A stretch of DNA of 64,000 bases from Flavobacteriales bacterium UBA6770 (lineage in GTDB: Bacteria > Bacteroidota > Bacteroidia > Flavobacteriales_G > Salibacteraceae), in NCBI GenBank assembly GCA_905181875.1, contig CAJIZH010000003.1, forward strand, positions 1,034,419 to 1,098,418. Direction: 5' to 3'. Each line of letters opens with the position of its first letter. The first letter of the stretch is position 1. The notes beneath the pieces are model-generated. The model was not told the DNA's origin, searched no databases, and saw nothing but the letters and a program-made list of their open reading frames with translations. The translations under genes and the position numbers were made by a program. Positions 1-64,000 of the stretch are shown piece after piece.

Positions 1-561
1 TGTGATTTGACTAGCAACATCTTTAATCGCGATATGACCAGTTATTGTTCCTACTCTTAAATCGCCATGGGTAAGAACCATTAACGGATAATCTTCATTA
101 GCATAATTAGCCAAATATTCAGTATGTCCTGGAAATGAAAAATCTTCAGACTGAATGTTGTTTTTATTAATTGGAGCGGTTACTAAAACATCAATTTTAT
201 TTGATGCTAAGTCCTTAGTGGCGGCCTCAAGCGATAAGAAAGATTTTTTGCCTGCATCAGAGGTTGATTCGCCAAAAGTAATGGTGCTTTCATCATCCCA
301 TACTTGAACTAAGTTTGCCCTCTTGGGGTTTGCTTGAGCAGCATCTGCTATCTCTAAAAAGCTAAAGTCACTAACATCAAGAGATTCGTTGTAGGCTTTA
401 ATTAAACTCAGGTTTCCGTAGATAACGGGAGTACAAACGTCCATCATTCTAGCATCAGAAAAGGTTTTTATAATTACCTCTAGCCCTATACCATTGAAAT
501 CTCCTATTGAAACCCCAACACGAATTTTTCGATTTGGTTTTATGTTCTTTTTGGGATGCAT
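1..561 (-). CDS. pdxA: 4-hydroxythreonine-4-phosphate dehydrogenase PdxA, partial (C-terminus outside window)
   Basis: PdxA oxidises 4-phosphohydroxy-L-threonine in the DXP-dependent branch of pyridoxal-phosphate synthesis in the cytosol. The start codon is read at 561 and about 187 residues are visible before the window edge. The N-terminus has the family pattern RVGVSIGDFNGIGLEV, and further on TAPINK and FPGHTEYLA, which match conserved PdxA substrate- and metal-binding segments. The start lies 8 bases downstream of the stop of the aminopeptidase gene on the same strand, so the two are probably co-transcribed. The 3' end is cut by the window, so completeness cannot be judged. Confidence 0.9.
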   Translation of the reverse strand, partial: MHPKKNIKPNRKIRVGVSIGDFNGIGLEVIIKTFSDARMMDVCTPVIYGNLSLIKAYNESLDVSDFSFLEIADAAQANPKRANLVQVWDDESTITFGESTSDAGKKSFLSLEAATKDLASNKIDVLVTAPINKNNIQSEDFSFPGHTEYLANYANEDYPLMVLTHGDLRVGTITGHIAIKDVASQIT

Positions 562-569
562 TTAAGAAT

Positions 570-2015
570 CTATGCTGAAATTGTTTTGAAAAACTCGAAT
601 AATGAACGAACTCCAACTCCAGTACCTTCAATTCCGCGATAATTTTTTTCCGAATGATTGAATGCTGGACCGGCTAAATCAATGTGGATATATGGGTAGC
701 CTTCTTTTGTTACTGTATCTTGTGTGAAATACTCTAAAAACTTACCAGCTGTAATCATTCCAGCTTCAGCCCCACCTAGATTTTTGAGATCTGCAACTCT
801 AGATTTCAACTGATCCCCGTACTCATCCCAAAATGGAAATGGGGCAAATCGTTCGTAGGTTTTTGCACCAGACTCGATAAGTAAATCGTGTATTTCTTGT
901 GGTGCATTTCCCATTGAAACCATGGCTTGGTCGCCAATCGCTCTTGCCGCTGATCCCGTTAATGTCGCCATGTCTATTACTAGTTCAGGGTCGTAATTTC
1001 TTGCGTAAGAAAGGGCATCTGCTAAAATCATTCTTCCTTCAGCATCCGTATTTAAGACTTCAACGGTCATTCCATTATGCATATTAATTACATCACCAGG
1101 AACATAAGCGTTGCCACCTGGACGATTTTCCGTTGCAGGAATTAGTCCGATTACTCTAATTGGCAATTTAGCTTGTGCTATTGCGGCCATCGTTCCAACT
1201 ACTGAGGCAGAACCTCCCATGTCACATTTCATATAGTCCATTGACATCGCAGTTGGCTTTAAGCTTAAGCCACCGGTATCGTAAACCACACCTTTTCCAA
1301 CAAGGACATAAGGTTTTTCGTTTTTAGCATTTTCTGGATTCCATTCTAAAATAGAAAAAGTTGGTGGATTTGGAGACCCAAGGTTTACTGCGAGCAGTCC
1401 ACCCATTTTTAACGATTGGATTTTAGATTTATTGAATACCTCAACTTTAAATCCTAGTTCTTCTCCTAAATCCATCATGTCATGAGCATACTGCTCAGCA
1501 GTTAAATATGAAAGAGGTTCATTTACAAAATCACGTGCAATGCAAGTAGAACTTACTGCTGAATTTAGGTTGACTAGCTCAGTATTCGAAAGTCCATCAA
1601 TATTTATGGTCGAAATGGCATTTCTTCTCTTATCAGCATCAGAGAAATATTTAAGGAACTGATAATTACTCAAACCAAAGCCTTCAGAAAAGGCATAAAG
1701 CAGTTCTGAATTTCCGCTGCCTTTTATGGTAACTGAAGTTTGTTTAAGTTCATTTAATTTTTTACAAACACTATGAGCTGCAAGTCGGGCCTTTTCAAGG
1801 GTTTTATTACTGTTTTTATCCTCTTCAATTTGATATATGAATACGTGACTATTTAACCGATTAAGATAAATTGAGTTGTTTTTATTCTCAATTTGCTCTT
1901 TTACGAAGGCAAGTTCATTTGCGCTTAAGTCTGCGATTTCGCTAAAACTTTTGCAGATAAGAATTTGGTTCTCTATTGAATTAGAAGCTTGTGCTCCTGA
2001 AAATATTTCTCTCAT
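570..2015 (-). CDS. Leucyl aminopeptidase, M17 family
   Basis: Cytosolic metallo-aminopeptidase that removes N-terminal residues from peptides, of 481 aa, a normal length for M17. The C-terminal catalytic half carries the diagnostic NTDAEGR motif, preceded by a VGKGVVYDTGGLSLKP segment and KCDMGGSA, which supply the two-zinc ligands and the catalytic lysine. The N-terminal third is poorly conserved, as usual in this family. A TACATTTG promoter box lies 20 bases upstream of the ATG. pdxA follows directly on the same strand. The exact substrate preference cannot be read from sequence. Confidence 0.93.
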   Translation of the reverse strand: MREIFSGAQASNSIENQILICKSFSEIADLSANELAFVKEQIENKNNSIYLNRLNSHVFIYQIEEDKNSNKTLEKARLAAHSVCKKLNELKQTSVTIKGSGNSELLYAFSEGFGLSNYQFLKYFSDADKRRNAISTINIDGLSNTELVNLNSAVSSTCIARDFVNEPLSYLTAEQYAHDMMDLGEELGFKVEVFNKSKIQSLKMGGLLAVNLGSPNPPTFSILEWNPENAKNEKPYVLVGKGVVYDTGGLSLKPTAMSMDYMKCDMGGSASVVGTMAAIAQAKLPIRVIGLIPATENRPGGNAYVPGDVINMHNGMTVEVLNTDAEGRMILADALSYARNYDPELVIDMATLTGSAARAIGDQAMVSMGNAPQEIHDLLIESGAKTYERFAPFPFWDEYGDQLKSRVADLKNLGGAEAGMITAGKFLEYFTQDTVTKEGYPYIHIDLAGPAFNHSEKNYRGIEGTGVGVRSLFEFFKTISA

Positions 2016-2035
2016 ACTTGAAATTTTTGGAAAGG

Positions 2036-2043
2036 CAAATGTA
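2036..2043 (-). promoter_or_regulatory. Bacteroidota -7 box (TACATTTG) for the M17 aminopeptidase gene
   Basis: On the minus strand the octamer fits TAnnTTTG, the -7 consensus of the Bacteroidota primary sigma factor. It lies 20 bases before the ATG at 2015. No clear -33 TTTG was identified. Confidence 0.55.
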
Positions 2044-2096
2044 ATGATTGGCTAAAACTGTGTGACCTTTTACTGTTCAGGACAATTAATTAATTC

Positions 2097-2131
2097 AAAA
2101 AAAGCCCTCTCAAATTTTTGGGAGGGCTTTT
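2097..2131 (-). terminator. Intrinsic terminator downstream of hpd
   Basis: A hairpin with arms AAAGCCCTC and GAGGGCTTT around a short AT-rich loop, flanked by A and T runs, lies just past the hpd stop codon. It would end the hmgA-hpd transcript before the aminopeptidase promoter. Confidence 0.8.
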
Positions 2132-2134
2132 AAA

Positions 2135-3298
2135 TTAAAGAGTTCCTCTGTTTTCTTGTTCTCGTTCTATAGATTCGAATAAAGCTTTAAAGTTCCCAGC
2201 ACCAAATCCTCTTGCTCCCATTCTTTGAATAATCTCGAAGAATAAGGTAGGCCTGTCTTCTATTGGTTTAGTGAAAATTTGCAATAAATAGCCCTCCTCA
2301 TCGGCATCCACCAAAATTGAAAGTTTTTGAAGTTCTTTTATATCTTCTTTCATCATATCGCGATGTTTACCTAGTCTTTCAGGGATTCCATCATAATATT
2401 CTTGCGGTGGAGGTGGTAAAAACTCAACACCACGAGCTTTTAGTTGTGCAACTGTTTTTATAACATCATCAGTTGCAACTGCAATATGCTGCACACCAGA
2501 GCCTTCGTAAAAGTCTAAGTATTCTTCTATTTGAGACTTTTTAGCGGCCTTTGCGGGTTCATTTATCGGGAATTTAATACGTCCGTTTCCGTTAGACATT
2601 ACCTTACTCATCAATGCAGAATACTCTGTATGAATTTGATTATCATCAAATGAAAGGAAATTCTCAAAACCCATTACGTCTTCATACCATTTAACCCAAG
2701 TATTCATTTGGTTCCAACCAACATTACCAACCATATGGTCTATGTACTTTAAACCTACTGGGCTGGGATTGTAATCTGATTTCCATTCTTTAAATCCAGG
2801 TAAAAATGCACCCGTGTAGTTTTTTCTTTCAATAAACATGTGAACAGTTTCGCCATAAGTATAGATTCCTGCTCTAACAACTTCGCCATGTTCGTCTCTC
2901 TCCAATACTGGCTCTAAATAAGATTTAGCGCCCCTAGAAGTAGTTTCTTCGTATGCTTTTTGTGCATCCTCCACCCAAAGAGCAATTACTTTAACACCAT
3001 CGCCGTGCTTAACAATATGATCATTTATTGGCGATTTGCTGTTTAATGGAGTGGTAAGGATTAATTTAATTTTATCTTGAACTAAAACGTAACTGACAGA
3101 ATCTCTAGACCCGGTTTCTAAACCTTTATACGCTAAAGATTGAAACCCAAAAGCGGTTTTATAAAAATGCGCGGACTGTTTTGCATTACCGACATAGAAC
3201 TCAATATAATCCGTCCCTAATAACGGAAGGAAATCTTGTGCACCTGCAAATATTTTTTCTAAACTGTAGTCTACTGATTGTATTTCTTTTTTACTCAT
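2135..3298 (-). CDS. hpd: 4-hydroxyphenylpyruvate dioxygenase
   Basis: Converts 4-hydroxyphenylpyruvate and oxygen to homogentisate, the second step of tyrosine degradation, with one non-haem Fe(II). The protein has 387 aa and two vicinal-oxygen-chelate halves. The iron triad is visible: His in DHMVGNV (about residue 188), His in VQHIAVATDDV (about 271) and Glu in FFEIIQRMG (about 355). It lies 25 bases downstream of hmgA on the same strand, so precursor and product enzymes of homogentisate are made together. A strong terminator follows the stop. No fumarylacetoacetase or maleylacetoacetate isomerase gene is in this window. Confidence 0.96.
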   Translation of the reverse strand: MSKKEIQSVDYSLEKIFAGAQDFLPLLGTDYIEFYVGNAKQSAHFYKTAFGFQSLAYKGLETGSRDSVSYVLVQDKIKLILTTPLNSKSPINDHIVKHGDGVKVIALWVEDAQKAYEETTSRGAKSYLEPVLERDEHGEVVRAGIYTYGETVHMFIERKNYTGAFLPGFKEWKSDYNPSPVGLKYIDHMVGNVGWNQMNTWVKWYEDVMGFENFLSFDDNQIHTEYSALMSKVMSNGNGRIKFPINEPAKAAKKSQIEEYLDFYEGSGVQHIAVATDDVIKTVAQLKARGVEFLPPPPQEYYDGIPERLGKHRDMMKEDIKELQKLSILVDADEEGYLLQIFTKPIEDRPTLFFEIIQRMGARGFGAGNFKALFESIEREQENRGTL

Positions 3299-3323
3299 CG
3301 TTTTTGTCTTTCAATATTATCAA

Positions 3324-4481
3324 CTAACCTATCCAAGATTTAAAATAGTCTTTATCAGCTATTGCTATAGCTTGTTCGGTAACCTTTAGCGGCTTAAAAG
3401 TATCGACCATAACAGCTAGCTCTTCTGTTTCTGTTTTACCTATACTTCTTTCCGCCGCTCCCGGATGCGGACCGTGTGCAGTTCCTGAGGGGTGCAAGGT
3501 AATGTGTCCAGGCGCAATGTCATTTCTACTCATAAAATCGCCATCAACATAGTACAGTACTTCATCCGAGTCTATATTACTATGGTTATATGGTGCAGGA
3601 ATTGACTTGGGGTGATAGTCATACTTGCGAGGCACAAATGAACAAATTACGAAAGCATCGGTTTCAAATGTTTGATGAATAGGAGGTGGTAAGTGCACCC
3701 TTCCAGTAATTGGTTCAAATTCATGAATTGAAAATGCATACGGGAAATTATAACCGTCCCAGCCAACTACATCAAAAGGATGCGCTCCATAAATAAAGTC
3801 ATAAACGACCCCCTCTCTTTTTACTTTAACTAAAAAGTCTCCTAACTCGTCATGCGTTTCTATTTCAGAGGGAGCTCGCAGATCTCGCTCACAAAAAGGA
3901 GAGTGTTCAAGGTGCTGTCCAAACCTGTTTCGATATTTTTTAGGAGTATGAACCGGACTGTTTGATTCTGTTATAAATAAACGATTGTCCGTAGAATCAA
4001 AATCCATTTTATAAATCATTCCACGTGGAATAACTAAATAGTCTCCATATTTAAAAACTATATTGCCCATTTGGGTTCTTAGCTTTCCTGAACCTTTGTG
4101 AATAAAGATTACTTCATCGGCATCACCGTTTTTATAAAAATAGTCTTCGGTTTTATTTGAAGGTGCTGCAAGCTGAATAGACACGTCGCTATTAAATAAT
4201 ATGGGCACTCTTGCATCTAATTGGTCTGCAATAGGGTTAATTTCAAAACCTCTTAATCGCTGAGCCCGTATGTTTTTATCAAATGCAGCTTTTGGAGAAA
4301 CATCTTTTTCAGCTCCAATATCCTTGACTATTGTAGGTCGATGAACATGATACATGATTGATGACATGCCATCAAACCCAATGGTGCCAAATAATTCTTC
4401 GGAATATAACTCTCCATTTTCCTTGCGAAAAATCGTGTGTCTTTTGCTGGGGAAGACCCCAAGTTTGTGATAAAAAGGCAT
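3324..4481 (-). CDS. hmgA: Homogentisate 1,2-dioxygenase
   Basis: Cupin-type Fe(II) dioxygenase that opens the ring of homogentisate to maleylacetoacetate. At 385 aa it is the shorter bacterial form. The C-terminal half contains the iron-binding HPSGTAHGPHPGA motif and upstream conserved LPPPIHQTFET. It is the first gene of an hmgA-hpd operon whose promoter box (TAAATTTG) lies 14 bases before the ATG. The gene pair indicates tyrosine and phenylalanine use as carbon source. Confidence 0.95.
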   Translation of the reverse strand: MPFYHKLGVFPSKRHTIFRKENGELYSEELFGTIGFDGMSSIMYHVHRPTIVKDIGAEKDVSPKAAFDKNIRAQRLRGFEINPIADQLDARVPILFNSDVSIQLAAPSNKTEDYFYKNGDADEVIFIHKGSGKLRTQMGNIVFKYGDYLVIPRGMIYKMDFDSTDNRLFITESNSPVHTPKKYRNRFGQHLEHSPFCERDLRAPSEIETHDELGDFLVKVKREGVVYDFIYGAHPFDVVGWDGYNFPYAFSIHEFEPITGRVHLPPPIHQTFETDAFVICSFVPRKYDYHPKSIPAPYNHSNIDSDEVLYYVDGDFMSRNDIAPGHITLHPSGTAHGPHPGAAERSIGKTETEELAVMVDTFKPLKVTEQAIAIADKDYFKSWIG

Positions 4482-4495
4482 ACTTAATTTTTTAT

Positions 4496-4503
4496 CAAAT
4501 TTA
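4496..4503 (-). promoter_or_regulatory. -7 box (TAAATTTG) for the hmgA-hpd operon
   Basis: Minus-strand match to TAnnTTTG, 14 bases upstream of the hmgA ATG at 4481. The leader is therefore short. Confidence 0.55.
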
Positions 4504-4694
4504 TATACTGTGCAGGACTAGTAAAATGACTAATGTCAGAAATAATTCAATAGAGCATGAGATCACGAAAATTTGAACTAAACGGAGATCACGTTTATTG
4601 GATTAAAAAATTGAAATAATCAAAAAACCTCTGTAGTGTGACTCTTTTCTTCTTCATTAGTGCGTGTTCGCGATAAGCTAAATTATAGCAAGAA

Positions 4695-5640
4695 GTGCAA
4701 CTGGTAATAAACACTGTTGAATCAGTAAACATTAACTTATCTGCTTATGTTTCAAAAATGGCAACGCAGTATTTTGAATCGATTATCCCAATAAAGCAAG
4801 CGGTTTTGAATAAAGAGATTGTTAATCCAGTTCAGGTTTTTTATCACGACAAAAGGCTTTCGAAAACTGGGAATATTTTATACAATTATTGTCACAACTT
4901 AGAGGCTTACGGGGCAGATAATTTACCAGCATCACCAGGAGGGGAACAAAATAATTGCGATAGAAACTCGCCAACCGTTTTGAATGCTAATGATCATATA
5001 GCTCAATTTTGGGTGTAAGGTCTCCTAAAATTGAAGACCAAGCAGGAATGCCAATTTTGAATCCTATGGAAATGAATATTCCGAACGAAGAATTTTTAAT
5101 TGATGATATAGAGTAAGTAAAATTTATTTTCAAAAGCAATACCAAAGAAGTTAAAACCAATTTCGTATTTTAATATTACTAATGCTACTGGTGCGCTTGA
5201 AAGAACTTTAGTTACTTCTTCACGATTTGATGAGTTTTTAAAAGGAAATGAGGAAGCGCTCACAAATAAAGAGTAGCAAGGGGTGTCCTTTTTTGTAAAA
5301 ACAGTTTGTACAAGGCGCCATAACGGAAAATTCTTACCAAAAACCTGGAGTAACGGCAGGTTAATGGACATACACAAAAAGTAAACCGTGCGATGAAAGA
5401 AGTTTTAAAGAAACTACTGAACCTTGGGAAAACTATTTATTTAAAATGCTGATCTTAAGAGATATAAGCGGAACTTTTCCTTATTTTTATAAAGGATCTG
5501 CAGAAAAACTAGATGTTGCTGTTTGGATAATGGCGAAAGTGCAGTTAGATATAGACCTGTCACGGGGGTCACTCTATCGTTAAATTCCTTGAATCTATCA
5601 AAGGGACATTAACTTCAGACGTGAAAAACCCACCAGATGA
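4695..5640 (+). pseudogene. Decayed gene of unknown function, multiple frameshifts
   Basis: This 1.1 kb gap between hmgA and the threonine dehydrogenase contains consecutive protein-like fragments in changing plus-strand frames. The first runs from 4695 to 5018 (107 codons). Others follow around 5025-5117, 5125-5275, 5280-5385 and 5390-5583, for example with a segment reading RDISGTFPYFYKGSAEKLD. Fragment ends abut, as expected of one gene broken by several indels. I do not recognise the family. The alternative is chance open frames in AT-rich DNA, but the composition of the fragments looks coding. No promoter box was found for it. Confidence 0.45.
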
Positions 5641-5696
5641 GTTAACGCAGAATACTTAGTCTGATATTCTATTCTTAGAGGCTTCATTTTAAATAA

Positions 5697-5704
5697 TATT
5701 TTTG
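5697..5704 (+). promoter_or_regulatory. -7 box (TATTTTTG) for threonine dehydrogenase
   Basis: Match to TAnnTTTG 20 bases upstream of the ATG at 5725. Confidence 0.55.
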
Positions 5705-5724
5705 CCATTCATTATTGAACGCAT

Positions 5725-6663
5725 ATGGCAGAAAAAATATTAATAATAGGTTCTCTTGGTCAGGTTGGCCAGGAGTTATTCGAAAGTTTAAAATTAAGTT
5801 ATGGAGCTTCTAATGTTATTGCTTCTGACGTAAAGGATGGAGTAAACATAGAAGGAAGGTATGAGAAGCTTGATATTTTAGATAAAAGCGCCCTATTTGA
5901 TTTAGTAAAGAAAAACGGAATTACTCAAGTCTATAATCTTGCAGCACTATTATCGGCAACTGCTGAAAAGCTCCCGCGTTTTGGCTGGGACCTTGCCATT
6001 GAAGGGCAGTTTAACGTTCTAAACCTTGCTAAGGAGGGATACATTAAAAAGATATTTTGGCCAAGTTCTATAGCGGTTTTTGGCCCCACTACACCGAAAG
6101 ACCAGACTCCGCAACAAACTATTATTGAGCCCAATACAGTTTACGGTATCGGGAAATTAGCTGGAGAAATGTGGAATAAATACTACTTTGAAAAGTACGG
6201 CGTAGATGTTCGCGGAGTTCGATTTCCTGGGTTAATAGGATGGAAGAGTCTGCCCGGAGGAGGAACTACGGATTATGCAGTAGATATTTTTTATAGTGCG
6301 CTTCGTGGTGAAAAGTTTGATTGTTTTTTGAGAGAAGATACTGAGCTACCGATGATGCATATGGAAGATGCTATCCGGGCAACTCGTGAAATAATGGAGG
6401 CACCAGCAGATGAGGTTAAGTTAAGAACCTGTTACAATATTGCGGCAATGAATTTTGACCCAAAAGGATTAGCGGCGGAGATAAAAGCAAGAATTCCTGA
6501 TTTTGAGGTCAGCTACAACCCTGATTTCAGGCAAGATATTGCAGCTACATGGCCAAGGTCAATAGAAGATTCACCGGCTAGGAATGATTGGGGCTGGAAA
6601 GAGAAGTACAATTTAAAGGGATTGGTGGACAACATGATTGAAAACCTAAAGGGTAAAGTCTAA
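5725..6663 (+). CDS. L-threonine 3-dehydrogenase, SDR (epimerase-like) type
   Basis: NAD-dependent enzyme that oxidises threonine to 2-amino-3-ketobutyrate. The 312 aa protein is an extended short-chain dehydrogenase with the nucleotide motif GSLGQVGQ near the N-terminus, a WPSSIAVFGP segment giving the catalytic Ser, and YGIGK (Tyr and Lys). The GWKSLPGGGTTDYAVDIFY region is typical of the SDR-type threonine dehydrogenases of Bacteroidota rather than of sugar epimerases. It overlaps nothing and is followed one base later by an M28 lipoprotein gene, probably on the same transcript. Assignment as a general NAD-dependent epimerase is the fallback. Confidence 0.88.
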   Translation: MAEKILIIGSLGQVGQELFESLKLSYGASNVIASDVKDGVNIEGRYEKLDILDKSALFDLVKKNGITQVYNLAALLSATAEKLPRFGWDLAIEGQFNVLNLAKEGYIKKIFWPSSIAVFGPTTPKDQTPQQTIIEPNTVYGIGKLAGEMWNKYYFEKYGVDVRGVRFPGLIGWKSLPGGGTTDYAVDIFYSALRGEKFDCFLREDTELPMMHMEDAIRATREIMEAPADEVKLRTCYNIAAMNFDPKGLAAEIKARIPDFEVSYNPDFRQDIAATWPRSIEDSPARNDWGWKEKYNLKGLVDNMIENLKGKV

Positions 6664-6664
6664 T

Positions 6665-7666
6665 ATGCGAATAATAATTTCGAGTTGTTTGGTTTTGTTT
6701 ATCGTTCTTGGTTGTGTTGATGATTCAAAAGAAAGAGCTAAAAAAACAAAAATAATTCCATCTGCTGTTTTTATGCCAATTGAAAAACCTGCTTTTAATG
6801 TTGATAGCGCCTATGTTTATATTGTAAAACAAGTTGCCTTTGGCCCTAGAGTTCCAGGCACTAATGCGCATTTAAAAGCAGTAGAGTATTTTGAAAAACA
6901 ATTTCTAAAATGGAACTGGCAAACTACCGTACAGCTGGGTAAGTCTACCACATTTAATGGAAAGAAAATTGCCATAAAAAATATAATAGCAAGATCAGAT
7001 ACCATTAATAAAAATCGGATTTTATTAATGGCTCATTGGGATTCTAGGCCATTTGCTGACCGCGATGAAATGAGAAAAACAGAAGCAATTGATGGTGCCA
7101 ATGATGGAGCCTCTGGTGTTGGTGTACTTATGGAAATTGCAAGAGCCATTTCAAGCTCAGATATTCAACCAAAGGTTGGAATCGATATCATTTTATTTGA
7201 TGCTGAAGATTACGGTCAACCCTCAGGAATGATGGTCGACCAAGCAGGCGACACGTGGTGCTTGGGCTCTCAATATTGGGCAAAGAACTTAAGTGACAAC
7301 TATATTCGACCGAAGTATGGTATTTTGTTAGACATGGTTGGAGCTAAGGATGCTGTATTTCCAAAAGAAGGAGTTTCAATGCAATATAACCCCCAACTAG
7401 TAAATAAGGTTTGGTATTTGGCAAGTAAGTTAGGTTACGGAAAGTACTTTATTCAGGAAGAAGCGAAAGGTGGCATTACGGATGATCATTTATATGTGAA
7501 TAGAATTGCGAATATTCCAAGTATCGATATTATACACTACGACCCTTATCAAGGTGATTTTGGGTCATTCCACCACCGACATTTAGATGACATTGATATC
7601 ATTGATAAATCTACCTTGGAAGCAGTTGGGCAGGTGGTTTTAGAAACCATATATAGAGAAAAGTAA
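6665..7666 (+). CDS. M28 family peptidase / glutaminyl-peptide cyclotransferase-like lipoprotein
   Basis: Predicted zinc enzyme exported to the periplasm or cell surface. An N-terminal signal ends in a lipobox (IVLGC, Cys about residue 17). The zinc-binding series follows in order: AHWDSRPFAD, DGANDGASGVG, LFDAEDYG, and a late DDHLYVN. The HWDSRPFAD form is characteristic of the glutaminyl-cyclase branch of M28, which makes N-terminal pyroglutamate on exported proteins. That is plausible in Bacteroidota, where many signal-peptidase II and I products begin with Gln. Function as an ordinary aminopeptidase remains possible. Length 333 aa is typical. Confidence 0.85.
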   Translation: MRIIISSCLVLFIVLGCVDDSKERAKKTKIIPSAVFMPIEKPAFNVDSAYVYIVKQVAFGPRVPGTNAHLKAVEYFEKQFLKWNWQTTVQLGKSTTFNGKKIAIKNIIARSDTINKNRILLMAHWDSRPFADRDEMRKTEAIDGANDGASGVGVLMEIARAISSSDIQPKVGIDIILFDAEDYGQPSGMMVDQAGDTWCLGSQYWAKNLSDNYIRPKYGILLDMVGAKDAVFPKEGVSMQYNPQLVNKVWYLASKLGYGKYFIQEEAKGGITDDHLYVNRIANIPSIDIIHYDPYQGDFGSFHHRHLDDIDIIDKSTLEAVGQVVLETIYREK

Positions 7667-7745
7667 ACGGAGTTTAATATTTCGGTTATCTCAGGAAGTA
7701 CAAGTATTCTGAAGAATCGTGCAATAATTTAAACTTATCTCACTG

Positions 7746-7753
7746 TACATTTG
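7746..7753 (+). promoter_or_regulatory. -7 box (TACATTTG) for the secreted choice-of-anchor protein
   Basis: Match to TAnnTTTG, 73 bases upstream of the ATG at 7827, in the gap after the M28 gene. The leader would be about 65 nt. Confidence 0.4.
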
Positions 7754-7826
7754 TTAACAGAAATTAGGGAATGGTGTTTAATCACACATTTATTAAGCAA
7801 TTTATCGGGTTAAAAAAACAGTAAAC

Positions 7827-8639
7827 ATGAAATTATCAATACGTATTGTTAGAATTACTGGAATAGCAGCTTTGGGCGGATTATTTCTTGGAGGACTTTT
7901 ATCAAACTCAAATAATTCGGCGCCTGCAGGATACACAGGTTCGCCGGCAGATGGAAAAACATGCGGAACAAACGGAGGATGCCATGGTGGCGGAGCTGTG
8001 GTAGACAACAACATGATTTCTTCTGATATTCCAACAGAAGGGTATACTCCAGGGACAGAATATAATGTAACGGTAACTGTTGCGCAAGCAGGAATTAGCA
8101 AGTTTGGGTTTTCGTTTTCTGCTCAGAAAGATGATGGAACTCAGCTGGGAACTCTAACAGCAGGATCGGGAACTAATATTGTGAATACAAAATATATGAG
8201 TCATAAACCCTCCAGCACTGCAGGTGCAAATGGCAGAAAGGCATGGCCTTTTAAATGGAGGGCTCCGCTAGTTGGAACAGGGTCAGTAAGTTTTTATGCA
8301 ACTGGAAATGCGGCTAATTCAATGTCTAATACTGCAGGAGATAAAATATATTCTATGAAATCTGTTTTTGCTGAGAAAGGTGGTGACCCATCGACGGTTT
8401 CGGTTGCTGAAGTTAAAGGACGAAACATTTCGGTTTATCCAAATCCAGCTCAAAATAGAGTTTGGATAGAATCAGAACAATCTGAAGAGGTTCGAGTGAT
8501 AAACTTAAATGGAGAATTAGTCAAAACTATATTTATTGGAAAAGGAAAAAACCAAGTTGATATTACAGACTTAAATTACGGTGTGTATAGGATGAAAAAC
8601 GCCGAAGGCAGTCTAAATCAAACGCTAATTAAATTATAA
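7827..8639 (+). CDS. Secreted protein with choice-of-anchor V-like domain and T9SS sorting domain
   Basis: A 270 aa exported protein. A hydrophobic N-terminal signal (about residues 8-27) is followed by a Cys/Gly/His-rich CGTNGGCHGGG segment and a beta-rich region of about 130 aa resembling the choice-of-anchor V (Reeler-like) domain often found in marine Bacteroidota. The last 75 residues (ISVYPNPAQNRVWIES onward) form a type A T9SS sorting domain, so the mature protein should be moved across the outer membrane and attached or released. Ligand and role are unknown. The CxxxxxCH pattern could bind haem or metal, but this is only a suggestion. Confidence 0.8.
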   Translation: MKLSIRIVRITGIAALGGLFLGGLLSNSNNSAPAGYTGSPADGKTCGTNGGCHGGGAVVDNNMISSDIPTEGYTPGTEYNVTVTVAQAGISKFGFSFSAQKDDGTQLGTLTAGSGTNIVNTKYMSHKPSSTAGANGRKAWPFKWRAPLVGTGSVSFYATGNAANSMSNTAGDKIYSMKSVFAEKGGDPSTVSVAEVKGRNISVYPNPAQNRVWIESEQSEEVRVINLNGELVKTIFIGKGKNQVDITDLNYGVYRMKNAEGSLNQTLIKL

Positions 8640-8640
8640 G

Positions 8641-9096
8641 TTATTCAACGTTTTCAATTCTAAGACCGATTTCCTTTATACCTCTAAGGTCCTTATCTCT
8701 CATTACTTGCGTAAACCTAAAGCTGTAGTTTCCAGCTTTAGGAAACTGAACCTTACGTTGAAACATAATTTGGTGAGTGACTAAACCACCAGAGGTTGTA
8801 CCTAACCATTTACCGGATCGATTGCACAGGATAAATTCTAATGTGTCCTGCTCGGTTTTCCCATTGGGCAACGTTAATTCAGAAAGCACATACAGGTTAC
8901 TGTATTTATAACTTAGATCATTTCTCAAGTTGAAATAGATATTTTTCGTATTTTCTGTTTCTTTAATTTCTGCAGCAAAAGAAACGGCTTTATCGGCATT
9001 CCAAACCCCCTCTGTTATCGGCATATTTTCTTCAAATACACGTGATGTATCGCAGCCTAATATTAGAAAAGAAAGAAACAGCAACGTGAGTCTCAT
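8641..9096 (-). CDS. gldH: Gliding motility lipoprotein GldH
   Basis: GldH is a lipoprotein required for gliding in Flavobacterium. The 151 aa product has a lipobox (FLILGC, Cys about 15), then the family body with segments IYFNLRNDLSYKYSNLYV and a C-terminal LRGIKEIGLRIE. It starts directly behind ricT on the same strand, an arrangement common in flavobacteria. Its stop lies one base from the stop of the convergent choice-of-anchor gene. Presence of GldH suggests the organism may glide, but the other gld genes are not in the window. Confidence 0.9.
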   Translation of the reverse strand: MRLTLLFLSFLILGCDTSRVFEENMPITEGVWNADKAVSFAAEIKETENTKNIYFNLRNDLSYKYSNLYVLSELTLPNGKTEQDTLEFILCNRSGKWLGTTSGGLVTHQIMFQRKVQFPKAGNYSFRFTQVMRDKDLRGIKEIGLRIENVE

Positions 9097-10425
9097 TTAA
9101 TTTGGTTTAGGCTTTGACTTAGATTGAGGTTGCTGACCTCCATCGTTTTCCTTATTTTGAGAATTAGTTTGAGCGTTGGACTTTCTCTTCTGGTTAGAGT
9201 GATTTTTTTTCTGACCTTGTTGGTTTCCAACTTGTCCTTGTTTGTTGTTTTGAGTGTTTTGTGGCGCTTTACCTTGACTTTTACGCTTATTTCTATTTCT
9301 GTTAGTGTTTTTTTTCTTGTCTTTAGTATTAAAACGATTTAAGTCATCTTGACCAACAACGTTTTCGTAGTCAGGAAGGTCCTCTAAAGGGGCTTCACTA
9401 TATGCAAATTGTTTTAGGCTCTCTGGAAATTTATTGTTTTTATTCATTTCCAATATTTCTTTCACCGTTTCCAGTTTTAGCGGATGAAATACAGAGGGAT
9501 CCTCCTTAGAGTTAAACCACAAGGTTTTTCTGAAAATATCTGTTTTTTGAAGGAAAGCAATACCCTTTTTGGTTTTAAGCTTAACGTCTCCTTCTGGAAA
9601 TTCTTTTAATGCATCTAAATATGAATCAAGTTCATAATTTAAACAACACTTTAGTTTGCCACATTGTCCGGCAAGCTTGATTGGGTTTATCGCTAATTGC
9701 TGATAACGAGCTGCTGAAGTTGAAACAGAGCGAAAGTCAGTTAGCCAAGTAGAGCAGCATAATTCGCGGCCACAACTACCAATTCCACCAACACGCGCTG
9801 CCTCTTGCCGAGCGCCAATTTGTTTCATTTCAACACGAACCTTGTATGTACCAGCGAACAGTTTAATCAACTCCCTAAAGTCAACACGACTTTCGGAGGT
9901 ATAGTAAAAGATTGCTTTGGTTCCGTCGCCTTGATATTCAACGTCCGAAATCTTCATATCCAATTTGAGACTAGTCGCAGCTTTTCTGGCACTGACCATG
10001 GTTTCGTTCTCTTTCTTTTGAACCTCTTGCCACAAGTCAATATCTTCTTGAGTAGCAATTCTAATTACTCTACTTAATGAGTTAATATTTGTCTTGGGGT
10101 TTTTTCGAGTAAGCTGAACTCTTACTAGCTCTCCAGTAAGCGTTACTGCACCTACATCAGTTCCATGGCTAGCTTCAACCATTACTATATCACCTACCGA
10201 AGGTGTTATACTCGTGCCATATCTAAAATAGTCTTTTCGAGTATTTTTAAATCGCACTTCAATAAGAGGGGTTGAATTAACTGCTGAGCTTTCCATTCCA
10301 GCTAACCAATCAAAAACCTCCAATTTTCCGCAACCACCTGAACTACAATTCCCGTTATTTTCGCAACCGGCAGGAGTTCCGCCTGAGCTACCGCATGCTC
10401 CACTTGAGCAACTTCCACACCCCAT
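9097..10425 (-). CDS. ricT: PSP1 domain protein, RicT/YaaT-like
   Basis: A 442 aa protein with a Gly/Cys-rich N-terminus (MGCGSCSSGACGSS), the PSP1 core at about residues 60-300 including GGIGSCGRELCCSTWL and GQCGKLKCCLNYE, and a long basic, Asn/Gln/Lys-rich disordered tail. In Bacillus the RicT homologue forms an iron-sulfur-containing complex that helps RNase Y mRNA processing. The many cysteines fit iron-sulfur binding. The basic tail could contact RNA, by inference. The gene sits between holB (upstream, 95 bases) and gldH (0 bases apart), probably as one operon. Confidence 0.88.
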   Translation of the reverse strand: MGCGSCSSGACGSSGGTPAGCENNGNCSSGGCGKLEVFDWLAGMESSAVNSTPLIEVRFKNTRKDYFRYGTSITPSVGDIVMVEASHGTDVGAVTLTGELVRVQLTRKNPKTNINSLSRVIRIATQEDIDLWQEVQKKENETMVSARKAATSLKLDMKISDVEYQGDGTKAIFYYTSESRVDFRELIKLFAGTYKVRVEMKQIGARQEAARVGGIGSCGRELCCSTWLTDFRSVSTSAARYQQLAINPIKLAGQCGKLKCCLNYELDSYLDALKEFPEGDVKLKTKKGIAFLQKTDIFRKTLWFNSKEDPSVFHPLKLETVKEILEMNKNNKFPESLKQFAYSEAPLEDLPDYENVVGQDDLNRFNTKDKKKNTNRNRNKRKSQGKAPQNTQNNKQGQVGNQQGQKKNHSNQKRKSNAQTNSQNKENDGGQQPQSKSKPKPN

Positions 10426-10520
10426 TAATAATATATATTGAGAGCTTTCTATTAAAGTAAGAAAGCAACTTAGGTTCTACAATGACTACAAAGTTATCAT
10501 AAACAAGTTGTGATTTTCTT

Positions 10521-11660
10521 CTATTTTTTTGGATGAATATTGGTCAAAATAATCAATGAAACATCCATTAAAACTATCTTAGAATTACAATTTCTTCCAA
10601 TATCGAAAAGCGCATTCTCAAAGGCCGATACAAACTCCTGACAGTTATTAGCAGTTACATATTTAGAGAATTTTTTAATAAACCCAGTTTCGGTTTCCTC
10701 AATAAGCTGAAGTTCAGGACCGCCGTAATTAAGAATGATACTTTCTCTAAAAACGTGTAACCCATATTGTAGAAAAAGTTTCAAATTTTCACGATTTTGC
10801 CGATTCATTTTATCGAGCCACCTAAATATTGAAGCCATGTCTTTTTTGAAACAGAAACGCATCCAAATAGAAAAATTTTCATGATTGAATTCAATTTGTT
10901 TGTCGTGTCGGATTAATTCGAACGCTTTGTTAAGGTTGCCTTCACTTAATCTGATGATTGTATTTAGTTGCGTTTCAGTTAAATTGTTATTCGATGCCAA
11001 AGCTTTTTTCATTGACTGATTATCAATGGAAGAAAACTTTACAAATTGACATCGGGAAAGAATAGTTGGTAAAATTTGCTCGGTACTTTGAGCAATGAGA
11101 ATAAAAATTGTTTTTTCTGGCGGCTCTTCCAGCAACTTTAGAAGTTTATTAGCAGCGGATGGATGAATGCGTTCTGCCATCCAAATCACCATGAATTTGT
11201 ATTCGCTTTCAAATGGCTTTAGACTCAGCTTCTTCATAATAGCTGAGCTTTCATGCACGGAAATACTTCCTTGGCTTTTTAGCAAACCAATATGATTATA
11301 CCATGCGTTTAGATTCATATACGGCATTTCCAAAACAGCCGCTCTCCATAAGTGAATAAAATCATCACTAACAAGCTTTTGACTAGAAATGCCGTCGGTT
11401 TTATTAATAGGAAAGGAAAAGTGTAGATCGGGATGAATTAATTTTTCGATTTTTAAGTCACCATTTGAATTAGAGCTTTCTTGCCATTTTCCATTTTTTA
11501 TATGTTGAACAATGGTTTTGATATATGCAATTGCCATGGGTAGGGTACCGCTGCCCTCTGGGCCACAAAAAATTTGAGCATGCGGTATTCTGCCATTTTT
11601 TAAGGCATCTAGCAAATGAGTTTTTATCTTTTCGTTTCCAAATATGTGCTCTAACTCCAT
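10521..11660 (-). CDS. holB: DNA polymerase III delta' subunit (clamp loader)
   Basis: AAA+ fold clamp-loader subunit. The N-terminal MELEHIFGNEKIKTHLLDAL and IPHAQIFCGPEGSGTLPMAIAY correspond to the lid and a degenerate P-loop. LLKLLEEPPEKTIFILI and PTILSRCQ are the sensor/SRC segment typical of delta' proteins. The frame stays open to a TTG at 11669, but that codon is inside the promoter box TACTTTTG, so I place the start at the ATG at 11660 (379 aa). That leaves only 6 nt between promoter box and ATG, suggesting a leaderless mRNA. ricT and gldH follow downstream. Confidence 0.88.
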   Translation of the reverse strand: MELEHIFGNEKIKTHLLDALKNGRIPHAQIFCGPEGSGTLPMAIAYIKTIVQHIKNGKWQESSNSNGDLKIEKLIHPDLHFSFPINKTDGISSQKLVSDDFIHLWRAAVLEMPYMNLNAWYNHIGLLKSQGSISVHESSAIMKKLSLKPFESEYKFMVIWMAERIHPSAANKLLKLLEEPPEKTIFILIAQSTEQILPTILSRCQFVKFSSIDNQSMKKALASNNNLTETQLNTIIRLSEGNLNKAFELIRHDKQIEFNHENFSIWMRFCFKKDMASIFRWLDKMNRQNRENLKLFLQYGLHVFRESIILNYGGPELQLIEETETGFIKKFSKYVTANNCQEFVSAFENALFDIGRNCNSKIVLMDVSLIILTNIHPKK

Positions 11661-11666
11661 ATATGT

Positions 11667-11674
11667 CAAAAGTA
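11667..11674 (-). promoter_or_regulatory. -7 box (TACTTTTG) for holB, adjoining the start codon
   Basis: Minus-strand TAnnTTTG match ending 6 nt before the ATG at 11660. Transcription would begin at or within a few bases of the start codon. Confidence 0.6.
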
Positions 11675-11724
11675 GGGAAACGCAATTTTAGACGAACATA
11701 TAGTGCGTGATTTAATTGCCAAAT

Positions 11725-11732
11725 TATCTTTG
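11725..11732 (+). promoter_or_regulatory. -7 box (TATCTTTG) for pgk
   Basis: TAnnTTTG match 23 bases upstream of the pgk ATG. It lies in the 95-base divergent gap shared with holB. Confidence 0.6.
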
Positions 11733-11755
11733 TTGGTTCCATTCAAAAAAGAAGT

Positions 11756-12949
11756 ATGAAAACACTAACAGATTTTTCGTTTAAAGGTAAAAGAGCATTG
11801 ATAAGAGTAGACTTTAATGTCCCATTTAATGCAAATAAAGAAGTAACAGACGCTACTAGGATGGAAGCCGCTTTGCCAACAGTAAATTATATTCTAGAAA
11901 ATGGAGGTTCGGTAGTTCTAATGTCTCATTTAGGGCGCCCAAGTGGCGGGTACGAAGCAGATTTTTCTCTTAGTCATATAGTTTCAAAGCTATCAGAATT
12001 ATTAGGTAGAGAGGTGGAATTTGCTGGGGATTGTATTGGAGATAAGGCATTTAGTATAACTAGCAAACTTAGTGCAGGAAAGGTTGTTTTGTTAGAAAAT
12101 TTGCGATTTTACAACGAAGAAAAAAAAGGCAATTCGACTTTTGCAGAAAAGCTTTCAGGTCATGGAGATATTTATGTAAACGATGCATTTGGCACAGCGC
12201 ATAGAGCTCACGCTAGCACATCAATAATTGCAGGCTTTTTTGAAGGGAATTCATGTTTTGGAAAGTTAATGCAGTCTGAACTGGATAGTATTCGCAGGGT
12301 AATGAAAAATAGCGCAAAGCCCTTTACTGCGATAATTGGGGGAGCAAAAGTTTCCAGTAAAATTTCAATTATTCAAAACTTAATGGACAAATTAGATAAT
12401 TTGATTATTGGTGGAGGAATGTCTTATACCTTCATAAAAGCTAGGGGTGGTAAGGTTGGTAACTCGTTAGTTGAAGATGATTATTTAGAAGAAGCAAAAG
12501 CAATATTGGATGTTGCTGAAGAAAAGGGAGTGCGTATTTTAATTCCTAAAGATTCTGTGATAGCAGATGCCTTTAATAATAATGCCAACCGAAAAACAGT
12601 AGATTCTTCAGAGATTCAAGAAGGATGGATGGGTTTAGATATAGGTCCAATGGCAACAGAACAGTATTCGAAATGTATTGAAGAATCAAAAACCTTATTA
12701 TGGAATGGTCCGATGGGAGTTTTTGAGATGGATAACTTTCAGAGTGGGACAAAAAAAATTGCCTATTCAGTTGTTTCAGCAACTGAAAGAGGAGCCTATT
12801 CATTAGTTGGTGGAGGTGATTCAGTGGCTGCGATTAATAAGTATGAATTAAAAGAACACGTATCTTATGTTTCAACAGGAGGCGGGGCCTTGTTAGAATT
12901 GATTGAAGGGAAAGAATTACCGGGAGTGGCAGCTATTGAAAATCACTAA
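11756..12949 (+). CDS. pgk: Phosphoglycerate kinase
   Basis: Glycolytic enzyme that transfers phosphate from 1,3-bisphosphoglycerate to ADP. The 397 aa product is full length. It shows RVDFNVPFN and LMSHLGRPSG in the N-terminal substrate domain, the DAFGTAHRAHAST motif, IIGGAKVSSKI at the hinge, and the nucleotide-domain WNGPMGVFE and GGGDSVAA segments. It is a single-gene unit with its own promoter box. The last codons overlap by 4 bases with the convergent cvpA gene. Confidence 0.98.
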   Translation: MKTLTDFSFKGKRALIRVDFNVPFNANKEVTDATRMEAALPTVNYILENGGSVVLMSHLGRPSGGYEADFSLSHIVSKLSELLGREVEFAGDCIGDKAFSITSKLSAGKVVLLENLRFYNEEKKGNSTFAEKLSGHGDIYVNDAFGTAHRAHASTSIIAGFFEGNSCFGKLMQSELDSIRRVMKNSAKPFTAIIGGAKVSSKISIIQNLMDKLDNLIIGGGMSYTFIKARGGKVGNSLVEDDYLEEAKAILDVAEEKGVRILIPKDSVIADAFNNNANRKTVDSSEIQEGWMGLDIGPMATEQYSKCIEESKTLLWNGPMGVFEMDNFQSGTKKIAYSVVSATERGAYSLVGGGDSVAAINKYELKEHVSYVSTGGGALLELIEGKELPGVAAIENH

Positions 12950-13512
12950 TTGGACGACTCATTTGGTGTAAATTCAAGAAATTCTGGCGGATCAGGCAAG
13001 TCCTTCCCAATTTCGAAATCAGAGTACCAATCGGAATCTTTAAAAACAGGCACTACTAATGGTGCAATTGAAGCGGTTGGAGTGTATAGATAAGAGGTGT
13101 TTTTCTGTTTTTTCGGAATAAATTCCCAACGCTGATCTAACGCCTCAACCACAATTAGAAATACACTAAGGATAAGTGCCATTTTAAGAATACCAAATAC
13201 AGCACCACCAACTTTATTTAGCAGCTTCATCGCTACCAAATTCACCACTTTTTCTAGCATTTTTGCAATAAAATACACGGCACCAAGGATTAATAAAAAA
13301 GTGACAATAAATGCTGTTAGCTGCATGGAATTGCCTGTAAGGTTAACGTGTTCACCAAGAACAGCTGCAGTTTTGTGCGAAAAATGAACACCGCCATAAA
13401 TCCCTAAAACGAGACCAACTAAACTCGCAATTTCTATAATCAAACCACGGGTAAACCCTTTGTATAGACCATACAATAATGGAACGGCTAAGATAATATC
13501 GAGTGTATTCAC
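12946..13512 (-). CDS. cvpA: CvpA family inner-membrane protein
   Basis: A 188 aa membrane protein with about four hydrophobic segments in the first 125 residues (near 5-20, 27-45, 63-85 and 100-125) and a soluble acidic tail. The N-terminal LDIILAVPLLYGLYKGFTRG pattern is typical of CvpA, a family linked to colicin V production in E. coli and widely distributed, with no settled mechanism. The start codon is GTG at 13512. A TACATTTG box ends only 5 nt before it, which supports this start and suggests a leaderless mRNA. Confidence 0.85.
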   Translation of the reverse strand: MNTLDIILAVPLLYGLYKGFTRGLIIEIASLVGLVLGIYGGVHFSHKTAAVLGEHVNLTGNSMQLTAFIVTFLLILGAVYFIAKMLEKVVNLVAMKLLNKVGGAVFGILKMALILSVFLIVVEALDQRWEFIPKKQKNTSYLYTPTASIAPLVVPVFKDSDWYSDFEIGKDLPDPPEFLEFTPNESSN

Positions 13513-13517
13513 AATGT

Positions 13518-13525
13518 CAAATGTA
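13518..13525 (-). promoter_or_regulatory. -7 box (TACATTTG) for cvpA, adjoining a GTG start
   Basis: Minus-strand TAnnTTTG match ending 5 nt upstream of the GTG at 13512. Confidence 0.55.
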
Positions 13526-13592
13526 GAATGGGCTTTGCATAAATAAAAGGGTTACTTGTTTTGTTATGAAGGAAATGAGGTTAAAAACCAAT

Positions 13593-13600
13593 TAGTTTTG
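13593..13600 (+). promoter_or_regulatory. -7 box (TAGTTTTG) for the small hypothetical gene at 13608
   Basis: TAnnTTTG match ending 7 nt before the ATG at 13608. Confidence 0.55.
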
Positions 13601-13607
13601 CCGTGTG

Positions 13608-13934
13608 ATGGAAATGGACATTCGATGGAATAAAGCAATGGAAAAGTTAGAGGCTGATTTTGGCACTGACTTAGACTTACAATCTGTACTGTTTATTATA
13701 GGGCTGCAGGAGTTGGGTTTTATAAAACATAAAATTAATAAAAGACAAAAACTTGAAGTACTTCACGTGGCGGTTTGCCGACTGCTCAGTGATTATGGGT
13801 TTTATGAGTTTGAAGGTTATGATGTAGATAAGTGGCCACATTATAAAAGAACTCAGAAGCTCCCTCACTTAAAAAGCGATGACCAACAAAAACTATTGAA
13901 AGAAGCGGTTGTTATATACTTAGAGAAAGTCTAA
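13608..13934 (+). CDS. Conserved small hypothetical protein
   Basis: A 108 aa soluble, slightly basic protein with no signal peptide or membrane segment. Helical segments such as LQSVLFIIGLQELGF and LEVLHVAVCRLLSDYGFYEF dominate. I do not recognise a named domain, though the composition and clean frame look like a real gene of Flavobacteriales. Possible starts are a GTG at 13605, ATG at 13608 and ATG at 13614. The promoter box just upstream favours one of the ATGs. The end overlaps by 4 bases with the convergent lipoprotein gene. Confidence 0.7.
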   Translation: MEMDIRWNKAMEKLEADFGTDLDLQSVLFIIGLQELGFIKHKINKRQKLEVLHVAVCRLLSDYGFYEFEGYDVDKWPHYKRTQKLPHLKSDDQQKLLKEAVVIYLEKV

Positions 13935-14377
13935 TTAGATTCACATTTACCTAGAACGAAAACCTCTTCGGTGACTTCGTTAGATTCCAATGTGATAAAT
14001 CCATCTGCGCATAAAGTATCGCCAACAATAATTACTTCATTATCTGGAAATACTCCTATTTCTCGCTCTTCAGTGTTGTATTTAAGCACTGATACTCGAA
14101 GAACAGAAGGATTAGTGAAATCAAAGTTAACTTTACCTACTCCATCAGTATATTGAGTATCAGCAATATTACATTCTACAGAAACATCTGCACGTTGAAC
14201 ACAAAATAAAATCACTTTAGCATCAGCGATCGCAGTTCCCGTACTATCAACAATGGTAATTTCTGCTTTCGGGTCCTCTACAGGTTTTTTACACGACTGA
14301 GTAGCTAAAGCTGCAACTAGCATTATGCAAGTTGTCAATGTTATGTTTGAAATCATCTTTTTGAAAAACTCTGACAT
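13931..14377 (-). CDS. Putative lipoprotein with carboxypeptidase-regulatory-like domain
   Basis: A 148 aa predicted lipoprotein. The signal peptide ends at a Cys in ALATQSC (about residue 29), followed by KKP. The body contains AEITIVDSTGTAIADAKVILFC and VNFDFTNPSVLRVSVLKY, the pattern of a small Ig-like CarboxypepD_reg or Big-type beta sandwich, with several Cys that may form disulfides. No enzymatic motif is seen. It is divergent from the cyclophilin gene, with two promoter boxes abutting in the shared gap. Confidence 0.65.
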   Translation of the reverse strand: MSEFFKKMISNITLTTCIMLVAALATQSCKKPVEDPKAEITIVDSTGTAIADAKVILFCVQRADVSVECNIADTQYTDGVGKVNFDFTNPSVLRVSVLKYNTEEREIGVFPDNEVIIVGDTLCADGFITLESNEVTEEVFVLGKCESN

Positions 14378-14390
14378 AGAATTCTAATTT

Positions 14391-14398
14391 TACATTTG
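14391..14398 (+). promoter_or_regulatory. -7 box (TACATTTG) for the cyclophilin lipoprotein gene
   Basis: Plus-strand TAnnTTTG match 41 bases upstream of the ATG at 14440. It directly abuts the minus-strand box at 14399-14406. Confidence 0.5.
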
Positions 14399-14406
14399 CA
14401 AATATA
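14399..14406 (-). promoter_or_regulatory. -7 box (TATATTTG) for the divergent lipoprotein gene
   Basis: Minus-strand TAnnTTTG match 21 bases upstream of the ATG at 14377. Together with 14391-14398 it forms TACATTTGCAAATATA, two promoters head to head with no spacer. Confidence 0.5.
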
Positions 14407-14439
14407 GGGATTATCAATTCTAAAGATTCAAGTCAGTTT

Positions 14440-15303
14440 ATGGTTAATAATAATAATGTTTTAAAAGTTGCTTTCTATTTGATAATGACGGTTTTTGTAA
14501 GCTCTTGTTTTTTGACAAAAAACAAAAAACAAAAAACAAGAGCTGAGTTAGTTTTGATAGAAACAACACATGGGAATATTAAGGTAAGGTTGTATGATCA
14601 GACACCAATTCACAAGGCTAATTTTTTGTCATTAGTGGATAGTGGTTTTTATAACGGACTCTTATTCCATAGAGTTATACCAAAATTTATGGCTCAATCG
14701 GGTGACCCAGACTCACGAAATGCAAAACCCGATAAAAACCTTGGTAATGGGGGCCCTGGATATACTCTAGGTGCAGAGATTGTTGATTCTTTAATTCATA
14801 AAAAAGGAGCTCTCTCTGCGGCAAGATTGGGAAATGATGTAAATCCTGAAAAAAGAAGCTCTGGTAGTCAGTTTTACATTGTTCAAGGAAGAGTTTTTAA
14901 AGAGCATGAAATGGACCTGGTTGCAGAAAACAGTCTTCAATCCCAGAAAATGACAGAATTACAGAAATATATTTATGCTCCAGAAAATGAAAAAATATTG
15001 AAGCAAATTCAATACTATCAGGCTGCAAGAATGTCGTATCGATACGATAGTATTATTAGAAGTTTAGATCCTATTATTTTAGAAAGAATAGGTCCTAATG
15101 CAAAACCAACATTTACTGATAAACAAATACAAGCCTATACCCAGCAGGGAGGAGCGCCACATTTAGATGGTGGTTATACAGTTTTCGGTGAGGTTATAGA
15201 AGGTCTGGATGTGTTGGATAGTATTTGTGGAGCTGAACGGAACAATTATGACCGTCCGAAAAAGGATATTATAATTCTTAAAGCATCGAGGGTAAAGAAA
15301 TAA
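14440..15303 (+). CDS. Cyclophilin-type peptidyl-prolyl isomerase, lipoprotein
   Basis: Predicted periplasmic, membrane-anchored folding catalyst. A signal peptide ends in a lipobox (FVSSC, Cys about 23). A low-complexity basic linker KNKKQKTR follows. The cyclophilin fold begins with IETTHGNIKVRLYDQTPIH and contains FHRVIPKFMAQSGD (catalytic Arg, Phe and Gln) and SSGSQFYIVQG. The core is interrupted by an insertion of about 80 residues (around 160-240), seen in other Bacteroidota members. It ends with the YTVFGEVIEGLDVLD segment. The gene start contains a long perfect inverted repeat, listed separately. Confidence 0.92.
   Translation: MVNNNNVLKVAFYLIMTVFVSSCFLTKNKKQKTRAELVLIETTHGNIKVRLYDQTPIHKANFLSLVDSGFYNGLLFHRVIPKFMAQSGDPDSRNAKPDKNLGNGGPGYTLGAEIVDSLIHKKGALSAARLGNDVNPEKRSSGSQFYIVQGRVFKEHEMDLVAENSLQSQKMTELQKYIYAPENEKILKQIQYYQAARMSYRYDSIIRSLDPIILERIGPNAKPTFTDKQIQAYTQQGGAPHLDGGYTVFGEVIEGLDVLDSICGAERNNYDRPKKDIIILKASRVKK
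14500..14544 (+). repeat. Perfect 15-nt inverted repeat inside the cyclophilin gene
   Basis: Arms at 14500-14514 (AGCTCTTGTTTTTTG) and 14530-14544 (its exact reverse complement) flank a 15-nt A-rich loop. The segment also contains three tandem CAAAAAA heptamers. It encodes the residues just after the lipobox cysteine, so the mRNA could fold into a hairpin early in the coding region. Confidence 0.85.
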
Positions 15304-15309
15304 AGTTGA

Positions 15310-16182
15310 TTAATATGATTTTGGGCCGTTTTCTAGCACAACAATTATAAAATCACCTTGTTTTTTCCATTCTTTTTTGAAATCAAGACTATTGGACTCA
15401 ACCGAGCTAATAACCGAAATATCTAATTTTTTATCGCTGTAAAAGTTTAACCAATACGCAATTCCACCGTGATCTTTAGAGTGAAAGTCGCCATTAAAAT
15501 GAAGGAATATACGTTCCGAATTATAAAGCTCTAGTATGGAAGAGGCCATAGTTGCATCCTTTAACGCTTGTGCAGCAACAATTTTTCGAGTGTCCATACC
15601 ATGTGATGCACCAAAATCACTTTTTATTAATTCTTTATACGGTTTTGCTTTTTCTGGCAATGAGAACGGAAAAGGACACATTAAGGAATTAAGAGTATCG
15701 GTTCTAATTGAATCCAAGTATTTAATGTTCTTGAATGCTGCAATTTTAGCAAGCGTTCTAGGAATATTAGTAGCGATAAACGGTGCCTTTTTTTCCTTTG
15801 CGAAGTCTAGTAGGGGCAAGTAATCGGATTTAAAATTAGGCCATAGGTCTGCTTCTTCAAACAAATGAGAAGTGTCAATAATGCCTTGCAGATATTCATC
15901 AATAAGACTTTGATTGTGTCTTTCGAGCATTTCAGCACCAAACATGAGTCTCTTTTTGTCATTTAGTCTCTGAGCGACTGTGAGCTGTAATTTGTGAAGA
16001 GTCTGATCGTTATGTAATTCTCCAAAGAGAACTATATCCTGCTCTGCAAGTTCTTCTATCATTGTTGCAATACCAACTTGCTTACCTTTAGAGTTATATA
16101 AGGCATAGTAAGTTGAATCTTGAGCAGAGATCGCAAGCGAGCAAATAAAAAGCAGAGTTAATAAGGTTGAAATTTTAAACAT
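15310..16182 (-). CDS. ChaN family protein (haem-regulated iron-uptake-like)
   Basis: A 290 aa exported protein with a signal peptide (about residues 1-20, ending SAQ). The core begins DIVLFGELHNDQTLH, the characteristic ChaN/Tiki signature with Glu and His, followed by MFGAEMLERHNQ, a middle Tyr/Pro-rich segment, and late FLHFNGDFHSKDHGG. ChaN of Campylobacter binds haem and related proteins may be metalloproteases, so haem or iron handling is possible but not proven here. It is convergent with the cyclophilin gene, 6 bases apart. Confidence 0.82.
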   Translation of the reverse strand: MFKISTLLTLLFICSLAISAQDSTYYALYNSKGKQVGIATMIEELAEQDIVLFGELHNDQTLHKLQLTVAQRLNDKKRLMFGAEMLERHNQSLIDEYLQGIIDTSHLFEEADLWPNFKSDYLPLLDFAKEKKAPFIATNIPRTLAKIAAFKNIKYLDSIRTDTLNSLMCPFPFSLPEKAKPYKELIKSDFGASHGMDTRKIVAAQALKDATMASSILELYNSERIFLHFNGDFHSKDHGGIAYWLNFYSDKKLDISVISSVESNSLDFKKEWKKQGDFIIVVLENGPKSY

Positions 16183-16271
16183 TAAGCTACTGAAAATTAG
16201 AATTTTAAAAAGTCAAGATTGACGTATCACTTTTCATTAAATTTGAATTTCAAATAATTGAAGAACAAGCT

Positions 16272-19200
16272 ATGAAGTACAAAAATATTATTAATCCAGT
16301 CGTTGCCACTTTTGTATTGTTTATAATGCTTTTTAGCGTCAATGGTCAGCAATTAGAATATTTAGAACTTATTGATAACGAATGGGTTATTAACAAGGAA
16401 AAATACTCTAAGTATTTGCAGAATCACCCTTATAATTTAAGGCCGCAAATGACCAAAGAAGAATTAAAGGCCATTCCAAAATATGACCGTCCAGATTTAG
16501 CCTACGAGCATGATTGGTTAATAACACACGACCCTAAAACAGGCTCGATTCCTTGGCAACGATTGGTTCCTGTGCTTAATAAATTGTATGGGACTAATAA
16601 TAACTTACAAACGTTGGCTCCGGGTGGAGGAACATCTAACAATTGGGTAGAGCGTGGACCAAATAATATTGGTGGACGAACTCGAGCTATAATGTTTGAC
16701 CCAACAGATGCGACAAACAAAAAAGTATTTGCTGGAGGTGTTGGAGGTGGTTTATGGTACAATAATGATATTACAAGTAGTACAGCAAGTTGGAATTCAA
16801 TCAATGATTTTTGGACAAATTTAGCAGTTAGTTCTATTGCTTACGACCCCACAGCTGACACTGTGTTTTATGTTGGAACAGGAGAAGGATGGAACAATTC
16901 TGATGCAATAAGGGGGGCTGGAATTTGGAAGTCAACAAATGCTGGCACTTCATTCAGTCAATTATCTTCTACTGCTAATTCAAGTTTTATAACAGTGCAA
17001 AAGGTTATTGTTTTAAAGACAGGAAGAATTGTAGCAGTTACTAATGGGGGAATATATACTTCAGATAATGATGGAGTTAGTTTTACAAGAAGAAGATCGG
17101 GTTTTCACGCAGACATTGAGGAGGCAGCGAATGGCGTCCTTTATGCAACGTTTGGTAAAATATACTCCAGTGGAAAAATTTATAGATCTACCAATGATGG
17201 AACTACATGGACTGACATAACCCCAAGTGGCGGTTCTCCCGACAGAATTGAGTTAGCCTGTGCACCTAGTGATTCCAACACGATCTATGCGGTTTCATCG
17301 GATTTACCTACAGCAGCTCAAACAGATGTGGAGTGGTTTAAAAAGAGCACTGATGGGGGTTCGAGCTGGACCAATGTTACAATACCAACCTATCTAAGCA
17401 ATAGCTCTAAGCACTTTACTCGAGGACAGGCATGGTATGACCTCATTCTATGGGTTCATCCAACAGATAAAAATGTAGTTATTGCAGGTGGGGTTGATTT
17501 ACACAGATCAACAAATGGAGGTACTTCATGGACATCTATAAGTTACTGGAACTCTTCACAGAGTAAGCCTGTTGTTCACGCCGATCAGCATAACGTAATA
17601 TCAAGGCCTGGAAATAATAATGAAATATTAATTGGTAATGATGGAGGTGTTTATTATTCTTCTAATGCCGGAAACAAAAACACTTCTTCTCCAACCTTTT
17701 CTAAGCGTGTAAAAGGATATAATGTTACTCAATTCTACTCTGCTGCTGTTCACCCATCTTCTGGATCGAATTACATGCTTGCAGGGGCACAAGATAATGG
17801 TTCGCTAAAATTAAATACTGCAGGAGTAGGAGCAGGAACAGAAGTAACAGGCGGTGATGGAGCATTTTGTTTTATTGACCAGGATAACTCTTCTTATCAA
17901 ATCACCTCGTATGTTAGAAACAATTGGAGACGCACTACAAATGGAGGCTCTAGCTTTTCTACAATCCAATCCGGCAGTGATGGAAGTTTTATTAATCCAG
18001 CAGATTATGATGACAATAAAAACATTTTGTACTCAGCAAAGTCTACAACTCAATTAAATAGAATAACCAATATGACTTCTAGCTCGGTAAGTACTGGAGC
18101 CATCACAATCTCTGGAATGAGTGGAATGGCTAGCCATGTTAGAGTAAGTCCTTATACCACCGCGAGCTCAAAACTATTTGTAGGCTCTGGTGGAGATGTT
18201 TTTAAAGTCAGTAATGCAGATGGTTCTTCTCCTACCGCATCAAAAATTTCACCTAGTAATTTTCCTAATGGGACTGTTTCTTGTGTAGAAATTGGAGCTA
18301 GTGAAAACGAATTACTGGTAACCTTTTCTAATTACGGAGTAACTTCTATTTGGTATTCCTCAAACGGAGGCACAAATTGGACAAATAAAGAAGGGAATCT
18401 TCCAGATATGCCAGTTCGTTGGGCAATGTTTAACCCTAAAAACAGAAAAGAAGTAATTCTTGCAACAGAATTAGGGGTTTATGCGACTACCGACATTTTA
18501 GCATCGAGTGTATCCTGGTCTGCCTCTAGTCAAGGAATGGCAATTACTAGAATTGATATGTTTCAATATAGAGCAGTTGATTCTCTTATAATGGCTTCAA
18601 CGCATGGCCGAGGTGTTTTCACAGGAAGATTCAAAACACCCGCGGCACCACCTTCTGGAAAACCTGTTGTTAAATTTGGAGCAGATAAAACCACCATTTG
18701 TGTTGGAGAATCTGTAACATTTACAGACTCATCGACAAATAGTCCTACAGCCTGGTTGTGGACTTTTACTGGAGGAACACCACAGACATCAACTGCAACA
18801 AAACCAGCGGTGACCTATTCAACGGCTGGAACTTACACTGTAAAGTTGAAAGCTACTAATGCAAACGGTTCTGATAGTTTAACCAAAACGGCATTTATTT
18901 CAGTTAACGCAGCCCCAAATGCTGCACTTGGGACGTTTTCAGCACTATGTACTAACTCACCAACCCTAACCTTAACTGGAGGGACCCCAATCGGTGGAAG
19001 CTATTTCGTAAATGGTAATGCAGCAACATCAATATTCCCAAGTTCCCTAGGTCAAGGAACGGCTGCAATAAAATATAGAGTTCAGGTGGGAAGTTGTGCG
19101 GATAGCGCAACACAATCCGTGACAATTAATTCGGCTCCAAATGTTTCTACTTCGGCGGTAGGTAGTGTTTGTATTAGTAATCCAAGTTTTACATTGAATA

Positions 19201-21674
19201 ATGGGACACCTACTGGTGGAACCTATTCTGGAACAGGAGTTAGTAGTGGAATGTTTAATCCGACTGTTGCTGGAACTGGTGCAAAATCAATTAAATATAA
19301 AGTGACTAATTCTAATGGGTGCGCAGATAGTTCACAATTTAATATTTTGGTTATTGCAGCTCCTAACGCATCACTAAGTCCAATAGGACCATACTGCACA
19401 AATAGTTCAATTGACACTCTAACAAATGGAACTCCAGTAGGCGGGACTTATTCTGGCATAGGGGTATCTGGAAATAGCATTAATCCGAGCATTGGTGGAA
19501 CGGGAACACGAGTGTTAAGTTATAAAGTTCAAGTTGGTTCTTGTTCAGACAGTACAACGCTCAATGTTGTTGTTAATACAGCACCATCAGTAACGACAAC
19601 TAGTGTTGCTCCTGTTTGTGAAAACAGTCCAAATTTTAGCTTAACTAATGGAAGTCCGGTAGGAGGAAGCTATTCTGGTTCTGGAGTAAGTGCGGGAATG
19701 TTTAACCCGACAACTGCTGGTTCTGGGACAACATCTATTAGCTATAAGGTTACAAGTTCGAATGGTTGTGCTGATAGTGCAACGTTTTCAATTTTGGTAA
19801 ATGCAAAGCCAACGGTTTCTCTTTCATCAGTTGGACCTTTTTGCTCTGGGAGTAGCGCTGTGACTTTAACTAATGGAACTCCAATTGGAGGAACGTATTC
19901 TGGACCTGGTATTTCAGGTAGTATGTTTGATCCAAGTATTGCTGGAGTTGGAACCCACACCATAAAATATATTGCCACTAATTCATCGGGTTGTACGGAC
20001 TCTGCTACAACATCAATTTCAGTTGCCAATGGTACATCGGCAACTTTAGATCCATTTTCATCGGTTTGTGCCGATACAACATTTACCCTTTTGGGAGGAA
20101 AGCCTGCTGGGGGAACCTATTCTGGTCCTGGGGTTTCTGGAGGTGTATTTAATGGCGGAGTTGCGGGACCAGGAACACACACTATTGTTTACACTGCCAC
20201 TTCTGCTTGCGGGACAAGCAGTGATACGAGATCTATCAATGTTGATTCAGTTCCTAATGTATCAGTAGTAAAATCGGTAGATGGTTGCATTGGAGAATCG
20301 TTTCAGTTTAATGCGACAGGAGCAACGAATTATTCTTGGTCACCTGCAACTGGATTAAGTAATTCGACAGTTGGAAGCCCTTCTTTAATATTATCCTCAA
20401 GTTTAACCTACATATTAACCAGTTCTTATAACAATGGGTGCTCAACTAAAGACTCCATTGCAGTTAATGCACTTAGCGCGCCTATTGTAAAAGCAAATAT
20501 TGATTTAGCGGTATGTATTGGTGATACTTTCCAGTTAAACGCAAGTGGAGCTACTAGTTATACCTGGGATCCTTCTACGGGTTTAAATAACTCAACAATT
20601 CCGACTCCACAAGGTGCCTTAGCAACAAGCACAACTTATATAGTTACTGGAAAAGACACAGGACGATGTGTTGCAACAGATACAGTTAATGTTGATGTAA
20701 AACCTAAATCTGTAGTGACCCATATTCCAATTTCAGATGTTTGTTTAACATCTAATCCAATTACACTTGTTGGCGGAACGCCTGCAGACGGAATATACAG
20801 TGGGCCTGGTGTTTCATTAGGAAAATTTGATCCTTCTGTTGCAGGAATAGGGACCCATACAGTTATCTATTTAGCTAGTGAACTGGGAAAATGTATTGGT
20901 CAGGTCACAGTAACAATTAATGTTTTACTATCTCCAAATGTGGTTTGGAATGTACCAAATACCATTTGTGAAAATGAAGGTGCTTTAATGATGGTTTCAA
21001 CCCCAACTGGTGGAAAATATGGGGGAACAGGTGTTTCAGGAACTAGTTTTAATCCAACAACTGCGGGTATAGGCTTTCATGAAATCACCTATACTTTAAC
21101 AGCTTCTGGATGTTTGGCTAATGAAAAAAGAGAAATCGAAGTAGTTCCCGGAAGTATTGTTGACCCTATTCAAGGGTTGAATAATGTTACCAAAAAAGGA
21201 AAATATAATTATCAAGTAAAGGCTATAAACGGAGCTGGTTACTTATGGTTTATTACTGGCGGTACTGTTTTGTCTAGTGCGAATAATCTCACTGCCGTTC
21301 AATGGGGTAACGCTAATAATGGAAAAATAATGGTGGTTCAAACAAATAGCTTCGGCTGTGCGGATACGACAGAATTACTAGTGAATGTAAATGCCTTGTC
21401 TATTGGGGATGAAGTTGAAATAGGAGGTGGAGTCGTTTTATATCCAAACCCAGCAGACAAAACGGTATCACTTAAAATTGATTCCAAGCATAATGATGAG
21501 GTTCAGATTCGATTGTTCAACAACTCAGGACAACAAGTATTAGACAAAAACAGTGTAACCCAAAATGAGGAAATGTTTGAAATTAATATTTCTGAACTTC
21601 CAAGTGGATTGTATTTGCTTCAAGCTGAGATTGGAAACACTGCTTATTCGGCAACCCTTTTAATTAAGCATTAA
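16272..21674 (+). CDS. Giant T9SS-secreted surface protein with sortilin-type propeller, PKD and repeat domains
   Basis: An 1800 aa exported protein. A signal peptide (about 1-25) is followed by a Ser/Thr/Gly-rich beta-propeller of BNR/sortilin type (about 110-790), with repeated blocks such as STNGGTSW, KSTDGGSSW and YSSNGGTNW. A PKD domain lies near 800-885 (FTDSSTNSPTAWLWTFTGG). About ten Cys-containing repeats of about 70 aa follow (883-1620). A type A T9SS sorting domain starts at VVLYPNPADKTVSLKI and ends the protein. The layout fits a surface adhesin or glycan-binding protein, but no catalytic site is evident. The repeats vary, so the array is old. It is monocistronic, with no promoter box recognised. 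Confidence 0.88.
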   Translation: MKYKNIINPVVATFVLFIMLFSVNGQQLEYLELIDNEWVINKEKYSKYLQNHPYNLRPQMTKEELKAIPKYDRPDLAYEHDWLITHDPKTGSIPWQRLVPVLNKLYGTNNNLQTLAPGGGTSNNWVERGPNNIGGRTRAIMFDPTDATNKKVFAGGVGGGLWYNNDITSSTASWNSINDFWTNLAVSSIAYDPTADTVFYVGTGEGWNNSDAIRGAGIWKSTNAGTSFSQLSSTANSSFITVQKVIVLKTGRIVAVTNGGIYTSDNDGVSFTRRRSGFHADIEEAANGVLYATFGKIYSSGKIYRSTNDGTTWTDITPSGGSPDRIELACAPSDSNTIYAVSSDLPTAAQTDVEWFKKSTDGGSSWTNVTIPTYLSNSSKHFTRGQAWYDLILWVHPTDKNVVIAGGVDLHRSTNGGTSWTSISYWNSSQSKPVVHADQHNVISRPGNNNEILIGNDGGVYYSSNAGNKNTSSPTFSKRVKGYNVTQFYSAAVHPSSGSNYMLAGAQDNGSLKLNTAGVGAGTEVTGGDGAFCFIDQDNSSYQITSYVRNNWRRTTNGGSSFSTIQSGSDGSFINPADYDDNKNILYSAKSTTQLNRITNMTSSSVSTGAITISGMSGMASHVRVSPYTTASSKLFVGSGGDVFKVSNADGSSPTASKISPSNFPNGTVSCVEIGASENELLVTFSNYGVTSIWYSSNGGTNWTNKEGNLPDMPVRWAMFNPKNRKEVILATELGVYATTDILASSVSWSASSQGMAITRIDMFQYRAVDSLIMASTHGRGVFTGRFKTPAAPPSGKPVVKFGADKTTICVGESVTFTDSSTNSPTAWLWTFTGGTPQTSTATKPAVTYSTAGTYTVKLKATNANGSDSLTKTAFISVNAAPNAALGTFSALCTNSPTLTLTGGTPIGGSYFVNGNAATSIFPSSLGQGTAAIKYRVQVGSCADSATQSVTINSAPNVSTSAVGSVCISNPSFTLNNGTPTGGTYSGTGVSSGMFNPTVAGTGAKSIKYKVTNSNGCADSSQFNILVIAAPNASLSPIGPYCTNSSIDTLTNGTPVGGTYSGIGVSGNSINPSIGGTGTRVLSYKVQVGSCSDSTTLNVVVNTAPSVTTTSVAPVCENSPNFSLTNGSPVGGSYSGSGVSAGMFNPTTAGSGTTSISYKVTSSNGCADSATFSILVNAKPTVSLSSVGPFCSGSSAVTLTNGTPIGGTYSGPGISGSMFDPSIAGVGTHTIKYIATNSSGCTDSATTSISVANGTSATLDPFSSVCADTTFTLLGGKPAGGTYSGPGVSGGVFNGGVAGPGTHTIVYTATSACGTSSDTRSINVDSVPNVSVVKSVDGCIGESFQFNATGATNYSWSPATGLSNSTVGSPSLILSSSLTYILTSSYNNGCSTKDSIAVNALSAPIVKANIDLAVCIGDTFQLNASGATSYTWDPSTGLNNSTIPTPQGALATSTTYIVTGKDTGRCVATDTVNVDVKPKSVVTHIPISDVCLTSNPITLVGGTPADGIYSGPGVSLGKFDPSVAGIGTHTVIYLASELGKCIGQVTVTINVLLSPNVVWNVPNTICENEGALMMVSTPTGGKYGGTGVSGTSFNPTTAGIGFHEITYTLTASGCLANEKREIEVVPGSIVDPIQGLNNVTKKGKYNYQVKAINGAGYLWFITGGTVLSSANNLTAVQWGNANNGKIMVVQTNSFGCADTTELLVNVNALSIGDEVEIGGGVVLYPNPADKTVSLKIDSKHNDEVQIRLFNNSGQQVLDKNSVTQNEEMFEINISELPSGLYLLQAEIGNTAYSATLLIKH
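18920..21140 (+). repeat. Array of about ten 210-220 bp coding repeats in the giant surface protein
   Basis: Each unit encodes a block of the form CxNSPxFxLTNGTPxGGTYSGxGVSxGxFxPxxAGxGTHTIxYKVTxxxGCxDS, about 70 residues with paired cysteines. Clear copies begin near 18940, 19165, 19390, 19615, 19840 and 20065. Less alike copies follow to about 21130, with two interposed units of different sequence at about 20270-20700 containing ATGLSNST and STGLNNST. The copies have diverged but keep the reading frame. Confidence 0.8.
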
Positions 21675-21694
21675 TAAAGAAAGTTAAGTTAGGA

Positions 21695-22487
21695 TTAAAG
21701 ACTTCCAGTTCTTCCGCCATCAACAGGAACGTTTATTCCATTGATGTATGAAGCAGCAGGGCTGGCAAGAAATGCAATAGCATTTGCAACTTCTTCAGGT
21801 TCTGCTACACGTTTCATTGGAACTTGATTTTTCATTCCGTCTAAAATCGAGTCTTCAGTATTTCCTGTTTTCTTGGCCTTGTTTTCAATTATTGAAGGAC
21901 AATCTCACGGTATTCGTTGCTCCAGGAAGCACGTTATTTACTGTAATATTAAATTGCCCTAATTCATTTGCAAGCGTTTTAGCCCAATTGGCTACTGCTC
22001 CACGAATAGTATTTGAAACACCCAATCCATTCAAAGGAATTTTAACCGAAGTAGAAATTACATTGATTATTCGTCCGTAACCCAATCCTTTCATTCCACC
22101 AACAAGAGCTTGTGCCATTACTTGATTACAAACCAAGTGTTGATTGAATGCAATTCTGAATTCATCTAGTCCAGCATCAATAGCTTGGCCACCAGCAGGA
22201 CCACCTGTGTTGTTGACCAAAATATTGTAGTGTAACCCGTCTTCTAGGTGCTTCTCAATAATCGACTTTAGCTTGTCTGGGTGATTAAAATCTGCAACCA
22301 AATAGGCGTGATTTTGACCATCTAAATCTTTATTTAATGTTCCAACTGCAGTCTTTAGCTTTTCTTCATTACGAGCTAATAGAGTAACGCTAGCACCCAT
22401 TCGAGCGAGTTCCTGAGCTGCCGAGAGACCAATTCCCTGAGTACTTCCGCAAACTAATGCCGACTTTCCTGATAAATCTAAATTCAT
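21695..22487 (-). pseudogene. SDR family oxidoreductase, frameshifted near the C-terminus
   Basis: NAD(P)-dependent short-chain dehydrogenase of about 263 aa if restored. The N-terminal part reads GKSALVCGSTQGIGLSAAQE (cofactor motif), then NILVNNTGGPAGG, VISTSVKIPLNGLGVSNTIRGA and NVLPGATNT. In the open frame it stops at 21885 after RLSFNN. The missing C-terminus is present in another frame down to the stop at 21695, with MKRVAEPEEVANAIAFLASP and ending PVDGGRTGSL. Removing one T in the TCCTTCAATAATT stretch around 21895-21905 restores the family sequence. The usual active-site Tyr of YxxxK is not obvious; the segment reads SNTIRGAVANWAK. It is co-directional with the M43 gene, one base downstream. 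A sequencing error is the alternative explanation. Confidence 0.8.
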
Positions 22488-22488
22488 G

Positions 22489-24903
22489 CTATTGGATTAA
22501 AACTTTATTCGAAGATGTTCGACCATTTACAGTAACGTTTACCATGTAAAAACCAGCAGCCAAATCGGTAACGTCCAATTCAGTAATGTTACCATGGTTA
22601 TTTGCTTCGCTACTAATAATTTCAGCTCCAAATATATTTACAACGCTTATGACTGCCTTGCTTTTACTATTTGAAATTCTAATATTCAGTTTGTCTTTCG
22701 CCGGGTTAGGATAAAGGAAAACATTAAAGCTTTCAATTTTATTGGTTTCGTCAACTGAGCTAACGAATTCATCGCCGTCTAAAAACTCATGACCAATGCC
22801 TGTCGAGCTGGTGGTAAAACTCCATACCTCACTCCATCCGCTATTAGTTGACCCAAATTTGGTGCGAACTCTCCAATAATATTTAGTATTCGCCAATAAT
22901 GATTCAGCCTTATAACGCGTGTCATTTCCCTTTGGGTCATCACTCAAGTAGATTGAGGTATTTGACATTTCAATATTCGAAAAATCAGCAACCTTGCTTA
23001 ATTCCATTTCATATTCATCAACATAAGGCACTGACTTCCAATCTAAGAAGATATCTGTTGAAACACTGTCCATTCCGTTTCTAGGAAACTCCAGGAAAGG
23101 TTCACTCGCAAATGTTCCGAAAATATTAAGATTGTCTATATAAATGTTGTTACCGTTTCCATTTTCTACTTCGAATTTTATCAATAGATTTTCAACTTTA
23201 TCTCCGGGGCCTAAATTTGTAATGGTTTGTAGTTCCCAGTCAGATACTGCACTTGGAGAGAAGCTAGTAGTGGAGATTTTTCCTTTAGAAAGAACCTCTA
23301 GACTTGTAGCTAATTTGGTTATCCAAGTTTTTCCGCAATCGGTACTTACATACATTTTAAACAATCCATCAGAACTGCCAGCGTCTCGCTCAGCTGTTGC
23401 AACTTCAAAAGAAAGGATAGGGTTTTGAATGTTGCTAAGATCTATTGCAGGGCTAATTACACTCTCTACCATTCCTCTTAAGTTATCGAAATTCTCAAGT
23501 CCTAAAAAGTTTTCTCCAGAGGCTCCTATACCTTGCATTTTCTGCCAGTAAACTGCGTCATTATCTTCATTTTCTGGAATCCATATATTTTCAACATTTT
23601 CAGTAACATCTTCAAAGTCTTCCTCCAATGGTATATAGTTACCAACGGATCGATTTGTTTTTATATAATCGGTGTAAGTCGAAGTCTTAGAAATGATTCC
23701 GTTAGACACCGTTAGCTTTACGTCATAAGTTCCGGGAAAATTGTAAGAAATTACAGGGTTTTTTAGAGTCGACGTTTTTGGTAATCCACCTTCAAACTCC
23801 CAAGACCAAGATTCTACTCCATAAGCAGAAATGTCTTTAAATTCTACTTGAGAATTCGCGCAAATTACTCTTGTATCACTTTCAAATTCTGCAGCAATCA
23901 AATCAAGCACACCAGCTTTCTCGTTATTAGCTTTTGAAACCAAAGCGTTCCTTTCCGCTACCCAAGTATTTACAGCTGCTCTCATTCGAGACGCTTGACC
24001 AATCGTAAACATAGTTGAACAATAAGAGTAGTCCATAAAATTCTGAACATTGTCTAAGGAACCACAAGTAGTTCCGCTAAGATTGCAGCTTGTCCATCCT
24101 TCCGTATTGGGAGTATCAAAAACACCATCATCATCGCTACAGTTTGCAGCAACTCCAGGGTTATTAGTTCCGCCCCAAGGATGCGGTAAATTTAGCCAAT
24201 GACCAATTTCGTGTGTTAATGCTCTACTTCGACGTGGGTTTCCCGTGCGTACACTTGCTACGTAGTTGTACAATAAAATTATCCCATCTCTAGTCGGATT
24301 CCTGTGCGCTCCTGATGGTAAAAAAGTATATCCTGCAGCTCCACTTGCAATCGATTTCACGATCCAGATGTTTAGGTAGGTGTTTCGCGGCCAAACATTC
24401 AGTTTAGAACCCTCACCAGCATTATTAGTTAAGCTAGATTTAATTCTATCAATACCATTGGTTGCATTGCCATTTGGATCTTTTTTAGCCAATCTAAATT
24501 CGATTCTAGCATCTCCCATTACACTCTTGAATGCAGGAATTGTAGTACTAGTGTCTGTGTTTTCTAATTTAAAATCCTCATTCAAGATACGCATAGCATC
24601 ATAAACTTCTTTATTGGTAATATTTTCTATACCATCTTCATGTAATATGTGAAATACTACAGGAATAATATAATCGTATTCGGCTGCTCTTGATCCAGCC
24701 TGCTTTTCCCATTCTGTAAATTTCTGAGTAAATGATTCAAGGTGCTCTTCACTTCTCGTGATATCAGCAGCCCATTCAGGGTGCTCTTTTTTAATGTTTT
24801 CATTTAGCATAAAATCAGGCTCACTAAAATCGTGATTATGATGTTGTCCAAACACGATACTTGTGCTGAATAATAATGCGAATACTACTAGAATGTTTTT
24901 CAT
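22489..24903 (-). CDS. M43 family zinc metalloprotease, T9SS-secreted
   Basis: Predicted extracellular protease of about 804 aa, of the pappalysin (M43) family. It has a signal peptide (MKNILVVFALLFSTSIVFG), an M43 catalytic domain with the zinc motif HEIGHWLNLPHPWG and downstream YSYCSTMFTIGQ (Met-turn region), a PKD domain (SWEFEGGLPKTSTL), a MAM/jelly-roll-like segment, a fibronectin III-like stretch (YYWRVRTKFG) and a C-terminal type A T9SS sorting domain from FLYPNPAKDKLNIR. The frame is open 48 bases further upstream to 24951, but a TATTTTTG promoter box falls inside that extension, so the ATG at 24903 is the likely start. The SDR gene follows. Confidence 0.9.
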   Translation of the reverse strand: MKNILVVFALLFSTSIVFGQHHNHDFSEPDFMLNENIKKEHPEWAADITRSEEHLESFTQKFTEWEKQAGSRAAEYDYIIPVVFHILHEDGIENITNKEVYDAMRILNEDFKLENTDTSTTIPAFKSVMGDARIEFRLAKKDPNGNATNGIDRIKSSLTNNAGEGSKLNVWPRNTYLNIWIVKSIASGAAGYTFLPSGAHRNPTRDGIILLYNYVASVRTGNPRRSRALTHEIGHWLNLPHPWGGTNNPGVAANCSDDDGVFDTPNTEGWTSCNLSGTTCGSLDNVQNFMDYSYCSTMFTIGQASRMRAAVNTWVAERNALVSKANNEKAGVLDLIAAEFESDTRVICANSQVEFKDISAYGVESWSWEFEGGLPKTSTLKNPVISYNFPGTYDVKLTVSNGIISKTSTYTDYIKTNRSVGNYIPLEEDFEDVTENVENIWIPENEDNDAVYWQKMQGIGASGENFLGLENFDNLRGMVESVISPAIDLSNIQNPILSFEVATAERDAGSSDGLFKMYVSTDCGKTWITKLATSLEVLSKGKISTTSFSPSAVSDWELQTITNLGPGDKVENLLIKFEVENGNGNNIYIDNLNIFGTFASEPFLEFPRNGMDSVSTDIFLDWKSVPYVDEYEMELSKVADFSNIEMSNTSIYLSDDPKGNDTRYKAESLLANTKYYWRVRTKFGSTNSGWSEVWSFTTSSTGIGHEFLDGDEFVSSVDETNKIESFNVFLYPNPAKDKLNIRISNSKSKAVISVVNIFGAEIISSEANNHGNITELDVTDLAAGFYMVNVTVNGRTSSNKVLIQ

Positions 24904-24927
24904 ATAAAGTTTCTTTATTTGAGCGTG

Positions 24928-24935
24928 CAAAAATA
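24928..24935 (-). promoter_or_regulatory. -7 box (TATTTTTG) for the M43 protease gene
   Basis: Minus-strand TAnnTTTG match 24 bases upstream of the ATG at 24903. It decides the start, because the longer frame would overlap the promoter. Confidence 0.55.
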
Positions 24936-25033
24936 CCACTTTCAGATTCATAACATTTGACGACTACAATTGGTTTGTTCCTTCGCATACGAATGTCAAA
25001 TTAATTACTTTTAATTTGTAAAAAATTGAGCTT

Positions 25034-25558
25034 ATGAACGCACCTTTTAATTTAAACAAATGGATAGAAGAGAATCGAGATATCCTTAAACCACCGGTTG
25101 GAAATAAGAACTTATATAAAAAATCGGGAGACTACATCGTAATGATAGTAGGTGGTCCCAATTCAAGAAAAGATTATCACTACAACGAAACAGAAGAATT
25201 ATTTTATCAATTAGAGGGTGATATTAATGTGCGCATACAGGAAGATGGTAAGGCAGTTGACATATCAATAAAAGAAGGGGACATGTTTTTGTTGCCTGCA
25301 AAAACGCCACACTCACCTATGCGTTCAGAAGGATCTGTTGGATTGGTAATTGAACGCGTTCGAAAAGGGACGGGTATGCAAGATGGTTTGCTTTGGTTTT
25401 GCGACAATTGCAACAACAAATTACATGAAACCTATTTCCCGTTGACTAATATTGAACAAGATTTTTTACCTCGATTCCGGGAATATTACGGTTCTGAAGA
25501 ACTGCGCACCTGCAAGAATTGTGGTGATGTTATGGAAACGGATGAGCGGTTTGTGTAG
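25034..25558 (+). CDS. nbaC: 3-hydroxyanthranilate 3,4-dioxygenase
   Basis: Cupin Fe(II) dioxygenase that opens 3-hydroxyanthranilate, in kynurenine/tryptophan degradation or eukaryotic-type quinolinate and NAD synthesis. Length 174 aa is right for the bacterial form. The iron ligands are visible as His in KDYHYNETEE with the adjacent Glu, and His in LPAKTPHSP. The C-terminus has the rubredoxin-like metal site with two CxxC pairs, CDNCNN and CKNCGD, typical of bacterial enzymes. No other kynurenine-pathway gene is in the window, so the direction of the pathway cannot be told. Confidence 0.95.
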   Translation: MNAPFNLNKWIEENRDILKPPVGNKNLYKKSGDYIVMIVGGPNSRKDYHYNETEELFYQLEGDINVRIQEDGKAVDISIKEGDMFLLPAKTPHSPMRSEGSVGLVIERVRKGTGMQDGLLWFCDNCNNKLHETYFPLTNIEQDFLPRFREYYGSEELRTCKNCGDVMETDERFV

Positions 25559-25743
25559 GAATAAAAATGATATTGGTGAGAAGAAGGCGAGTTAAACGAA
25601 TTGATATTATATGCTCTTACTCAACAGTTTCAAGGCTAATAATCTACTTTAGTGCTTTTCTAGAGCTATTGTCAGCTCCTTAAGATTGGTTTAACTTCTC
25701 AATCTAAACCGCATAGATATGTAAGCTGGGTATGGGCTGAAAA

Positions 25744-25774
25744 CAAAAGAGCCAGTCTTTCGACTAGCTCTTTT
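25744..25774 (-). terminator. Terminator downstream of tRNA-Asn
   Basis: Arms AAAAGAGCTAGTC and GACTGGCTCTTTT (minus strand, one G-T pair) around a GAAA loop, followed by a weak U-rich tract, directly after the tRNA 3' end. Confidence 0.75.
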
Positions 25775-25777
25775 AGC

Positions 25778-25850
25778 TCCTCCTCTTGGACTCGAACCAA
25801 GGACCCTCTGATTAACAGTCAGATGCTCTAACCAACTGAGCTAAGGAGGA
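25778..25850 (-). tRNA. tRNA-Asn (GTT)
   Basis: The minus strand reads TCCTCCTTAGCTCAGTTGG... with a 7-bp acceptor stem closed by AGGAGGA, D-arm, an anticodon loop CTGTTAA giving anticodon GTT, and T-arm GGTTCGAGTCC. It is 73 nt long. CCA is not encoded. A TACTTTTG promoter box lies 13 bases upstream and a terminator follows. Confidence 0.96.
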
Positions 25851-25863
25851 ATTTTCTGAGCGG

Positions 25864-25871
25864 CAAAAGTA
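25864..25871 (-). promoter_or_regulatory. -7 box (TACTTTTG) for tRNA-Asn
   Basis: Minus-strand TAnnTTTG match 13 bases from the tRNA 5' end at 25850. Confidence 0.6.
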
Positions 25872-25942
25872 ATGGTTTTTACATATCGACAAATCTTTTT
25901 TAAAAAAAATGCGTTTGCTTTTTTAAGCTTTCTAGCAAGCGG

Positions 25943-25950
25943 TATATTTG
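25943..25950 (+). promoter_or_regulatory. -7 box (TATATTTG) for the PfkB kinase gene
   Basis: TAnnTTTG match 57 bases upstream of the ATG at 26008. It overlaps the TTG at 25948, which is therefore an unlikely start. Confidence 0.55.
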
Positions 25951-26007
25951 CAGGCGTTTTTAAAGCAAAAAAACGTCGAAAATAATGTATCCGTAAATTA
26001 TCAAGGA

Positions 26008-27012
26008 ATGAGCAAGAAGTATAATGTTTTTGGAATAGGTAACGCTTTAGTGGATATTGTAACCGAAGTAGATGATCAATTTTTAGAGGATCACAACATT
26101 GAAAAAGGGTTGATGACACTAGTGGATGAAGAAAATCAAACCCGAATTTCAAGTGCCATAAATATGGGTTCGAGCAATATGAAGTGTGGTGGTTCAGCCG
26201 CTAATTCAATTATTGGCGTCGCACAATTTGGAGGTTCGAGTTATTATTCTTGTAAAGTTGCTAATGATGAATTGGGAGATTTTTATAGAAAAGATCTAAA
26301 AGCGAATGGCGTTCATACCAATCTTGATCATCAAGAATTGGAGTCAGGTATTACCGGGAAATGTTTGGTAATGACCTCAACAGATGCTTCTAGAACAATG
26401 AATACTTTTTTAGGCATCACTTCTGATTATTCTAGAGCAGAAATTGCTGAGGAAGCTCTTAAAGAGAGCGAATACCTTTACATCGAGGGCTATCTTGTCA
26501 CCTCGGAAAAGGGTCAAGATGCTATGAGGTATGCCAAAAAGTTAGCAGAAGAAAATGGTGTAAAAACAGCATTAACATTCTCTGATCCTTCTATGGTTAA
26601 GTATTTCAGGGACCAAATGGAATCTGTTGTTGGTGCAGGCGTTGATCTTTTGTTTTGTAATGAAGAAGAAGCGCTGCTCTATACTGGAACAGATAATCTT
26701 GAAGAAGCGCGAGAAGCATTAAAAAGAGGAGCAAAGCGTTTCGTTATAACACAGGGTGAAAATGGAGCGATGATTTATGACGGTGATACTTTTATCGATA
26801 TTGAACCTTATAAAGTAAGTGCTAAAGACACAAACGGAGCAGGCGACCTATTTGCAGGGGCTTTCCTCTACGGAATTACTAACGGAAGAAGTTACGCTGA
26901 TGCAGGAAAGTTAGCCTCCTTAGCGTCCTCTAAAGTAGTTTCTCAGTTTGGCCCTAGGTTGGAATCGCAGCAAGCTCAAGATATTATAAATCAATTGCAC
27001 CCTGCTCAATAG
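26008..27012 (+). CDS. PfkB family kinase, adenosine kinase-like
   Basis: A 334 aa ribokinase-fold sugar or nucleoside kinase. The N-terminus YNVFGIGNALVDIVTEVDD and MKCGGSAANSI form the substrate lid region. The C-terminal KDTNGAGDLFAGAFLYG holds the anion hole and catalytic Asp. FCNEEEALLYTG and FVITQGENGAMIYDGD are also family features. This form is usually annotated as adenosine kinase in Bacteroidota, though substrate cannot be fixed by sequence. The frame is open to 25948, but the upstream part contains the promoter box, so the ATG at 26008 is chosen. Confidence 0.85.
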   Translation: MSKKYNVFGIGNALVDIVTEVDDQFLEDHNIEKGLMTLVDEENQTRISSAINMGSSNMKCGGSAANSIIGVAQFGGSSYYSCKVANDELGDFYRKDLKANGVHTNLDHQELESGITGKCLVMTSTDASRTMNTFLGITSDYSRAEIAEEALKESEYLYIEGYLVTSEKGQDAMRYAKKLAEENGVKTALTFSDPSMVKYFRDQMESVVGAGVDLLFCNEEEALLYTGTDNLEEAREALKRGAKRFVITQGENGAMIYDGDTFIDIEPYKVSAKDTNGAGDLFAGAFLYGITNGRSYADAGKLASLASSKVVSQFGPRLESQQAQDIINQLHPAQ

Positions 27013-27272
27013 AGCTTGGTGCAAGTGCCATTATTGGAAGCGTATCCGTTGTTAACGTCACCTAGATTATAAAAAGAGTTACCTAAAACTTTATCATTTA
27101 GAAAAAGATGGTATTAGAGTATTCTATTTCTAGAATTTAAGCACTCATTGTATGCTTCTTTTTGAATTAAGAATTCTAGTGCGGAAAGTCTTTAGATAGC
27201 GCGATTAGGCCTAATTGGATAAATTTATAGAAGAATTTGTTTTTATAGCTCGGTGTAATATTCCTTAGAAAG

Positions 27273-27743
27273 TTAAAGTAATTTAGGCGCTTCTGCTTCG
27301 TAACCTGCGTCAGCCGGAAGGTTTTCTAATAAGGCAGCTGTAACAGCGAGTTCATCACAGCGTTCATTTTCTGGAATATTGGCGTGGCCTTTTACCCAAA
27401 CGAATTTTACGTGGTGAGTTGGAAATATTCGAAGGAAACGTCTCCATAAATCGACGTTTTTCTTTTGTTTGAATCCCTTTTTTTGCCAATTCCAGACCCA
27501 CTTTTTTTCTACCGCGTCAACAACGTATTTTGAATCTGAGTAGACTGTAACATCGTGGCTCTCGCCTTTCAATGATTCTAGGGCGATAATAACACCCAAT
27601 AACTCCATACGATTATTGGTTGTATGTCTGAATCCACCCGAGAGTTCTCGGCGGTGTGTACCCGACAGTAAGACAGCACCATAGCCCCCATTTCCAGGGT
27701 TTCCTTTGGCTGCTCCGTCAGTATATATAGTAATTGTAGCGAT
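27273..27743 (-). CDS. rnhA: Ribonuclease HI with non-canonical start codon
   Basis: Cleaves RNA in RNA-DNA hybrids. The protein begins in the ITIYTDGAAKGNPGNGGYGA region (catalytic Asp), followed by NNRMELLGVIIALE (Glu), TVYSDSKYVV (Asp) and ERCDELAV (Asp), so the DEDD set is complete and the length of about 156 aa is normal. Between the dxs stop codon at 27755-27753 and the first catalytic Asp there is no ATG, GTG or TTG. In-frame candidates are ATC at 27743 (giving MATITIYTDG) or ATT at 27734 (giving MTIYTDG). The frame is the same as that of dxs, just after its TAA. The first ATG, at 27608, lies after the first catalytic Asp and would remove it. Confidence 0.85.
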   Translation of the reverse strand: MATITIYTDGAAKGNPGNGGYGAVLLSGTHRRELSGGFRHTTNNRMELLGVIIALESLKGESHDVTVYSDSKYVVDAVEKKWVWNWQKKGFKQKKNVDLWRRFLRIFPTHHVKFVWVKGHANIPENERCDELAVTAALLENLPADAGYEAEAPKLL

Positions 27744-27752
27744 AACTCTAGC

Positions 27753-29684
27753 TTAGCCCGCTAAAGTATGTGCTTTTTTGGAGAGAAGGGCTTGCGCCGA
27801 TTCTACCATTGCCTGTGCATCGTAATTACACTCTCGATACAATTCTTTTTGCGTACCATGCTCTACAATACGATCGGGAATCCCAAGTCTTTTTATTTTA
27901 GAAGAGTAACCATGATCTGCCATAAACTCAACAATAGCACTTCCAATCCCTCCGTCAAGACAACCATCTTCAACAGTAATTATTTTATTGAATTTTCCAA
28001 ATACCTCGTGAAGCATAACCTCATCCAGCGGTTTTGCAAATCGCATATCGTAGTGTGCTGCAGAGATTCCTTTTTCTTCCAATGTTTTGCAGGCGTCAGA
28101 AGCTAAATTTCCTATTGGACCAAAAGATAATATAGCTAAGTCTTCTCCAGCTTTTACTTTTCTTCCAGTTCCGACCTTTATCTCTTTAAATGGTTTTTTC
28201 CAATCGGTCATAACGCCATTTCCTCTAGGGTAACGTATCACCCATGGAGCGGCGTTTTTATCCAATTGACCTGTATACATAAGATTTCGTAATTCCACTT
28301 CATTCATAGGAGAAGAAACAATCATATTTGGAATACAACGCATAAACGGAATGTCATAATTCCCATGGTGTGTAGGTCCGTCGGCACCAACTAATCCGGC
28401 TCTGTCCAAACAAAATACAACGTGTAAATCTTGTATAGCGACATCATGAACAACAGAATCGTATGCACGTTGCATAAATGAACTGTAGATGTTGCAGAAT
28501 GGTATCAACCCTTGAGTTGCCATTCCTGCTGAGAATGTTACCGCATGTTGCTCTGCAATACCTACGTCAAATGCTCGTTCAGGCATTGCTTCCATCATAA
28601 ACTTGAGCGAAGAACCAGATGGCATAGCAGGTGTAACACCCATTATTTTATCGTTTTTTTCGGCCAATTCAATAATGGAGTGACCAAATACGTCTTGGTA
28701 TTTTGGTGGCTGTGGGCTCTTTGGAATCACTTTTACAATTTCGCCGGTCTCTTTGTTGAATAATCCCGGAGCATGCCATGTAGTTGGGCTTCCTTCTTCT
28801 GCAGGCACATAACCTTTTCCTTTAGTTGTAAGGCAATGCAAAATTTTCGGACCTGGTATGTCTTTTAAATCTTCTAAAACCTTTTTTACTCGTATCGTAT
28901 CATGGCCATCAATTGGTCCAAAATATCTCCATTTAAGTGACTCGAAGTAATTAGAGTTTTCTAATAATGAGTGCTTTACGGCGTTTTCAACTCTAGCAGC
29001 TATTTCTTGAGCATTAGGGCCGAATTTCGAGATTTTCCCTAGTAAATGCCATAATTCATCTTTTACTTTATTGTAAGTATGAGAAGTACTTATATCGGTT
29101 AAGTATTCTTTTAGAGCACCAACATTTGGATCGATTGACATACAGTTATCGTTCAACACCACAATCATGTTGGTGTTAGCAACTCCACCATGATTCAGAC
29201 CTTCAAATGCTAAACCTGCAGTCATGGCACCATCACCAATGATAGCAATGTGCTGAGTATCTAACTCTCCTTTATGTTTGTTGGCAACCGACATTCCCAA
29301 AGCGGCTGAAATAGATGTACTAGAGTGTCCAACTCCCATTGCATCGTATTTGCTTTCTTTTCTTTTAGGGAATCCGCTTAAACCTTTATAAATTCGGTTG
29401 GTATGAAAAGTATCTCTCCGACCAGTTAGGATTTTATGGCCGTAAGCTTGATGTCCAACATCCCAAACCAATTGATCTTTGGGCGTATTAAAAACGTAGT
29501 GCAATGCAACAGTTAATTCAACAACCCCTAAGCTAGCACCAAAGTGACCACCTCGTTTTGATACTAAATCAATTATGTAATCTCTTAATTCAAAAGCAAT
29601 TTGAGGAAGATCTTCCTCATTGAATTTCTTTAGGTCGTCAGGAGAGTTAATCTGACTAAGAAGTGGACCCGATTTAATTTCCAT
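27753..29684 (-). CDS. dxs: 1-deoxy-D-xylulose-5-phosphate synthase
   Basis: Thiamine-diphosphate enzyme that joins pyruvate and glyceraldehyde 3-phosphate, the first step of the MEP isoprenoid pathway, also feeding thiamine and pyridoxal synthesis. At 643 aa it is full length. It shows WDVGHQAYGHKILTGR, the ThDP-binding GDGAMTAGLAFEGLNH...NDN segment, DVGIAEQHAVTFSAGMA (catalytic Glu and His), and LDRAGLVGADGPTHHG. A TATATTTG box lies 21 bases upstream of the ATG. rnhA is immediately downstream, so its translation may depend on ribosomes finishing dxs. Confidence 0.98.
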   Translation of the reverse strand: MEIKSGPLLSQINSPDDLKKFNEEDLPQIAFELRDYIIDLVSKRGGHFGASLGVVELTVALHYVFNTPKDQLVWDVGHQAYGHKILTGRRDTFHTNRIYKGLSGFPKRKESKYDAMGVGHSSTSISAALGMSVANKHKGELDTQHIAIIGDGAMTAGLAFEGLNHGGVANTNMIVVLNDNCMSIDPNVGALKEYLTDISTSHTYNKVKDELWHLLGKISKFGPNAQEIAARVENAVKHSLLENSNYFESLKWRYFGPIDGHDTIRVKKVLEDLKDIPGPKILHCLTTKGKGYVPAEEGSPTTWHAPGLFNKETGEIVKVIPKSPQPPKYQDVFGHSIIELAEKNDKIMGVTPAMPSGSSLKFMMEAMPERAFDVGIAEQHAVTFSAGMATQGLIPFCNIYSSFMQRAYDSVVHDVAIQDLHVVFCLDRAGLVGADGPTHHGNYDIPFMRCIPNMIVSSPMNEVELRNLMYTGQLDKNAAPWVIRYPRGNGVMTDWKKPFKEIKVGTGRKVKAGEDLAILSFGPIGNLASDACKTLEEKGISAAHYDMRFAKPLDEVMLHEVFGKFNKIITVEDGCLDGGIGSAIVEFMADHGYSSKIKRLGIPDRIVEHGTQKELYRECNYDAQAMVESAQALLSKKAHTLAG

Positions 29685-29705
29685 AATTTAGAGTATTCTA
29701 GACGG

Positions 29706-29713
29706 CAAATATA
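29706..29713 (-). promoter_or_regulatory. -7 box (TATATTTG) for dxs-rnhA
   Basis: Minus-strand TAnnTTTG match 21 bases before the dxs ATG. Confidence 0.55.
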
Positions 29714-29778
29714 CGATTTACCTATTCTTTGAAATTATAATACAATTCTTAAGCTAATCGGTTCATTTTTATAATATT

Positions 29779-30585
29779 GTGCACAGGAAAAACACAACCA
29801 AAAGTCGTCTCACATCAATAACTCTGTTTTTAACATATTTTTTATTTGGGCAACCAGAGACAATTTGGCTATTTGATTCGCTTTCTCCACATGTATCGGA
29901 AAATATGCAAGTATCAAAACAGAAGCCCGAGATGAAGCATGGAATTTACAGACACTTCTACAAAGACAAACTCATGGTCAAATGTCATTACCATCCAGGC
30001 AAAGAGCCCAGTTTGGCGAGATGAAGCTAAAAGAAAGGCAATGTTCAAGGTTTTGATTAAGCTTGATTACTTCGGAGTAGTATCTTCTGAAGATTATATA
30101 AGAACCTTTAATGGCAAGTCTAAGTTTCCATTTCAAAATTTAGTGAATTCATACAAGTTTTGGAATCCTGATATAGAAGAGAACTTACCCGAAATTTCAA
30201 ATTTGGTCCACAGTATTCCTGTTTGGGAGTTTGTTTTAGGAAAATGACTCCATGACTCGCTCATTTAAGGCCTGCAGGCTTCAATGATATTCCTGAGGAA
30301 TTTGAATTATCGGCAGGCGCATTTTTAACTAGCAGCATGTGGAGGCGAAAAGGCGACCCAGAAACCTTTCCACCAGGGGTTTATTTGATGCGTATGGAAC
30401 TTGGGTATTTTAGTGAGTTAATGTCAAGTGATTTGATATGGAAATTAGGAACGGAACAAGATCGTCAAATGGAGTTGATTCCGGTAACTTATAGTTTCTT
30501 TAACCCTGCGATGGAAAACTATCTTCCTGTTTCAAGGTCTGATCTTTTTACGATTGGAGCTAAGGTGCATTATCTATGCAAATGA
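29779..30585 (+). pseudogene. Decayed exported-protein gene of unknown function
   Basis: Three protein-like fragments in different plus-strand frames lie end to end: 29779-30024 begins with a basic, hydrophobic signal-like stretch (LTSITLFLTYFLFG), 29939-30247 continues with DEAKRKAMFKVLIKLDYFG, and about 30290-30585 ends with FSELMSSDLIWKLGTEQDRQ and FTIGAKVHYLCK. Overlapping frames imply at least two frameshifts in one former gene of about 265 codons. I do not recognise the family. Its 3' end overlaps the convergent trxA by 12 bases. Confidence 0.5.
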
Positions 30586-30870
30586 AGCTAATTGCTTAAT
30601 TATTTCACCTTTCTGCAACACTCCTGATTGCCTCCACACTGATTTACCGTCTTTAAATAACATCAGCGTTGGTACTCCACGAATTTGAAACTTATCCGCT
30701 AAAGCAGGGTTTTTATCCACGTCAATTTTTATCACCCTTACCTTACCGTCAAGTTCTTTTGCAACTTCTTGAATAATGGGCGATAGCACTTTACAAGGGC
30801 CGCACCAATCTGCATGAAAGTCAATTAATACGGGTTTATCTCCATTTACTATTTCCGTGAAAGACGCCAT
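30574..30870 (-). CDS. trxA: Thioredoxin
   Basis: Cytosolic thiol-disulfide reductase of 98 aa. The active site is DWCGPCKVLSP, preceded by VLIDFHA, and the cis-proline loop reads RGVPTLMLF. No signal peptide is present, unlike the rhodanese upstream. The ATG lies 2 bases after the stop of a 41-codon ORF. Through two TAATG overlaps this connects to the rhodanese gene, so it is probably the last gene of a four-ORF operon. Confidence 0.96.
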   Translation of the reverse strand: MASFTEIVNGDKPVLIDFHADWCGPCKVLSPIIQEVAKELDGKVRVIKIDVDKNPALADKFQIRGVPTLMLFKDGKSVWRQSGVLQKGEIIKQLASFA

Positions 30871-30872
30871 AA

Positions 30873-30998
30873 TTAGTTGAGTTTATACGTACTGAATTTC
30901 ACTGTCCATACTATGCGTAAGTCATTCAATCTATAATTAACGGCTTTATCCATTGGGTCGGAGTTTATTGTTATAACTATTTTTTTCGCTTTTACCAT
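30873..30998 (-). CDS. Small ORF (41 aa) between the broken lipoprotein ORF and trxA
   Basis: It starts with an ATG overlapping the stop of the preceding ORF as TAATG, and ends 2 bases before trxA. The product begins MVKAKKIVITINSDPMDKAV and is basic. No family is recognised. The tight coupling on both sides argues for translation, but it could equally be the tail of the broken gene upstream, displaced by a frameshift. Confidence 0.4.
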   Translation of the reverse strand: MVKAKKIVITINSDPMDKAVNYRLNDLRIVWTVKFSTYKLN

Positions 30999-31336
30999 TA
31001 ACTTAATAAGCTGCTTTTCCCCTTGCTTAGTTTGTTAAGAGAGTTTCTCTTTTTCAGTGAAACGCGCTGAATAGAGACATTATTGACCTCAGCAACAGAG
31101 TTAATTGTTGGGTTAGCCTTGAGTTGACAAGCAGAAACATCACCGTCCATGCTTTTGAAGGAAATTTGAGTATTTAGTTCATTTGAAAGTGATCCAAAAC
31201 CGAATTTTATCATTGACTCCTGTATTTAAGATGGTGATAATCTCTCAGTTCCGGAAAGTAAAGGAAGTAGGTTTTCTTTATTGTTTCCGCAATTCAAAAT
31301 CACGGAAATAAGGATCACGATTAAATCATGACTCAT
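30998..31336 (-). pseudogene. Small lipoprotein ORF interrupted by one in-frame stop codon
   Basis: A 113-codon frame starts with an ATG that overlaps the rhodanese stop as TAATG. The first 36 codons read like a lipoprotein (hydrophobic LIVILISVILNC followed by GNNKE). A TAA at 31228-31226 interrupts it, then the same frame continues for 75 codons with a segment DGDVSACQLKANPTINSVA and ends at 30998, where a further ATG overlaps the stop. The frame is kept across the stop, so a single nonsense mutation, or two separate small genes (second start ATG at 31213), would explain it. No family recognised. Confidence 0.5.
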
Positions 31337-31731
31337 TACTTTTCTACTGGATAGCCAGCATCTTTCCAACTGTCGAATCCGCCCATCATATTATAGACTT
31401 TAGTAAAACCGGCTTTTGCAAGTTTTTCAGATGCATTTGCGCTGCGTCCACCTTTTTTGCAGTAAACATAGACAGGATCATTTTTATCAAGAGATTTTAT
31501 TTTTTTTAAAAAATCCGGTTGAGTAATGTCAATATTTTGAGCACCCTTTATAAAACCTTCTCCAACTTCATCTGCTGTTCTAACATCTAGAATTACTCCG
31601 GGCTGCTCAGCTATTAGCTGTTTCATTTGTTCGGTTTCAACATCATTAATTCGTTTTTGGTTTTGGCTTTGATTGTTTCCGCAAGCAATAAAAAATAAGC
31701 TGCTCATTAATAAAGTAAATACAGTTTTCAT
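31336..31731 (-). CDS. Rhodanese-like domain lipoprotein
   Basis: A 131 aa single-domain rhodanese with lipoprotein signal (SSLFFIACG, Cys about 17), so probably on the periplasmic side of a membrane. The domain contains VILDVRTADEVGEGFIKGAQNIDI and the active-site loop VYCKKGGRSANA, in which Cys is the sulfur- or persulfide-carrying residue, followed by GFTKVYNMMGGFDSW. It is the first ORF of a dense cluster leading to thioredoxin, which fits a thiol or sulfane-sulfur redox role, by inference. Confidence 0.9.
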   Translation of the reverse strand: MKTVFTLLMSSLFFIACGNNQSQNQKRINDVETEQMKQLIAEQPGVILDVRTADEVGEGFIKGAQNIDITQPDFLKKIKSLDKNDPVYVYCKKGGRSANASEKLAKAGFTKVYNMMGGFDSWKDAGYPVEK

Positions 31732-31799
31732 AAAGTTTTTTATTTATTGCAATTGTACAAATTAATGCTTTTGAAAATGAATAACAAGAGTCACAAAAC

Positions 31800-32465
31800 T
31801 TAGTGTATCGTCATGATTTCTGAGAGATCCTTACGCTTAATGTCGGGCACCAAAGTACCTTTTGCAGGATAGCCGACAGGGATTAGTAAGTATGCTCTTT
31901 CGTTTTTTGGTCGCTCCAAAATTTCTGCGAGAAAATTCATAGGACTTGGTGTGTGAGTTAAAGAAACTAGGCCCGCAACAGTAATTGCATTTAAGAGCAT
32001 ACCAGTTGCAATTCCGACCGATTCATTAACATAGTAGTTGGTCGCTTTACCATCAGTGGTAGCTTCATAAACTTCTTTAAAAACTACAATTAACCAAGGA
32101 GCAACTTCCAAGAAAGGTTTAATGTGGTTAGTGCCGAATTTTCTCAAGTCTTCTAACCAAGCCTCACTCATCCTACCATGATAATTCTCGTACTCTTCTT
32201 TTTCTGCAGCTTCTCTAATTTTTGATTTTATTAGCGGGTTTTGAACGGCACAAAAATGCCAAGGCTGTTTGTGCGCTCCACTAGGAGCCGTGCCAGCGGT
32301 TTTAATTATGGACTCAACAATGGCTTTAGGAACAGGCTTGGTAGAGAAAGTTCTTACCGTTCTACGGCTGTTGCACAGCTCATAAAATGCATTACACGAA
32401 CTTGCAGATTGTTCTTCGTCTAATTCTTTAAAGTTAAGTGGTATGAAAGAATCGGAATGTTGCAT
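31800..32465 (-). CDS. Nitroreductase-fold flavoprotein, iodotyrosine deiodinase-like
   Basis: FMN enzyme of about 221 aa. RRTVRTFSTKPVP and TAGTAPSGAHKQPWHF are the nitroreductase FMN-binding segments. EEYENYHGRMSEAWLEDLRKFGTN matches the Glu/Tyr/Lys lid that binds the halotyrosine zwitterion in iodotyrosine deiodinases, and SLTHTPSPMNFL and LLIPVGYPA complete the family. Bacterial homologues are known to dehalogenate halotyrosines in vitro; the physiological substrate here is unknown. The frame is open to a GTG at 32486, but the ATG at 32465 fits the family length. It is divergent from purN. Confidence 0.83.
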   Translation of the reverse strand: MQHSDSFIPLNFKELDEEQSASSCNAFYELCNSRRTVRTFSTKPVPKAIVESIIKTAGTAPSGAHKQPWHFCAVQNPLIKSKIREAAEKEEYENYHGRMSEAWLEDLRKFGTNHIKPFLEVAPWLIVVFKEVYEATTDGKATNYYVNESVGIATGMLLNAITVAGLVSLTHTPSPMNFLAEILERPKNERAYLLIPVGYPAKGTLVPDIKRKDLSEIMTIH

Positions 32466-32516
32466 TTTTGCTGCTAAGGTAAACACTATTTCAATTTAAA
32501 GAAGACCAATTTTAAT

Positions 32517-33089
32517 ATGAAAAGGATTGCAATTTTCGCATCGGGAGAAGGAAGTAATGCTCAGAAAATTATGGAGCACTTCAAAGATCATTCGGTAATT
32601 GAAATTGGCTTAATAATTAGCAATAAGGAAAATGCGGGTGTTTTTAAGCATGCCAAAAACTTTCAAGTGCGCAGCATTGTGCTATCCAAAGCTCAAATCA
32701 AGAACCCTTCTGAAATAATAGAGTTACTCAACGAAAACAATATTGACATAATTATTTTGGCTGGATATCTTAAGAAAATTCCTGACGAATTAATAAAAGC
32801 TTATCCCAGTAAGATTTTGAACATTCACCCAGCTCTTCTTCCAAAATATGGAGGAAAAGGAATGTATGGGCTCAATGTGCATAAGGCGGTAAAAGCAAAT
32901 GCAGATTTAGTTAGTGGACCAACGATTCATCTAGTGAATGAAGAATACGATAAAGGACAAATACTTTTTCAGAAGGAAGTTCAATTAATGAACACTGATG
33001 CTCCAGAAGAAATTGCTGCTAAGGTTCTTAAGGTAGAGCATGCTGAATATGCGAAGGTCATAGAAGGCTATGTAAAATCAACACTATAA
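32517..33089 (+). CDS. purN: Phosphoribosylglycinamide formyltransferase
   Basis: Folate-dependent GAR transformylase of purine synthesis, 190 aa. The N-terminus RIAIFASGEGSNAQKIMEHF binds the phosphate of GAR. IILAGYLKKIP and the catalytic NIHPALLPKYGGKGMYG segment (Asn, His) are present, as is the later DKGQILFQKEV with the catalytic Asp. The gene is divergent from the nitroreductase across a gap of about 50 bases and appears to be a single-gene unit. Confidence 0.96.
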   Translation: MKRIAIFASGEGSNAQKIMEHFKDHSVIEIGLIISNKENAGVFKHAKNFQVRSIVLSKAQIKNPSEIIELLNENNIDIIILAGYLKKIPDELIKAYPSKILNIHPALLPKYGGKGMYGLNVHKAVKANADLVSGPTIHLVNEEYDKGQILFQKEVQLMNTDAPEEIAAKVLKVEHAEYAKVIEGYVKSTL

Positions 33090-33149
33090 GCGGCTTTATT
33101 AATTGATAAAAAGAACCCTAAAATACTATACAGGCATATTAGACATACT

Positions 33150-33157
33150 TAAATTTG
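33150..33157 (+). promoter_or_regulatory. -7 box (TAAATTTG) for the mscS-DUF3078-GH3 operon
   Basis: TAnnTTTG match 21 bases upstream of the mscS ATG. Confidence 0.55.
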
Positions 33158-33178
33158 TAGAAAGTAATAAATGAAATT

Positions 33179-33997
33179 ATGGATTTAAACTTATCTAACT
33201 ATTCGGATACCATTTATGAAATGGGAATTCAATTCGGAACTAAAATAGTGGCCTGCGCTGCGGTGCTTGTGATTGGCTTTTGGCTAGTTGGAAGTATGAT
33301 GAAAGTGATTAAAAAAGGCTTTGATAAAAGAGGTATTGATGAGTCTTTAAATCCTTTTTTACTTGGAATTATTAGTTCATTATTAAAGGTGCTTATAGTT
33401 ATCAGTGCGCTGGGTGTTTTGGGAATTGAAATGACTTCATTTATTGCTATTCTTGGAGCTGCTGGTTTGGCCGTGGGGATGGCTCTATCTGGTACGTTGA
33501 GCAATTTTGCTGGCGGTGTTATGATTTTAATTTTTCAGCCATTTAAAGTTGGCGATTATATAGAAGCTCAAGGATATTCAGGATCGGTTAAAGAAATAGG
33601 TGTTTTTAATACCATTATGAACACTCCTGATAATAAAACGATTGTTATTCCTAACGGTGGATTATCTTCAGGTTCAATGGTGAATTATTCAACGGAACTA
33701 ACACGAAGGATTGATTGGACAGTTGGTATTGGGTATGGAGACGATTACGATAAAGCAAAAGCAGTATTAGATAAATTTATTGCTGAAGATGCTAGAATCT
33801 TAAAAGACCCGACCCATTTTATTGCGCTGCATGCACTAGCGGAGAGCTCTGTAAACATTACAGTAAGAGCTTGGGTAAATGCCCCAGATTATTGGGGTGT
33901 ATATTTCCAAATGAATGAAAAAATATACAAGAATTTTGGCATTGAAGGTCTAAACATTCCTTTTCCACAAATAGACGTTCACGTTCACAATTCATAA
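33179..33997 (+). CDS. mscS: Small-conductance mechanosensitive channel (MscS family)
   Basis: Inner-membrane tension-gated channel that protects against osmotic downshock. The 272 aa protein has three transmembrane segments (near 20-40, 60-80 and 90-115). The pore helix region GAAGLAVGMALSGTLSNFAGG is the MscS signature, followed by the beta domain (FKVGDYIEAQGYSGSVKEIG) and an alpha/beta C-terminal domain. DUF3078 follows 18 bases later and GH3 after that. Confidence 0.95.
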   Translation: MDLNLSNYSDTIYEMGIQFGTKIVACAAVLVIGFWLVGSMMKVIKKGFDKRGIDESLNPFLLGIISSLLKVLIVISALGVLGIEMTSFIAILGAAGLAVGMALSGTLSNFAGGVMILIFQPFKVGDYIEAQGYSGSVKEIGVFNTIMNTPDNKTIVIPNGGLSSGSMVNYSTELTRRIDWTVGIGYGDDYDKAKAVLDKFIAEDARILKDPTHFIALHALAESSVNITVRAWVNAPDYWGVYFQMNEKIYKNFGIEGLNIPFPQIDVHVHNS

Positions 33998-34015
33998 AAA
34001 ATTCAATTTAAGAAC

Positions 34016-34975
34016 ATGAAAAAACTATTGTTAGTAATTGCTACATTTTCTTTTGTATTTACTTTAAATGCTCAAGATGAAACAGCACCAGCAGCTGACA
34101 CTAATGCTGACGAAATAAGTCCCTGGACAAGAGAGGGGTTATTTAACATTTCTATCTCTCAAACAGCATTAATCAACTGGGCTGCTGGGGGACAAAATTC
34201 ATATTCTGGAAATGCTTTATTGAAGTATTCGGCAAACTATAAAAAAGGACTTTGGAAATGGAAAAATGACATCGTGTTGGGTTATGGCGGATTGGCACAA
34301 GGAGATATTCCGTGGCAAAAAACGGATGATAGATTAGAACTTAATTCTAAAGTCATTAGAAATAGTGCTGAAGAAAGTGACTGGGCTTATTCAGCTTTTT
34401 TGAACTTTAGAACTCAGTTTATGGACGGATTTAAGCTTCCTAATGATTCTAATATTATATCAACATGGATGGCTCCGGGGTACTTAACTTTTGGTCTAGG
34501 TATGGACTATTCACCAAACGAGTTTTTCTCGGCAAATATTTCACCAGTTGCAGGGAAATTCACTTTTGTGTCTAACACTAATTTAGCAAATGCTGGTGCT
34601 TTTGGAGTTACTGCAGCTGTCTATGATGAGGTTACAGGTGAAAAAATCAGTGATGGAGAGGCTTTTCGTTTTGAGTTAGGAGGTCACATCAGCATGCAAT
34701 TTAAAAAAGAGATTGTTAAAAACGTTGAGTTGGATACTAAGCTGAATCTTTTCTCAAACTACTTAGAGGAGCCGGGAAATATTGATGTAAACTGGGATTT
34801 GCTATTAAACATGAAAGTGAATGAGTGGTTAAGTGCAAGCTTAATTTGTAATTTAATTTACGATCATGATATTGATATAGCGGTAGATGACAATAATGAT
34901 GGCGTATTGGAAAGATCGGGGCCAAGAACTCAATTTAAAGAGGTTTTAGGTGTTGGCATCAACGTGAAGTTTTAG
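34016..34975 (+). CDS. DUF3078 domain-containing outer-membrane protein
   Basis: A 319 aa exported protein with signal peptide (about 1-20, ending LNAQ). The DUF3078 body contains WTREGLFNISISQTALINWA and KTDDRLELNSK, with many alternating hydrophobic and aromatic strands and a terminal Phe (VGINVKF), consistent with a beta-barrel in the outer membrane. The function of the family is unknown. It lies between mscS and GH3 with short gaps (18 and 11 bases), probably as one operon. Confidence 0.88.
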   Translation: MKKLLLVIATFSFVFTLNAQDETAPAADTNADEISPWTREGLFNISISQTALINWAAGGQNSYSGNALLKYSANYKKGLWKWKNDIVLGYGGLAQGDIPWQKTDDRLELNSKVIRNSAEESDWAYSAFLNFRTQFMDGFKLPNDSNIISTWMAPGYLTFGLGMDYSPNEFFSANISPVAGKFTFVSNTNLANAGAFGVTAAVYDEVTGEKISDGEAFRFELGGHISMQFKKEIVKNVELDTKLNLFSNYLEEPGNIDVNWDLLLNMKVNEWLSASLICNLIYDHDIDIAVDDNNDGVLERSGPRTQFKEVLGVGINVKF

Positions 34976-34986
34976 GACTACATTTG

Positions 34987-36492
34987 ATGTCCCTTATGGG
35001 TATTAAAGCATATATAGCAAAACATTATGCAGCCTTTTTGGTTAATAAATCTAAGAAGACTGTTTTGCATCCTATTGATGCTCAGCGAAGGGTCTTTAAA
35101 GATTTGATTTCAAGAGCTCATGATACTAAATTTGGCAAAGACCACCAATTTAGTTTGATTTCAGATTATGAATCTTTTAAGAAAAACGTTCCATTGCGTG
35201 AATATGAAGATTTTAAAATTTACATAGATGCAATGTTGAATGAAGAGGAGAACGTGCTTTGGCCGGGGTTTCCAATTTATATCTGTAAAACATCAGGTAC
35301 AACCTCTGGTGCTAAGTTTATTCCTATTTCAAAAGAGTCCATCAGCAATCATATAAATTCAGCGAAATTGGCTCTTTTGTATTACATCCACAGTACAGGT
35401 AAATCTGATTTTGTAGATGGAAAAATGATCTTTCTTCAGGGTAGTCCATTATTGGATATTAAAGGAAAAATTAAGCTTGGTCGATTAAGTGGAATTGTAG
35501 CGAATCACGTACCTAAATACTTGCAAAAGAATCGACTTCCAAGTATGAAAACTAATTGCATTGAAGATTGGGAAACTAAAGTTGATAAAATTGTAAAGGA
35601 AACAAAAGCGGAAGACCTGAGACTCATTAGTGGAATTCCCTCATGGGTTCAAATGTATTTTGAGCGATTAATTAAGAGTGCAGACCAGCCAGATATCAAA
35701 TCTATTTTTCCAAATTTTTCATTATTTGTTTATGGAGGCGTAAACTTTGAACCGTATCGGCCGGTATTCGAGAAATTAATTGGAAAAAGTATCCCATCTG
35801 TAGAAACCTATCCTGCTTCAGAAGGGTTTATTGCATTTCAGGACGAGCAAAATTCAGAAGGATTATTGCTCGTTGTTAATGACGGTATTTTCTATGAGTT
35901 TATCCCGACAAGTGAATACGGCTCAGAAAATCCAACTCGACTAAGTTTAGCGCAAGTGAAATTAGGTGTAAACTATGCTATTGTACTAAATACCAATGCT
36001 GGACTATGGGGCTATGTAATTGGCGATACCGTCAAGTTTGTTTCAAAAAAGCCCTATCGAATTGTTGTTTCAGGAAGAATCAAACATTTTACTTCTGCAT
36101 TTGGAGAACATGTAATTGGCGAAGAGGTAGAAAAGGCCCTTAAGATGGCAATGCAAAAACAAGGCGGATCGATCAAAGAGTTTCATGTATCGCCTCAAAT
36201 TAAGCCTTTTGACGGGTTACCCTATCACGAGTGGTTTATTGAATTTGAAGAGCAACCAAAAGACCCAATTGAATTTTCTAAAGAAATAGATAATGCATTG
36301 CAAGATCAGAATGTTTATTACAAAGATTTAATTACTGGAAAGGTACTTCGGCCATTAGTGATAAATGAATTGAATAAAGAAGCATTTATGAATGCAATGA
36401 AGTCAAAAGGAAAATTAGGCGGGCAGAATAAAATTCCGAGATTAGCTAATGACCGTCAATTTGCTCAAGAATTGGAAAAATATAAAAAGTAG
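34987..36492 (+). CDS. GH3 auxin-responsive promoter family acyl-adenylase-like protein
   Basis: About 501 aa, GH3 family. In plants these enzymes adenylate and conjugate carboxylic hormones to amino acids; the bacterial substrates are unknown. Visible motifs are YICKTSGTTSGAKFIPIS (ATP-binding P-loop type), YPASEGFIAFQ (second nucleotide motif) and LWGYVIGDTVKFVS (third motif, Asp). The start could be the TTG at 34984, ATG at 34987 or ATG at 34996. ATG 34987 is chosen. It is the third gene after mscS and DUF3078. Confidence 0.88.
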   Translation: MSLMGIKAYIAKHYAAFLVNKSKKTVLHPIDAQRRVFKDLISRAHDTKFGKDHQFSLISDYESFKKNVPLREYEDFKIYIDAMLNEEENVLWPGFPIYICKTSGTTSGAKFIPISKESISNHINSAKLALLYYIHSTGKSDFVDGKMIFLQGSPLLDIKGKIKLGRLSGIVANHVPKYLQKNRLPSMKTNCIEDWETKVDKIVKETKAEDLRLISGIPSWVQMYFERLIKSADQPDIKSIFPNFSLFVYGGVNFEPYRPVFEKLIGKSIPSVETYPASEGFIAFQDEQNSEGLLLVVNDGIFYEFIPTSEYGSENPTRLSLAQVKLGVNYAIVLNTNAGLWGYVIGDTVKFVSKKPYRIVVSGRIKHFTSAFGEHVIGEEVEKALKMAMQKQGGSIKEFHVSPQIKPFDGLPYHEWFIEFEEQPKDPIEFSKEIDNALQDQNVYYKDLITGKVLRPLVINELNKEAFMNAMKSKGKLGGQNKIPRLANDRQFAQELEKYKK

Positions 36493-36499
36493 CTTTCCA

Positions 36500-36530
36500 T
36501 TTGTGGTTGCTTTGATTCCTTCTATTTTTG
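36500..36530 (+). promoter_or_regulatory. Full Bacteroidota promoter: -33 TTTG, 19-nt spacer, -7 TATTTTTG
   Basis: TTTG at 36500-36503 and TATTTTTG at 36523-36530 are separated by 19 nt, the ideal spacing. The ATG at 36552 lies 21 nt downstream. The TTG at 36528 is inside the box, so it is not the start. Confidence 0.7.
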
Positions 36531-36551
36531 CAGCCCACAAAAACTTACAGA

Positions 36552-37067
36552 ATGCTTAATCGGATTATAAAATTTACTCTTATTGCAATTGTTTCTGCAT
36601 CAATGGTTTACGAGTTTTTTCAAGTAAATATTGGTAATGGAATTATGTACCTTCTTTTGGATGGTATAATTGTTCTTTTGCTTTTTAAACACGAAATAAA
36701 CTTGCTTGCATTTCTGCAGATTAGAAGAAGTAAGTTCGATAGTGCAAGAAAAATAATGAGTTGGGTTAAAAAGCCAGAACAAATGCCAATAAAGCAACAA
36801 GCGTATTTTTATTTTTTGAATGGATTGATTGAGAGTCAAAACAATTCAATGACGAAATCTGAAAAACACTTCAAAAAAGCTTTAAATACGGGTCTAAGCA
36901 TGGATCATGACAAAGCAATGGCGAACCTTAATTTGGCTGGAATAGCAATGGCAAGAAGACGTAAGCGAGAGGCAATGAACTACATGGCTCAAGCTAAGAA
37001 ATTCGACAAGGCTAAACTGCTAAGTGACCAAATAAAAATGCTCAAAGGGCAAATGGGAAGAATTTAG
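36552..37067 (+). CDS. Membrane protein with TPR-like C-terminal domain
   Basis: A 171 aa protein of unknown specific role. Two hydrophobic helices (about 5-22 and 30-55) anchor it in the inner membrane. The C-terminal 110 residues are helical and Ala/Lys-rich with TPR-like pairs: QQAYFYFLNGLIESQNN, SEKHFKKALNTGLSM and KAMANLNLAGIAMARRR. Such proteins usually scaffold protein contacts. It is monocistronic behind a textbook promoter. Confidence 0.75.
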   Translation: MLNRIIKFTLIAIVSASMVYEFFQVNIGNGIMYLLLDGIIVLLLFKHEINLLAFLQIRRSKFDSARKIMSWVKKPEQMPIKQQAYFYFLNGLIESQNNSMTKSEKHFKKALNTGLSMDHDKAMANLNLAGIAMARRRKREAMNYMAQAKKFDKAKLLSDQIKMLKGQMGRI

Positions 37068-37161
37068 TCCCGATAAACATTACCCAGTGAATATTATATT
37101 ATTCAACTGCAGTAGTTTAAGTGATTTATAAGCTAAATGTGAGTAATGCTCAAAAAGAGGT

Positions 37162-37565
37162 ATGATGGCAGAGTATCCCAACTTAAGAGTTTTACTTGTA
37201 GAAAGTGATGAGGTAAGCATTTTTGTCATGGAGAAGATTTTAGGCAAGAAGTTTCATTTAACTGTTGCAAGAAATGGAGTTGAAGCACTTCATCTTGCAA
37301 AGCGCAAAATTTTTGATGCGGTGCTTATAGAGATTCGATTGAGCCATAATACTGATGGAATCGAGGTAATGGAGGAATTTAGAAAAGATTGTATTTACCA
37401 TTCAGCCCAAATTTGGGCATATACCGAGGTGCATCTGCAAAAGATGAACCGTATTTTAAAGAATTAGGATTTGGTCGATTCTTCAAAAAGCCAATAAATT
37501 ATACAGAATTGATAAACTTAATTCTAGAAGCACTTCCAGAAAGAGTGAATTCCTCTCAGATTTAA
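37162..37565 (+). pseudogene. Response-regulator receiver domain, frameshifted and lacking the phosphoacceptor Asp
   Basis: A stand-alone CheY-like domain of about 133 aa if restored. The open frame covers 37162-37467. From about 37430 the true C-terminus continues in another frame to the TAA at 37563, with ASAKDEPYFKELGFGRFFKKP (conserved Lys) and LINLILEALPE. The segment that should hold the phosphoacceptor reads DAVLIEIRLSHNTDG, with Glu where Asp is expected. The N-terminal acidic pair is also altered (LLVESDEVS). The substitutions suggest a pseudo-receiver even before the frameshift. Its stop overlaps the convergent barrel gene by 4 bases. Confidence 0.75.
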
Positions 37566-38269
37566 AAAGGAGAAATTGTGAATCCTATTGAGTAAGGAAT
37601 TATTTCATGACCCTTATTCGCTTCGAATAACTGAGTTAATCCGCAATAACCCACTAGACCCAATCGCCCATAGCCGAATCTAGCAGTGATACCGTATCGA
37701 GTCTCGGTAAGGTTGGGTTGAATAAAATCACTAAAACGTCCAGCTTCAGTTCTTGTAGTAGTATAAGATCCTATCCTAAAACCAACTTTAAATCCAAGAG
37801 AGGCCTTCCAGCTATGTCCTTTTATATTTGGTGTTGATCTGAATCTCAATTCAAAAGGAATGTCAAAATAATTAGTGGTGTAGGAGTTTCTTTTAAAAGA
37901 CGAATCTGCATTTACTGAATTAATAGTTTGGAAAGTTGAGTAATCGGCTCCAGATGCAGTATCAATATGCGTGATGAATCCGTCAGTAAAGTATTTTGAA
38001 TGTGAATATCCCAAACCTATAGCACCACTCAATACCTTTGCTTTAAATTGATGATCGTAGAATAATTGAATATTATTTCCATACCCATATTTGAAGTTCA
38101 CGCCATTCGGTGCATTAGATAAATTGTCAAAGGAAATATCCATCAAAAAATTGTCTTTTTTTATTGGACGATTTTTAGATTTAGAAAGTTTAGTATCTAT
38201 TTCTTGAGAAAAAAGAAAACAGTTTACAAAACCAATAAAAAATAAGGATAGAATTAAGCTTTTTGTCAT
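37562..38269 (-). CDS. Outer-membrane beta-barrel protein (PorT-like)
   Basis: A 235 aa exported protein with signal peptide (about 1-21, ending FLFSQ). The body alternates polar and aromatic/hydrophobic residues, with strands such as GNNIQLFYDHQF, YFDIPFELRFRS and GYGRLGLVGYC, and ends in IGFTISPF, a C-terminal aromatic typical of outer-membrane barrels. It resembles the PorT/outer-membrane barrel family of Bacteroidota, but I would not equate it with the T9SS component PorT. A TACTTTTG box lies 10 nt before the ATG. Confidence 0.72.
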   Translation of the reverse strand: MTKSLILSLFFIGFVNCFLFSQEIDTKLSKSKNRPIKKDNFLMDISFDNLSNAPNGVNFKYGYGNNIQLFYDHQFKAKVLSGAIGLGYSHSKYFTDGFITHIDTASGADYSTFQTINSVNADSSFKRNSYTTNYFDIPFELRFRSTPNIKGHSWKASLGFKVGFRIGSYTTTRTEAGRFSDFIQPNLTETRYGITARFGYGRLGLVGYCGLTQLFEANKGHEIIPYSIGFTISPF

Positions 38270-38279
38270 AATCAGGCCG

Positions 38280-38287
38280 CAAAAGTA
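38280..38287 (-). promoter_or_regulatory. -7 box (TACTTTTG) for the barrel protein gene
   Basis: Minus-strand TAnnTTTG match ending 10 nt before the ATG at 38269. Confidence 0.55.
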
Positions 38288-38393
38288 ACGTTTTTATGAT
38301 GTGTCTTAATGACTTAACGAATTGAAAGATTGAATTAGTAAATGGAAGCAACCTTTCCTTAATCTAAAACGTTACAACCTCAGTATAAGACGT

Positions 38394-38401
38394 TACTTTT
38401 G
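38394..38401 (+). promoter_or_regulatory. -7 box (TACTTTTG) for the FG-GAP protein gene
   Basis: TAnnTTTG match 22 bases upstream of the ATG at 38424. Confidence 0.55.
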
Positions 38402-38423
38402 AGTAACCTGTAATCACTTTATC

Positions 38424-40745
38424 ATGAAGACAATATATTTCTTAATTTGTACAATAGGCTATCTCACAACCTTTGGCCAATACCTAGATCCCAGGTCTTT
38501 TGGCCGTTATGATTCCATTCAAGTTGAGGCATTTGGAAAAAATTATAAGTTTCCCTGGGTAGGAGGGTTTAATACACCGCAATTCTCAACAATAGATTTG
38601 AATGGTGATAATATCAAAGATCTTTTTGTTTTTGATCGTGATGGTTATGTTGTAAAAACCTTTTTAAACCAAGGAACCCCAAACACAATTGATTACACCT
38701 ATAATGCAGAATACGAGAGCGCCTTCCCACTTATGAAGGACTATGCTCTAGGTTATGATTACGATAACGATGGAAAAACAGATGTTTTCACCTCATTTAA
38801 TGGTGATTTTATGGTTTATAAAAACATTTCGACGGGGCCAAAACCAGAAGATCAGGCATTTAAATTACAGAAATATAAAAGCCCGTTTGATTCTACAAAA
38901 TATGTGGATTTCCTTTCGCATAAATATTATCTAAGTGCCAATCGATATATTTATACTAACGTTTTTAATACAAATGCAGATATTCCGGGTTTAGTTGATA
39001 TTGATGATGATGGCGATATGGATATTCTTGCTTTTGGAAACAATGCTAATAGTATTTCCTTGTACAGAAACATTTCACATGAAACTTATGGGCGACCAGA
39101 TAGTCTTGATTTCAGATGGGAGGACGGTTGTTGGGGCCATTTTGTAGAAGATAATAACTCGTTTCGTTTGTATTTTGGATCATGTAAATCTAGCGGCAGT
39201 TCAGTAACTGCTTCAAATCCGCTAACCCTCCAAAGAGGTAGTCGTCACACTGGGTCCACTATTTTAGTTCATGATTTTGACGATAATGGATTAAAAGATC
39301 TCGTATTAGGTGATGTTTCATTCAATAGCTTGTTGTTGGCATTTAACAACGGAACCAGAGCAGATGCAAGAATGACGGCACAAGACACCGCTTTCCCACG
39401 TTATAATAAGCCAGTTGATGTTCAAATGTTTCCCGCTTCGTTTTATTTCGATTTTAATAATGATGGAAAAAAAGATTTTGTTGCTGCCCCCAATTCGACA
39501 GAATTATTCTCCAACATAGATCAGGTTCATTATTATGAAAATTCAAATAAAAATACCGCACCTGTTTTAGATTTTAAAGGCAATGATTTTCTTATAAATG
39601 ATATGATTGATTTAGGTTCAGATGCCCATCCGCTTTTGATAGATATTGATGGCGATACACTTTTAGACCTTATTGTAGGTAATCGCGGTGTATTTTCTTC
39701 CATCGGAATTTATGAAAGTCGAATAGCTTATTACAAGAATGTAGGAACGAAAACAAACCCTTCTTTCAAATTAATTACAAGAGACTTTCTTAACCTGCCT
39801 AATGCAGTTGATACAGGTTTATACCCCACTGCTGGTGACTTGGATAATGATGGTGATTTAGATTTGCTAATGGGAACTGAAAAAGGGCACTTGTATTTTT
39901 ATGAAAATATTGCGGCAACGTCTGCAGATTCTTGTCAGTTTGTAATTCGAACGACTTCATTCAGCAATTTAATATTTGGAAAGTCGCTTAAACCAACTTT
40001 GTATGATGTTAATAGAGACGGAATGCTAGATGTTGTTTGCGGAGATCAAACGGCTGAGTTGACCTACTACGAAAATGTTGGAACAATTTTAACCCCAGAT
40101 TTTTTACCTTCTACTGCTCTTTACAATTATGGTGGAATATCGTCAAAAGACCTTTGGGGAAGAGGAAACTTATCACCGTATATGGCAAAATTGGACAGCA
40201 ATGGCAAGTTTGATCCAAACGGAAAGGAATATTTGTTTGTTGGAACAGGAACGGGTTATATATATGTTCTGAGTGATATTGATTCAACTACTAGAACCAC
40301 TTCAACTATTATAGACAGTTTTTACGTTTATACAAGAAATGTTAGCATTGCTGGAGGAGATTTAACTGGAGATGCTAAATTAGACTTCACCTTTGGGCAT
40401 AAGACAGGCGGATTGTCTGTTTTACTGAAAGATGGTGGTAATATCATTGTTCAGCCTCCCGCAAAGGAAAAAGAGGATACGTTATCAGTTCAAATAATTA
40501 AAGAGGAGAACGGAAACATTCAGATTTATCCAAACCCAACAAATAATTCATTTACGATTAATGGAATAAGAGGTGATAATAATTCAGCTCAAATTCAACT
40601 TTTTGCAATAAATGGTAGGTTGGAGATACAAGCTGAAGTTATAAATAATACTGAGGTTTCCATGGAAAACCTATCTAATGGAATCTACTTTCTTCAAGTA
40701 AAATCAGAAGCTGGAATTGAGATGATAAAAATTGTCAAGCAATAA
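38424..40745 (+). CDS. FG-GAP/VCBS-repeat T9SS cargo protein
   Basis: A 773 aa secreted protein. A signal peptide (about 1-18) is followed by many calcium-loop repeats of FG-GAP/VCBS type: DLNGDNIKDLFVFDRDG, DYDNDGKTDVF, DIDDDGDMDILAFG, DFNNDGKKDFV, DIDGDTLLDLIVG, DLDNDGDLDLLMG and DVNRDGMLDVVCGD. These build an integrin-like beta-propeller that binds calcium. A type A T9SS sorting domain (IQIYPNPTNNSFTING to the end) directs surface display. It is likely an adhesion or substrate-binding protein. It is a single gene with its own promoter box. Confidence 0.9.
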   Translation: MKTIYFLICTIGYLTTFGQYLDPRSFGRYDSIQVEAFGKNYKFPWVGGFNTPQFSTIDLNGDNIKDLFVFDRDGYVVKTFLNQGTPNTIDYTYNAEYESAFPLMKDYALGYDYDNDGKTDVFTSFNGDFMVYKNISTGPKPEDQAFKLQKYKSPFDSTKYVDFLSHKYYLSANRYIYTNVFNTNADIPGLVDIDDDGDMDILAFGNNANSISLYRNISHETYGRPDSLDFRWEDGCWGHFVEDNNSFRLYFGSCKSSGSSVTASNPLTLQRGSRHTGSTILVHDFDDNGLKDLVLGDVSFNSLLLAFNNGTRADARMTAQDTAFPRYNKPVDVQMFPASFYFDFNNDGKKDFVAAPNSTELFSNIDQVHYYENSNKNTAPVLDFKGNDFLINDMIDLGSDAHPLLIDIDGDTLLDLIVGNRGVFSSIGIYESRIAYYKNVGTKTNPSFKLITRDFLNLPNAVDTGLYPTAGDLDNDGDLDLLMGTEKGHLYFYENIAATSADSCQFVIRTTSFSNLIFGKSLKPTLYDVNRDGMLDVVCGDQTAELTYYENVGTILTPDFLPSTALYNYGGISSKDLWGRGNLSPYMAKLDSNGKFDPNGKEYLFVGTGTGYIYVLSDIDSTTRTTSTIIDSFYVYTRNVSIAGGDLTGDAKLDFTFGHKTGGLSVLLKDGGNIIVQPPAKEKEDTLSVQIIKEENGNIQIYPNPTNNSFTINGIRGDNNSAQIQLFAINGRLEIQAEVINNTEVSMENLSNGIYFLQVKSEAGIEMIKIVKQ

Positions 40746-40801
40746 ATGGAAATAAGTTTTATTATTTCTTTCCGCTAAACCTAAAGGCTTCGATTAGTGT
40801 C

Positions 40802-40809
40802 TACTTTTG
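40802..40809 (+). promoter_or_regulatory. -7 box (TACTTTTG) for DAHP synthase/chorismate mutase
   Basis: TAnnTTTG match ending 9 nt before the ATG at 40819, so the leader would be only a few bases. Confidence 0.6.
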
Positions 40810-40818
40810 TAAGATACC

Positions 40819-41886
40819 ATGTGGAAGACAGAAAAAAATAGACCGTATTTAATTACCGGTCCCTGCAGTGCAGAAAGCGAAGAACAGCTGAATACGATTG
40901 CCGATCAATTGGTTGAACATCAACTAGTGGATATGTTTCGGGCCGGAATATGGAAACCTAGAACTAGACCCGGCTCTTTTGAAGGTTTAGGCGAAAAAGC
41001 CCTACCTTGGTTAAGTGTAATTTCAACAAGGTTAAGCCTTCCAGTTTGTATTGAAGTAGCCAATTCTTCTCATGTTGAGTTGGCCCTAAAAAACAATATT
41101 ACCAATTTTTGGATAGGAGCAAGGACAACCGTAAACCCATTTTATGTGCAAGAAATTGCAGATGCTCTTGTCGGCACAAATGCTTCAGTTTTAGTCAAGA
41201 ACCCTATTCATCCAGATATAGAACTTTGGACAGGAGCCGTTGAGCGATTTCAAAAAGTTAGTGGTGAAAAAGTCGGTGCTATACACCGTGGTTTTTCGTC
41301 GCTTCAAACATCAAAGTATCGTAACATTCCTAGATGGGAGATTCCTTTAGAACTAAAAAGGCGTTTTCCAGAATTATTTATTATGTGTGATGCGAGTCAC
41401 ATTGCAGGAGACAGTAACCTAATTGCTGAGGTTGCTCAAAAATCAATCGATTTAGGTGTTACCGGTTTAATGATTGAAACACACCCAGACCCCGATCAGG
41501 CTTTAAGTGATGCAAAACAACAAGTTACTTCACAGAAGCTAAAGTTGATTATAGAGCAATTGGTTTTAAAATCTAATTCTGCTGGAAGCCAAGTATTTCT
41601 TGATCAACTGGAAGAATTAAGAGCTCAGATAGATAAAATCGATGAAGATATTCTACAAGCAATTTCTTCTAGGCTAGAGCTAACCAAAGAAATTGGATCG
41701 TATAAAAAGGACAATAACGTAACCGTTTTTCAATTAGAAAGATGGAACGAAATTCTTCAAACTCGAGGAATAACAGGAGATAGATTGCATCTTCGAAAAG
41801 AGTTTATTCATAGATTATACGAAACGATTCATTCAGAATCGATTCGTATTCAAACAGAAGTAATAGAAAATGATTTAGCGAGCTAA
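40819..41886 (+). CDS. Bifunctional DAHP synthase / chorismate mutase (type II)
   Basis: A 355 aa fusion acting at two points of aromatic amino-acid synthesis. Residues 1 to about 260 are the DAHP synthase of the KDO8P-synthase-like type, with GPCSAES, FRAGIWKPRTRPGSFEG, LVKNPIHPD and CDASHIAGD. Residues about 265-355 are a helical chorismate mutase of AroQ type (LRAQIDKIDEDILQAISSRLELTKEI). The fusion order is the usual one in Bacteroidota and allows the mutase part to mediate feedback control. The last 12 bases overlap the convergent hemD. Confidence 0.95.
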   Translation: MWKTEKNRPYLITGPCSAESEEQLNTIADQLVEHQLVDMFRAGIWKPRTRPGSFEGLGEKALPWLSVISTRLSLPVCIEVANSSHVELALKNNITNFWIGARTTVNPFYVQEIADALVGTNASVLVKNPIHPDIELWTGAVERFQKVSGEKVGAIHRGFSSLQTSKYRNIPRWEIPLELKRRFPELFIMCDASHIAGDSNLIAEVAQKSIDLGVTGLMIETHPDPDQALSDAKQQVTSQKLKLIIEQLVLKSNSAGSQVFLDQLEELRAQIDKIDEDILQAISSRLELTKEIGSYKKDNNVTVFQLERWNEILQTRGITGDRLHLRKEFIHRLYETIHSESIRIQTEVIENDLAS

Positions 41887-42549
41887 GCTCATAATCATTT
41901 TGTACAAATCAGTTTCTAAATATCCTTTAGAAATTGTTGCAGTAAGACCATGCTTTTCAATCGCCTCAGAAGTTTTATCACCAATGGCTAGACAAATTGT
42001 ATCTGGTCTAATTTCGTGAGTTTGAATATAAGAGTCAACATTACTTGGACTCGAAAACAATATCAAATCAAAGTCAGTTGGAGCAACCCAATTGTTTGGA
42101 AGCGTATTGTAAAATTCAACTTCAGTTACTTGCTTTTTTTCATCTGCCTTTTTAAGGGTTCCAAGTGTTTGACTTCCACAAGGAATAAGCACATTGTCTC
42201 CGTTAGCAACAATTGAAAGAAAGTCTATACTGATGTCTTCAGTTTTAAGACTACTTGATCCAGTGTAGTCAACACGATTAGTCCACTTTTTTACTTCTTT
42301 CGAAGTTCCAGTGCTTAAACCTGCGAACTTATAGTCGCCTAAACTTAAATCTGTGTATGTCTGAAAAAACAATTTCGCGCTTTTAGGCGAATTGAAAAAG
42401 ATCCAGTCTGTTTTTGGCATGCTTGGTAAAGGCTCAATTGCCTCTAACATAATTTGGGATGATGCAACAACATCAAAGCCTTCAGCTAATAAACTTCTTA
42501 CTAGCCATCCACATTCAATCGGTTCTCGTGTTATAAGTATACTCTTCAT
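41875..42549 (-). CDS. hemD: Uroporphyrinogen-III synthase
   Basis: Closes hydroxymethylbilane with ring D inversion to uroporphyrinogen III. The 224 aa protein has the weakly conserved two-domain HemD pattern, with WIFFNSPKSAKLFF and DLILFSSPSNVDSYIQ as the paired family motifs and a C-terminal CLAIGDKTSEAIEKHG. Weak sequence conservation is normal, and the position directly after hemC (5 bases) makes the call secure. It is the third gene of hemA-hemC-hemD. Confidence 0.92.
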   Translation of the reverse strand: MKSILITREPIECGWLVRSLLAEGFDVVASSQIMLEAIEPLPSMPKTDWIFFNSPKSAKLFFQTYTDLSLGDYKFAGLSTGTSKEVKKWTNRVDYTGSSSLKTEDISIDFLSIVANGDNVLIPCGSQTLGTLKKADEKKQVTEVEFYNTLPNNWVAPTDFDLILFSSPSNVDSYIQTHEIRPDTICLAIGDKTSEAIEKHGLTATISKGYLETDLYKMIMSLAR

Positions 42550-42554
42550 AGCGG

Positions 42555-43442
42555 CTAAATTAAATGATTCAAAACTTTTTGAACTAATTTATCAGGGTTT
42601 GTATCAAAAAAATGAGATTGATTTGGTGATTCCTTAACAGTTTTTGCGAAAGAGACCCAAACATTGAACCCTTTTCCCCCTTTTTCGGCATAAGCACCAA
42701 GAGGAAGTTGGCACCCACCGTTGCATCCTTTTAAGATATTTCGTTCAATAGAAATTGCATTGGCAACTTCCGGGTGGTTGATTTTATGTAAAATATTTTT
42801 CAGCTCATGGTCACCTTCTCTAATTTGAAGAGCAAGAACGCCTTGGGCTGGAGCAGGGATAAATTCTTTAATATCCATTTCTACTAACTCGAGGTCAGAT
42901 ACATCAAGTTTCAACCTTGAAATACCAGCATAAGCTAGGATTATCGCATCAAAATCACCATTTCGTAATTTCTGAATTCGAGTTGTAATATTTCCACGTA
43001 TATCCTTAATTGATAAGTCGGGTCTAAAATGCGTTAGCTGCACATGCCGTCTAGCTGAGCTAGTTCCTACAATAGAATTCTGACTCAACTTAAATTTCTT
43101 ACTTGCATCAGCCCGTACTTTGCGCACTAATATTACATCAGCAGGATTTTCTCGATGAGAAACAGCTCCAATCGCGAGTCCTTCAGGTTGTGTGGTTTCT
43201 AAATCTTTGTGAGAGTGAACGGCTAAATCAACAGCATTGTTTAGAAGTTGCTCTTCAATTTCTTTTGTAAAAAACCCTTTTCCTTCAATTTTGTCAAAGC
43301 TCAAGTGCTGAATTGCATCTCCCTTGGTTGTTATTATGGTTATTGAAACTTGATGACCAAATTTCTCTAATTCATTTTTTACAAAGTTGGCTTGCCACAA
43401 TGCTAAGTCACTTCCACGTGAGCCGATTCTAATTATTGACAT
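42555..43442 (-). CDS. hemC: Porphobilinogen deaminase (hydroxymethylbilane synthase)
   Basis: Polymerises four porphobilinogens on a covalently bound dipyrromethane cofactor. It has 295 aa. RIGSRGSDLALWQANFV and HSHKDLETT (catalytic Asp) mark the substrate site, GTSSARRHVQLTHFRPDL follows, and the cofactor cysteine lies in LKGCNGGCQLPLGAYA. It is 10 bases downstream of hemA and 5 bases upstream of hemD, so the three are one operon for the first shared steps of haem synthesis. Confidence 0.97.
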   Translation of the reverse strand: MSIIRIGSRGSDLALWQANFVKNELEKFGHQVSITIITTKGDAIQHLSFDKIEGKGFFTKEIEEQLLNNAVDLAVHSHKDLETTQPEGLAIGAVSHRENPADVILVRKVRADASKKFKLSQNSIVGTSSARRHVQLTHFRPDLSIKDIRGNITTRIQKLRNGDFDAIILAYAGISRLKLDVSDLELVEMDIKEFIPAPAQGVLALQIREGDHELKNILHKINHPEVANAISIERNILKGCNGGCQLPLGAYAEKGGKGFNVWVSFAKTVKESPNQSHFFDTNPDKLVQKVLNHLI

Positions 43443-43452
43443 TAATAAACAG

Positions 43453-44682
43453 TTATCGAATGTTTTCTTTAAGTAGAATTTCTTTTGCCATTAGCATGGG
43501 AGTGCTGATATATTTTTTTTCTAGATACTGCAACACCTTATCCAAGACTTCCTTTGAATCGCTATCCAGAGCTTCTATGTCTTTCGCAAAAATCTCTTCT
43601 AAAGCTTTCCGCCTTATTTCCTTTACTTGCTCAGGGACTTTTCGCATAGCAATCTCTACCTGGCGAGTTTTATAAAGAACAGCAAAATTACTCACTTGCG
43701 TGGCAATGATTTCTTCACATTGAGAAAGATGTGCACGTCTTTTTTCCATGTTTTTTGCTGCTACATCTCTCAGACCATCTACTGATATGTAACGAATCGG
43801 ATAGTTCTCTCTTGTTTTTTTAGAAACATCATTAGGAATGGCTAAATCTACTACTACTGTAGGCTCCTTAATATTGATTTTAATTTTTTCGTAGGTTAGG
43901 TGGTCAATAATGTGACTATCAGAACCTGTGCATGTGATTAGTACATTAAATTCAATTTCACTACTTCCCAAGTCTTTTAGATCGAAAGCCTTACCGCCAA
44001 AATTTTCAGCGAGGGTTTGTGCCTTAGACAGAGTTCTATTAAAGATAGTAAAGTCCGTTGCACCGTGTTTCTTCATTTTTCTAATTAGGGCTGTATTCGT
44101 TTTTCCAGCCCCTATAACTAGAATTTTGCTCTTTTTGAGGTTAGTTAATGCTTCTAATTTTTTATAGGCAAGGTTAACGACCGAAACAGGGTTATTAGCA
44201 ATTTCAGTTTCAGTATAAATCAGTTTCCCAGTTTCGATGGTCTTCTTCATCAAAATGCGCATAAAATCGCCATTAAGATTGTAAGATTTGCAAAGGTTAT
44301 AAGCATTCCGCATTTGACCCAAAATCTCACGCTCACCAATAACAAGTGAATCCAAAGAGCTTGAAACTCTAAACCAATGAAGGACAGCTTCTATATTTGA
44401 AAAAGTACTTGCGTTATTAACGGCTAGGTCTAACTTATCGTAACCCAATTTTGGATAAATACACTGGAATATTTTAGTCAGAAAATCTTTAGAAAGCTCT
44501 TTGTTGGAACGAATTAACAGCTCAACACGGTTGCAAGTTGTAAGAAAGATCAGTTCATCGATACCCAATGATTTTAGAGGAATAAGCCTTGAAGCTTGAA
44601 ATTCTTCTGAAATATGGAATTCGCCCAACTGGTCAACACCAATGTTGTGGTGAGTTAAGGCTATAGCGTGTAGTAATTCCAA
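43453..44682 (-). CDS. hemA: Glutamyl-tRNA reductase
   Basis: NADPH enzyme that reduces glutamyl-tRNA to glutamate-1-semialdehyde, the committed step of C5-pathway haem synthesis. It has 409 aa. The N-terminal catalytic domain contains FLTTCNRVELLI (active-site Cys) and SSLDSLVIGEREILGQMRNA. The Rossmann domain starts KILVIGAGKTNTALIRKM, and a helical dimerisation domain follows. It is the first gene of the hemA-hemC-hemD operon. No clear promoter box was found in the 224-base gap upstream. Confidence 0.97.
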   Translation of the reverse strand: MELLHAIALTHHNIGVDQLGEFHISEEFQASRLIPLKSLGIDELIFLTTCNRVELLIRSNKELSKDFLTKIFQCIYPKLGYDKLDLAVNNASTFSNIEAVLHWFRVSSSLDSLVIGEREILGQMRNAYNLCKSYNLNGDFMRILMKKTIETGKLIYTETEIANNPVSVVNLAYKKLEALTNLKKSKILVIGAGKTNTALIRKMKKHGATDFTIFNRTLSKAQTLAENFGGKAFDLKDLGSSEIEFNVLITCTGSDSHIIDHLTYEKIKINIKEPTVVVDLAIPNDVSKKTRENYPIRYISVDGLRDVAAKNMEKRRAHLSQCEEIIATQVSNFAVLYKTRQVEIAMRKVPEQVKEIRRKALEEIFAKDIEALDSDSKEVLDKVLQYLEKKYISTPMLMAKEILLKENIR

Positions 44683-44906
44683 TTCTAACTTATCAAAGTA
44701 ATTTACTTTGCAAAAGTGCTTCTTGTAAGTAAGGTTTTTGTCACAGTTTTGTCACGGCTATTTACGTCATCAAATGGCGCTTTTGTGAAATGTATGTAAT
44801 CATTCCAACCTGAGAATTAAAGTTTCAAGAATAAGATTCACTATATTCGTTTGTTGAATTTAAAAATTGGCCCTGAAGTTAGGCTTAACTAAAAAAAAAC
44901 TTGATT

Positions 44907-45737
44907 ATGAAAAAGGTAATGTTTCTAATCCTAGCAGGCTCATTGGTGCTAGGAAGCTGTAAAAAAGAAGGCTGTACTGATGCTGCCGCTACTAATTATG
45001 ATGATAAAGCAAAGGATAATGATGGTTCTTGTGTTTATCCAGCGATAGTAGTTCCAGTAGATACGGAGGCACCAACTGTGGTTATAACAATGTCTAGTGA
45101 ATTTACAGTGATAGCAGGAGAAACTCTTGACATCACGGCTACTATTTCAGACAATACAGCAGCAACGTCTTGGGAGTTTTCTTACAAAGGCGAATCTGGA
45201 GTTGTATATGGGTTAACAGTCGCTAATATCAGTGGTGGTTTAATTCAAGATGTAGCTGCAAGTACAGTGATTGCTGCAACTGCTGCTGCGGGGAGCTATA
45301 TACTAACAATAGCAGCAACTGATGCCGCTGGAAATGCAAGTACAGCTGCTACATTAGGGTTTACTATTGATGCGGCTGCTCCTACTGACACTGAAAAACC
45401 AGAAATTACTGAACCGAATGTTACTTTTCCGAGCGGCGGAACAATGAGCAGTGGAACTGGCGGTACTGATGGCGTTAAAGTAAGTCTTGTAGTTTCTGAT
45501 TACGTAGAGTTATCTTGGGTCAAAGCATACTTATACGATACAGACAATAGTGTAGCTATAGATAGTTTGGTGGAAACTGGAATTACTGGACAATCATGGA
45601 GTAAAACGGATCATAAGTTTACTTATCCTAGATCAGAAGCACAAAGTCAAAAAGGAGCAATTAAAATTGTTGCTCAAGACAAAGCTGGCAATGAGTCTAC
45701 CGTCACTGGAAGTAAAGTATTAGTTTTCGGATTATAG
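44907..45737 (+). CDS. Surface lipoprotein with calcium-loop motif and Ig-like domains (DUF4625-like)
   Basis: About 276 aa. A lipoprotein signal (LVLGSC, Cys about 17) is followed by GCTDAAATNYDDKAKDNDGSC, a Cys-bounded, Asp-rich motif common in marine Bacteroidota surface proteins and probably calcium binding. Next come a Thr/Ala-rich Ig-like domain (about 55-155) and a second beta domain resembling DUF4625 (about 160-275, with IKIVAQDKAGNES). No enzymatic residues are seen. The ATG at 44907 is taken, with a TTG at 44901 possible. A strong terminator follows. Confidence 0.75.
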   Translation: MKKVMFLILAGSLVLGSCKKEGCTDAAATNYDDKAKDNDGSCVYPAIVVPVDTEAPTVVITMSSEFTVIAGETLDITATISDNTAATSWEFSYKGESGVVYGLTVANISGGLIQDVAASTVIAATAAAGSYILTIAATDAAGNASTAATLGFTIDAAAPTDTEKPEITEPNVTFPSGGTMSSGTGGTDGVKVSLVVSDYVELSWVKAYLYDTDNSVAIDSLVETGITGQSWSKTDHKFTYPRSEAQSQKGAIKIVAQDKAGNESTVTGSKVLVFGL

Positions 45738-45748
45738 TCTTAGAATTA

Positions 45749-45783
45749 TAAAAAAAACCACTTCAAATGAAGTGGTTTTTTTT
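45749..45783 (+). terminator. Strong intrinsic terminator
   Basis: A run of A, arms AACCACTTC and GAAGTGGTT around AAAT, then eight T, starting 12 bases after the stop of the lipoprotein gene. Confidence 0.9.
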
Positions 45784-45802
45784 ACCCAAAAATCTGATTT
45801 TA

Positions 45803-46128
45803 TCTATTTCAAATATTAATTCCGTCATAGATGTGCTTCAATCAAATAATCCAAATGTGAAGATTTTAATAGAGCAAATGGCTCCTGCTCGATCTGATAT
45901 TATGACTGCAACACTTGCAGACTATATTAACAGCTTGCAGAGTGAAGTATCAATTATCGTAGCAAATAAATCTACGCTAACATCTCAAATTATCCTTATA
46001 GATATGTATACTGGTTTCACAGATTACTTCTTGGCAGTTGATTACACTATAATGAATTAGGTGCTGATTTTTTAGTAAGTCGGCATTATGCAGTATTAGA
46101 AAATACACTAGAATATAAGTTGGATTAG
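45803..46128 (+). pseudogene. SGNH/GDSL-type hydrolase, C-terminal fragment with frameshift
   Basis: The open frame from about 45803 reads NINSVIDVLQSNNPNVKILI, then APARSDIMTATLADYINSLQ and IILIDMYTGFTDYFLAVD, the second half of an SGNH-hydrolase fold in which a VDMYTGF-type strand precedes the catalytic His region. Near 46043 the frame shifts by one base. The continuation HYNELGADFLVSRHYAVLE ends at the TAG at 46126. The N-terminal half with the catalytic Ser is absent: the fragment begins just past the terminator of the preceding gene. It is therefore a remnant left by deletion. Confidence 0.6.
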
Positions 46129-46350
46129 ACTATTTAATTATTGCACTAATAATGGTTTTTTTTAAGGTTATTTCTTCTTATTTTACTGTTTTTTGAATTG
46201 TGTTATCGATTGTTATTTTGAATTCTTTGGCCCGAGTATTAGAATTGAACTTTTATTTTGTTCAGTTTTATTTTAAGAAAACAAATAAAAATGAACTTCT
46301 TAGAACTAAACGAGATTAATCTCCGAATCAAATCAATATTTACTAGAAAT

Positions 46351-46386
46351 AAAAAACCCTTAACTCGTTATGAATTAAGGGTTTTA
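46351..46386 (-). terminator. Terminator downstream of tRNA-Gln
   Basis: Arms AAACCCTTAA and TTAAGGGTTT around an AT-rich loop with flanking A and T runs, 14 bases past the tRNA 3' end on the minus strand. Confidence 0.75.
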
Positions 46387-46399
46387 TAAGATTTTTTTG

Positions 46400-46472
46400 T
46401 TGTCCCACTAGGGCTCGAACCTAGACTCTTCTGTACCAAAAACAGACGTGTTGCCAATTACACTATGGGACA
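46400..46472 (-). tRNA. tRNA-Gln (TTG)
   Basis: The minus strand reads TGTCCCATAGTGTAATTGGC..., with acceptor stem TGTCCCA/TGGGACA, an anticodon loop TTTTGGT giving anticodon TTG, and T-arm GGTTCGAGCCC. It is 73 nt including the discriminator base, and CCA is not encoded. A TAGTTTTG promoter box lies 27 bases upstream and a terminator follows. Confidence 0.95.
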
Positions 46473-46499
46473 AGAACAAATGCCTTTTTTAAGGCGCGG

Positions 46500-46507
46500 C
46501 AAAACTA
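46500..46507 (-). promoter_or_regulatory. -7 box (TAGTTTTG) for tRNA-Gln
   Basis: Minus-strand TAnnTTTG match 27 bases upstream of the tRNA 5' end. Confidence 0.5.
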
Positions 46508-46574
46508 AAAAAAAATGAAGTAAAACAAACATTTTTATTCTTGTAGTACACTTTACTTAAATTCGCGGCAAATT

Positions 46575-49500
46575 ATGAATAACATGAATTTTAAAACCTT
46601 AGATATCGCAGGTGGTTGGATAGCTTTTATTATCGCAACGTTTACCTATGTCTCAACCATGGAACCCACTGTTAGTTTTTGGGATTGTGGCGAATTTATT
46701 GCTTGTGCATACAAGCTTCAAGTAGGCCATCCTCCTGGGGCGCCATTATTTTTAATGATTGGTCGCTTTTTCTCTATGTGGACAGCACCTGATCAAGCAG
46801 CATACATGGTGAATTTAATTTCAGCATTATCGTCGTCTTTTACTATTTTATTTTTATTCTGGACTATTTCTGCTTTGGCAAGAAAAATATTGAATAAAAC
46901 AAATTCTGAATGGAATATGGGTAAAACCATAGCCGTAGTGGGCAGTTCCATGGTAGGAGCTTTGGCTTACACATTCAGTGATACGTTCTGGTTTTCAGCT
47001 GTAGAGGCTGAGGTGTATGCAATGTCTTCTTTGTTTACAGCTATCGTTTTTTGGGCGATACTGCGATGGGAAAGAGTTTCAGAGGAACCGGGTGCAGACC
47101 GATGGTTGATTTTTATCGCTTATTTGATGGGACTTTCAATTGGGGTTCACCTTCTTAACTTGCTTGCTATACCAGCAATTGCTTTCGTTTTCTACTTTAA
47201 AAAATTCAAACCAACACTAAAAGGTATTGGAGTAACGGCTGCTGCGTCTATTCTAATTTTAGGGTTTGTACAAAAAGGAGTTATTCCAGGTCTTGTTACA
47301 ATGTCTGGGAAATTTGAATTATTGTTTGTCAATAGCTTTGGATTACCATTTAATACGGGTGCTTTTATCCACGTAATATTATTATTAGCTGCAGTTATTT
47401 ATGGAATATTGTTAACACACCAGTCAGGTGATAGAAAATGGAAATTGATGGGAGTTTTGGTTGTGATCGCTCTACTTGTTGCTTCCTTCTCTACATTAGG
47501 ATTAGTTGTAGCAGGAGTTATAGTTGGAATCTTTGTTATGGTTCCAAATGTTTCAGATCGTGCTGTTAATACTGGATTGCTGTGTATTTCTGTTATTCTT
47601 ATTGGATACTCCTCTTACACCTTGGTTTTGGTTAGGTCAAACGCCAATCCTCCTATGGATGAGAATAATCCAGAAAACATGTTCTCACTCCTAAGTTACT
47701 TGAATCGTGAGCAATATGGTTCTCAACCTATTGCATACGGACAGTATTTTAACACTCCTCTGGACAATAAGAACCCATATACTGATGGTTCTCCAACTTA
47801 TTTTCAAGAGTTTGATAAAGGCGAGTATAAAAAATCTACACATCATAAAAAAACACAACCGAATTATGCTTCTGAATTTATGACGGTATTTCCACGTATG
47901 TGGAGTCAAGAAGCACGACATATTAAAGCTTATAAAACATGGTCAGACTTTAAGGGAAAACCAATGCGTTACAAGGTATATGGTGGTAAAATGGAAACTA
48001 TTTATAAGCCAACTTTTGGCGAAAACATTCAGTTCTTTGTCAAACATCAAGTCATGTGGATGTACTGGAGGTATTTTCTTTGGAATTTTGCAGGAAGACA
48101 AAATGATGTTCAAGGACATAATGGGATCGTTGATGGAAACTGGTTAAGTGGAATTGATGCAATTGATAACTTGCGCTTAGGCGATCAGTCCAATCTGCCG
48201 CCAAGTATTGGGGATCATAAAGCAAGAAATACATATTTCTTTCTTCCTTTAATATTGGGATTGATTGGGGTCTTCTTTCAATTCAATTCTTCAAAAAGAG
48301 ACTTTGCCTTGGTTACCATGCTATTTGTGTTTACCGGTTTGGCAATTATTGTTTACTTAAATCAGTATCCTTTCCAACCGCGTGAGCGAGATTATGCTTA
48401 TGCAGGATCCTTTTATGCTTTTACAATTTGGATAGGGCTGGGAGTGCTCGGGATTATTGATTTGTTGGCGAATAAAGTAAAAATAAATCGAGTAGTAGCA
48501 GGAGGCTTGGCCACTTTGATATGCCTTGCCGCAGTTCCTGGAATTATGGCAAAAGAGGGCTGGGACGATCACAACAGATCAAATAGATACACAGCATTAC
48601 ATTTTGCTAAAATGTATTTAGATTCTTGTGATCCAGATGCAGTATTGTTTACCAACGGAGATAACGATACATTCCCACTATGGTATGTGCAAGAAGTTGA
48701 GGGTTACAGAACTGATGTTCGGGTAGTGAACTTAAGTTTACTTAATACGGATTGGTACATTGATCAAATGAGTAGAGCCGCTTATGACAGTAAACCAACA
48801 CCATTCACCTTGAAACCTCATCAATATCGTCAAGGAACGAGAGATTACATTCCCGTTATTGATAGAAATAAAACGGAAAAGTATTTAGATGTTAAGCAAA
48901 TAGTAGAGTTTTTCTCTGATGATAAAAACCAAGCGTCTATGGGTAATAATCGTAAAATGAACTATTCTCCTACTAAACTTTACAGTTTACCAGTTGATAC
49001 GGCTAAAGTATTGGCTAATGGAACTGTTCCCCCTGAAAAAGCGGGTGAAGTTTTAAGTGAAATCAAATGGAAAGTTGGTAAAAACTATCTGTTGAAAAAG
49101 GATATCATGATGCTGGATTTATTGGCTCATTTCAATTGGGATCGACCAATTTATTTTGCGATTACAACAGGAGCGGATGCTTATATTGGTTTGCAAGGGC
49201 ACTTTCAGTTGGAGGGTCTTACTTACCGTTTAGTGCCATTTAAAGGCTCTAGCCCTGATGGTCAGACAGGTTACGTTAATGCAGATAAAATGTATGACAA
49301 CTTGATGAATAAGTTTAGCTATGGAAACGTAAAAGAGGACAATGTTTATGTGGATCACAACATTTTAAGAATGTGTATGAACCTAAGAAACAATTTTGCT
49401 CGCTGTGCTGATGAAATGTTACGAAGAAATGAAATAGATAAAGCAGTAGCCTTGTTGGATAAGGCAGTATTGGAAATGCCGGACCATCAAGTTCCATTTA

Positions 49501-49787
49501 ATTATTTCATGTTGCCATTAATTGAGTTGTATTACAAAACAGGTAATTCAGAAAAAGGCGAAGCAATTGCTAAGGTAATGTTGGATAAATATGAATCGGA
49601 ATTGGATTATTACCTAGGCCTTAAAACAGGTTTCTATAAGAGACTGGGTCAAACTCCACAGCAAAACATAAGTATTATTTATCAAATCAACACAATGATT
49701 AATAGATACAATCCAAATGGCGAAATGAATACTTATTCTAAAGAAGTGTTTGAGCGCTTGGAAAGAGAGTTCACAGCTAAATCATAA
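46575..49787 (+). CDS. DUF2723 family multi-pass membrane protein (probable glycosyltransferase)
   Basis: A 1070 aa integral membrane protein typical of Bacteroidota. The N-terminal 600 residues hold about a dozen hydrophobic helices. The opening motif WDCGEFIACAYKLQVGHPPGAP, with an Asp-Glu pair and HPPGAP, resembles the first loop of protein O-mannosyltransferase-type GT-C enzymes, which suggests transfer of a lipid-linked sugar at the periplasmic face. The C-terminal 400 residues are soluble, with FTNGDNDTFPLWYVQE and a helical, TPR-like end. Bacteroidota O-glycosylate many exported proteins, but the exact role of DUF2723 is not established here. Confidence 0.87.
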   Translation: MNNMNFKTLDIAGGWIAFIIATFTYVSTMEPTVSFWDCGEFIACAYKLQVGHPPGAPLFLMIGRFFSMWTAPDQAAYMVNLISALSSSFTILFLFWTISALARKILNKTNSEWNMGKTIAVVGSSMVGALAYTFSDTFWFSAVEAEVYAMSSLFTAIVFWAILRWERVSEEPGADRWLIFIAYLMGLSIGVHLLNLLAIPAIAFVFYFKKFKPTLKGIGVTAAASILILGFVQKGVIPGLVTMSGKFELLFVNSFGLPFNTGAFIHVILLLAAVIYGILLTHQSGDRKWKLMGVLVVIALLVASFSTLGLVVAGVIVGIFVMVPNVSDRAVNTGLLCISVILIGYSSYTLVLVRSNANPPMDENNPENMFSLLSYLNREQYGSQPIAYGQYFNTPLDNKNPYTDGSPTYFQEFDKGEYKKSTHHKKTQPNYASEFMTVFPRMWSQEARHIKAYKTWSDFKGKPMRYKVYGGKMETIYKPTFGENIQFFVKHQVMWMYWRYFLWNFAGRQNDVQGHNGIVDGNWLSGIDAIDNLRLGDQSNLPPSIGDHKARNTYFFLPLILGLIGVFFQFNSSKRDFALVTMLFVFTGLAIIVYLNQYPFQPRERDYAYAGSFYAFTIWIGLGVLGIIDLLANKVKINRVVAGGLATLICLAAVPGIMAKEGWDDHNRSNRYTALHFAKMYLDSCDPDAVLFTNGDNDTFPLWYVQEVEGYRTDVRVVNLSLLNTDWYIDQMSRAAYDSKPTPFTLKPHQYRQGTRDYIPVIDRNKTEKYLDVKQIVEFFSDDKNQASMGNNRKMNYSPTKLYSLPVDTAKVLANGTVPPEKAGEVLSEIKWKVGKNYLLKKDIMMLDLLAHFNWDRPIYFAITTGADAYIGLQGHFQLEGLTYRLVPFKGSSPDGQTGYVNADKMYDNLMNKFSYGNVKEDNVYVDHNILRMCMNLRNNFARCADEMLRRNEIDKAVALLDKAVLEMPDHQVPFNYFMLPLIELYYKTGNSEKGEAIAKVMLDKYESELDYYLGLKTGFYKRLGQTPQQNISIIYQINTMINRYNPNGEMNTYSKEVFERLEREFTAKS

Positions 49788-49793
49788 TTTTAA

Positions 49794-49831
49794 AGTCTCG
49801 TCCCAATAGTTTTCGGGATGAGACCTTTTTT
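49794..49831 (+). terminator. Terminator between DUF2723 and the NodB gene
   Basis: Arms GTCTCGTCCC and GGGATGAGAC (one G-T pair) with an AATAGTTTTC loop and a T6 run, 7 bases after the DUF2723 stop and 2 bases before the TTG start of the next gene. Confidence 0.8.
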
Positions 49832-49833
49832 AT

Positions 49834-50451
49834 TTGATAGTCTCATTACCAGATAGCGCCCAAAAGCTTTTTCCAGGAGTTGTTTTTTCAGGAGAGAGAA
49901 CCATTAATAAAGTTTACCTAACTTTTGACGACGGGCCTATTCCTGAGGTTACTCTTCCCATTCTTGAATTACTTAAGGAGCACAAAGCTATTGCCACTTT
50001 TTTTGAGGTAGGAGAAAATGTGTTTAAATACCCTGAAGTCCATGATAGAATTCTGAAAGAAGGTCATCAGGTGGCAAATCATACCTTCAACCACTTGAGT
50101 GGTTGGAAAACGAAATCGAAAGAGTATTTAGAGAATGTCGAGAAGGCTAATAAGCTAATCAAGAGCGACTATTTCAGACCTCCTTATGGGAGAATGACCC
50201 CAAAGCAATTTAATGGGCTAAAAGAGGCGAGTTATAAGATTATCTATTGGGATATTTTGAGTAGAGATTACGATAAGACTGTTTCCCAAGAAGAATGCTT
50301 AAACAATATCCTTAGTAATCTTCAGAATGGAAGTATTATTCTATTGCACGATAGTCTAAAGGCAGAAAAAAATGTTCTGGCTGTATTGCCAAAAGTTTTG
50401 GAAACGATTAAACAGAAAGGGTTTGAGTTTGGTAGGATAGATGAGATCTAA
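49834..50451 (+). CDS. Polysaccharide deacetylase family protein (NodB domain)
   Basis: A 205 aa NodB-fold carbohydrate esterase with the motifs in order: KVYLTFDDGP (catalytic Asp and metal Asp), HQVANHTFNH (two metal His), FRPPYGRMTP, WDILSRDYD and IILLHDS. Peptidoglycan or another N-acetylated glycan is the likely substrate. There is no clear signal peptide in this reading. The start is TTG at 49834, which gives a family-like N-terminus (QKLFPGVVF before the first strand). It begins right after a terminator hairpin. Its end overlaps rnr by 4 bases. Confidence 0.85.
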   Translation: MIVSLPDSAQKLFPGVVFSGERTINKVYLTFDDGPIPEVTLPILELLKEHKAIATFFEVGENVFKYPEVHDRILKEGHQVANHTFNHLSGWKTKSKEYLENVEKANKLIKSDYFRPPYGRMTPKQFNGLKEASYKIIYWDILSRDYDKTVSQEECLNNILSNLQNGSIILLHDSLKAEKNVLAVLPKVLETIKQKGFEFGRIDEI

Positions 50452-52619
50452 TCCTCCCCCTCCGCAAAATCAACTAACTCAAAATCTAGACGTTTTCGAA
50501 CCAAATCAGCTTCCTTTACTTTAATAATCAGCTTTTGCCCTAAGTTAATTGTTGTCTTTGTGTTGTTGCCTATCACTTGGTAATTATCCTCATCATAAGT
50601 GAAATAATCTCCGCTAATATCACGAAGACGAATCATTCCCTCACACTTACTTTCCTCCAATTCAATGTACATGCCCCACTCACTCATTCCGCTAACTATA
50701 CCAGTGAACTCCTGTCCTTCGGTACCCTGCATAAACAAAACTTGGAAATACTTTGTTGATTCTCGTTCAGCATTAGTGGCTAACTGCTCCATTTCGCTAG
50801 AATGTTTACAAAGACCCTCCAACCATTCTTGGTCTACTTCATTTTGACCCGCTAAGTATTGAGTCAATAATCGGTGAACCATCATATCTGGGTATCGCCT
50901 AATTGGAGATGTAAAATGACTGTAATGAGAAAATCCTAATCCGTAATGGCCTATATTTTCAGTTGTATATACTGCCTTTGCCATGGTTCGAATAGCTAGG
51001 TTTTCAATTGTATTTTCTTCGCCTTTTCCTTGAACTTCTTGTAATAAAGCATTTAGATTTTGAGCAACATTGCCTTCCCCAAAAGCATAATCATATCCAA
51101 AACGTTTAATAAAATGAGAGAACGTTTTAAGTTTTTCTGGATCAGGAGTATCGTGTATCCGGTATACAAAAGTTCTTGGTTTTTGGAATTTCTTTTTTGG
51201 ATTACCAATATCAGACGCAACTGTTTTATTAGCTAACAACATGAATTCCTCAATTAGTTTATGCGCATCTTTTTGCACTTTCAGGAGCACTCCAACCGGC
51301 TTTTTTTCTTCGCTTAAGTTAAATCGGACCTCCACCTTATCAAAGGCAATTGAACCTTCTTTAAGCCTAATTGCTCGCTTTTCTTTTGCAATAGTGTTCA
51401 GTGTATGGAGTTCTTTTTCAAAGTCACCTGCTTTTCCTTCTAAAATTTCTTGAACATCTTCGTAAGTAAATCGACGGTCAGAATGAATTACACTTCGCGT
51501 AATTCTATGGTTTATGATTTTATGATTCTTATCGAAAGTAAAGATGCAACTGTAACAAAGCTTGTCCTCGTTTGGACGAAGACTACAAACTCCATTTGAT
51601 AAAACCTCAGGTAGCATTGGGATAACCCTATCCACCAAATAAACTGAAGTTGCTCTTGAAACAGCTTCTTTTTCAATAATTGATTTTGGTTGAACATAGT
51701 GCGTTACATCAGCAATATGAACTCCAATTTCTAATTTATCATTTTCTAAAACTCTTATGGAAAGCGCATCGTCAAAGTCTTTTGCATCGTGCGGATCGAT
51801 AGTAAAGGTAGCTACCTTTCTAAAGTCTTCACGTTTAGCAATCTCTTCGTCCGTAATAGTTGTGTCAATTTTCGACGCAGCTTCTTCAACTCGCTCTGGA
51901 AAGTTTAATGGGAAACCAGAGTCTGCAAGAATACTGTTCATCTCAGCATCATTCTCTCCAGGGTTCCCAAGAATTTCAACCACTTCTCCAAACGGAGAAT
52001 TTGCTCCAACGGGCCATTCGGTCATTTTTACAACGACTTTTTGTCGATGTTTTGCGTTGTTTAGTTTGTTTTTTGGAATAAAAATATCTTGATTCATTTT
52101 CGAACTGGAAGCTGTAAAAAATGCAAATTTTTCACTAACCTCAAGCGAACCTACAAACTGAATTTTCTTGCGTTCTAGCACATTAGTGACGCGACCTTTT
52201 AGTTTTCCTTTCTTTTCAGGAACTACTTTAACTTCCACGGTATCACCGTTTAATGCACGATTAGTCTCTGAAGAGGGAATAAAAATATCATTTTCTATTC
52301 CTTCAACAATTACGAATCCAGACCCTTTTTGAGTGATATCGATTACTCCAATTACAATTTTAGAAATTTCATGCAATTGGAACTGTCCAGGATCATTTTC
52401 CAATAATGCACCTTCTTCTAAAAGTTTGAATAATGCGTTTTGCACTTGCTCTTTGCCTCTGCTAGTATTCAAGCTAATTCTTCGAGCAACTTGTTTATAG
52501 TTGAATATTCGTTTTGGATGTTCCTGAAAAGCATCTAAAATCAGTTTTTTAATTGAACTAGGTTGGCCCGCAGATCCTTTACGTTTTCCAATGCGTTCGT
52601 TACGTCTTTTTCTTCCCAA
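50448..52619 (-). CDS. rnr: Ribonuclease R
   Basis: Processive 3'-5' exoribonuclease that degrades structured RNA. It has 723 aa: a helix-turn-helix (about 25-85), two cold-shock OB domains (about 90-240), the RNB catalytic domain (about 255-585) with TIDPHDAKDFDDALSI (metal-binding Asp cluster) and HYGLGFSHYSHFTSPIRRYPD, and a C-terminal S1 domain (about 635-715). It overlaps the convergent NodB gene by 4 bases. Confidence 0.97.
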   Translation of the reverse strand: MGRKRRNERIGKRKGSAGQPSSIKKLILDAFQEHPKRIFNYKQVARRISLNTSRGKEQVQNALFKLLEEGALLENDPGQFQLHEISKIVIGVIDITQKGSGFVIVEGIENDIFIPSSETNRALNGDTVEVKVVPEKKGKLKGRVTNVLERKKIQFVGSLEVSEKFAFFTASSSKMNQDIFIPKNKLNNAKHRQKVVVKMTEWPVGANSPFGEVVEILGNPGENDAEMNSILADSGFPLNFPERVEEAASKIDTTITDEEIAKREDFRKVATFTIDPHDAKDFDDALSIRVLENDKLEIGVHIADVTHYVQPKSIIEKEAVSRATSVYLVDRVIPMLPEVLSNGVCSLRPNEDKLCYSCIFTFDKNHKIINHRITRSVIHSDRRFTYEDVQEILEGKAGDFEKELHTLNTIAKEKRAIRLKEGSIAFDKVEVRFNLSEEKKPVGVLLKVQKDAHKLIEEFMLLANKTVASDIGNPKKKFQKPRTFVYRIHDTPDPEKLKTFSHFIKRFGYDYAFGEGNVAQNLNALLQEVQGKGEENTIENLAIRTMAKAVYTTENIGHYGLGFSHYSHFTSPIRRYPDMMVHRLLTQYLAGQNEVDQEWLEGLCKHSSEMEQLATNAERESTKYFQVLFMQGTEGQEFTGIVSGMSEWGMYIELEESKCEGMIRLRDISGDYFTYDEDNYQVIGNNTKTTINLGQKLIIKVKEADLVRKRLDFELVDFAEGED

Positions 52620-52697
52620 GGGTAATTAGATTAATTCTAAATTGAGTATTATTAAAACCATTTAACTGGTTAATGTTTCTTACTAGCGAAGGAAACC

Positions 52698-52705
52698 TAA
52701 TTTTG
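52698..52705 (+). promoter_or_regulatory. -7 box (TAATTTTG) for ferritin
   Basis: TAnnTTTG match 55 bases upstream of the ferritin ATG, in the divergent gap with rnr. Confidence 0.5.
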
Positions 52706-52760
52706 ACGAAGAAAAGTTGGAAAGTCCAATTTTTCACTAACAATATAAAGTGATATTAAC

Positions 52761-53276
52761 ATGATTTCAGCAGACATAGAAAAGCAGCTCAATGAACAGT
52801 TAAGAATGGAAGCAGAAAGTTCTCAATATTATTTAGCGATGGCCTCTTGGGCAGAAGGCAAGGGATACAGTGGGACGGCAGAGTTTTTATACATGCACAG
52901 TGAGGAAGAGCGCGCGCACATGATGAAAATTTTGCGCTACATTAATGAACGTGGAGGCACCTCTATAGTTCCAGAACTATCAAAACCAGCAACGGAATTT
53001 GATTCTTTACAAGCTATTTTTGATGATTTGTTGAAGCACGAGGAATTAATAACTAACAGTATCAACGAATTAGTTTTTAGATGTTTGGAGCTGAGGGATT
53101 ATACTACGCACAACTTCTTGCAATGGTATGTTGCTGAGCAAATTGAAGAAGAAGCGCTTGCTAGAACTATATTGGATAAGCTGAACTTGATTGGAAACGA
53201 TAAAGGTGGATTGTATCTTTTTGATAGAGATGTAGAAAGCATAAAAGTTCAAAGCGCGGCAAATAAACCAGTTTAA
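52761..53276 (+). CDS. ftnA: Ferritin (non-haem, FtnA type)
   Basis: Iron-storage protein that forms a 24-subunit shell. The 171 aa four-helix bundle shows the ferroxidase residues in MEAESSQYYLAMASW (Glu, Tyr), SEEERAHMMKILRY (Glu, His) and EQIEEEALARTILDKL. The C-terminus YLFDRDVESIK is typical of bacterial ferritins of Bacteroidota. It is a single gene, divergent from rnr. Confidence 0.95.
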   Translation: MISADIEKQLNEQLRMEAESSQYYLAMASWAEGKGYSGTAEFLYMHSEEERAHMMKILRYINERGGTSIVPELSKPATEFDSLQAIFDDLLKHEELITNSINELVFRCLELRDYTTHNFLQWYVAEQIEEEALARTILDKLNLIGNDKGGLYLFDRDVESIKVQSAANKPV

Positions 53277-53343
53277 GCTTTTAAAGGCGTAAATATTTTA
53301 ATTCTAAAGAGCTATTACTTGATAATTAGTCAATCATAAAAAT

Positions 53344-54234
53344 GTGAAAAACATGATTCGGGATATATTTTCTTTTTTTCTTTCTGAAACAACAAAAAAA
53401 AGAAGCGAAAAAATCATCTTGAGCATCGCGATTGCCAGTTTCGTTATTCATTTAATTCTTATTTTTTTAGTTGATTCTAAATTAATTTATTTAGAGTCAA
53501 GTCTTTTTGACAGTCCGATAGCAGCCATTTACACCCCTTTTTCCTTTATTTTGTTGTATGAGGTATATCTTGTAATCTATTATCTACCGAAATCCATCAC
53601 CACATACATTGGCAAGCAATACGAGATCATCACGCTAATAATTATAAGGCGAATTTTCAAAGATTTATCCGATTTAAAGTTATCCTCAAGTTGGTTTGAA
53701 ATTAAAAATGACTTGCAATTTACTTACGATATCATTGCATCGATAATTTTATTTTATCTTCTTTATCTTTTTTACAGAAAAAGTAGAAAAATGCAAGAGG
53801 TTCCATTAAAAATTATAAACAGTAATATCGATAGTTTTATTACATTTAAAAAAGCGGTTGCTACTTGCCTAGTGCCTGTGCTTATCATTATTGCTGTTTA
53901 TAGTTTTTCAAATTGGATTTCTGCGCTTATTAATCCAGAGATCATGATTGGAGCGTCATTTAAAAATATAAATAACATATTTTTTGATGAGTTTTTTACA
54001 CTCTTAATATTAGTAGATGTAATCTTATTATTGGCTTCTTTTTATTACACGGATAAATTTCATAAAGTAATTCGTAATTCTGGATTCATCATTTCTACCA
54101 TTCTTATTCGCTTATCTTTCTCAGTAAGTGGGTTATTAAATACAGTGCTAATTGTTGGGGCAATTGTATTCGGCCTGCTTATTTTAATAATTCACAATAA
54201 GTTTGAAGAGGAATTGAATCAAAACATGATCTAA
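53344..54234 (+). CDS. Multi-pass membrane protein of unknown function
   Basis: A 296 aa integral membrane protein with about seven or eight hydrophobic helices, for example IILSIAIASFVIHLILIFLV, YTPFSFILLYEVYLVIYYL and LLILVDVILLLASFYY, and short basic loops. The family is not recognised. The start may be the GTG at 53344 or the ATG at 53353. It stands alone between ferritin and the radical SAM gene, and the 158 bases downstream contain no recognised feature. Confidence 0.65.
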   Translation: MKNMIRDIFSFFLSETTKKRSEKIILSIAIASFVIHLILIFLVDSKLIYLESSLFDSPIAAIYTPFSFILLYEVYLVIYYLPKSITTYIGKQYEIITLIIIRRIFKDLSDLKLSSSWFEIKNDLQFTYDIIASIILFYLLYLFYRKSRKMQEVPLKIINSNIDSFITFKKAVATCLVPVLIIIAVYSFSNWISALINPEIMIGASFKNINNIFFDEFFTLLILVDVILLLASFYYTDKFHKVIRNSGFIISTILIRLSFSVSGLLNTVLIVGAIVFGLLILIIHNKFEEELNQNMI

Positions 54235-54380
54235 CTTGTGAAGAGACTATTTTGAGGCTCAAATTGAAAGAGAATACTTAAGGTTGAATAAAGATATTAA
54301 ATTAGGCCTTATCATATAGTATTGTAAGAAGAGAGCAATCAAACTAAAAGCAGTTAGTTACTTTATTTGGTTAGAGTGGT

Positions 54381-54388
54381 TAGTTTTG
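54381..54388 (+). promoter_or_regulatory. -7 box (TAGTTTTG) adjoining the GTG start of the radical SAM gene
   Basis: TAnnTTTG match ending 4 nt before the GTG at 54393. Transcription would start at or very near the start codon. Confidence 0.55.
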
Positions 54389-54392
54389 CTTT

Positions 54393-55415
54393 GTGAATGT
54401 CCAACTAAAAGATGCATTTGAAATATTAAAAAGAGGCTCTATACTTAAAGTATGGAATTTTTTTTTGCTTCTTGTCTCATTTCGAATCAGTCGATTGTTA
54501 GGCAAGGTTGTGCATTGGGGTCAACCATTTAGTCTTTCATTTGAACCAACCACCACTTGCAATTTAGGATGTCCTGAATGCCCTAGTGGATTAAGGCAGT
54601 TTTCTAGAGATACAGGAAATGCTCAAAATGAACAGTTTAAAGGTTGGATAAACCAAGTGACTTCAAAGCTTTGGTATCTGACCTTTTATTTTCAAGGTGA
54701 ACCGTATTTGAATCGTGATTTTCTAAAAATGGTGAGTTATGCTTCTGAAAAAGGGATGTACACTGCAACGTCCACAAATGCTCATTACTTAACCAAAGAG
54801 AAGTCGGAAGAAACGGTTAAAAGTGGTCTGTCAAGAATTATAATTTCAATCGACGGAACTACTCAAGAAGTCTACGAGCAATATCGTAAAAGAGGGAAAT
54901 TAGATAAAGTGCTAGAAGGAACAAAAAACTTAATTGAGGCAAGACAGCATTTTAAAAGTAGTACTCCACATATTATTTTTCAATTTTTGGTGGTAAAACC
55001 GAATGAACACCAGATAGAAGATGTTGTGAAATTGGGAAATGAATTGGGAGTAGATGAGGTTCGCTTTAAAACAGCTCAGGTTTACGATTATGAGAATGGA
55101 AATCCTTTGTTGCCAGATAATGAAGAGTATTCTCGTTACCGAAAAGGAAAAGACGGAAAGTTTCGATTAAAAAACAAGATGCTCAATCATTGCTGGCGCA
55201 TGTGGCAAGGATGCGTAATAACTTGGGATGGAAAGGTAGTGCCTTGCTGTTTTGATAAAGATGCAACACATCAGTTGGGTGATTTAAATTCAACTTCATT
55301 CAACACACTCTGGAAGTCCGAACCCTATGACAATTTCAGGGAATCGGTGCTTACTGCACGAGATCAGATAGACATTTGTACGAATTGCACCGAGGGTACT
55401 CAGGTTTGGACGTAA
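54393..55415 (+). CDS. Radical SAM / SPASM domain protein
   Basis: A 340 aa iron-sulfur enzyme. The radical SAM cluster motif is TTCNLGCPECPSG (CxxxCxxC) near residue 55, followed by LYFxGEP-like TFYFQGEPYLN. The C-terminal SPASM region supplies further cysteines: CWRMWQGCVITWDGKVVPCC and CTNCTEG. SPASM proteins modify peptides or act as maturases. No precursor peptide gene is seen nearby, so the substrate is unknown. Start is GTG at 54393, four bases after a promoter box, with no other in-frame start before the conserved part. Confidence 0.85.
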   Translation: MNVQLKDAFEILKRGSILKVWNFFLLLVSFRISRLLGKVVHWGQPFSLSFEPTTTCNLGCPECPSGLRQFSRDTGNAQNEQFKGWINQVTSKLWYLTFYFQGEPYLNRDFLKMVSYASEKGMYTATSTNAHYLTKEKSEETVKSGLSRIIISIDGTTQEVYEQYRKRGKLDKVLEGTKNLIEARQHFKSSTPHIIFQFLVVKPNEHQIEDVVKLGNELGVDEVRFKTAQVYDYENGNPLLPDNEEYSRYRKGKDGKFRLKNKMLNHCWRMWQGCVITWDGKVVPCCFDKDATHQLGDLNSTSFNTLWKSEPYDNFRESVLTARDQIDICTNCTEGTQVWT

Positions 55416-55427
55416 TTACCTAACGTC

Positions 55428-55447
55428 ATTCCCGCGCAGGCGGGAAT
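55428..55447. repeat. GC-rich palindrome between convergent genes
   Basis: ATTCCCGC-gcag-GCGGGAAT, perfect 8-bp arms, within CGTCATTCCCGCGCAGGCGG. It sits between the stops of the radical SAM and HAD genes and is far richer in GC than its surroundings. Similar CATTCCCGC...GCGGGAAT palindromes are dispersed repeats in many bacterial genomes. Here it may also end both transcripts, although no long T run follows. Confidence 0.7.
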
Positions 55448-56068
55448 CTATACATCAAACAAGTCTCCTATATCTTCATTCTCCAAATGATAAGCAACAA
55501 TGCCCAAAGTTTTAGCAGAAGCGATATGCTGGGGTGAATCGTCAATAAACAAAGTCTCTTTCGGAACTAAATTATTTTCATTTAATACTACCTGAAATAT
55601 TTCAGGATCTGGCTTTCTTAAACCCATTTCGTGCGATAAATAAGTTTTTTCGAAAAGCGGTTCTAAACCTTCAATTCCATTTTCACGTTTGATTACTTCT
55701 GAGTAATCATCGTAATGTATCTTATTGGTGTTTGAAAGTAAGAACAAACGGTAATTGACGTGTAAATTTTTAAGAATCTCGATCCTATGCTGTGGCAAAT
55801 GCAAAATTAAAGCATTCCATGCGGCATCAATTTCAGCATCTGAAATAGTCTTTTTAGCAACTTCTCGAATTAGATTACGAAATTCGGCGGGACTAATTTT
55901 TCCAGTTTCTATATTGTCAAACAAATTGGATTGACTCATTTTAGAGTATTGTTCTTTGAAGTTGGGTATACCTAGGTCCTCAAAGGCTTTAACTGTTAGG
56001 TTATAGTCAATATCTAGAATAACTCCACCGAGGTCAAATACGATGTTTTTGATGCCATTTAAGTTCAT
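55448..56068 (-). CDS. HAD-superfamily phosphatase
   Basis: A 206 aa hydrolase of subfamily IA. The motifs are IVFDLGGVILDIDYN (motif I; the nucleophile Asp is followed by LGG, and the family's second Asp is replaced as in the YihX-type group), FLLSNTNKIHYDD (motif II), LRKPDPEIFQ (motif III Lys) and LFIDDSPQHIASA (motif IV). It resembles glucose-1-phosphate/YihX-type HAD enzymes, but substrate is not predictable. It precedes the tRNA-CAT gene that carries the island. Confidence 0.87.
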   Translation of the reverse strand: MNLNGIKNIVFDLGGVILDIDYNLTVKAFEDLGIPNFKEQYSKMSQSNLFDNIETGKISPAEFRNLIREVAKKTISDAEIDAAWNALILHLPQHRIEILKNLHVNYRLFLLSNTNKIHYDDYSEVIKRENGIEGLEPLFEKTYLSHEMGLRKPDPEIFQVVLNENNLVPKETLFIDDSPQHIASAKTLGIVAYHLENEDIGDLFDV

Positions 56069-56124
56069 GCAACAAATAAAGAAAGTTTGCGGCTTTTGAG
56101 TGTTGGTAGTATGTAAAGAAAAAA

Positions 56125-56132
56125 TAAATTTG
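56125..56132 (+). promoter_or_regulatory. -7 box (TAAATTTG) for tRNA-CAT
   Basis: TAnnTTTG match 50 bases upstream of the tRNA 5' end. Confidence 0.5.
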
Positions 56133-56182
56133 CAGTCTCGGTTCGAGGGAGGGAGGTCTCAACCATTTTCTTTTCGAGAACA

Positions 56183-56259
56183 GGGCCCATAGCTCAGTTG
56201 GTTAGAGCATCTGACTCATAATCAGAGGGTCGCAGGTTCGAGCCCTGCTGGGCCCACCA
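56183..56259 (+). tRNA. tRNA with anticodon CAT (Met, or Ile2 if lysidinylated); island integration site
   Basis: GGGCCCATAGCTCAGTTGG... folds into a complete cloverleaf with acceptor stem GGGCCCA/TGGGCCC, an anticodon loop CTCATAA giving CAT, T-arm GGTTCGAGCCC, and encoded CCA at 56257-56259. Identity as elongator Met or as Ile2 cannot be decided from the anticodon alone. The segment from the anticodon stem to the T-arm (56210-56242) recurs at 61849-61881 next to an integrase gene. Confidence 0.95.
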
Positions 56260-56267
56260 ATAGAAAT

Positions 56268-56298
56268 AGGGGTTTCAAGAAATTGAAGCCCCTTTTTT
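56268..56298 (+). terminator. Terminator of the tRNA-CAT gene
   Basis: Arms GGGGTTTCAA and TTGAAGCCCC (one G-T pair) around GAAA, followed by T6, 9 bases after the CCA. Confidence 0.85.
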
Positions 56299-56626
56299 AT
56301 TTCGGTTTAAACACAAGTTACATACAAAAGGGGACTAGGGTTAACTAATCTTGGTCTATTATGTTCTATTATCAATCAAACTGACCCGATTCTATTTTAA
56401 GAAACATTGATGCAATAATCCAAATAGACATGGTTATTTTGGTCTTTACGCAAAAATTTTGGAACAATTTCCTAAAAACAGAGGTTTAATTTATATTGCT
56501 ATTGAATATAAAATCAATTTCTAAAGATTTTTTGAAGTGAATATGAGGCTCGAAATGGTTTCTCGTATTCCTTTTGGGCAATTTTAATGTCTCCTTGGAA
56601 TAATTGTCACCTCACAAAATTGTCTT

Positions 56627-56821
56627 GACAAACCAACTAAAGATTCAGTTAATATAGAGGGTGACTTTACAAAACTGAGCGTAATTAATTCGTTTGGACA
56701 AGTTCTAAATATTAAGCAATCCAAGAAAACCAGCTGAGAAGGTTACCCATCAGGGGTCTACTATTTCATGTTTTCAAATGGAACTGATTCTATAGAAAAG
56801 CATGCGGTAACTAAGGAATAA
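56627..56821 (+). pseudogene. Remnant of a T9SS sorting domain
   Basis: One frame reads PTKDSVNIEGDFTKLSVINS, continues FGQVLN, has a TGA inside, then YPSGVYYFMFSNGTDSIEKH and stops at 56821. This is the pattern of a type A sorting domain (NPT...V..., then GxY). No upstream coding part survives: 56299-56626 shows only short frames. It is the tail of a lost secreted protein at the left end of the island. Confidence 0.6.
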
Positions 56822-56865
56822 TTGAACTTAGTTTAAATTCCAAAAGCTAATTCTACCTATCTCTC

Positions 56866-56924
56866 AAGATAAATGCTAACGGAACAACACAAGAGTTCAA
56901 GGTTTTTAAGGAGTGATTAAAGCC
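56866..56924 (+). repeat. 59-nt direct repeat, left copy (end of a T9SS gene)
   Basis: Identical except for one base to 59895-59953, which is the 3' end of the SBBP gene: codons for INANGTTQEFKVFKE, the stop, and 8 bases beyond. The left copy has no coding sequence in front of it, so it marks a duplicated and largely deleted copy of the same gene. Confidence 0.9.
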
Positions 56925-56991
56925 CTTAGTTACTAAGGTATAGTCGATCTTTATCTAACCTGAAATATTCATTTCAGTATCCTTTTGGTTA

Positions 56992-57036
56992 ACAAATAGG
57001 TAGTTTACCTAAAAAACACCTATTTCACCTATTTGT
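56992..57036. promoter_or_regulatory. 10-nt inverted repeat upstream of the SBBP gene
   Basis: ACAAATAGGT at 56992-57001 and ACCTATTTGT at 57027-57036 are exact reverse complements, 25 nt apart, ending 51 bases before the ATG at 57088. A second CACCTATTT copy lies at about 57017-57025. It may be an operator or an RNA hairpin; no TAnnTTTG box was identified here. Confidence 0.35.
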
Positions 57037-57873
57037 CTCGTAGTCACATCGATAAAAAGGTTTAATGTTGTTTAAAATCACATTGTTATGATTAAGAATT
57101 TACTCCTACTTTCTTGTTTTCTTACTGCTTCAATTTTAGAAGCTAACACGAATGAATTAGATAAGTTTAATTCTGCCAAAAGCACTATTAGCTTTACAGA
57201 GAACAAAGGTCAAATCAGCGACCAGAATTACAATCCACGACCAGATGTATTGTTTTCTGGAGAGGCAAATGGCTTAACCTTTCATATCAGAAACAACGGA
57301 GTGAGTTACCAAACCTCAAGAGTAGATTCTTGGAAACAGCAGGATGAAAACCTGCCTGAAGGAATGAGGGAAGAAGGAAAGACTGACTCAGTTCCTGACC
57401 AAATGACTATTTACAGAACGGATATTAACTGGTTAGGTTTCAATAGAGACTATACCATAGAAAACGGAGAATCAACTGCTGGATTCAATAACTACTACTT
57501 ACCTTCTTGTCCAGATGGGGCAATGAATGTAAAGTCATACACAGATGTAACGTTCAAAAACCTGTATACTGGTGTAGATGTAAAGTGGTATGAAAAGAAT
57601 GGAGAATTAGAATATGACTTTATAGTTGCTCCAAATACAGATTACACGAAGATTAGCTGGGAGATAAAAGGAGCTGATAGAATTTCAATTGGCGAAAACG
57701 GGCAGTTGATTATTGAAACGCCACTCGGCAATATAGAAGAGCAAGCGCCAATAGCATTTCAGGGAGAAACAATAGTAGAAGCTGCTTGGAAAATTGACGG
57801 CAACAAGATTAGTTTTCAATTAGGAAGCTATAATGAAAATGAAGTATTAATCATTGACCCAGTAGTAAGGCTT

Positions 57874-59220
57874 TGGGGAACTTATTACGGAGGGACAGGT
57901 ACTGATGCTGGCCAATCCTCCGCAACTGATGCCAGTGGAAACGTTTATCTAGCTGGGACTACTCAATCAACCTACTGGAATTGCCACAACAGGTGCTCAC
58001 CAAGACTCACTTGGGGAGGTGCTGATGCCTTTTTAGTAAAATTCAATTCTTCAGGAGTACGTCAATGGGGAACTTATTATGGAGGACAGGTGCTGATTAT
58101 GGACTTCCTGCGCTACTGATGCGAGTGGAAATGTTTATTTAGCTGGACGTACTCATCAACCACTGGAATTGCTACAACAGGCGCTCACCAAACTACATTT
58201 GGTGGAGGGTCCGGGGATGCCTTTTTAGTAAATTCAATTCAAGTGGAGTACGTCAATGGGGAACCTATTATGGAGGGACAGGTCGTGAAATGGCTATTCC
58301 TGCGCTACTGATGCGAGCGGAAATGTTTATCTATCTGGGGTTACTTCTCCATCCTCTGGAATTGCTACAACAGGCGCTCACCAAACTACATTTGGTGGGG
58401 GGTCCGGGGATGCCTTTTTAGTAAAATTCAATTCAAGTGGAGTAAGGCAATGGGGAACTTATTACGGAGGGACAGGGTTATGAGTCTGGCTATTCCTGCG
58501 CTACTGATGCGAGTGGAAACGTTTATCTCGCTGGGATGACTAATTCAACCACTAGGAATTGCTACAACAGGTGCTCACCAAACTACATTTGGAGGTTCTG
58601 GATGATGCCTTTTTAGTAAAATTCAATTCAAGTGGAGTACGGCAATGGGGAACCTATTATGGAGGGGCAGGGGTCGAAGATGGCTCTTCCTGCGCCACTG
58701 ATGCCAGTGGGAATGTTTATCTCTCAGGGTGGACTCCTTCAACCACGGAATTGCCACAACAGGTGCTCACCAAACTACATTTGGAGGTCGAAATGATGCC
58801 TTTTTAGTAAAATTCAATTCTGTTGGAGTACGTCAATGGGGAACCTATTATGGAGGAGTGGGTATAGATTTTGGTATGTCCTGCGCTACTGATGCCCTCG
58901 GAAATGTTTATCTATCTGGACAAACTCAATCCATTTTAGGAATTGCCACAACAGGTGCTCACCAAACTAATTATACCACCCTTATGGGAGCGATGAGCCT
59001 TTTTAGTGAAATTTAATTCCAATGGAATAAGGCAATGGGGGACTTATTATGGAGGATATATAATGAAAGGGGTCTTTCAATTGCTACTGATGTAAGTGGA
59101 GGTGTATATCTAGCAGGTTTCAATGTTAGTCTTAACCCAACCATCGCTGGTTCAACTGGATTTGCAACAATAGGAGCACAACAAACTGTGCATGCTGGAG
59201 GTGCGTGGGATGCCTTTTTA
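57874..59220 (+). repeat. Seven tandem 190-199 bp SBBP units
   Basis: The TGGGGAAC or TGGGGAC that begins each unit occurs at 57874, 58066, 58257, 58451, 58646, 58837 and 59036, spacings 192, 191, 194, 195, 191 and 199. A unit of 192 keeps frame, and the other spacings reflect one- or two-base gains and losses. Units are highly similar to one another, which favours recombination and assembly problems. Confidence 0.9.
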
Positions 59221-59261
59221 GTAAAATTTGATGCTTGTAATCCTGTTTATAATCAAGATTC

Positions 59262-59690
59262 TATAGTTGCTTGTGATAGCTATACTTGGATAGATGGGGT
59301 TACTTATACTTCAAATGATACCAGTGCAACAGACACCCTATTAAATTCAAATGGCTGTGATAGTATCGTTACACTAAACCTTACTATTAATTACACGAAA
59401 ACCTTCATAGATAGCATAGTTGCTTGTGATAGTTACACATGGATAGATGGGGTTACTTATACTTCGAGTGATACAACAGCAAAGGATACACTAGTAACTG
59501 CAGCTGGTTGTGATAGTATAGTTAGTCTTAATCTTACTATTAATTACACTAAAACAATAACTGACAGTATAGTATGCTAATGACAGTTATACTTGGATAA
59601 ACGGGGTTACTTATACTTCGAGTAATACTACTGCAACAGATACTTCTAGTAGCTTCAAATGGCTGTGATAGTATTGTTAGTCTTAATTTG
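59262..59690 (+). repeat. Three tandem repeats of about 146 bp (DSIVACDSYTW units)
   Basis: Copies begin near 59262, 59408 and 59554. Each encodes DSIVACDSYTWIDGVTYTS followed by a stretch ending GCDSIVxLNLTIN. The third copy is frameshifted at about 59570-59585, where GTTGCTTGTGAC has become GTATGCTAATGAC. Confidence 0.85.
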
Positions 59691-60255
59691 ACTATTGTAA
59701 GCACCGTTGGAATAGATAACCCAGCAATTTTAAGTAACGTAAAAGTGTATCCTAACCCTACAAATGGCAAGCTCACTATTGATGCTGAAAACTTTGAGGA
59801 TGTTGAGGTTTATGATACTTCAGGACGCTTAATTATTAAGTCAGCATTAAAGACCATTGACCTTGAAGAGCAGTCTAAAGGACTTTATCTATTGAAGATA
59901 AATGCTAACGGAACAACACAAGAGTTTAAGGTTTTTAAGGAGTGATTAAAGCCTTTAATTAGAGTTTCTAGTCTAGGTTATCTACATTGATTTTAATTGT
60001 CCTAAATCTCCCCTATTTTCCACTAGTGTCAGTGAGAAAATTATAAAGCATTGAGCTAGATTTTACCTATCTGTCAAATGTCTTTTTTAGTGCTAATAAA
60101 AACTAAAGTGTAGCACCACATTAAATAGGAAATTATTCTATAACAGGCTGTTATTCTCGTTTATGAGCACATCTTCCACATGTTAATTTAATAATTTCAT
60201 GACTTTTAAAAATTCTGTGGAATGATTGACAATAAACACCGAAAAAAATAGATTT

Positions 60256-60732
60256 ATGAAAAGAATTATGTTCTTCTTATGTGTGTTGTTTGTCACCCCT
60301 CTTTTGTATTCGCAAGAGACCATAACTACAGCAGGTGGAGAGGCTACAGGCAGTGGAACGGCCAGTTATTCTATAGGCCAAGTAGTATATAGTAATAATA
60401 CAGGCAGTAATGGCTCAGTAAGCCAAGGTGTGCAGCAAGCCTATACAATTGTGGATGTAGTTGATTTAGTTGGAGGATTAGCAACTATTAATCTTGAGTT
60501 AGCTGCCTATCCTAACCCAACAAATAATGCATTGACCCTTAACATTGGTAATTACAACAACCAAAACTTGACCTATCGATTGTGCGATATGCAAGGAAAA
60601 TTATTGAATAGTAGAAAAGTGAATAATAGTAGCACTGAAATTGGCATGCAAAATTTACCTGCAAGCACATATCTGTTAAATATAATAGACCAAGAGTCTT
60701 TAATCAAAACCTTTAGAATAATTAAAAATTAA
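60256..60732 (+). CDS. Small T9SS-secreted protein
   Basis: A 158 aa exported protein and the only unbroken cargo gene of the island. A signal peptide (MFFLCVLFVTPLLYSQ) is followed by a short Gly/Ser-rich region (GGEATGSGTASYSIGQVVYS and VSQGVQQAY) and a type A T9SS sorting domain from LAAYPNPTNNALTLNIGN to the end. Such proteins in Bacteroidota commonly precede a large tail-fibre-like surface protein gene; here the next gene starts 6 bases later but is truncated. The frame is open to 60226, but the ATG at 60256 starts the signal peptide. The 310 bases upstream hold no recognised feature. Confidence 0.78.
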   Translation: MKRIMFFLCVLFVTPLLYSQETITTAGGEATGSGTASYSIGQVVYSNNTGSNGSVSQGVQQAYTIVDVVDLVGGLATINLELAAYPNPTNNALTLNIGNYNNQNLTYRLCDMQGKLLNSRKVNNSSTEIGMQNLPASTYLLNIIDQESLIKTFRIIKN

Positions 60733-61772
60733 AACGCCATGAAAAAATTATACACACTTATAGCTTCAGTGGTAATAACGTTAACTGTTTTTGCACAAGC
60801 CTTCTGTAACTTGGTTAAAGACCCCGTCCTTTTAAATATATCTATCGCTCCTGTATGTCTGAAGGAGTAAAGTGTCTGATGCTCTTCCAGTATCTTAGAT
60901 TGTGCCTTATACTTACTCCAAAGGCTTTTAAAGTAGTCGATGTTGTATGGCTTTTTCTCTCCACTAAAGATGTTCCTACATTCCTCACCCTTGATTAATT
61001 TCTCTCTTATGCAAGCTGGAACAGGAACGATTCTATTCCTTCCAGATTTATTCCGATGCCCCGATAAATGAATTTGACTTAAGTCAGAGGAGAAGTCTCC
61101 CCAACATAGCTCTCTTATCTCTCTGTGTGGTCTTAAAAGACAACCATACGTGAACAAACAGCATAGGAATAGTTTATCGTTAAATCCCCTTATCTCATCC
61201 AATACAGGCCTTATTTCTCGGAAGGGTTTGTTTAGCTTGGCTTTGTTCTTTCTGCTCTTATTGCTGAGTAAATCTCTTGGCTCCATTCCCTTGCTTGCAG
61301 CAGCATTTAAAAGAGCGTGTAGGTGCCTTCTAAGGGTGTTATAGCTTGTTGCTGAGGTATATTTATTAAGGATAGAAGTAACGACTTCTAGGGTAATATT
61401 ACTGCCAATAGAGGCATCGACAATGTACCTGTATATATACTGTAATGTCTTCTTGTATTTATCCGAGTAATCCCCATTCAGCTTACTCTCTAAGGCCATA
61501 TTCAAATACTCTAGGTCTGATAGTTTACCTATCATAGCACTTTGCTTCCTAAAGGTTCTTAATACTCCTCCCTTGGAGATGTAATTATAGACCTCAGCGG
61601 CTAAGATATTCGCTTGTTGTAATCGCTGTGTCTCTGGGTAATCATTTGGATTTAGCTTGCTATTAATTCTCTTTCCATTATACAAGCGTATTTTCTTGTC
61701 GTTAATGTAAAATGAAATGAAGACTTTGTGGTCATTTGTTAGACCAATTTTAGGGTAGTTTATTAAATTCAT
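60729..61772 (-). pseudogene. Tyrosine recombinase (phage-type integrase), C-terminus lost
   Basis: Island integrase, 347 aa as an open frame. An N-terminal arm-binding region and a SAM-like core-binding domain (about 70-170) are followed by the catalytic domain with CLLRPHREIRELCW (first Arg), SGHRNKSGRNRIVPVP (Lys of the beta hairpin) and LYSFRHTGAIDIFKRTG (second Arg, with the usual first His as Tyr). After LTKLQKA, near base 60800, integrase sequence ends. The remaining 24 residues (CAKTVNVITTEAI...) are the antisense of the truncated surface-protein gene. The expected GHSS...TxxYL segment with the nucleophilic Tyr is absent. It reads inward from 77 bases inside the right att copy. Confidence 0.85.
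60739..60870 (+). pseudogene. Exported-protein gene cut off after its signal peptide
   Basis: The first 21 codons encode a clean signal peptide (KKLYTLIASVVITLTVFAQA). From about 60800 the sequence is the antisense of the integrase 3' region, so the following residues (FCNLVKDPV...) are meaningless and stop at 60868-60870. The position 6 bases behind a small T9SS gene fits an operon whose second gene has lost its body by deletion. Related signal peptides often precede tail-fibre-like surface proteins in this phylum, an inference only. Confidence 0.7.
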
Positions 61773-61848
61773 AGACAGTTATCAGACAGTTAATATTATT
61801 AAAACTGCATAACTAGTTCTCTACCAGTGGATTACTTTAAACATACAC

Positions 61849-61881
61849 TCTGACTCATAATCACAGGGTCGCAGGTTCGAG
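61849..61881 (+). repeat. Right attachment-site copy (tRNA-CAT 3' half)
   Basis: 33 nt matching 56210-56242 with one G-to-C change. The similarity goes on after a 4-base insertion through GCCCTACTGGGCT (to 61898), with a mismatch. The first half of a tRNA is missing, so it is not a functional gene but the displaced target left by integration. Confidence 0.85.
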
Positions 61882-61914
61882 GTGAGCCCTACTGGGCTTA
61901 AAGAATGAAAAAGA

Positions 61915-61939
61915 AGCTCCATTTGGAGTGCCTTTTTTT
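61915..61939 (+). terminator. Hairpin with T7 run behind the right att copy
   Basis: GCTCC-ATTT-GGAGTGC followed by seven T lies 17 bases after the tRNA-like remnant. The layout mirrors the terminator behind the intact tRNA, so this is probably the original tRNA terminator, displaced by integration. It may now help end the flavin reductase transcript from the other side. Confidence 0.55.
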
Positions 61940-62001
61940 CAGGCTATTGACTTCTAGCTATTAATGGTCCTTTATGAGTAAATAATGCGCATTTACCGTC
62001 A

Positions 62002-62631
62002 TTAAAACGTAGGAACATCTTCAACTCGTGCATATGGAAACGAGTCTAAAAACTGCAATTTGTAGTAGGAGTTTAAGCCAGCAATACCAGCAGTACCTGC
62101 TTGTTCCAAATTAATATAACCCGTTTCATTCATCGCATTATCAGGCAGCACAAGTTGTTGGATTTCTCCTATAATCATAGTAGTCTTAGAACTTGGAATT
62201 GGAATTTCCTCTACCAGTTTCAGTCCCATTTTAATCTTACTTTCTTTTACAAAAGGAGCTTTAAAACCCTCAATGTATTCGGGGGTAAAACCACATCTAT
62301 CGAATTCAGAAATTTCTGTGTCGAATTTTGCTGAGGTATAGTGCGCTTGTTCGATATGGCTAGTTGGAATATGATTGATAGTAAAAAGGTGGTTCTCGCG
62401 AATATTGTTGTAAGTATCTCGTTTTACCTCGCCGCGGGGGCGCATTATAAATCCTATCAAAGGAGGATTGCTCGACAGATGAACTACGGAACTAATAATG
62501 GCAAGGTTAGTAGTTCCCTTATCGGAAATTGAGCCAATTAAATTGCCTGGCTTTATTCCAGAAATAGAATTTATAATATTCAACCGCTTAATTCGGTCAC
62601 AATCTAGAATGTCCTGTTTAGTAAAATTCAT
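62002..62631 (-). CDS. Flavin reductase-like FMN-binding family protein
   Basis: A 209 aa flavin-binding protein. NLIGSISDKGTTNLAIISSVVHLSSNPPLIGF is the FMN-binding split-barrel core (flavin reductase-like domain), with later NHLFTINHIPTSHIEQAHYTS and SKTTMIIGEIQQLVLPD. It lies 11 bases downstream of a 2Fe-2S ferredoxin gene on the same strand, suggesting electron transfer between the two. The physiological acceptor is unknown. It is the first host gene outside the island on the right. Confidence 0.87.
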   Translation of the reverse strand: MNFTKQDILDCDRIKRLNIINSISGIKPGNLIGSISDKGTTNLAIISSVVHLSSNPPLIGFIMRPRGEVKRDTYNNIRENHLFTINHIPTSHIEQAHYTSAKFDTEISEFDRCGFTPEYIEGFKAPFVKESKIKMGLKLVEEIPIPSSKTTMIIGEIQQLVLPDNAMNETGYINLEQAGTAGIAGLNSYYKLQFLDSFPYARVEDVPTF

Positions 62632-62642
62632 CTTTTTATTTT

Positions 62643-62975
62643 TTAGTTATTCTCTCCCCAAAAACCTTTATGCTTCACTAATATTAAATCCGATTTCACT
62701 TTAATTTGACAAGCCAGTCGTAAACCATTTTCTATTTTGTGAGGTGGAAAATTTAGCCTCAGTTTTTCTATTGAGGATTTATAGTTGAGATCACCTTTAA
62801 TTTCTACAGCGCATGTTCCGCATGTTCCAAATCCTTTACAATTAAGATAGGCTGCGGCTCCATTATGCGGGCTTAGTTTATTCTTGAGCAAAACATCTCG
62901 AAGATTGTCGCCTTCTGAGGCCTCAAACTCTTGAGTCTGAAATTGAATTTGATATTTTTTCTTATTTTCAAGCAA
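62643..62975 (-). CDS. 2Fe-2S ferredoxin
   Basis: A 110 aa plant-type (beta-grasp) ferredoxin. The cluster ligands are in NCKGFGTCGTCAVEIKGD, the usual CxxxxCxxC set, with the fourth Cys in LRLACQIKVKSD. It is the first gene of a pair with the flavin reductase-like protein 11 bases downstream, so it may deliver or receive electrons from it. Confidence 0.9.
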   Translation of the reverse strand: MLENKKKYQIQFQTQEFEASEGDNLRDVLLKNKLSPHNGAAAYLNCKGFGTCGTCAVEIKGDLNYKSSIEKLRLNFPPHKIENGLRLACQIKVKSDLILVKHKGFWGENN

Positions 62976-63026
62976 CTTGGTTCTTTGATAGATTAACCAA
63001 TCGGATTAGAAAAGGTTTTAAAGCAG

Positions 63027-64000
63027 CTATTCTTCAAAAAACAAATCCGCTGTTATACCATCCAAAAGCACCTTTCCTCTTACAGATACAATTAATCGAT
63101 GTTGTTTTTTCTCCAACAGTCCTTTAGATAAAGATTCTTGGCTCTCTAGAAGTAAGTTAGAGAGTGCTTTTTTCCCGAAATATGATTCGAAATGAACTAA
63201 ATCAATTCCTTCAGCGGTTCTCAAACCAGTGAGAATAAATTCATTTATTCTGTCGATGAGCGATAAAGTTTCGGTTTCGAAATGAGATTTCCCTTGCTCA
63301 ATTAACTCTACATACTTTTTGGTGTTTGAAATATTCCAACTCCTAGAAATTCCATTGAAAGAATGAGCAGAGGGGCCAACACCTGCATAATGCGTTCCTT
63401 TCCAGTAACTCGAATTGTGTTTAGAACGAAAGCTTTTCTTGGCAAAATTTGAAGTTTCGTAATGCTCAAGACCACCCTCTGCCAAGAGTTCAACCAATAA
63501 ATTATGTTGCAGCACTATCTCATGATCTGATGGAATCGTAACTCTTCCTTTAGTGACTGAATGTGCAAGGGGGGTTCCTTTTTCAATGGTTAAATTGTAA
63601 GCTGAAACGTGTTCGGTATCCAGTTGCAGGGCCTGGTCAATATTTGTTTTCCAATCTTCTAAAGTTGCATTTGGCAATCCATAGATAAGATCAATACTGA
63701 TGTTTTTAAACCCTGATTTTCTAGCTAAAGCAACACAAGTTTTGGCTTCTTCGGAATTGTGCGCTCGATTCATTAATTCTAAATCCTCGTTTTTGAATGA
63801 CTGAATTCCTATGCTTAACCGATTTACTCCAATGTTAAAGAGCTGCTGCAGATATTCTTCGGTAAGGTCGTCTGGGTTGGATTCGACTGTAATCTCAGCA
63901 TTTTCAATTACACTGTAATGACTTCGAACAGCTTCAATAACGGTCTGTAATTCTTTGGTCGAAAGTTGCGATGGTGTTCCACCACCAAAATAGAGGGTTG
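63027..64000 (-). CDS. hemW: Radical SAM haem chaperone HemW, partial (N-terminus outside window)
   Basis: Relative of oxygen-independent coproporphyrinogen oxidase that now is thought to insert haem into proteins. About 323 C-terminal residues are visible, from TLYFGGGTPSQLSTKEL at the window edge through VESNPDDLTEEYL, NRLSIGIQSF, SIDLIYGLPNATLEDW and GVGPSAHSF to the HemW C-terminal domain (FILTGLRTAEGIDL). The CxxxCxxC cluster motif lies beyond the edge. Without it HemW and HemN cannot be fully separated, but the C-terminal domain favours HemW. The ferredoxin gene follows downstream, after a 51-base gap. Confidence 0.88.
   Translation of the reverse strand, partial: TLYFGGGTPSQLSTKELQTVIEAVRSHYSVIENAEITVESNPDDLTEEYLQQLFNIGVNRLSIGIQSFKNEDLELMNRAHNSEEAKTCVALARKSGFKNISIDLIYGLPNATLEDWKTNIDQALQLDTEHVSAYNLTIEKGTPLAHSVTKGRVTIPSDHEIVLQHNLLVELLAEGGLEHYETSNFAKKSFRSKHNSSYWKGTHYAGVGPSAHSFNGISRSWNISNTKKYVELIEQGKSHFETETLSLIDRINEFILTGLRTAEGIDLVHFESYFGKKALSNLLLESQESLSKGLLEKKQHRLIVSVRGKVLLDGITADLFFEE

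Follow-up and report, generated by a model that had tools for sequence, protein, structure and literature searches.

The region 56183–61881 of the window, a 64,000-nt stretch of contig CAJIZH010000003.1 from Flavobacteriales bacterium UBA6770, is a genomic island integrated at a tRNA gene, bounded by an intact tRNA-Met gene and, at its far end, by a displaced 3′ fragment of that gene in the same orientation, with an integrase gene inside. Taken together, the empty site in a relative, the copied tRNA piece, the truncated integrase and the broken genes indicate that this was probably an ordinary tRNA-targeting element that is now dead. We therefore favor, with a probability of about 0.72, the reading that the island is the dead remnant of a small tRNA-Met integrative element, later truncated and in part replaced by DNA of T9SS-protein genes. 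On this reading, it most likely represents a degenerate member of an already known kind of tRNA-Met element.

The target gene, tRNA-Met (CAT), was predicted by ARAGORN to be intact at 56183–56259 (+), and its 3′ part (56210–56259, +; repeat family D20) constitutes the left attachment site. An earlier note on this DNA had described a 33-nt repeat of the tRNA with one mismatch, beside an inward-facing integrase gene, as an attachment-site layout. The repeat search recovered this repeat (56210–56242 and 61849–61881, family D20), the integrase gene is present next to the right copy at 60729–61772 (−), and the layout is correct; the same arrangement occurs with exact repeats and intact integrases in the sister genus. 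The right copy was also found when the tRNA was used as a query against its own genome (E = 1.9e-9). Inspection by eye revealed that the 33 nt are followed by a 4-nt insertion (GTGA), after which homology picks up again as GCCCTACTGGGC, so the copy extends to approximately 61898. The right attachment site, a displaced tRNA-Met 3′ part, was accordingly placed at 61849–61898 (+), comprising the 33 nt, the insertion and 12 nt of homology. With one mismatch and a 4-nt insertion, this copy of the attachment site is inexact. CCA is encoded by the tRNA-Met of the island but not by the tRNAs of G001, G002 and G003, which fits a tRNA 3′ half brought in by the element. Terminator-like hairpins with a T run were read from the sequence 3′ of the tRNA-Met gene (56269–56298, +) and behind the right tRNA copy (61916–61939, +), and the latter is likely the original terminator of tRNA-Met. 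A hairpin similar to the one at 61916–61939 is also present in G002. Two GACAGTT repeats, 11 nt apart, were read at 61774–61791 (no strand assigned); a GACAGTT pair also adjoins the intact integrases of relatives, and the pair likely represents arm sites of the integrase.

The integrase ORF (347 aa) was recognized by its PHROGs match to integrases (phrog_1, E = 1.2e-18), and no Pfam family was assigned to it at E ≤ 0.001 because its C-terminus is missing. Alignment with the integrases of G012 and G019 is good up to residue 324 and is then lost, and the ORF continues to 60729 through unrelated antisense DNA. Residues 1–324, supported by this alignment (A1), the 4a8e alignment and phrog_1, correspond to 60801–61772 (−). 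When the G012 integrase was aligned with the XerC-like chain 4a8e, residues 328 and 337 were found to be the conserved His and the Tyr, respectively; this conserved His328 and the catalytic Tyr337 of intact relatives are both absent from the island integrase. The breakpoint, 60800/60801, coincides exactly with the end of a 678-bp copy of the C1 locus of the same genome (see below). An active element would be expected to encode a full-length integrase with the catalytic His and Tyr, and here the match stops at residue 324; judged from the sequence, the copy in the window looks dead.

The same locus was compared among relatives, in which the earlier note had proposed that an empty site, or different cargo in the same site, would confirm the island. 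Both situations were found. In G001, which belongs to the same genus, HAD, tRNA-Met and flavin reductase follow one another as in the window, but only 186 nt separate the tRNA from the reductase and these contain no further copy of the tRNA end; the site is empty. In G002, the contigs break within the site: on the reductase side, an exact tRNA piece of 23 nt precedes different cargo, namely a gene for a protein of 149 aa that matches DUF6567 weakly, and the HAD/tRNA side carries the left-end signature of the element family together with a 60-aa HTH-like ORF, both recognized by eye. In G012, from another genus (the sister genus), the HAD/tRNA-Met site is occupied by a 16.7-kb element with different cargo and an intact integrase. 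In combination with the exact attachment repeats in the sister genus, these findings bear out a tRNA-integrated island. In G003, the tRNA 3′ end and terminator are duplicated approximately 120 nt downstream of the tRNA, with no integrase; this duplicate is possibly a scar, but it could instead be a tandem duplication. Uncultured Flavobacteriales thereby present one site of a small tRNA-targeting element in several states: empty, filled with other cargo, possibly scarred, and occupied by a dead copy.

Matches to the integrase were detected in 7 of the 42 genomes of the order at E ≤ 1e-20 (own genome counted), in 13 of the 395 genomes of the class sample at E ≤ 1e-30, and in 7 of the 38 genomes of the family of G102 at E ≤ 1e-60. 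The integrases of the sister genus are approximately 64% identical to that of the island, and their copies (G012, G019, G023, G048 and G049) are 95–99% identical over the parts present, with full-length integrases in G012, G019 and G048-C10. Exact repeats flank the complete elements of G012 (50 nt, tRNA-Met), G019 (52 nt, tRNA-Asn), G048-C2 (47 nt, tRNA-Asn), G102-C25 (49 nt, tRNA-Met) and G080 (46 nt, tRNA-Lys); the three sister-genus repeats (G012, G019 and G048-C2) start within the anticodon arm, at TGACT. Of 20 loci examined, 17 have a tRNA or part of one next to the integrase, a count in which G080 is included through its 46-nt tRNA-Lys repeat (its motif match is not its attachment site), G102-C25 and G312 through ARAGORN, and G353 and G144 through reading of the sequence; the three loci lacking one are G278 (with 57 nt of sequence to inspect), G435 and the relic G441, whose 5′ end was guessed. 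In most relatives, the tRNA piece lies approximately 100 nt from the integrase start, and the island shares both family traits, integrase homology and this spacing. In the single genome G048, one integrase adjoins a piece of tRNA-Met and a second one adjoins tRNA-Asn.

At the left end, an HTH gene was found in G012 and, by eye, in G019, and a left-end signature follows the tRNA in G012, G019, G048-C2 and G002; neither was seen by eye within 300 nt after the tRNA of the window. The left-end gene of the relatives has no PHROGs family, and its match to Pfam HTH_11 is below the cut-off of that family. The cargo of these elements includes type I restriction-modification genes (G012), type I restriction-like ORFs recognized by eye (G048-C10), a SpoIIE-type phosphatase (G019), an IS1595 transposase (G048-C2) and McrBC (G144). 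The G144 sequence was also considered as an excised circle; its ends repeat approximately 200 nt with differences, and this is not claimed because an exact terminal overlap of 21–400 nt is missing.

The cargo of the island is T9SS-related, as the earlier note had described it, and comprises a DUF7948/SBBP gene, a gene for a small sorting-domain protein and relics of sorting domains. The truncation of the integrase, the broken frame of the SBBP gene and the origin of part of the cargo as a copy from elsewhere in the genome go beyond that note. The reported lack of transfer, phage and defence genes likewise agrees with our Pfam scan, in which the five larger island ORFs yielded no transfer, phage or defence family; in particular, the transfer or phage structural families expected of a conjugative element or prophage were not found among them. 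One sorting-domain relic is located at 56633–56728 (+; home-made sorting-domain HMM, E = 5.8e-4). A second, consisting of a sorting-domain tail and the bases that follow it, is located at 56866–56932 (+; repeat D15, blastn), and is 96% identical to 59895–59961 and 97% identical to C3:5686–5752 of the same genome. Further copies from the own genome lie toward the right end: 59817–60197 (+) is 97.6% identical to C3:5608–5988 (blastn), and the 678-bp segment 60123–60800 (+) is 96.3% identical to C1:117389–118066. The latter segment includes a small T9SS sorting-domain protein with an intact ORF (60256–60732, +; PF18962, E = 2.3e-11 on 60262–60732) and the first 20 or so codons of a collagen-like adhesin gene (60739–60800, +). 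At the C1 locus, the small T9SS gene is followed by the collagen-like adhesin gene in open form, and since the adhesin is intact there, the direction of copying was presumably from C1 to the island. Among 30 variable sites in the alignment of the island, C1 and C24 of G001, 16 unite the island with C1, 8 unite C1 with G001, and 6 unite the island with G001; in this three-way comparison without an outgroup, the distribution fits copying within the lineage of the window.

The SBBP propeller/DUF7948 gene of the island, which has a T9SS sorting domain, was delimited at 57088–59945 (+) from PF25778 (E = 5.5e-55), PF18962 (E = 6e-14) and the frames of its motifs, and it is frame-broken, with at least 14 frame changes among the motifs. 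Its N-terminal part has no match in three congeners at E ≤ 1e-30, yet G047, a sister-genus genome, has a gene that is 84–86% identical to it in protein and 88% identical over 438 nt of DNA, whereas the best reductase matches of G012 and G019 are only 41–42% identical to the reductase of the window. On the basis of this disparity, the SBBP gene has probably moved horizontally. General sequencing error was considered as the source of the frameshifts and rejected because the 14 G001 ORFs compared (matches of >60% identity within 40000–64000 of the window, outside repeats) each align in a single frame. The frame changes fall in near-identical repeats, so that an assembly error limited to these repeats could account for them; the island would then have the history proposed here, but with an SBBP gene that is functional and merely misassembled in its 190-nt repeats. 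We consider this improbable, given that a similar repeat gene of the same assembly (C1:138893–142390) is open over hundreds of codons and that none of the 14 ORFs compared outside repeats shows a frame change.

A different alternative is that the T9SS genes were true cargo on arrival, and that a later deletion brought the integrase gene and the collagen-like adhesin gene together. The distribution of the SBBP gene speaks for this alternative, as it lacks a match in three congeners at E ≤ 1e-30 and has a close relative in the genus in which the integrase family is intact, as does the presence of one sorting-domain gene each in the elements of G012, G019 and G048-C2 and on the cargo side of G050. 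Two sorting domains lie in 4.5 kb of the window island (P = 0.012, for an island that was selected for them), and at least one is present in 5 of the 6 elements of its own family with ≥3.7 kb of interior seen, making true T9SS cargo possible. Against it, the block adjoining the integrase is 96% identical to the genome's own C1 locus. In addition, the gene of G047 that is close to SBBP follows a tmRNA, in a genome where no integrase of the island's family was found at E ≤ 1e-20; an element targeting tmRNA was considered as a possible carrier of SBBP there, but the G047 contig ends within the gene. The density of sorting domains in sister-genus elements is also not significantly above the background or the flanks, and we regard arrival as true cargo, followed by such a deletion, as unlikely.

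This density was determined as follows. The genome of the window contains 94 sorting domains over the cut-off (of 99 rows) in 2.59 Mb, and G012, G019 and G048 contain 98, 91 and 114 matches, respectively (counting every match at E ≤ 0.001, with genome sizes rounded to a total of 8.5 Mb), so that one sorting domain is found per approximately 25–31 kb in the genomes studied; at this spacing, finding T9SS genes next to an integrase says little in favor of specialised transport. The interiors of four sister-genus elements contain 3 sorting domains in 33.1 kb versus 1.18 expected (P = 0.12), or 4 in 41.6 kb versus 1.48 expected (P = 0.06) when the cargo side of G050 is added. Since the flanks of the elements (G050 included) hold 8 in approximately 64 kb, a count that includes a weak match of E = 0.003 (G048-C2) and, in part of the G048-C10 flank, a neighboring element relic, the interiors are not richer than their surroundings. 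The test covers elements of the own family only. In the elements outside it (G102, G278, G144, G435 and G437, and likewise G343, G441, G080, G353 and G312), no cargo-side sorting domain was found within the element or the fetched stretch, and the sole match of G102-C25 falls outside its element. These counts inside elements, not significant relative to genome background and flanks, thus lend no support to a T9SS-specialised integrase. Relatives in the family carry type I restriction-modification or McrBC genes, and the window integrase itself lacks its catalytic end and adjoins DNA (60123–60800) that is a copy of the own C1 locus, so that a specialisation of this family in T9SS surface proteins lacks support. 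The earlier suggestion that integrases spread surface proteins in this lineage may still hold, but only through the SBBP gene with its probable horizontal acquisition.

Under the preferred reading of a dead and partly overwritten element, a tyrosine recombinase would have targeted the tRNA-Met gene at its anticodon arm and inserted a small element there. Integration would have swapped the tRNA 3′ half, with the old 3′ end and terminator remaining as the right site. The left end with its HTH gene may have been lost afterwards, and sorting-domain DNA may have entered, in part as copies of other loci of the genome; SBBP would have arrived from outside the genus and then decayed. A more speculative proposal, to which we give little weight, is that what the family integrase recognizes is the anticodon arm and not a particular tRNA, and that dead copies act as landing pads for T9SS genes of the host, whose sorting-domain genes would be copied in, shuffled through near-identical tails and lost again; recognition of the anticodon arm would explain the near-identical integrases at tRNA-Met and tRNA-Asn in G048. 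The reading in which no integrase acted at this site, with a right tRNA copy that arose by tandem or ectopic duplication and has nothing to do with the integrase gene, finds a parallel in the duplicated tRNA end of G003 but is very hard to maintain, as the shared spacing of approximately 100 nt in most relatives and the exact repeats bounding complete elements speak strongly against it, as does the empty site of G001.

The arrangement in the window resembles known systems. Islander defines an island by an integrase gene lying between an intact tRNA and a displaced 3′ fragment of equal orientation, and its table counts the anticodon-centred site as one of two site classes (PMC4383910); this layout and an anticodon-centred site are common to both, whereas Islander islands are described as putatively active with intact attachment sites and the window has a truncated integrase and an altered right site. 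The 10K genomic island of Riemerella anatipestifer lies at tRNA-Arg with 53-bp direct repeats and was shown to integrate and excise (PMC6764341). It is similar to the window in having a Flavobacteria-type host, a small size, a position beside a tRNA, one tyrosine integrase and direct repeats, but it is active where the window copy looks dead and differs in tRNA, repeat and cargo. The titles and abstract openings of the literature searched contain no description of this tRNA-Met site or of T9SS cargo in a tRNA island. The sister-genus elements of G012, G019 and G048 are unlike the window in their exact repeats, their full-length integrases (G012, G019 and G048-C10) and the type I restriction-modification genes among their cargo, and like it in their integrase (approximately 64% identity), tRNA spacing and GACAGTT pairs; the G012 element in addition occupies the same tRNA-Met site.

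Alignment with the XerC-like structure chain 4a8e indicated that, in the family of tRNA-targeting tyrosine integrases related to the truncated one of the island, the HxxR motif has Tyr in place of its first His, with residue 302 lying opposite the 4a8e His. The integrases with this replacement are located at L063:10007-11071 and L064:9700-10764 (extracted stretches of related genomes) and at 60801-61772 in the window. Fragments from additional copies of the same integrase were found within or close to other elements in three sister-genus genomes (L064:7545-7637 in G019, L144:9188-9651 on contig C10 of G048, and G012:C4:447893-448099), a sign that insertion and decay happened repeatedly.

In the congener G003, the tRNA 3′ end and terminator are duplicated approximately 120 nt downstream of tRNA-Met (L069:10328-10522), and the flavin reductase gene is located elsewhere in the genome, away from this tRNA. 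In the further relative G050 (L112:10392-13797), tRNA-Arg(TCT) adjoins a 42% identical integrase, and a T9SS sorting-domain gene is convergent with this integrase, ending 200 nt from it. A complete 11,008-bp contig of another relative (G144:C28, L138) carries a family integrase, McrBC and a PrimPol-like primase, with near-repeats of about 200 nt containing a tRNA 3′ half at each end; it may be circular, belong to a tandem array, or represent an element of satellite-like type.

tmRNA genes are also common integration targets. In the sister-genus genome G047, a gene with 88% DNA identity to the N-terminal part of the window SBBP gene starts 395 nt past the tmRNA gene and runs off the contig end (L117:8942-10238).

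Within the source genome, the tail of one sorting-domain type, together with its 3′ flank, forms a dispersed repeat with 86-98% DNA identity, located at C1:107597-124106 (L080, L081), C3:5608-5988 (L083), and window positions 56866-56932 and 59817-60197. The bodies joined to this tail are unrelated, comprising a nuclease-like protein, an SBBP protein and a repeat protein; the tail is also joined to many relics. The repeat could serve as a recombination handle between T9SS genes.
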